A stretch of DNA of 22,328 nt from positions 1-22,328 of the IMG/VR virus record IMGVR_UViG_3300024264_000179, one strand, 5' to 3'. Shown here piece by piece: positions 1-22,328 of this stretch (its first letter is position 1; each line of letters starts with the position of its first letter). This DNA is from a virus. The notes below the pieces were generated by a model. The model searched no databases and was not told where the DNA came from. It saw only the letters and a list, made by a program, of their open reading frames with translations. Position numbers and translations under genes: made by a program.

Positions 1-346
1 ATATTGGTTCTAAGACTAAACATTCATTACTCCATCCATCTGCTTGAGCATAACATGAGTTTGGGTACACTCTTCCGTCTGGCGCTCTTATAGGCTGATA
101 TATCTCAGTACATATTACTTGTATAGACGGTGCTCCTTTATTACATATCTCAGTCTCTGAAGTACATCCATATAACATATATAGAATTACCAAACCTATT
201 GCCGTACTTATATACCATCTCTTGTTTACCTTCTCTCTTTGACCCTTAGTCACTTGATAGTTACCCAGTATAACATCTTTCACTACATGGAACAAAACCA
301 TTGTGATTAGGAAGGTAATAGCCGATATGATAAAGCTTTGACTCAT
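1..346 (-). CDS. Membrane protein with degenerate Kazal-like domain (3' end beyond window)
   Basis: Reading leftward from an ATG at 346-344, the frame stays open for 115 codons to the window edge with no stop. Two hydrophobic segments are visible (about residues 5-22 and 44-59), separated by a basic stretch (KGQREKVNKR). A cysteine-rich tail follows, with Cys at 61, 68, 79, 98 and 109. Its core is C79-x7-R87-x6-Y94-x3-C98, with D90-G91 and N96. This is the Kazal inhibitor spacing C-x7-C-x6-Y-x3-C, with the middle cysteine replaced by Arg. LYGC at 58-61 looks like a lipobox, but it lies too far from the start to be an ordinary one unless translation begins internally. Kazal domains usually inhibit serine proteases; whether this one does is unknown. 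It is the only leftward gene here and is divergent from the SGNH gene. The reading frame is well supported; the fold is an inference from spacing. Confidence 0.6.
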   Translation of the reverse strand, partial: MSQSFIISAITFLITMVLFHVVKDVILGNYQVTKGQREKVNKRWYISTAIGLVILYMLYGCTSETEICNKGAPSIQVICTEIYQPIRAPDGRVYPNSCYAQADGWSNECLVLEPI

Positions 347-361
347 ATTATAATATAAGAA

Positions 362-370
362 CTATTTATG
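362..370. promoter_or_regulatory. CTATTTATG box in the divergent gap
   Basis: The 81-base gap between the leftward gene and the gene at 428 contains CTATTTATG followed by TAAGAAC. This matches the box seen before several later genes (CTATTTATATA, often followed by GAAC). Read leftward it is CATAAATAG, close to the T4 late -10 box, and lies 16 bases from the leftward start codon. It could therefore serve either gene. The gap also holds TATAATATAAG at about 350. Confidence 0.3.
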
Positions 371-427
371 TAAGAACCTACTAAACCACGGGGAAATACG
401 CGGGGAGATTTTTAGTTATAGACACAC

Positions 428-1195
428 ATGTACAATACCTTACACGTTTTCGGTGATAGCTTTTCTGCAGGCGTTGGTGTGAATCCTAAACAAGGGTTCT
501 TACCCTATGTATCAAAAGGTTATAGAAGATATTCCAAAACTGCTTTCTATAATAATATACCAGCTAATAAAATAATCAACTATGCTGTACCAGGTAACAG
601 TAATGAGTTTATTTTACTATCTCTCACTAAAGCAATTGATAATATAAAAAAAGGCGATATAGTAGTTTTAGGTTTAACAGAATGGGCTAGAGTAACAATA
701 CCTCTAAAGAAAAGTAAAAAAGAAAATTTAAACCTTAACCTTACAGGAGGGTTTTTTATAGAGCATATACAATCTCATAAGTTAGAATTTGTAGAGTATT
801 TAAAACGTAAAACAGATTTAACTACTGAAGAGGTAGATGCTGCATTTAAGTTTTATGAACTATTAACATTTCCTAAACATAGAAGTGAATTAAAAGGAGA
901 TTACTATCTAGATTCAGTATCACATTTTGGTGAATACCTAACTAACAAAGGTGTTAAATTTATTATGTGGGATTACACTTTATGGGAAATGTTTGAGAAT
1001 CTATCAGATTGGAGTAAAGGAGAGTATGAAGATGGCCATTGGTCACCTAATGGGCATATGAGTTTTTTAGGCTATTTACTATGGGGTCTAGATAACAATA
1101 TTACTTATCTTAATGCATCAAATTACAAGTTGAATAAGTCAAAAGTACATAAGTACGAATACATTACCCCTCCAAATAGTGATATCGTAATTTAA
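428..1195 (+). CDS. SGNH/GDSL-family hydrolase-like protein
   Basis: The N-terminus has the block I motif G9-D10-S11 (VFGDSFSAG), carrying the expected nucleophile serine. A block II-like segment VPGNSNE lies at 54-60. Near the C-terminus, D202-G203-H204-W-S-P-N-G-H210 resembles the block V Asp-x-x-His region of SGNH esterases/lipases. The classical GxND block III is not intact; GLTEWAR at 82-88 stands where phage relatives have a similar variant. The 255-aa length fits a single SGNH domain. No signal peptide is seen, so it would act in the cytoplasm or as part of the virion. The family deacylates sugars, lipids or proteins; the substrate here is unknown. No ribosome-binding sequence precedes the ATG. 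Fold call is fairly secure, activity less so. Confidence 0.72.
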   Translation: MYNTLHVFGDSFSAGVGVNPKQGFLPYVSKGYRRYSKTAFYNNIPANKIINYAVPGNSNEFILLSLTKAIDNIKKGDIVVLGLTEWARVTIPLKKSKKENLNLNLTGGFFIEHIQSHKLEFVEYLKRKTDLTTEEVDAAFKFYELLTFPKHRSELKGDYYLDSVSHFGEYLTNKGVKFIMWDYTLWEMFENLSDWSKGEYEDGHWSPNGHMSFLGYLLWGLDNNITYLNASNYKLNKSKVHKYEYITPPNSDIVI

Positions 1196-1201
1196 TTCCT
1201 A

Positions 1202-1209
1202 TATTTATA
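1202..1209. promoter_or_regulatory. TATTTATA box directly before a start codon
   Basis: The 17-base gap between two genes reads CCTATATTTATATAC and runs straight into ATG at 1213. It contains TATTTATA (1202-1209) and also TATATTTA (1200-1207), which resembles the Bacteroidota -7 element. If either acts as a promoter, transcription would begin at or near the start codon, giving a leaderless mRNA. Antisense TATAAATA on the other strand is the alternative reading. Confidence 0.3.
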
Positions 1210-1212
1210 TAC

Positions 1213-1644
1213 ATGAACAGATTAGATCCAAATACTTTATTCAACATCTTTGAACAAGGAGATGAAGAGGTATATAAAGAACATGGTGTAGAAGAAGCTC
1301 TAGACAATCCTTATGTACTAATCAACATGGTTGTTAGAGGTTTAGAGAACTATACTGTCATGGATCAAATGTATATGTATCAATACCCGAAACAATACAA
1401 AGGTTCAAGAGCTGTCGTTAAGTATAAATACTTTAATAAGTTATATGGTTATTTAAAAAGAATAGATATAACGCAGCTACACTTTAAGGTAGGTGAGTCT
1501 TATGAATTGTTAAAGAGTGTTAAAGTAATGGAGGATTTTCTATACTACTACGAACGTATTGAACAATATGAAAAATGTGCCACAATATTTAAGTATGTAA
1601 ATCTTCTTAAAAACACTACAAAGAAGATAGGAACATTGATATGA
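1213..1644 (+). CDS. Unknown phage protein, 143 aa
   Basis: I do not recognise this protein. It is 143 residues, predicted largely helical, and rich in Tyr and Lys, with a tyrosine-dense stretch around 50-80 (YMYQYPKQY, YKYFNKLYGY) and another near 110-113. It has no signal peptide, membrane span or metal-binding cysteine cluster. Its ATG follows an A/T-only leader with no Shine-Dalgarno sequence. Its 3' end overlaps the oxygenase-like gene by four bases (ATGA), so the two are probably translationally coupled and may be functionally linked. The reading frame is solid; the function is open. Confidence 0.75.
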   Translation: MNRLDPNTLFNIFEQGDEEVYKEHGVEEALDNPYVLINMVVRGLENYTVMDQMYMYQYPKQYKGSRAVVKYKYFNKLYGYLKRIDITQLHFKVGESYELLKSVKVMEDFLYYYERIEQYEKCATIFKYVNLLKNTTKKIGTLI

Positions 1645-2192
1645 GTAATATCGAAGAAATCAAAGTAGGTAACGAAACTATATACAAGGTAAAATACGAT
1701 TTTTCTAGATTAAATCTATTTAACCAATGGTATAAAATCAAATATTCGTTTAATGAGCACCCAGTACCTTATAGTTACTTAGGTCCTAGAGTAGAATCTA
1801 CACCAGATATTAAGGAGAGTAACTTTCCTATATGGAAACACTATAGGGAACACTTATACAACCAGGTAACTCAACTTTTTAACAGTGAATTTACCTTAGA
1901 TAGGATGTGGTATAACGAATATCCTTATAAATCATACATAAATCTACATAGTCACCCAAAAGATCATGTTGTATCCGTAGGATATATAGAGGTTGATGAG
2001 AATGATAGGAGTAGTTCCTTAGTTATTCAAAATAAAAATGATAAATCCTTACATGATGTTCCGGTATCCAATGGAGAAATACTTATATTTAATGGTAGTG
2101 TTATGCATAAGACTAATCCCAATATGTCTAATATAACTCGCAAGGTAGTTGGACTAAATTACCAGAAAAAAACTAAAATTACTTTGGTTTAA
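1641..2192 (+). CDS. 2-oxoglutarate/Fe(II) oxygenase-like protein
   Basis: The C-terminal half fits the double-stranded beta-helix oxygenases found in phages (the 'putative 2OG-Fe(II) oxygenase' type). INLHSHPKDHVVSVGYIEV at about 100-118 supplies candidate iron ligands H103 or H105. A beta strand (SSSLVIQ) follows, then GEILIFNGSVMHKTNP at 145-160 with the distal histidine H156. R167 in the strand TRKVVGLNY would bind the 2OG carboxylate. The usual HxD/E carboxylate is not clean, so activity is less certain than fold. Such enzymes hydroxylate proteins, nucleotides or small molecules; the substrate here is unknown. The start overlaps the upstream gene by four bases (ATGA), indicating coupling. 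No secretion signal. Confidence 0.6.
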   Translation: MSNIEEIKVGNETIYKVKYDFSRLNLFNQWYKIKYSFNEHPVPYSYLGPRVESTPDIKESNFPIWKHYREHLYNQVTQLFNSEFTLDRMWYNEYPYKSYINLHSHPKDHVVSVGYIEVDENDRSSSLVIQNKNDKSLHDVPVSNGEILIFNGSVMHKTNPNMSNITRKVVGLNYQKKTKITLV

Positions 2193-2194
2193 AG

Positions 2195-2226
2195 TTGTTA
2201 CTTCGAATTATTTTGCCTATATTTAG
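2195..2226 (+). promoter_or_regulatory. Bacteroidota-like promoter 1 (TTG-N20-TATATTTA)
   Basis: TTG at 2195-2197, then 20 bases, then TATATTTA at 2218-2225, followed by a TATAAT. This is close to the Bacteroidota sigma consensus TTG ... TAnnTTTG, differing at the last base. The start codon lies 28 bases downstream of the box. The arrangement is repeated before the next gene with identical spacing, which makes chance unlikely. Confidence 0.55.
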
Positions 2227-2242
2227 ATATAATAGTTAATTA

Positions 2243-2256
2243 AAATAAAGGTTATG
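2243..2256 (+). repeat. Shared leader/start sequence, copy 1
   Basis: AAATAAAGGTTATG, including the ATG at 2254, is identical over 14 bases to 2506-2519 before the next gene. AAAGG sits only two bases from the ATG, too close for an ordinary Shine-Dalgarno pairing. It may be a translation enhancer, or the remains of a duplicated promoter-leader cassette. Confidence 0.55.
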
Positions 2257-2445
2257 TCAAATTCACCATTAGTTACTCCCGTAGCAGAAATCAAACAAAA
2301 ACTTCAAACTCTTTTAGAAGCCGGTCACGTCGACGAATATTTCGTTGAAGATATTTGGTCTCTATTACATCCTAAACCTCCGGTAGATAATATTATAGCC
2401 GGGGTAGATTTTAGTGATTCGTTAAAAATCTTAGATTCCCTATAA
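2254..2445 (+). CDS. Unknown small protein, 63 aa
   Basis: This is a 63-residue acidic protein with its own promoter and leader. It begins with a helical segment (AEIKQKLQTLLEAGHVDEYFVEDIWSLL, in two parts around residues 11-38). A proline-bearing link (HPKPPVDN) and a short tail follow. It has no membrane span, cysteines or known motif. Size, dedicated promoter and position in an accessory block suggest a small regulator or host-takeover protein, but that is inference from context alone. The start is fixed by the leader shared with the next gene. Confidence 0.65.
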   Translation: MSNSPLVTPVAEIKQKLQTLLEAGHVDEYFVEDIWSLLHPKPPVDNIIAGVDFSDSLKILDSL

Positions 2446-2459
2446 AATACTTTAGGGAA
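2436..2459 (+). repeat. Inverted repeat over the stop codon
   Basis: TTCCCTA (2436-2442) can pair with TAGGGAA (2453-2459) around a 10-base loop, giving a 7-bp stem that spans the stop codon of the 63-aa gene. It is followed by A residues rather than a T run, so it is not a standard terminator on this strand. It ends four bases before the TTG of the next promoter. It may be an mRNA 3'-end stabiliser or an operator. Confidence 0.35.
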
Positions 2460-2462
2460 AAG

Positions 2463-2494
2463 TTGGAGTTACGAAGAAAAGTTCATATATTTAA
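2463..2494 (+). promoter_or_regulatory. Bacteroidota-like promoter 2 (TTG-N20-TATATTTA)
   Basis: TTG at 2463-2465, exactly 20 bases, then TATATTTA at 2486-2493, again followed by TATAAT. Element sequence, spacer length and downstream leader all match promoter 1. The spacer sequences differ, so selection on the elements is more likely than a very recent duplication. The start codon is 23 bases downstream of the box. Confidence 0.55.
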
Positions 2495-2505
2495 GTATAA
2501 TATTT

Positions 2506-2519
2506 AAATAAAGGTTATG
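2506..2519 (+). repeat. Shared leader/start sequence, copy 2
   Basis: AAATAAAGGTTATG, identical to 2243-2256, with the ATG at 2517. The protein-coding sequences that follow are unrelated, so the identity concerns transcription or translation start signals rather than gene duplication. Confidence 0.55.
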
Positions 2520-3029
2520 GTAAATTTAACAAGTAATTCAATTAAAGGAATAAACAATTCCGAAATAGCAAAAAAAGAGAATAACGATTGTTTTGTAAGA
2601 GCATTAGCTGCTGCTACTAACATGGATTATGATACTACTCATCAAGAGGTAAAAGAACAGTTTGGTAGAGTAAGTAAGAAAGGAGTTGAGAATCTTATGA
2701 TAATCGGTCAAATGCTTAATGCTGAGACTAGTGGTTTAGTTATAGGCGATAAGAGATTTAAAGTAAACGTGTTAGGTAAGTCCAGAACTCATAACACATA
2801 TAAGTTATATGGAGAGCATATTCAACGTAAAAAGACGGTTAAGTCTTTTATCAAAGATAATCCTAAAGGTAACTTTGTATTAACTGTAAGTAAGCATGCT
2901 TTAGCTATAGTAGATGGAAAGCTTATAGATAATAAAGGAGAAGAATTTAGACCTACTCGTAAAGTAGATGGAGCTTATAAGATTACTAAGCCTGAGTCAA
3001 AGAATGTACAATTAAGTTTATTCGAATAA
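2517..3029 (+). CDS. Predicted papain-like cysteine protease with C-terminal clamp-type motif
   Basis: The N-terminal motif N23-D24-C25-F-V-R-A-L-A opens a helix, as in papain-like and C39-like cysteine peptidases, making C25 the likely nucleophile. GNFVLTVSKHALAIVDGKLID at 118-138 (a long strand, H127, then a strand ending in DG) supplies the usual His half of the dyad, with D133 or D138 as helper. The 170-aa length suits a minimal domain. The last six residues are Q165-L-S-L-F-E170, matching the bacterial sliding-clamp binding consensus QL(S/D)LF exactly. T4 late-transcription factors also touch the clamp through C-terminal peptides. Hence it may be brought to the host or phage clamp. It has its own promoter and joins the next gene by TAATG. 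Fold probable; protease activity and clamp binding are inferred. Confidence 0.6.
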   Translation: MVNLTSNSIKGINNSEIAKKENNDCFVRALAAATNMDYDTTHQEVKEQFGRVSKKGVENLMIIGQMLNAETSGLVIGDKRFKVNVLGKSRTHNTYKLYGEHIQRKKTVKSFIKDNPKGNFVLTVSKHALAIVDGKLIDNKGEEFRPTRKVDGAYKITKPESKNVQLSLFE

Positions 3030-3298
3030 TGGAGTCATATTCAAAGTCTTCCGATATAACTCAGACTAGAGCTTTGCTCCTAGAAAGACTACTACCTAAA
3101 TATCCATATAGTGTACACGATACAGTCAATAATGATATACACTTCAGAACTGATGTAGATGGACAACAAGTAGAATTAATTATCTCTCTATATAGTACTT
3201 TAGGTGTAGTACAAGCCGATGGTTATGATGAATTAACCGATAGGGTGGGAAAGGAAATACAAAAGGAAGTAGATGATATATACTTACACTATGTTTAG
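3029..3298 (+). CDS. Unknown small protein, 89 aa
   Basis: Not recognised. It is an 89-residue acidic protein with a helical N-terminus (about 10-25), a strand-rich middle (DIHFRTDVDGQQVELIISLYS, in two parts around 35-57) and a helical, acidic C-terminus ending DDIYLHYV. No signal, membrane span or catalytic motif. Its ATG shares one base with the preceding stop codon (TAATG), so it should be translated by coupling with the protease-like gene and may act with it. Its last codons overlap the start of the lipoprotein gene by eight bases. Confidence 0.7.
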   Translation: MESYSKSSDITQTRALLLERLLPKYPYSVHDTVNNDIHFRTDVDGQQVELIISLYSTLGVVQADGYDELTDRVGKEIQKEVDDIYLHYV

Positions 3299-3905
3299 AA
3301 AGAAAATCGCTGTGCGACTTGCGCTTTTTGCGGCGGCGAGCGCCGTACTATCATGCACAATAGACCCAATACCCATCGACACTTGTGTTGGAGGTGAATG
3401 TAATGCTAAAATGATATTTCCTACCTCTATGGATGAGAATGGATACTATCATGTTAAGTTAGATTGGACTAGAGACTACTTACCCTACTTTATACTGGGT
3501 GTTGAAGCAAGTCCTACAGTTAGTGAATTAAAATATAATAATCAATCCGTTGTTGAAGCAAGATTTGATAGTGATACTTCTTGGGTAATCGGTGATACGT
3601 TAGTCATAACCTTACCTTTATTTAAGCCGTTCACCGGTTTGCAAACTCAACAAGGCAATGCTATTCCGGAACAATGGATTGATTTACCTCTTACTCAATT
3701 TGAAGGTATCGAAGTTAACGTTGCACAATCTACTTCTATATACTTTAGACAAGTTGGAGACAAAATGGTTAGTAGACGTGTATTAGGACCGTTTATACCT
3801 CAAATGATAGGTGATACTATTACAGTTGCTATGAGGGTATTATGGGAAGCAGGTGACTATACCGTTGTGAAGGATAATTATTTTGAAAAGTTTATTGTAG
3901 AATAG
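3291..3905 (+). CDS. Phage-encoded lipoprotein, beta-rich
   Basis: I take the ATG at 3291 rather than the in-frame one at 3273. From 3291 the protein starts MFRKK, then a hydrophobic core (LALFAAASAVL) and a lipobox V19-L-S-C22, a textbook lipoprotein signal with C22 as the lipidated residue. The mature part (about 183 aa) begins TIDPIPIDTC, has a second Cys pair (C36, C41), and is strand-rich with no recognised domain. Such phage lipoproteins often sit in the host envelope and can block superinfection, but nothing here proves that. Bases about 3308-3347, coding the signal peptide, are roughly two-thirds G+C (27 of 40), with GCG alanine codons in a row, unlike the surrounding genes. The start overlaps the upstream gene by eight bases. 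Confidence 0.72.
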   Translation: MFRKKIAVRLALFAAASAVLSCTIDPIPIDTCVGGECNAKMIFPTSMDENGYYHVKLDWTRDYLPYFILGVEASPTVSELKYNNQSVVEARFDSDTSWVIGDTLVITLPLFKPFTGLQTQQGNAIPEQWIDLPLTQFEGIEVNVAQSTSIYFRQVGDKMVSRRVLGPFIPQMIGDTITVAMRVLWEAGDYTVVKDNYFEKFIVE

Positions 3906-4034
3906 TTGATTCTTTGAAAAATTATTATTATCTTAAATTATATTATAAAATATATAAGATATATGGTAAATAATATTAATAATAATATATAAGTATATAA
4001 ATATATATATAAATAATAAATAAATTAATCTAAT
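3906..4034 (+). promoter_or_regulatory. 129-base A/T-only-like gap with two TATAAATA boxes
   Basis: This is the longest non-coding gap on the rightward strand. After the first 15 bases it is almost entirely A and T, with TAA/TAT repeats. It contains TATAAATA, the T4 late -10 box, in sense orientation at 3996-4003 and 4008-4015. These are 31 and 19 bases upstream of the ATG at 4035. Because the gap is nearly all A/T, chance matches are likely. It may be a promoter region, a melting site or simply a boundary between modules. Confidence 0.35.
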
Positions 4035-4769
4035 ATGTCATTGACTAAAGAGCAAATCCAAAAGAACTACGAAAAGCACTTAAAGATAGTGGAAACCTAT
4101 ATTACCGATCGTAAAGATAAGGTATTATCTATGATAGACTCCTATCAAGAAGAGTATGCTCTAGCACCTGCTAGTGGTAAATCTTGGTACCACAATGCTT
4201 TTCAAGGTGGGTATGTTGATCATGTCAATAGAGTAGTGGAGTATGCGGTGAAGCAGTCTAGGTTATACGAAGAGATGGGTGGAACAATTGATTACACCGA
4301 AGAAGAACTAGTCTTTGCCGCATTATTTCACGACTTAGGTAAATTAGGTGACGGTAATAAAGTAAATTACCTACCTCAGACAGATAAATGGCGTCAAGAT
4401 AAGTTAAATGAGATGTATACTAACAACTCAGACTTAGATTTTATGCTTATTCCAGACAGATCGTTATTTGTTTTACAGAAATTTGGTCTACAAGTTAGTC
4501 AGAAAGAGTTTCTTGCTATTAGGTTACATGATGGTGTGTTTGATGAAGCTAATAAAGCTTACTTCTTCAGTTACCAAGAGTCATCCAGACAGAAAACATC
4601 TATTATATCAGTTCTACACAGTGCAGACTTTTTGGCATCCAAGGTAGAATACGATATGTGGAAGAGAAATGGTGGTAATACGGTAGCCAAGACACAAAAA
4701 ACACAATCATCAACAGGCAAAAGGGTAAATGCTTCAGAAGGACTTAAAAATACACTTAAAAACCTATAA
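4035..4769 (+). CDS. HD-domain phosphohydrolase-like protein
   Basis: The HD superfamily signature is complete: H63 (GGYVDHVNRV), the H99-D100 doublet (ALFHDLGKLG), H165-D166 (IRLHDG) and D198 (HSADFLA), in the normal order and spacing for a metal-dependent phosphohydrolase. An N-terminal helical region of about 50 residues precedes the domain. A Lys/Thr/Gln-rich tail (about 215-244) may be flexible. HD enzymes act on nucleotides, cyclic nucleotides, (p)ppGpp or nucleic-acid ends; I cannot tell which here. The gene opens a coupled trio (TAATG to the membrane protein, then overlap into the sigma factor), so a role in nucleotide metabolism or host takeover just before late expression is plausible. 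244 aa; no signal peptide. Confidence 0.75.
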   Translation: MSLTKEQIQKNYEKHLKIVETYITDRKDKVLSMIDSYQEEYALAPASGKSWYHNAFQGGYVDHVNRVVEYAVKQSRLYEEMGGTIDYTEEELVFAALFHDLGKLGDGNKVNYLPQTDKWRQDKLNEMYTNNSDLDFMLIPDRSLFVLQKFGLQVSQKEFLAIRLHDGVFDEANKAYFFSYQESSRQKTSIISVLHSADFLASKVEYDMWKRNGGNTVAKTQKTQSSTGKRVNASEGLKNTLKNL

Positions 4770-5077
4770 TGGAAAATTATTTAACTGCATATAACATAAT
4801 TTCCGGCATTTTAGTAGGTATCCTCCTTCTTTTTATCTATATTTTAAGAAATCTACTAGTGAAGGTAGAGAAATATGAAGACACAGTTACGAATCTACAA
4901 GATTCTTTGTCAAATATACAAAAAACAATAATAAATTCACAAAAGCACCTTACCACTCTAGATGAACGTGGGGTTTTTCAATCAGATGATGAGGTCGGTT
5001 ATTTTTTCGAACAAATGAAACAAGTTCAAACAGAACTAGACCGATTTACAAATGCCAAGAAAGAAGAGCAAAGCTAA
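4769..5077 (+). CDS. Small membrane-anchored coiled-coil protein
   Basis: It is 102 residues. One strong membrane span lies at about 9-31 (ISGILVGILLLFIYILRNLLV). A heptad-like coiled coil follows at about 33-65 (VEKYEDTVTNLQDSLSNIQK). Then comes a conserved-looking segment DERGVFQSDDEVGYFFEQM at about 65-83, which I associate with a family seen next to the late sigma gene in marine T4-like phages. The soluble part is expected on the cytoplasmic side given the basic residues after the span (R, K). It is coupled to the HD gene by TAATG and overlaps the sigma gene by 26 bases. Function unknown. Confidence 0.72.
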   Translation: MENYLTAYNIISGILVGILLLFIYILRNLLVKVEKYEDTVTNLQDSLSNIQKTIINSQKHLTTLDERGVFQSDDEVGYFFEQMKQVQTELDRFTNAKKEEQS

Positions 5078-5765
5078 TTACTTTACGTCAGAAACAGAAG
5101 ATTACATAGTCAAATATAATGAGTCAACGGATGATACATACCGTAACAAAATATTTACGGATCATATATATTACCCTTTCTACAAGCTAGCAGAGAACAT
5201 TATACATACATTCAAGTTTTACTACACGGATGTTGACCAGATAGAAAATCTTAAACACGAAATAGTCTCTATTTTACTAGAACAAAAGATTATGAAGTTT
5301 GATCCTACTAATGGAGCAAAAGCATACTCTTACTTTGGTACAATAGTGAAACGTTGGTTAATCAATTACAATAATAAGAACTATAAAAAGTTAAAAAAGA
5401 TAGGTCAATTTTCGGATATTGAAGATTCATACGATGATGATTCATTTCTCTTAGAAGAGACAACTAAGTACACCATTACTTTAGGAGCTTTTATTGATAA
5501 GTGGGTTACTGAGATGTATGAAGAGTTAGATGAGATGTTTGTTAAGGAAATAGAAAAGAAAATAGCAGATGCAGTTCTAACAATATTTAAAACAAGAAAC
5601 GATCTAGAAGTTTTTAGAAAGAAAGCACTTTATATCTACATAAGAGAGATAACTAATTGTGAGACTCCACTTTTGACTAGAGTAGTTACAATATTGAAAG
5701 AAGACTTTTATTCAAAGTATTTAAAGTTATACGAAAACGGTCATATCGTCAATAAATTACGTTAG
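5052..5765 (+). CDS. 55: Late-transcription sigma factor, T4 gp55-like
   Basis: The N-terminal half resembles the minimal sigma factors of T4-like phages. Helices around 40-80 lead into KFDPTNGAKAYSYFGTIV and KRWLINYNNK (82-109), the sigma region-2 segment that contacts core RNA polymerase and melts the -10 box. In cyanophage gp55 homologues the same place reads FDP..N.F.YF..I...F. An acidic stretch follows at 122-136. At 237 aa it is longer than T4 gp55 (about 185), with an extra helical C-terminal part. I see no hydrophobic sliding-clamp peptide at its C-terminus, whereas T4 gp55 has one. It overlaps the upstream gene by 26 bases and directly precedes the structural block it would be expected to transcribe. 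Confidence 0.7.
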   Translation: MPRKKSKANYFTSETEDYIVKYNESTDDTYRNKIFTDHIYYPFYKLAENIIHTFKFYYTDVDQIENLKHEIVSILLEQKIMKFDPTNGAKAYSYFGTIVKRWLINYNNKNYKKLKKIGQFSDIEDSYDDDSFLLEETTKYTITLGAFIDKWVTEMYEELDEMFVKEIEKKIADAVLTIFKTRNDLEVFRKKALYIYIREITNCETPLLTRVVTILKEDFYSKYLKLYENGHIVNKLR

Positions 5766-5766
5766 T

Positions 5767-5777
5767 CTATTTATATA
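5767..5777. promoter_or_regulatory. CTATTTATATA box before the tail module
   Basis: The 23-base gap after the sigma gene holds CTATTTATATA, then AAAGAAC, then the ATG 11 bases beyond the box. It is the same 11-mer as at 8368-8378 and is positioned to give a leader of only a few bases if it is a rightward -10 element. On the other strand it reads TATATAAATAG, a T4-type late box facing the wrong way. Confidence 0.35.
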
Positions 5778-5788
5778 AAAGAACACTA

Positions 5789-6160
5789 ATGAGTTTAGAT
5801 AAAGAAATATTTGACGGAAAGACTTTATCAGATTTATTTTCCGAGATCCATACCAACTCTACTACAACTAGAGCTCAGGTTAAAGGCCTGATTGGTGAAT
5901 TAAAACCTCTAATAGAAAATATTGGAGATGCTACTTTAATCGTTCCTATGATAAAAGAGTATATGGAGATTGGAGTTAAAAATGATGAAGCTCTTATTAA
6001 ATTAGCTACTATTGTTCAAAGAATTGAAGCTGCCAACGCTAAAGGTGAAGGTGGAGATATATTCGATTTTGATTCATTACAAGACTTACTAGAGGAGTCA
6101 GAACAAATATCTGATGAAATAGATAACGTAAAAGACGAATCAGAAGAGGAAGATGTTTAA
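5789..6160 (+). CDS. Conserved acidic phage protein next to the spike gene
   Basis: It is 123 residues. A helical N-terminal domain (about 8-85) contains DGKTLSDLFSEI, IGELKPLIENIGDATLIVP and KEYMEIGVKNDEALIKLA. A strongly acidic tail (about 95-123, ending DESEEEDV) follows. I associate this pattern with small proteins encoded beside the baseplate spike in marine T4-like phages, but I know of no assigned function. The acidic tail could mask a basic or nucleic-acid-binding partner. Its end overlaps the spike gene by eight bases, so they are probably made together. The ATG lacks a Shine-Dalgarno sequence and follows the CTATTTATATA box. Confidence 0.7.
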   Translation: MSLDKEIFDGKTLSDLFSEIHTNSTTTRAQVKGLIGELKPLIENIGDATLIVPMIKEYMEIGVKNDEALIKLATIVQRIEAANAKGEGGDIFDFDSLQDLLEESEQISDEIDNVKDESEEEDV

Positions 6161-7298
6161 TTTTGGAGGCAGTATATTAGCGAAAGCTGTTGCACAAGCA
6201 TCAGGTAGAGGCACTAAACCAACGTTTAAGTTCGGTAGAGTGGTAGACGTTGTATTGGATGAATCTAGTCCTTACTGGGATGAATTCGGTCGCTCTCAAG
6301 CTATAAATGGAGTAGTTTATAGAGAGTTAGGTAAAGCCAAAAAAGAAGATGAAGACAGTGTTTTACCATTTGCTTACTGTGGTAATGCCAATGTTACGCA
6401 ACTACCTCTCAAAAATGAAATAGTAATTATTTCTTCTCTACCATCTGAAAATAGAGCAATAAATTCCTTACAAACTAAGAACTATTGGATATCACCAGTC
6501 AATATTTGGAACCATCCAAACCATAACGCTTACCCCGATACACTTCAAAGTGGTAACGGTGATGTTGATTTAGGTGAAGATTTCGAAGAAAACGACACAG
6601 TAGCACCTTTACAGACATACCCCGGTGATGTTTTAGTATCCGGTAGACATGGTAATACAATAAGGTTAGGAGGAACTAAACATAAGTTTAACCAACTAAC
6701 TGAAGAAGCCGACAACGGTAAACCTTTTATTGTTATTAAGAATCAGATGAAAGAACCGGACGATGGCACATCATTATCTTCTGAAGACATTAACGAAGAT
6801 GGTTCTTCAATATATATTATGTCGGACCACAAGGTTCCTTTAGACGAAGCAAACACTACTATAGGGTCTTGGAAAGAACCAGCAGATTTAGCAGGTGTAT
6901 ATAAAGGTAATCAAGTAGTGGTAAACTCCGGTAGATTATTTTTTAATGCAAAAGAAGAAGGAGCATTTATAGCTGCTGATAGCTATATAGGATTAGCATC
7001 AAAAGAAATACACTTAGACGGAGACGATATGGTATCGTTAGACGGTAAAAAGATTTACCTAGGTACTGTAGCATTAAATAGAGAAGACGAACCTGTACTT
7101 AAAGGACAGACTACTCAAGATTGGTTAACTAACTTAGTAGATAATTTAGATACACTTTTACAGACATTATCTAAACCTTCTCCACCACCTGCATATGTAG
7201 CTTCTGCTGTTGCAACATCTACAGCTTTACTACCTGCAATGAAAGCATTAAAAACTCAAATTAAGTTATTATCATCTAAAAAAGTATTTACCGAATAA
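6153..7298 (+). CDS. 5: Baseplate central spike protein, gp5-like, without lysozyme
   Basis: Residues about 25-115 form an OB-like barrel (KFGRVVDVVLDE, then PFAYCGNANVTQLPLKNEIVII). Next comes the segment GDVLVSGRHGNTIRLGG at 158-174, the hallmark of gp5/VgrG-type spikes in marine T4-like phages. Later stretches (SSIYIMSDHKVPL at 218-230; SYIGLASKEIHLDGDDMVSL and KIYLG at about 277-303) show the strand repeats of a spike beta-helix. A helical C-terminus ends the protein. T4 gp5 carries a lysozyme domain between OB and helix; there is no room or motif for one in these 381 aa. It would sit on the tail axis and puncture the outer membrane. It overlaps the upstream gene by eight bases and joins the next by TAATG. 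Confidence 0.72.
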   Translation: MFNFGGSILAKAVAQASGRGTKPTFKFGRVVDVVLDESSPYWDEFGRSQAINGVVYRELGKAKKEDEDSVLPFAYCGNANVTQLPLKNEIVIISSLPSENRAINSLQTKNYWISPVNIWNHPNHNAYPDTLQSGNGDVDLGEDFEENDTVAPLQTYPGDVLVSGRHGNTIRLGGTKHKFNQLTEEADNGKPFIVIKNQMKEPDDGTSLSSEDINEDGSSIYIMSDHKVPLDEANTTIGSWKEPADLAGVYKGNQVVVNSGRLFFNAKEEGAFIAADSYIGLASKEIHLDGDDMVSLDGKKIYLGTVALNREDEPVLKGQTTQDWLTNLVDNLDTLLQTLSKPSPPPAYVASAVATSTALLPAMKALKTQIKLLSSKKVFTE

Positions 7299-8362
7299 TG
7301 CCTTACTTAAATATACCAGAATCGAAAGTTACAGCAGGAGTTGCCAAGTTAGTTGGGGAACTACAAGGGCAGTTGAGTGATAAAGTATACACTTTAGTAA
7401 ATGATTCAATCCAAAAGATAAGAAGAGAAGCATGCCCTAGCCTTCCATCGGCTCAAAGGTTGGTACAAAAAACACAAGCTGTATCTAATTCGATTAACGG
7501 TATATCCAACAGGGTGAGTAAGTTTAAAAAATTAGCCAGCACAATACTTAGGTTAGTAAGGGTAATAACCATCATAGTAAGGTTAATTAAAAAACTACCC
7601 ATACCTCAATCTGTACCACCTGGATTTGGTTTACCTGTAGCTTTTTCGATGATACAAGCTGACTTGTTACATGCTGCAAAAGAAAAAATAAAACAATCTA
7701 AAGATGATGCGGCTGGTATTTTAGAGGTTGTAAAAACTCCAGAAGTTAATCTTAAAATGTACGGTAGGATATTGAGCAGAGTATCATTAGTAGCTAACGG
7801 TTGTAGGTTAGAAGGTCTACTAAGAAGAGAAGTAAACGATGGTAGATTAAGAGAGCAAACATTAAGAGATTTAAATATCATAAACGATAGAGGTGAGTAT
7901 GTATTCTCTAACGTTGGTGCTAATCTATTTGATACGTTAGATTTTGATAGAGCAGGTAATGTAAGAGAAAATAACAAATTTACTGAAAACAAAGTAGATA
8001 AAGAAAAGATACAAAAAGACTCAGAAGATAACTTTTTAAATGCACTTACTAAGTTAGATGCTTCATCAGAAATATCAGATGAAATAAAAGAAACACTTAA
8101 ATCAGTACTTGATTCTGTTATCACTACAGAAGACAGAGATGTAGAACAAAGTTCAGATTTAAATTATACTGCAAGTAATGGTATTGTTTATACTTTAGCT
8201 ATTGAAATAGACCCTGCGTCACCATCAATAGCACCTAGACGATTTGCAGTAGCTAGAACTCCACAAGGAGGAGTAGCATTAAAAGGACCAAAATCCTTTA
8301 GTTCGTCAACAAAAATACTTTTAGATGAATTAAAATTTAGATTAGATAATCAACTTCCATAA
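7298..8362 (+). CDS. Probable baseplate/tail-associated protein, 354 aa
   Basis: No family I can name. Residues 1-70 are helical (LVGELQGQLSDKVYTLVNDSIQ). Residues about 78-103 form a basic, hydrophobic helix (KLASTILRLVRVITIIVRLIKK), followed by a Pro/Gly turn (PIPQSVPPGFGLP) and another helix, like a membrane-active or hub-buried hairpin. The C-terminal domain (about 285-354) is strand-rich (NGIVYTLAIEIDP, RRFAVARTPQGGVALKGPKSF). It lies between the spike and gp25 and is coupled to the spike by TAATG, so a hub, plug or membrane-penetration role is the natural guess. A 172-aa reading frame opposite it is a shadow. Confidence 0.65.
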   Translation: MPYLNIPESKVTAGVAKLVGELQGQLSDKVYTLVNDSIQKIRREACPSLPSAQRLVQKTQAVSNSINGISNRVSKFKKLASTILRLVRVITIIVRLIKKLPIPQSVPPGFGLPVAFSMIQADLLHAAKEKIKQSKDDAAGILEVVKTPEVNLKMYGRILSRVSLVANGCRLEGLLRREVNDGRLREQTLRDLNIINDRGEYVFSNVGANLFDTLDFDRAGNVRENNKFTENKVDKEKIQKDSEDNFLNALTKLDASSEISDEIKETLKSVLDSVITTEDRDVEQSSDLNYTASNGIVYTLAIEIDPASPSIAPRRFAVARTPQGGVALKGPKSFSSSTKILLDELKFRLDNQLP

Positions 8363-8367
8363 CCAAA

Positions 8368-8378
8368 CTATTTATATA
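8368..8378. promoter_or_regulatory. CTATTTATATA box touching a start codon
   Basis: The 17-base gap between genes reads CCAAACTATTTATATAT and is followed by ATG at 8380. The box is identical over 11 bases to 5767-5777. If it is a rightward -10 element, transcription would start at or just after the ATG, so the mRNA would be leaderless or the box serves a downstream start. Confidence 0.35.
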
Positions 8379-8379
8379 T

Positions 8380-8823
8380 ATGAAACTCGATCAATTACGT
8401 AAAATAATACGAGAAGAAGTAAGAGCAGCTGTTAAGGAGGAGTTACAAGAAGTAATGAATGAAGCAGTCAAGTATGCTTCTACTCCTAATAAACCTGCAT
8501 TACAGACAACATCTGGGTACAAAGCTATTACACAGAAGGATATCAAACAAACTTGGTCAACAGGTAAATTAAACAAAGGCACAGTACCACTAGAGGAAAT
8601 GCTTAATCAAACAGCACAACAAATGTCTGGTGCTGATGCTAGAAACTTTTCACAAAGTGGAGTTAAGAAACCTAACTTTGCATCATCAATGGGTGCACAA
8701 ATGGGTATGACTGAAAATGCAGGACCAATGCCAGGTATAGACATTAGTAAATTAGATTTCGTATCAAAAGCTAAAAAAGTTTACGATGCGTCAATACAAA
8801 AAGATAAAAATAGAGGACTATAA
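8380..8823 (+). CDS. Conserved phage structural-type protein with MKLxxLRxIIREE N-terminus
   Basis: It is 147 residues. It opens with a charged amphipathic helix, MKLDQLRKIIREEV followed by RAAVKEELQEVMNEAVK, an N-terminal pattern I recognise from several virion-associated proteins of marine T4-like phages. The rest is low-complexity and Gln/Ala/Met-rich (about 75-120), ending in a short helix (KLDFVSKAKKVYDASIQ). It is probably a tail or capsid accessory protein held by its N-terminal coiled coil; no enzyme motif is present. It is two bases upstream of gp25. The partial gene at 21727 starts with a similar MKLSKVILEE. Confidence 0.65.
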   Translation: MKLDQLRKIIREEVRAAVKEELQEVMNEAVKYASTPNKPALQTTSGYKAITQKDIKQTWSTGKLNKGTVPLEEMLNQTAQQMSGADARNFSQSGVKKPNFASSMGAQMGMTENAGPMPGIDISKLDFVSKAKKVYDASIQKDKNRGL

Positions 8824-8825
8824 TT

Positions 8826-9236
8826 ATGCCATTTGAGGTAAAAAAGATTGACCCATTAGATTTACAGCCTAGAAAAGCTGTAGGTGTAAAACTACCTTTT
8901 AGCGGTACTGCAGTTTTTAATCAAACGTTTACCAGTGCTGATGCTATAAAGACCAATCTTATTAATTACTTCTTAACAGCACAAGGGGAAAGATATCTTA
9001 ACCCTCTTTTTGGTAATAGTTTACAGACTCTATTATTTGATAATTTAACTCAGAATAAAGTAAATCAAATTGATGCTTTAGTAAGAGCTGATTTAGAATT
9101 TTATTTTCCAAGAGTAGATATAGTAGAGATATCAACTAATGGAGACCCAGATAGAAATATTATCGAGTTTTCGATGTCCTACAAGGTAAAGAATACCAAT
9201 ATAGAGGATGAACTTTTAATTAATTTTGAACAGTAA
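8826..9236 (+). CDS. 25: Baseplate wedge protein, gp25-like
   Basis: This is a GPW/gp25-family protein: 136 aa, the usual length (T4 gp25 is 132). Typical features are PFSGTAVFNQTF at 24-35, a helix (AIKTNLINYFLTA), the family signature G54-E-R-Y-L-N-P-L-F-G-N-S-L66 with the conserved GER and FG, a second helix, and terminal strands (IIEFSMSYKV). The fold is related to T4 lysozyme-like and type VI secretion TssE wedge components, and it joins the baseplate inner wedge to the sheath. It is followed by gp6 with a TAATG junction, the same order as in T4 (25 then 6). Confidence 0.92.
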   Translation: MPFEVKKIDPLDLQPRKAVGVKLPFSGTAVFNQTFTSADAIKTNLINYFLTAQGERYLNPLFGNSLQTLLFDNLTQNKVNQIDALVRADLEFYFPRVDIVEISTNGDPDRNIIEFSMSYKVKNTNIEDELLINFEQ

Positions 9237-11059
9237 TGGCTGAGCAAAGAGACATAAAATACATTAATAGAGAGTTTTCTGACTTCAAGTCTCAGTTAAT
9301 TGAATTCTCTAAACAATATTTTCCCGACACATATAACGACTTTTCTACTACATCACCAGGTATGATGTTTATTGAAATGGCATCTTATTTAGGAGATGTA
9401 CTATCGTTTTATCAAGATACACAGTTACAAGAAACTTTTCTTCAACACGCACAAAACCCAGAGAATTTATATACCTTAGCGTATATGATGGGATATAGAC
9501 CAAGAGTAACTACAGCGTCAGAAGTAGAGTTAGAACTTACACAACTTGTTGACCCTATTGTAGGAACACAAACACCAGACTTCACACAAGCACTTTTTGT
9601 ATCTGGAGGAGCTATAGCAGGAGCTAATGATGCTGACGGTACTACATTTATAATAGATGATGCTATAGACTTTAGTTTTAGTAGTTCTTTTGATAATACT
9701 GAGATTACAGTAGATACCATAGACGAAGAAACTAACTTACCTTCTCAATTTAAACTTAAAAAAACTAGAAGAGCTTATTCTGGTACTGTAAACACAACAT
9801 CAATAGGTATTTCATCAGCAGAAAAATTTAAGACGTTTACAATTGAAGATGAGAATATAATTAGAGTATTAGATGTTGTAGACGGAGATGGTAATATTTG
9901 GTACGAAGTACCTTACCTAGCTCAAGATACTATATTTGTAGAACAAACCAATACTAACACTTATAGCGACCTTGTTCAAAGTACTTTAAACTTACAAAAG
10001 GTACCTAGAAGATTTGTAACTAGATTTACTTCTAAAGGAGTCTTACAGTTACAATTTGGAGCAGGAGTAGTAGATGCAAGAGATGAAGAGTTTTTACCTG
10101 ATCCTACTACAATCGAAAAGTTTACAACTGCATACCATGTTAACAAATTAGATGTAGCTTACGACCCCTCTAACGTTTTATTTACTAGAACATACGGACT
10201 AGCTCCATCAAACACAACACTGACTGTAAGATACCTCACAGGTGGAGGAGTATCTTCTAACGTACCTAGTGGGACTGTTATCAATAAAACACTATTTGGT
10301 ACTATTACTGCTACAAACACATCAAAAGAAAACACCTTAGCAGTTAACAATACTAAAGCAGCATCAGGAGGAAAAGATGGAGATACAGCAGAAGAGTTAA
10401 GACAAAACTCTTTAAGATCTTTTTCAGAGCAACAACGTACAGTTACTGCAAATGACTACACAGTTAGAGCATTATCAATGCCAACACAGTTTGGTGCTAT
10501 AGCTAAAGCATTTGTAACTAGAGAACAATTAGCTAATTCTGATAGAAGTGTATTAGATAAAAACCCTTTAGCACTATCATTATATGTACTATCGTATGAT
10601 GTTGATGGTAAGTTACAAAATGCACCACTATCACTTAAGAATAACCTTAAGAAGTATTTAACACAGTATATGATGATTACTGATGCTCTTGATATTAAAG
10701 ACGCATACATTGTAAATATAGAGGTTAAGTATGAGGTATTAACACTACCTAATTATGCAGCGAGAGAAGTGCTCACAAGGTGTACAGACGAATTAAAAAA
10801 GTATTTTGCAACCGCTAATAGAAATATTAACCAACCTATTAACCTATCAGAGGTTAGCACCATACTAGATAAAGTAAAAGGAGTACAGACAGTTAAAAAT
10901 ATAAAAGTATTTAACAAAGCAGGAGGTAATTATTCTGGATTTGCATACGATACAGAAGGAGCAACAAAAGATGGAGTAGTTTACCCATCATATGATCCTT
11001 GTATTTTTGAAGTCAAATACCCAGATTTAGATATAAAAGGACGAGTAACAGCATTATAA
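9236..11059 (+). CDS. 6: Baseplate wedge protein, gp6-like (baseplate J family)
   Basis: The N-terminus is diagnostic: DFKSQLIEFSKQYFPDTYNDF then SPGMMFIEMASYLGDVLSFYQD (about 16-62), the gp6 region that meets the neighbouring wedge. A baseplate-J-like core follows, including EELRQNSLRSFSEQQRTVTANDYTVRAL (in two parts around 383-412), where Arg-x-Val-Thr-x-x-Asp-Tyr is typical of the family. A strand-rich C-terminus completes 607 aa (T4 gp6 is 660). gp6 dimers build the inner ring of the baseplate and drive its opening on attachment. It is coupled to gp25 by TAATG, and the next gene starts two bases after its stop. Confidence 0.92.
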   Translation: MAEQRDIKYINREFSDFKSQLIEFSKQYFPDTYNDFSTTSPGMMFIEMASYLGDVLSFYQDTQLQETFLQHAQNPENLYTLAYMMGYRPRVTTASEVELELTQLVDPIVGTQTPDFTQALFVSGGAIAGANDADGTTFIIDDAIDFSFSSSFDNTEITVDTIDEETNLPSQFKLKKTRRAYSGTVNTTSIGISSAEKFKTFTIEDENIIRVLDVVDGDGNIWYEVPYLAQDTIFVEQTNTNTYSDLVQSTLNLQKVPRRFVTRFTSKGVLQLQFGAGVVDARDEEFLPDPTTIEKFTTAYHVNKLDVAYDPSNVLFTRTYGLAPSNTTLTVRYLTGGGVSSNVPSGTVINKTLFGTITATNTSKENTLAVNNTKAASGGKDGDTAEELRQNSLRSFSEQQRTVTANDYTVRALSMPTQFGAIAKAFVTREQLANSDRSVLDKNPLALSLYVLSYDVDGKLQNAPLSLKNNLKKYLTQYMMITDALDIKDAYIVNIEVKYEVLTLPNYAAREVLTRCTDELKKYFATANRNINQPINLSEVSTILDKVKGVQTVKNIKVFNKAGGNYSGFAYDTEGATKDGVVYPSYDPCIFEVKYPDLDIKGRVTAL

Positions 11060-11060
11060 A

Positions 11061-12119
11061 ATGGCAATATACAGAATATACCCAGAGAAAGATACCTATA
11101 TAAACAGCACACCTACTATAGCTGGACTGTATGGTAATGCAGGCCTCGATCAAATAGTAGAGATAGCTGGTTATCCAGATCCTTCTAACCCTGCACTAGG
11201 AAGAAGCAACAGAACATTAATTCAGTTTAGACAACAAGACATCAACTATGCTGTAAATAGTGTCATAACAGGTAGTATCTCTGCTAGTATTCACCTTTCA
11301 TTGGCTAATGCAAGTGAGCTACCAGAAGGCTATACAATAGAAGCATACCCTATTTCATCATCATGGACCAACGGTACTGGTAAAGGTAATGACATACCTG
11401 TTAACCAAACTGGTTGTACATGGAAACATAAAGATGCTGGGTTAACTGAATGGAATACCTTAGGAGGAGACATTATTACTTCTTCAGTTTCAGGTAGCGT
11501 TACTCACGATTTAACTTCTACACACGATTTAAACATTGATGTCACCAACATAGTAGACCTACACTATAATAGTAGTTCTCAAAATCACGGAGTTGTACTT
11601 AAATTAGAAGATACTTACGAAAATTATACATCACAATCTATTTCACTTAAGTACTTTAGTTCTGATACCAATACAATCTTTCCTCCATATCTGGAGTTTA
11701 AATATAACGACACAATATGGTCAAGTTCATTATCCGAACTAACTAATGATGTAGCAACAGTATCTATAAAAAATAATAAAGAAGTGTACTCTGACTCTGA
11801 TATAGTAAAGTTTAGAATATCAGCTAGACCTAAATATCCCGCAAGAACATATACCACCGGTTCAGTTTACCTTACAGAATATAAACTGCCAGAAAATTCT
11901 TTTTACGGTATAAAAGATGAATTTAGCGGTGAAATGATAGTAGATTTCGATCCTGTATATACTAAGATTAGTGCAGACGATACTAGTAGTTATTTTAACA
12001 TCTATATGGATTCATTTCAACCACAAAGACATTATAGGCTACTGGTCAAATCAATTATTGACGGCAGCACTGTAGTGTACGACAATAAAAACATCTTTAA
12101 GGTAATAAGACATGGCTAG
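11061..12119 (+). CDS. Tail/baseplate protein with DNRLRE (CBM96-like) beta domain
   Basis: The start YRIYPEKDTYINSTPT, then GLYGNAGLDQIVEIAG and RTLIQFRQQDI, follows the pattern of DNRLRE/CBM96-type beta-sandwiches: D-x-Y-I, G-x-N/A-G, then a basic residue and I-x-F. Later parts (about 60-210) alternate strands and Ser/Thr turns, including SLANASELPEGYTIEAYPIS and SSWTNGTGKGNDIP. The C-terminal third (about 245-352) looks like a second beta domain. It sits straight after gp6, where T4 carries wedge genes 7 and 8, and its stop overlaps the next start by eight bases. I infer a virion component, perhaps glycan-binding. Domain call moderate; T4 equivalence unknown. Confidence 0.6.
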   Translation: MAIYRIYPEKDTYINSTPTIAGLYGNAGLDQIVEIAGYPDPSNPALGRSNRTLIQFRQQDINYAVNSVITGSISASIHLSLANASELPEGYTIEAYPISSSWTNGTGKGNDIPVNQTGCTWKHKDAGLTEWNTLGGDIITSSVSGSVTHDLTSTHDLNIDVTNIVDLHYNSSSQNHGVVLKLEDTYENYTSQSISLKYFSSDTNTIFPPYLEFKYNDTIWSSSLSELTNDVATVSIKNNKEVYSDSDIVKFRISARPKYPARTYTTGSVYLTEYKLPENSFYGIKDEFSGEMIVDFDPVYTKISADDTSSYFNIYMDSFQPQRHYRLLVKSIIDGSTVVYDNKNIFKVIRHG

Positions 12120-12456
12120 TGAGGTAAAAATACGCAAAACGGTATTTAACAAAGAACAGTTTAAAAAGGTAGTAGACAATAAATTTACAACCTTTACACA
12201 ACCAGTTGATGAAATTGACGATATTACTATATCTGAATTTTTTGACAACTATAGAAAATTGTACTATGAAATACCATTACAAGGTGATAATTCCCATACA
12301 ACGTTAATAGAAGAAAGTTCTAAATTAGTTGATTTTGAAAGAGACACAGAAAACATTCAACCACTATTAGATGAAATAGCAAACCTTAGAGAACAAAATA
12401 ACAATTTGAATCAACAAGTATTTGAATTAGAACAACAACAAGCTAACACCAATTAA
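12112..12456 (+). CDS. Small coiled-coil tail-module protein
   Basis: It is 114 residues: a basic N-terminus (KIRKTVFNKEQFKKVV), a middle segment TQPVDEIDDITISEFFDNYRKL (in two parts around 29-50), and a C-terminal coiled coil (about 82-110: QPLLDEIANLREQNNNLNQQV, then Gln-rich). I recognise it only as a kind of small protein found in the tail block of related phages. The coiled coil suggests oligomerisation or docking onto the large protein that follows. It overlaps the upstream gene by eight bases and ends four bases before the GTG of the next gene. Confidence 0.68.
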   Translation: MASEVKIRKTVFNKEQFKKVVDNKFTTFTQPVDEIDDITISEFFDNYRKLYYEIPLQGDNSHTTLIEESSKLVDFERDTENIQPLLDEIANLREQNNNLNQQVFELEQQQANTN

Positions 12457-12459
12457 TAA

Positions 12460-15399
12460 GTGGCTAACTACAAGTACAATATAAACGAACTTGATCCTAA
12501 CCTAGTAACGGGTGAATCTGGTATACCTGTAAAACAAAGTGCGATTGTTGATAAGTTTGCAGTAAATAAATTATTTGCAAGTAATTCAAGTAAACTAGAA
12601 ATACATGTTTATTCTCTAGAAAATAACCTTATAACATCCAATCAAAACTTTACCAAGTACTCTCAACTTTCTAATTCAGCTGGAGCAGGTAAAGACGGAG
12701 CATCTAACATTTATTTAGACCCAGTATTAGACGCAAAAGATTTAGGGTACGAAAGAGGAGATGTCAGACTATTATATAACTTTTTAGATAATTTATATTC
12801 AGATGCTAAAGTAGCTTCTAAATTTTTCATAAAAGAAGTTAGCAGCGATAGAACAGAACTAAGGTTACTTACTTTTGAATTACCAAACGAAACATTAATA
12901 TCTACCACTAGAGAGTTAAAAACTAAATTATTAGATAACTCTTATTTTTCAGATTATAAACTTAATTTTTCTGATAATAAATTAGTACCGGTTATTAATA
13001 TAGATTCATTAGCAGAAGGTAATGAAGTATCAGTAGTAGTAAAGTTAGGTAAACCATTACCTACAGAGTTTGGTAGTAACTCTACACTCTATATTGAGGA
13101 AGTTATTTCGGATAGCGTATACTATGAAGTTGATGCTGATGTTGTTGAAGATATAATAAAAATACCTGAACTAAAAGGACCTAACTACTCTGTAGAAGTT
13201 TCTAGCGATAAAAATAACCCTACTGAATTTTTTACATACACCGATTTATTTAGTTATCCTGTAACAAATTCTTATTACGAACTTAGAAGTTTATTTAACG
13301 AAAAAGGTGCTCAACTATCTATTGATCATAACAAGTTTGAGAACTTTATACATTTTAGTTCTGCAGAAGAAAGATTAAGAAACTTCAAATATAAATTAGA
13401 TTTAATACATTCATACGAAACTAGTATTCAATCTATACTTTCATCATCATATACAGGTTCTGGAGCTTCTGGTAGTACCGATTATTACGAAGGTCTAATT
13501 AATGGTTTAGTTGAAAATTTTGATCATTACGATAATTTCTTGTACTTTGAAAGTGGAAGTAATTCATGGCCTAAATCTAATACAACTAAACCTTATGTAA
13601 ACAATCCAAGTACACATACGTCTGCTTCTATTTACTTTACAAATCAAGTAGCATCTGCATCAAATTATGACAATACAAACTTTGATATACTGACAAATAC
13701 AGTACCAAAGTTCATAAGAGAAGATTCTTCTAACGAACCCTACCTACTGTTTATTCATATGATTGCTCAACACTTTGACAATCTTTGGATTTATTTTAAA
13801 TCAGTATCGGATAAATATGATGCAGACAACAGGTTGGATTTTGGTGTATCTAAAGATTTAGTAAAAGATGCTATTGAAAGTTTAGGTATAGATCTTTACT
13901 CTGGTAATCAAAATGTTGATAATATATTTGCACAATTTATTGGTGAAGGTATAATCACAGGTAGTGAGTTAATAACATCAATGTCAGTTGCAACTTCAGC
14001 ATCTTTTCATTCAGGCAGTACAGAATTAGAGTACTTACAGCCGGTACCTAAAAATAACTATCAAAAAGAAGTTCAAAAAAGACTTTACCATAACTTACCA
14101 TACTTACTTAAAACTAAAGGGACAGAAAGAGGGTTACGTGCTCTTATTAACTGTTACGGTTTACCAGATAACATATTAAGTATAAAACAATACGGTGGTA
14201 ATTTTATATCTAGTTCTACTTTCTTTGGACCTGAGTATAGTACAACAACTGGTAGTACAGAAAAAATTAGATTAGATAATACAGGTAGTGTAGTTAGCGG
14301 TAGTACTCTTTCATTATACACCAGTATAGTTGATAAAGATAAAAAATATACAGACGATACTCATAGAGTAGATGTTGGGTTTGATATTTCAAGAGGAAGT
14401 AATGAATTTATTGATGCTACTATTTCAAGTAGTTTTGACTTAGATGAATGGATTGGTGACCCTAGAAATAGATTTGATACTAAATATGAAAGACTAGATA
14501 AAATAAGTCGTCTAGTAATGGCAGGTAGTTGGAATTGGGAAGACATTACCGATGAATGGCAACTAGCAGACTTTAATTGGAACGATGTTTTAGTATATGC
14601 AAGAAGTCCTAAAGGATTTATAAGGTTACTGAACTACTTTGATAGCTCTTTGTTTAGAACACTTAAGCAATTTTTACCTGCAAGAACAAAAGTAAACACT
14701 GGAGCTATTATACAATCTCATAAGCTACATAGAAGTAAAGCTAAACAAGTAGTAGGTAGTTACACACAACCAGAATATTCAGCATCAATAAGTATAGCAG
14801 ATATCACAGGTAGTCAAGGTGGTTCATTTGAATTATCTAGTAGTTATAACTTTACTACCAATTATGATGACTATATAGTAACTCCTCTCGGACCTGTTAC
14901 CAAACAAGTTAGAGATGAATCTCCAATGTATAACGGTCAGTTTAGTGGTTCACTGCTTATATCGACAGATGGAGAAGTTGGTACTAATAATCCATTTCTT
15001 AATTTAGCACAACCTCAATTAGCTTTTGATATTACTTTATTTAACTTATCATTACCTTTACCTGCAGCTTGTATTGTTGCATTATCTGCATCGTTTGAAG
15101 GAGAGTTATTTAAATTCTACTCAACAGGTAGTGAAGGTGACGGTATAAGTGGTTCAATAGAACTTACATACCCAACGACATTAGGACCATCTGTAACTAA
15201 TTTATCATTTACACATGACTTTGATACGTATGAGTTCTTTACTGTTGAAGCTCAAACAAGTTACTACGGTGGAGTATTCTACGGATGGTACAATGGACCA
15301 ACAACAGGAAGTACTCAATTAGCTTCAGGATCAACACTTACAGTGTACTATGAAGATGAGTCTACTAAAGGAAATGAATATTACGCTATTTTTAATTAG
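12460..15399 (+). CDS. Large baseplate/tail protein with gpI-like core, 979 aa
   Basis: The start is GTG: an in-frame TAA lies immediately before it and the next in-frame methionine is hundreds of residues on, so no other start fits. The N-terminal 200 residues mix helices and strands. Residues about 530-580 contain KEVQKRLYHNLPYLLKTKGT and ERGLRALINCYGLP, which resembles the tail protein I (P2 gpI-like) motif in which a wedge protein closes onto the baseplate. The C-terminal 250 residues are Ser/Gly/Thr-rich beta modules (FELSSSYNFTTNYDD; FYSTGSEGDGISGSIE) typical of exposed tail parts. It probably does the job of T4 gp7/gp10-type wedge components, but that is an inference. The next gene follows by two bases. 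Confidence 0.65.
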   Translation: MANYKYNINELDPNLVTGESGIPVKQSAIVDKFAVNKLFASNSSKLEIHVYSLENNLITSNQNFTKYSQLSNSAGAGKDGASNIYLDPVLDAKDLGYERGDVRLLYNFLDNLYSDAKVASKFFIKEVSSDRTELRLLTFELPNETLISTTRELKTKLLDNSYFSDYKLNFSDNKLVPVINIDSLAEGNEVSVVVKLGKPLPTEFGSNSTLYIEEVISDSVYYEVDADVVEDIIKIPELKGPNYSVEVSSDKNNPTEFFTYTDLFSYPVTNSYYELRSLFNEKGAQLSIDHNKFENFIHFSSAEERLRNFKYKLDLIHSYETSIQSILSSSYTGSGASGSTDYYEGLINGLVENFDHYDNFLYFESGSNSWPKSNTTKPYVNNPSTHTSASIYFTNQVASASNYDNTNFDILTNTVPKFIREDSSNEPYLLFIHMIAQHFDNLWIYFKSVSDKYDADNRLDFGVSKDLVKDAIESLGIDLYSGNQNVDNIFAQFIGEGIITGSELITSMSVATSASFHSGSTELEYLQPVPKNNYQKEVQKRLYHNLPYLLKTKGTERGLRALINCYGLPDNILSIKQYGGNFISSSTFFGPEYSTTTGSTEKIRLDNTGSVVSGSTLSLYTSIVDKDKKYTDDTHRVDVGFDISRGSNEFIDATISSSFDLDEWIGDPRNRFDTKYERLDKISRLVMAGSWNWEDITDEWQLADFNWNDVLVYARSPKGFIRLLNYFDSSLFRTLKQFLPARTKVNTGAIIQSHKLHRSKAKQVVGSYTQPEYSASISIADITGSQGGSFELSSSYNFTTNYDDYIVTPLGPVTKQVRDESPMYNGQFSGSLLISTDGEVGTNNPFLNLAQPQLAFDITLFNLSLPLPAACIVALSASFEGELFKFYSTGSEGDGISGSIELTYPTTLGPSVTNLSFTHDFDTYEFFTVEAQTSYYGGVFYGWYNGPTTGSTQLASGSTLTVYYEDESTKGNEYYAIFN

Positions 15400-15401
15400 A
15401 T

Positions 15402-16367
15402 ATGACACTACAAGAATTTATAGAAACAAGACCTCAATCATACGGACGAGGTAACATAAACCTACTATACAGTAGTAGTGTTTCTGGTTCTGGTGATGTG
15501 CCTATACCTCCTTTTCATATTCAAGGGTTGTCAATACCTTTTACAGCTTTAGGTGGAACTAATATAGGTGATGCATTAAGAGAAGTAGAAACATTTAGAT
15601 TTGATTACCCAACAGGACAGCTTTCTGCTGAAATAACTGGTAGACAGCAAAGAAATGAATATTACTACTTTACCGTAAAAGAAATAGTAACCACAGTATT
15701 ACCATCATCAGTTGACTTTAGTGGTAACCCAATAGTAAATGAATCTCAAACAGTATTTGTACCGTTTGTAAGTTTAGGATTCAACAACAGTGACTATAAT
15801 CCACTTGGTAATAATTCTGAAGGTAGTAACGTAAATCCATATGCTCAAAAAGTAGATAGAAATACAAGCCAGTTTAACCCTACTAATTTAGCGTCAATCA
15901 ATGCAGGTACTGCAACAGATGCTGAACTACAAGAAAGTGCTTATTCTTCTGCTGGTATAATTAACGGAAGGTACAACGGTAGTAAAACAACAGCAGCTGG
16001 ACCTATTTCAAGACAATACCACAAAGGAGTGTTTACACAAGAAGTATTAGATAATTCAATAGCAGCTAATAACCCTGCTACAACATTAGTTACTTTTCAA
16101 GGTAGTATACATGCTAGTGATGCGGATACGACAGCAATTAAAAATATATTAAATGCTGATAGAGAGGTTGTGGAAATACTATTTGATAGTACCTTATCTG
16201 GTTCACACCCTAATAAAATATTTCCATCCTTTGCTAAAACTAGCAACACCTTATTTGCTTTGGACGGAAATAAAACATTTAAATTAACCAACAATAAAGT
16301 TTATTCTATTGATACAGACTCAGTACTCACAACAAATAATGTTGGTACAGTTACTTTAGTTGAATAA
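15402..16367 (+). CDS. Unknown tail structural protein, 321 aa
   Basis: Not recognised beyond its context. It opens MTLQEFIETRPQSYGRGNINLLYSS in two recognisable parts: a short helix, then strands. The middle is Asn/Ser-rich with low-complexity turns (about 125-200: YNPLGNNSEGSNVNPYAQ). The C-terminus is strand-rich (LFALDGNKTFKLTNNKVYSID). It has the Ser/Thr/Asn-rich, Cys-free composition of the neighbouring tail proteins and starts two bases after the 979-aa gene. It is probably a virion component of the baseplate periphery. A 39-base gap with a TATTTATA box follows it, suggesting an operon break. Confidence 0.65.
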   Translation: MTLQEFIETRPQSYGRGNINLLYSSSVSGSGDVPIPPFHIQGLSIPFTALGGTNIGDALREVETFRFDYPTGQLSAEITGRQQRNEYYYFTVKEIVTTVLPSSVDFSGNPIVNESQTVFVPFVSLGFNNSDYNPLGNNSEGSNVNPYAQKVDRNTSQFNPTNLASINAGTATDAELQESAYSSAGIINGRYNGSKTTAAGPISRQYHKGVFTQEVLDNSIAANNPATTLVTFQGSIHASDADTTAIKNILNADREVVEILFDSTLSGSHPNKIFPSFAKTSNTLFALDGNKTFKLTNNKVYSIDTDSVLTTNNVGTVTLVE

Positions 16368-16380
16368 ACAAACTTAAACA

Positions 16381-16388
16381 TATTTATA
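16381..16388. promoter_or_regulatory. TATTTATA box before a tail gene
   Basis: The 39-base gap between tail genes contains ACATATTTATAATAAACATTT, in which TATTTATA spans 16381-16388. The ATG is 18 bases further on after an A-rich leader with no Shine-Dalgarno sequence. This is the only clear break inside an otherwise back-to-back tail module, so a promoter here is plausible. On the opposite strand it reads TATAAATATG. Confidence 0.33.
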
Positions 16389-16406
16389 ATAAACATTTAA
16401 ACAAAA

Positions 16407-17063
16407 ATGGGATACTTAGATAATTCGATCGTCACGGTGGATGCGATCTTAACGAAAAAAGGAAGAGAGCTGTTAGCTAGAGGGGACGGTTCTTTTAAAA
16501 TCACTCAATTTGCATTAGCAGATGATGAGATCGATTACACCTTATACAATCCATCACATCCCTCAGGTTCTTCTTTCTATGGTGAAGCTATCGAAAACAT
16601 GCCGTTACTAGAAGCTTTTCCAGACGAAACACAAATTATGAAATATAAGCTTACAACTTTACCAAGAGGTACTTCAAAATTACCTGTATTAAGTTTAGGT
16701 CTTTCATCTATAACATTGAAGCAAGGAGCATCGTTAGCAATTACCCCTGAAACGCTTAATTACTTAGGCTCTACTTCTGTATTTGAAACAGATGGATATA
16801 CAGCAACAATTGCTGATGTAAGAACACTTAATTCATTTTCAGGTGTTGGTATTAACACAGGAGAGGCAACTAAGTTAAACGAAGGTGTAACAATAGGAAC
16901 AAACGTTTCTAAAACAGTTATAGGAACTTCAATTAACCTAACTGCAACATCTGTTAATACTTTATTTGGAGCAAGAACATCACTTAACACTACATTAACT
17001 GTGATAGGTAGAGGTTCAGGAGCCAGGTTAACAGTACCTGTAACAATTACTAAAACTAACTAA
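16407..17063 (+). CDS. Conserved marine-phage tail protein (VDAILTKKGRELLARGDG type)
   Basis: The first 75 residues are of a type I recognise from many marine T4-like phages: VDAILTKKGRELLARGDG, FALADDEIDYTLYNPSHPSG and EAIENMPLLEAFPDE. No function has been assigned to it that I know of. The rest (about 95-218) is Thr/Ser-rich, with repeated strand-turn units (LGLSSITLKQGASLAITPET; VTIGTNVSKTVIGTSINLT) and a hydrophobic end, like an Ig-like or fibre-shaft segment. 218 aa. The conserved head may dock onto the tail and the variable part face outward; that is inference. It has its own upstream gap and probable promoter, and the paralogous pair follows two bases later. Confidence 0.7.
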   Translation: MGYLDNSIVTVDAILTKKGRELLARGDGSFKITQFALADDEIDYTLYNPSHPSGSSFYGEAIENMPLLEAFPDETQIMKYKLTTLPRGTSKLPVLSLGLSSITLKQGASLAITPETLNYLGSTSVFETDGYTATIADVRTLNSFSGVGINTGEATKLNEGVTIGTNVSKTVIGTSINLTATSVNTLFGARTSLNTTLTVIGRGSGARLTVPVTITKTN

Positions 17064-17065
17064 TT

Positions 17066-18088
17066 ATGTCATATAAAAGATTCGATCAAGAAGATGTAGT
17101 GGTTAGTGCAGAGTCAGTAACTGCTCCAGTATGGTCAGGAGATGCAACGACGTTAACAACGTTCTTTACTTCATCAACTCAAATTGGAGGTACATCAGCT
17201 GATTATTATTACGATATTTACCAAACAGCATCTGCTTTAGATACTGCAAGGGTACAATTTAGTGTAGCATATGCCGATAAAGTCGGAAGTGGTTCACTAT
17301 ATTTTAACACATCTGTGACAAGTTCGTCACCTTCACAAACTATTTACGGTCAGTATAGAAACCTTGTATTAGGAGATGAAGAGACAGCTTTTACTTTTGG
17401 TACTGTAACCTCTGAACATTTTTATGCAATATCAATTGATAGAGCTAGATATAAAGAAGCATTACTACCTGGTACATTAGAACTTAAATTACACCACTCA
17501 TCAAGTGGACGAGAAATTATTTTGACAGATAATAGTCAAGTAGTAACAACAACAACATTCTCTGATGCAGGTAGAGTATACGAATTAGTATCTGGATCAC
17601 TTGGATCTGTTTACACCTCTATGGACACAAATGGATATACTCCTAACTCTGGTTCATATGGTAAATTACTTCCGGATATTGGAGTTCTATTAATAAATGG
17701 TAACGCTTTAGATGCACCAGCTGTATCAGGAGGGTTAGCACTAAGTACTAACAGAACAGCAAACACAGCAGGAGCCAACCCAGGAAAGTTTTACGACTTA
17801 CTTTCTTTGAGTGGTAGTTTTAGAATACAATCAGAAGAAACAATTACTTCTAACTTTGTATTCATGAGAGCAAGAAATAGTGAATTTAATTATTCAACTA
17901 ATCCTTCTTTAATAACTGGTTCAGGTGAGTTGAGACATAACGTTATGATTAACACTCCTCAATCTTATATTACAGCAGTAGGTCTGTATAACGATAATAA
18001 CGATTTGTTAGCAGTAGCAAAAATATCTAGACCTTTGTTGAAAGATTTTACAAAAGAAGCTTTAGTACGTATTAAGCTTGATTATTAA
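17066..18088 (+). CDS. Tail structural protein, first of a tandem paralogous pair
   Basis: It is 340 aa and Ser/Thr/Gly-rich, without cysteine. The C-terminal domain (about 269-340) holds ARNSEFNYSTNPSLITGSG, then YITAVGLYNDNNDLLAVAK, and ends in alternating hydrophobic strands (ALVRIKLDY). The next gene carries the same domain (SELNHTFNP...LTGS, YITSIGLYNEANELIAVAK). The N-termini also match weakly (YKRFDQEDVVVS against YKQLNRQDVYVS). The family occurs in tail modules of marine T4-like phages; a structural role is likely, a precise one unknown. It ends three bases before the paralogue's ATG. Confidence 0.7.
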   Translation: MSYKRFDQEDVVVSAESVTAPVWSGDATTLTTFFTSSTQIGGTSADYYYDIYQTASALDTARVQFSVAYADKVGSGSLYFNTSVTSSSPSQTIYGQYRNLVLGDEETAFTFGTVTSEHFYAISIDRARYKEALLPGTLELKLHHSSSGREIILTDNSQVVTTTTFSDAGRVYELVSGSLGSVYTSMDTNGYTPNSGSYGKLLPDIGVLLINGNALDAPAVSGGLALSTNRTANTAGANPGKFYDLLSLSGSFRIQSEETITSNFVFMRARNSEFNYSTNPSLITGSGELRHNVMINTPQSYITAVGLYNDNNDLLAVAKISRPLLKDFTKEALVRIKLDY

Positions 18089-18091
18089 TGA

Positions 18092-19153
18092 ATGAGTGCT
18101 TACAAGCAATTAAACCGACAAGATGTATATGTATCGGACTATCAAGCTCAAAAGTCTTGGAGAGCGTCAGGTAGTCTGGTATCAAACTATGGGTTAGAAA
18201 CACTTCGAGGTTTCTCAGGTTCTACTCCAGGTTATCCATACCCTAGTGATTATAGAAATAATCGTTATGAAAAATTAGTATACAATAGTGTACGACAAAA
18301 CTATTTAGCACTATCTAGTAGAGACTTATTACCAGATGCTTCAAGTAGTCACTCTAATGGAGATATTTACTATACAGGTTCTTTTGATGTAAGTTTTCAA
18401 TCAACTCTTACTTTATCTGAATCAAGAAAAGACACTACAGAGGTTGGAGTAATATCAATACCTAAAGATGTATACGGAACAAAAATAGTACCTGGAACGT
18501 TTGTTGCAGAACCTATTTTCGAAACTCAAGACAAGTTCAACACAGATGGTTATGTCTCTGATAAATTTTCAGGCGTTAATCAATATATAGAAAACATTCA
18601 GTATTGGTATAAATCTTCACCTGTTGATACTGGTAGTTACGTTACAAACGAAGGTACCTATGTAGATGAAGTAACCCCTGGGGAGTACATCACTGCAAGC
18701 TTTGACCATCAAAGACCTGAAATAATTGACGACAGTCAAGGTAGGTTAATACTATCAGGAGCAGGAGAACCATTTGCTTTACCAGAAAGATATGTAGGTG
18801 AAATAATATACAATCAAGGTAACGCAATAATAACAGACCCAGTTGTAGCTAGATATTTTTCTACTTACACAAGGATGAACGTTCAATGGAAATCAAACCT
18901 ACCTATTTATACATATAACGTTCACTGTACTGTAAAAGAGTCTGAACTAAACCATACCTTTAACCCAACTGCCTTAACTGGGTCAGATAACACGGTAAAA
19001 GGTAACATAACTGGAAGTGAGTTTAGACCTTATATAACCAGTATAGGACTTTATAATGAAGCTAATGAATTAATAGCAGTTGCAAAAACAAACAAACCGA
19101 TACCTAAATCAGAAAATGTAGATATGACGTTTGTAATTAAAATTGATGTATAA
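18092..19153 (+). CDS. Tail structural protein, second of a tandem paralogous pair
   Basis: It is 353 aa. It shares with its upstream neighbour the N-terminal YK...QDV.VS pattern and a C-terminal domain (about 282-353) containing ESELNHTFNPTALTGSD, YITSIGLYNEANELIAVAK and a final strand FVIKIDV. The central part differs completely: Tyr/Ser-rich (RNNRYEKLVYNSVRQNYLALSS is one recognisable stretch, split around 56-77), with many aromatic turns. The pair therefore looks like an old duplication with conserved ends and a diverged middle, as expected for proteins that dock at one place and present different surfaces. An overlapping ATG at 18088 is in another frame and opens nothing. TAATG couples it to the first fibre gene. 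Confidence 0.7.
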   Translation: MSAYKQLNRQDVYVSDYQAQKSWRASGSLVSNYGLETLRGFSGSTPGYPYPSDYRNNRYEKLVYNSVRQNYLALSSRDLLPDASSSHSNGDIYYTGSFDVSFQSTLTLSESRKDTTEVGVISIPKDVYGTKIVPGTFVAEPIFETQDKFNTDGYVSDKFSGVNQYIENIQYWYKSSPVDTGSYVTNEGTYVDEVTPGEYITASFDHQRPEIIDDSQGRLILSGAGEPFALPERYVGEIIYNQGNAIITDPVVARYFSTYTRMNVQWKSNLPIYTYNVHCTVKESELNHTFNPTALTGSDNTVKGNITGSEFRPYITSIGLYNEANELIAVAKTNKPIPKSENVDMTFVIKIDV

Positions 19154-19803
19154 TGCCTAAGTCAACAATAACGTTTAGAGCTAATAAAGGAGAAGCATTG
19201 ACTTATTCTGAAATGGATAAGAATTTTGGTTCTTTTTACTATTCAAGTTCTTTATCCAATAATGGACAAAATTTAGTACTCTACCATACGAGTAGTCAAA
19301 ACGTACCAATCAATTCCGGTTCTGTATCTTATAACCTTATAGAAGGACTTCAAAACGCAGGTTCGGATTTAAGAGTTGCTTTATTTAGCGGCTCATCAAC
19401 AGTTGAAACCAGAGGAGGTTTTATTTGTGATACAAGCGGTAGTGTTGGAATAAAAGTAAATGAAAACACAGCACCGTTATCATATGCATTAGATGTATCA
19501 GGTAGTATTAGAGCTACAGGCACAGTACTACAGTCATCTGATGAAAGATTAAAAGAAAATATTATTCCAATAGATAACGCAGTAGATAGAGTAAATGCAA
19601 TTGAAGGTGTTTATTTTAATTGGAAAGACAAAGAAGAAAGACAAGCAGGAGTTTTAGCTCAACAAGTACAAAAAGTATTGCCAGAAGTTGTTTCTGAAGA
19701 TAAAAATGGCTATCTTAATGTAGACTATGGAGGTATTGTACCTTTACTACTTGAAGCAATAAAAGAGCTAGAGTCCAGAATAACATACTTAGAAAAGAAT
19801 TAA
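19153..19803 (+). CDS. Short tail fibre with peptidase S74 chaperone domain
   Basis: It is 216 aa. The N-terminus ITFRANKGEALTYSEMDKNF and FYYSSS (6-33) matches the next fibre's N-terminus and is probably the docking segment. A short shaft follows (SGSVGIKVNENT, ALDVSGSIRATGT). From about 128 there is the intramolecular chaperone: S129-D130-E-R-L-K134-E-N-I, with the Ser-Lys pair used for self-cleavage in S74 proteins, then YFNWKD, AGVLAQQVQKVLPEVV, VDYGGIVPLLLEAIKELE and a terminal coiled coil. S74 domains fold the trimeric fibre and are then cut off. The shaft is short, so this is likely a small or accessory fibre beside the longer one downstream. Confidence 0.85.
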   Translation: MPKSTITFRANKGEALTYSEMDKNFGSFYYSSSLSNNGQNLVLYHTSSQNVPINSGSVSYNLIEGLQNAGSDLRVALFSGSSTVETRGGFICDTSGSVGIKVNENTAPLSYALDVSGSIRATGTVLQSSDERLKENIIPIDNAVDRVNAIEGVYFNWKDKEERQAGVLAQQVQKVLPEVVSEDKNGYLNVDYGGIVPLLLEAIKELESRITYLEKN

Positions 19804-19804
19804 G

Positions 19805-21223
19805 ATGGCTATTACGTTTAGAGGCACAAAAGGATCACCACTTACTCACGATGAGTTAGATCAGAATTTTAGAGAGTTCTATTATAGTTCTTCTTATATT
19901 GGAGAAACTACTAGACCCTATGGTGTGCAACTACATAGAAGTAAGTCACTTGATAATGACGAAGTACTTTACTTTCCAACAGCAGTAGGAGAACAATATT
20001 ATATTCAGATTAAATCTGGATCAAATAACGTTTCATCTTCTTTTCTTACAGCATCTAGTAATTTCAAATACGATTTTGATCACCACCATTTAAGTGTATC
20101 TGGTTCTGGTCAAATGTCGGGAGACTTAGTAGTGTTAGGTACCGTTACTGCTCAAGAATTTAAATCTGAATTAATTAGTTCTTCTATACTATTTGATTCT
20201 GGTTCAACACTCTTCGGAAATACAGCAGACGATACCCATACATTTACAGGTAGTGTAAAAGTGTCTAATGGTATTACAGGTTCATTATTATCAACTAATG
20301 GAGTTTTATCTGGTTCAATTCAAATAGCTAGTGACATATCAGGTTCATCAACAGCACTTAGTTCTTCTTTAGCAGTTGATATAGCTGTTAACTCTCAAGC
20401 TTCATCTTCATTAGCAAGTAGAGTTACTGCTAACTCATCATCGATTGAAACAAACTCTACCAGTATAGCAACCTTAACTGCACAAACATCATCATATTTG
20501 TCTAATACTACCGACACATTATCAGGTAGTTTAACAGTAACCGGTACTATTACTGCACAAGAGTTTAACACTGAATATGTTACATCATCAGTAATATTTG
20601 AATCTGGTTCAACAGCATTTGGTAATTCATCCGACGATGTTCATACATTTACCGGCTCAGTAAACATTTCAGGTAGTACTACAGTACAAAACTTACAAGC
20701 AGATGTAATTAATGCAACAACAATTAATGCAACTGTATCAGGTAGTATAGATCAAGCAGTCACTGCATCATTTTCTACCACATCTGTTTCAGCTTCAAAT
20801 GCAGCAACAGCCTCGACGGTTAACTTTAACGGAGGGTTAATAACAACATCAGACGTACAGTTTGATAGTTTTGGAGTAGGAGTAGCAGCAACAGGTACAA
20901 CAGGAGAGATAGTAGCAACAGGAGACATTACTGCCTACTATTCTTCAGATGAAAGATTAAAGGACAACATTACTCCTTTAAGTAATGCATTAGATAAAAT
21001 AAATCAAATAGGAGGATATGAATTTGATTGGAATAGCAATTCTAGCCATAGCGGTCACGATGTTGGTGTTATCGCTCAAGAAATCGAAAAAGTGCTGCCA
21101 GAAGTAGTAGCAAATAGAGATACAGGCTATAAAGCAGTACGTTATGAAAAAATTGTCGCGTTACTTATACAAGCGATTAAAGAGCAACAGTTACAGATAG
21201 ATCAGCTTAAAAGCAAGATCTAG
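19805..21223 (+). CDS. Long tail fibre with peptidase S74 chaperone domain and internal repeats
   Basis: It is 472 aa. The docking segment ITFRGTKGSPLTHDELDQNF and FYYSSS (3-30) parallels the preceding fibre. The shaft (about 85-370) is rich in Ser/Thr/Gly and includes two 40-residue repeats (112-151 and 247-286, 27 of 40 identical), each starting GT.TAQEF and ending DD.HTFTGSV. A Ser/Ala/Thr coiled-coil-like spacer (about 195-235) separates them. The chaperone begins near 379 with S381-D382-E-R-L-K386-D-N-I, then YEFDWN, GVIAQEIEKVLPEVV, KAVRYEKIVALLIQAIKEQQ and a C-terminal coiled coil. It should be a trimeric host-recognition fibre that self-cleaves after folding. One base separates it from the previous gene. 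Confidence 0.88.
   Translation: MAITFRGTKGSPLTHDELDQNFREFYYSSSYIGETTRPYGVQLHRSKSLDNDEVLYFPTAVGEQYYIQIKSGSNNVSSSFLTASSNFKYDFDHHHLSVSGSGQMSGDLVVLGTVTAQEFKSELISSSILFDSGSTLFGNTADDTHTFTGSVKVSNGITGSLLSTNGVLSGSIQIASDISGSSTALSSSLAVDIAVNSQASSSLASRVTANSSSIETNSTSIATLTAQTSSYLSNTTDTLSGSLTVTGTITAQEFNTEYVTSSVIFESGSTAFGNSSDDVHTFTGSVNISGSTTVQNLQADVINATTINATVSGSIDQAVTASFSTTSVSASNAATASTVNFNGGLITTSDVQFDSFGVGVAATGTTGEIVATGDITAYYSSDERLKDNITPLSNALDKINQIGGYEFDWNSNSSHSGHDVGVIAQEIEKVLPEVVANRDTGYKAVRYEKIVALLIQAIKEQQLQIDQLKSKI
20138..20257 (+). repeat. Fibre shaft repeat, copy 1
   Basis: This 120-base segment codes residues 112-151 of the long fibre (GTVTAQEFKSELISSS ... DDTHTFTGSV). It matches 20543-20662 at 27 of 40 residues, with conserved TAQEF, FxSGSTxFGN and HTFTGSV. 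Preceding residues (SGxLxVxG) also match, so the full unit is a little longer. Confidence 0.8.
20543..20662 (+). repeat. Fibre shaft repeat, copy 2
   Basis: This 120-base segment codes residues 247-286 of the long fibre (GTITAQEFNTEYVTSS ... DDVHTFTGSV). It is 135 codons downstream of copy 1. The DNA has drifted more than the protein, so the duplication is old and the residues are under selection. Confidence 0.8.
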
Positions 21224-21236
21224 CGACTAATAAAAT

Positions 21237-21740
21237 ATGGATAATATGCCAACAAGGCCCTCTTGGACATACCAAGGGAGGTTAATCACTGATATTTCAG
21301 ATATGCCAAAAGATACCTATGGGTTTATCTATGAGGTTAAACACAAACCTACTGATACTCGATATATAGGTAAGAAAGTCCTATTCTTTGAACGTAACAA
21401 AAGATTAGGTAAAAGAGCTTTAGAAGCATTAAAGGAAGAAAGAAGGGCAAAAGGAATAGGCGGTAGAGTACCTCTTAAACAAAAAATAAGAACTGAATCA
21501 GACTGGAAAGACTATTTTGGTTCTCAAAAAGAAATAGTTGAACTTGCTAAAAAAGATCTAGCAGGTGAAAATTGGGAGAAGAGAATACTAGAATTTGTAC
21601 CTAGTAAAAAGCTACTCACCTATTATGAGACAAAGCACCTATTTATAAATAACGTATTAGAGGACAAATATAGTGCTCATATAAACGATAATATACTAGG
21701 TAAGTTTTACCGAAAAGATTTTATAGATGAAACTAAGTAA
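21237..21740 (+). CDS. GIY-YIG-like nuclease
   Basis: The GIY-YIG signature appears in variant form: G29-F-I-Y32, then eleven positions on R42-Y-I-G45-K-K. A basic stretch follows, then ESDWKDYFGSQKEI at about 88-101, WEKRILEF and LTYYETKHLF, where E131 is the likely metal-binding glutamate. This matches the family of stand-alone GIY-YIG proteins common in T4-like phages, some of which are homing endonucleases. It is 167 aa with no obvious DNA-binding zinc finger. The start could be 21237 or the in-frame ATG at 21246. It sits between the tail fibres and a conserved phage gene, which it overlaps by 14 bases. This suits either a resident repair/processing nuclease or a homing element. Confidence 0.7.
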   Translation: MDNMPTRPSWTYQGRLITDISDMPKDTYGFIYEVKHKPTDTRYIGKKVLFFERNKRLGKRALEALKEERRAKGIGGRVPLKQKIRTESDWKDYFGSQKEIVELAKKDLAGENWEKRILEFVPSKKLLTYYETKHLFINNVLEDKYSAHINDNILGKFYRKDFIDETK

Positions 21741-22328
21741 GGTAATTTTAGAAGAAAATTGTGGGTCAAGTTACAAAGACAGTAATATGATTAAACTAAA
21801 AGAAGTGGTAGGGTACCCATCCTTACAATATCACATTGACAACAAGCTCTCTTTACATGAGCATGTCTACCGTTATAACTCTGACGCCTTTATACAATTG
21901 TTTAAAGAAGCAAGAGATGCTCATAGCAACGGTGATATCGAGTTGAGCGAAGAAGATATAGAGCTTTTAGAGACTACAGACATAGGAGAATATGACGATT
22001 ATAATGGAATGAGAGTTCCTTTAGACTTACCAATGGTATCAGCAGGAAAAGCAAATCCACTATTTGAAATAGGCTGCATGATTGATGAAATGATTGAAAA
22101 CGAGGATACGATTGACGAAGCTATGAGTATAGACGAAATGATCGATTACGATCTAGTCAAAGAGCTTGTCGAATCAATCGGCGGTACTATTAACATGGAA
22201 AACTTTAGAAAAGCTGTTAAACTACAGAATGAATCTTTTGATTACTCTGGCTTTGATATGTTAAAAGCTTCAGTTGATTATATGAATGAAGCAGAGTACC
22301 AAGGTAAAAAAGTAGCACTTAACAAACC
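21727..22328 (+). CDS. Conserved acidic phage protein, 5' part only
   Basis: The frame opens at ATG 21727 and runs to the window end, 200 complete codons with no stop. After a short MKLSKVILEE leader come LKEVVGYPSLQYHIDNKLS, then EHVYRYNSDAFIQLFKEARD, and TTDIGEYDDYNGMRVPLDLPM. An acidic stretch rich in IDEMI units follows at about 117-140. The fragment ends in YQGKKVALNKP. I associate this combination with a conserved, probably virion-related protein of marine T4-like phages whose C-terminal part lies beyond this window. The initiation site could instead be the ATG at 21787. It overlaps the nuclease gene by 14 bases. Confidence 0.7.
   Translation, partial: MKLSKVILEENCGSSYKDSNMIKLKEVVGYPSLQYHIDNKLSLHEHVYRYNSDAFIQLFKEARDAHSNGDIELSEEDIELLETTDIGEYDDYNGMRVPLDLPMVSAGKANPLFEIGCMIDEMIENEDTIDEAMSIDEMIDYDLVKELVESIGGTINMENFRKAVKLQNESFDYSGFDMLKASVDYMNEAEYQGKKVALNK

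Follow-up and report, generated by a model that had tools for sequence, protein, structure and literature searches.

The 22,328-nucleotide window analyzed here encodes a 170-residue protein of the phrog_3754 family that we read, with somewhat better than even confidence, as a small cysteine hydrolase of the phage, probably papain-like in fold, with a disordered C-terminal tail that would occupy the client pocket of the host sliding clamp, DnaN. Enzymes of this kind, with the tail kept, occur in many marine phages. We infer binding, catalysis, and substrate as follows. During infection, the bacterial-type clamp-binding tail would dock in the client pocket of host DnaN, bringing the hydrolase to DNA-loaded clamps and so to the nearby protein that it would act on. 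The most likely substrate would be a protein that belongs to the host replisome or is bound to the clamp, and the loss of which would favor phage replication.

The coding sequence lies at positions 2517 to 3029 on the plus strand, as do the codons and segments of this gene given below, and begins with ATG; an A+T-rich stretch, TATAATATTTAAATAAAGGTTATG (2496–2519), reaches into the start codon and resembles a promoter or leader, as judged from the sequence only. The product matched the phrog_3754 profile with an E value of 1.2e-23 over residues 14 to 155, which form the core, and all 36 of the 36 aligned family members matched the same profile. Within the core, Cys25 (codon TGT, 2589–2591), the predicted nucleophile, stands at the start of helix 25–34, and His127 (codon CAT, 2895–2897), the predicted general base, opens strand 127–132. 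Asp138-Asn139 (2928–2933, with the Asp138 codon GAT at 2928–2930), located 11 and 12 residues after the histidine, offers a candidate third catalytic residue. A variable linker (residues 159–164, 2991–3008) leads from the core to the QLSLFE tail (3009–3026), and the C-terminal end reads ...KPESKNVQLSLFE. Reading of the frame thus bears out both the Cys25/His127 arrangement and the terminal QLSLFE described in the original prediction.

In the window, the gene sits in an accessory region that borders tail and baseplate genes and also holds unrelated small genes. Upstream lies a 2OG-Fe(II) oxygenase-like gene (1641–2192; PF13759, E value 1.1e-8), and the start codon of an 89-residue ORF (3029–3298) shares the final base of the stop codon of the hydrolase; this ORF (cluster c26) was found only beside close relatives. 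Two further proteins (19153–21223) carry C-terminal SSDERLKENI-type stretches that, from their residues alone, look like self-cleaving S74 tail-fiber chaperone domains.

Cys25, His127, and Asp138 were invariant in 14 close relatives, and the cysteine and histidine were also invariant in a 36-sequence alignment reaching down to approximately 30% identity. The Cys, His, Asn/Asp order of papain-like (clan CA) peptidases is present and conserved, with Asp138 replaced by glycine in one subfamily. An AF2 model of the protein showed a compact core (mean pLDDT 82.5) in which Cys25 starts a helix, His127 starts a strand, and Asp138 ends the next strand; a second model, of a divergent member, had the same topology and a floppy tail, both models having a pLDDT of 82 to 83. 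Papain-like proteases such as the viral tegument deubiquitinases, C39 peptidases, and the torovirus papain-like protease likewise place the cysteine at the start of a helix, the histidine on a strand, and Asp or Asn after it, but they show no sequence match to the hydrolase and weak structural scores. In Foldseek searches, phage homologs and other phage proteins of unknown function matched strongly, a C39 peptidase and the torovirus protease weakly. Against the PDB, the top two hits were viral tegument deubiquitinases at nonsignificant scores (best E value 0.37), and the divergent-member model gave an equally nonsignificant best E value of 0.12, with unrelated proteins leading and viral deubiquitinases at ranks 2 and 7. 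Sequence searches of the core against Pfam, NCBIfam, PADLOC, and the PDB returned no meaningful match; the best named match, GRDA selenoprotein A (E value 0.07), fell below its cutoff and was dismissed. The HExxH zinc motif of SprT/SPRTN proteases was not found in the 170-residue protein, nor was any bacterial homolog found in the first genome scan. The earlier assignment as a papain-like protease is plausible from the order of secondary structure, the invariant Cys and His, and the weak fold matches, but found no confirmation in sequence matches to Pfam, NCBIfam, or the PDB; we regard the core as probably papain-like in its predicted fold.

To follow the tail through the family, relatives were taken from two scans of viral contigs, which gave 16 and then 52, and a later scan aimed at the divergent branch provided 41 newly read distinct relatives. 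Across 39 distinct relatives, the first tail column was Gln in 38 and the second Leu in 38, the third held any polar residue, the fourth was Leu in 37, and the fifth was Phe in 31 (Trp in five, Asn in two, and Leu in one), so that positions 1, 2, 4, and 5 are conserved through synonymous codon change. In these 39 sequences, the Leu at position 2 is spelled by five codons and the Gln by two, the Gln stands 10 to 15 residues from the TRKV/GRTV block of the core, and the linker is scrambled while Q-L-x-L-F stays. A motif kept behind a scrambled linker, with varied codons and spacing, is what a short linear motif under selection looks like. The background is low: the 440,135 positions of 2,404 distinct ORFs from related phage DNA contained QLxLF 30 times, with 23 occurrences in the hydrolase family, two at the N terminus of a MazG-like protein, and five elsewhere, giving approximately 1e-5 per position and less than 1e-4 per ORF for a terminal match. 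The tail was modeled as disordered, with pLDDT dropping from residue 161 onward to approximately 54 over residues 161 to 170.

Among the 41 relatives of the later scan, 25 carry the tail and one further ends in QLSLI; the remainder fall almost entirely within a subfamily in which Gly replaces Asp at His+11. Conservation of the tail in homologs, on which the original prediction turned, is accordingly found both in the 39 relatives and in these 25, across diverged linkers. Its description of the motif as perfect applies to the protein encoded at 2517–3029, but several relatives depart from the consensus (QLQLWG, QLKFNF, QLEFNF, QLRLL, MLDLF, and QQTLFA) and the tail is absent from some branches. 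Other members of phrog_3754, a family of unknown function that includes a Pseudomonas phage PAK_P1 protein and M5.1 gp114, annotated as a peptidase, share the DC...H...D core. Unlike the protein studied here, the seven named-phage relatives (PAK_P1, M5.1, 16Q, UAVern, Y1-MI, Curvibacter, and Limnohabitans) possess the core and no QLxLF tail, and the tail is absent from the relatives in Pseudomonas, Curvibacter, and Limnohabitans phages as well as from a "GN" subfamily. The core can therefore work without the clamp. In 80 distinct sequences, two rows of which were read by eye, Asp at His+11 went with a tail in 60 of 61 cases and Gly with its absence in all 19; we considered this link as a sign of joint function and set it aside, since it follows clades and is not independent evidence. 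The tail-less subfamily with Gly was seen in L049, L051–L053, L357, L361, and others. A tree of the cores requires two changes of tail state, indicating that the tail is old within the clade that bears it and was either gained twice or lost.

A 2024 review gives the clamp-binding motif as Q-phi-x-[LM]-[FL] or Q-phi-x-[LM]-x-[FL], names QLxLF and QLxLxF as the best binders of the clamp pocket, cites a phage-display set whose most abundant clamp binder has QLELDF as its core, and reports that Trp at position 5 weakens an E. coli clamp peptide (PMC11139829). QLSLF at an exposed, disordered C terminus matches this client motif, as do most tails of the family; QLQLWG is a weaker fit, and QLKFNF and QLEFNF come close to the six-residue form except for Phe at position 4. 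The baseplate protein of the window is 55% identical to that of Flavobacterium phage immuto, which makes a flavobacterial host likely. RNase HII proteins encoded in genomes of the order to which a Flavobacteriia MAG belongs frequently terminate in QLELF, QLNLFD, QLSLFD, or QLSIFK; of the host DinB proteins, one type terminates in GGQLTLDF and another is tail-less. When eight MAGs of the likely host group were searched at the DNA level for patterns of QLxLFx tails, most hits were out-of-frame noise and a single one was a genuine RNase HII. Since the RNase HII and DinB proteins of the likely host group end alike, the phage tail is, by its motif, written in the same code as the clamp clients of the likely host. 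Clamp clients such as Pol IV/DinB, Pol II, and the RNase HII of the likely host likewise present the five- or six-residue peptide at a disordered terminus, although they are cellular polymerases and nucleases, whereas the phage protein is a predicted cysteine hydrolase. Separately, immuto-like FolE (94% in one case) was observed in bacterial MAG contigs L219–L237, some labeled Pelagibacter or Euryarchaeota, which are probably phage sequence binned into MAGs.

The docking partner could in principle be a clamp of the phage or of the host. No T4-type clamp family scored above the Pfam cutoff in 20 relatives, and no DnaN-type clamp did so in 21 records including the isolate immuto; many of the contigs are fragments, and such a search is blind to genes too diverged for Pfam or lying outside them. 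Neither two relatives of approximately 170 kb nor immuto yielded a clamp gene, and all three encode family-A polymerases. On these grounds, the phages appear to lack a clamp gene, and the partner of the tail is most likely host DnaN. The suggestion that the protease might instead process a late-transcription factor at a phage clamp is left unsupported and was set aside, as no clamp gene was found in these records. The clamp tether itself is supported as a conserved motif on a tail modeled as disordered, from which binding is predicted.

The motif also occurs on other phage proteins. MGKQLSLF starts a MazG-like NTP pyrophosphohydrolase (PF01503) in two large relatives, and genes for MazG-like proteins with an N-terminal clamp motif are found in many marine phage contigs (L064:1900–2424, minus strand; L079:11855–12382, plus strand; L139–L218), where the N termini read QLSLF, QLKLF, QLNLF, or a QLKLDF-type sequence. 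In 63 related contigs, the N terminus carried the five-residue motif in 55 and the six-residue form in seven (such as QLKLDF, QLELDF, or QLTFNF); the immuto homolog has no such N-terminal extension. A member of the hydrolase family was seen in four of the 17 large contigs on which a MazG-like gene lies, many contigs being fragments. In a freshwater relative (contig G017), a dTMP-kinase-like protein (L133:1493–2092, plus strand) ends in KQLSMFSHE, and the same phage has a hydrolase family member tailed with QLDLFANC. One large relative encodes a 282-residue protein starting MPCTIPPSQLGLF with a near-terminal QLxLF (L073:11746–12594 and L112:8136–8984), possibly by chance. The termini of phage polymerases showed no clamp motif. 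Taken together, we tentatively propose, with rather less than even confidence, that clamp-lacking marine Flavobacteriia phages put a host clamp-docking peptide on the papain-like hydrolase, on the MazG-like NTP pyrophosphohydrolase, and in one freshwater relative on the dTMP-kinase-like protein, forming a tool-belt on host DnaN that would act on proteins and nucleotides at the fork.

An attack of the hydrolase on the host replisome, as originally proposed, is possible, and between a target there and one at phage forks we lean moderately to host takeover; the motif-bearing MazG-like and kinase-like proteins are just as compatible with work at phage forks that borrow the host clamp. In that alternative, which we hold to be unlikely though the strongest of the competitors, the replisome of the phage would operate jointly with the host clamp, and the hydrolase tethered there would remove protein roadblocks or process a replication protein of the phage. 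It draws on the motif shared with the two nucleotide enzymes, and on neighbors in several relatives, where a RecA/DnaB-like ATPase lies near the hydrolase gene and a small SprT-like HEYxHYLQ protein near the family gene (L024:7524–7913 and L054:6076–6477), but the polymerase termini without the motif and the tail and baseplate setting in the window speak against it. The departures from consensus in some relatives, together with clamp binding being a prediction, would also suit a tail with a non-clamp job, such as self-association or occupying its own active site, that merely resembles the motif; this is improbable given that position 3 is free, that five- and six-residue forms both occur as in clamp clients, and that the same motif appears at the opposite end of the unrelated MazG-like protein. 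Slightly less probable still is a clamp blocker in which the core is a mere carrier for a tail that competes against host Pol III at the clamp pocket: QLxLF is among the best pocket-binding peptides and phage Twort Gp168 is a host clamp inhibitor, though one that binds the DNA channel and not the client pocket (PMC11139829), but the Cys and His invariant in 36 sequences and the core kept by tail-less relatives indicate that the core is selected for itself.

The favored reading, a hydrolase docked in the client pocket of host DnaN, would resemble Gp168 in being a phage protein aimed at the host clamp, with a different site of action. Eukaryotic SPRTN is a cellular metalloprotease tethered to PCNA through a PIP box; the predicted tethered hydrolase would follow the same logic, a short motif holding a protease to a sliding clamp, with no sequence relation between the two. 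The original prediction had knowledge of no phage protein pairing a papain-like protease with a clamp motif, and none was found described in the open-access literature searched. To our knowledge, no phage hydrolase has been described as tethered to the host replication clamp via the client pocket. If true, this would be the first such clamp-tethered phage hydrolase, and part of phrog_3754 would gain a cellular address. Should the tool-belt proposal also be true, abundant marine phages without a clamp gene would use the host clamp as an enzyme platform, and phage effectors might be found by their terminal docking motifs.
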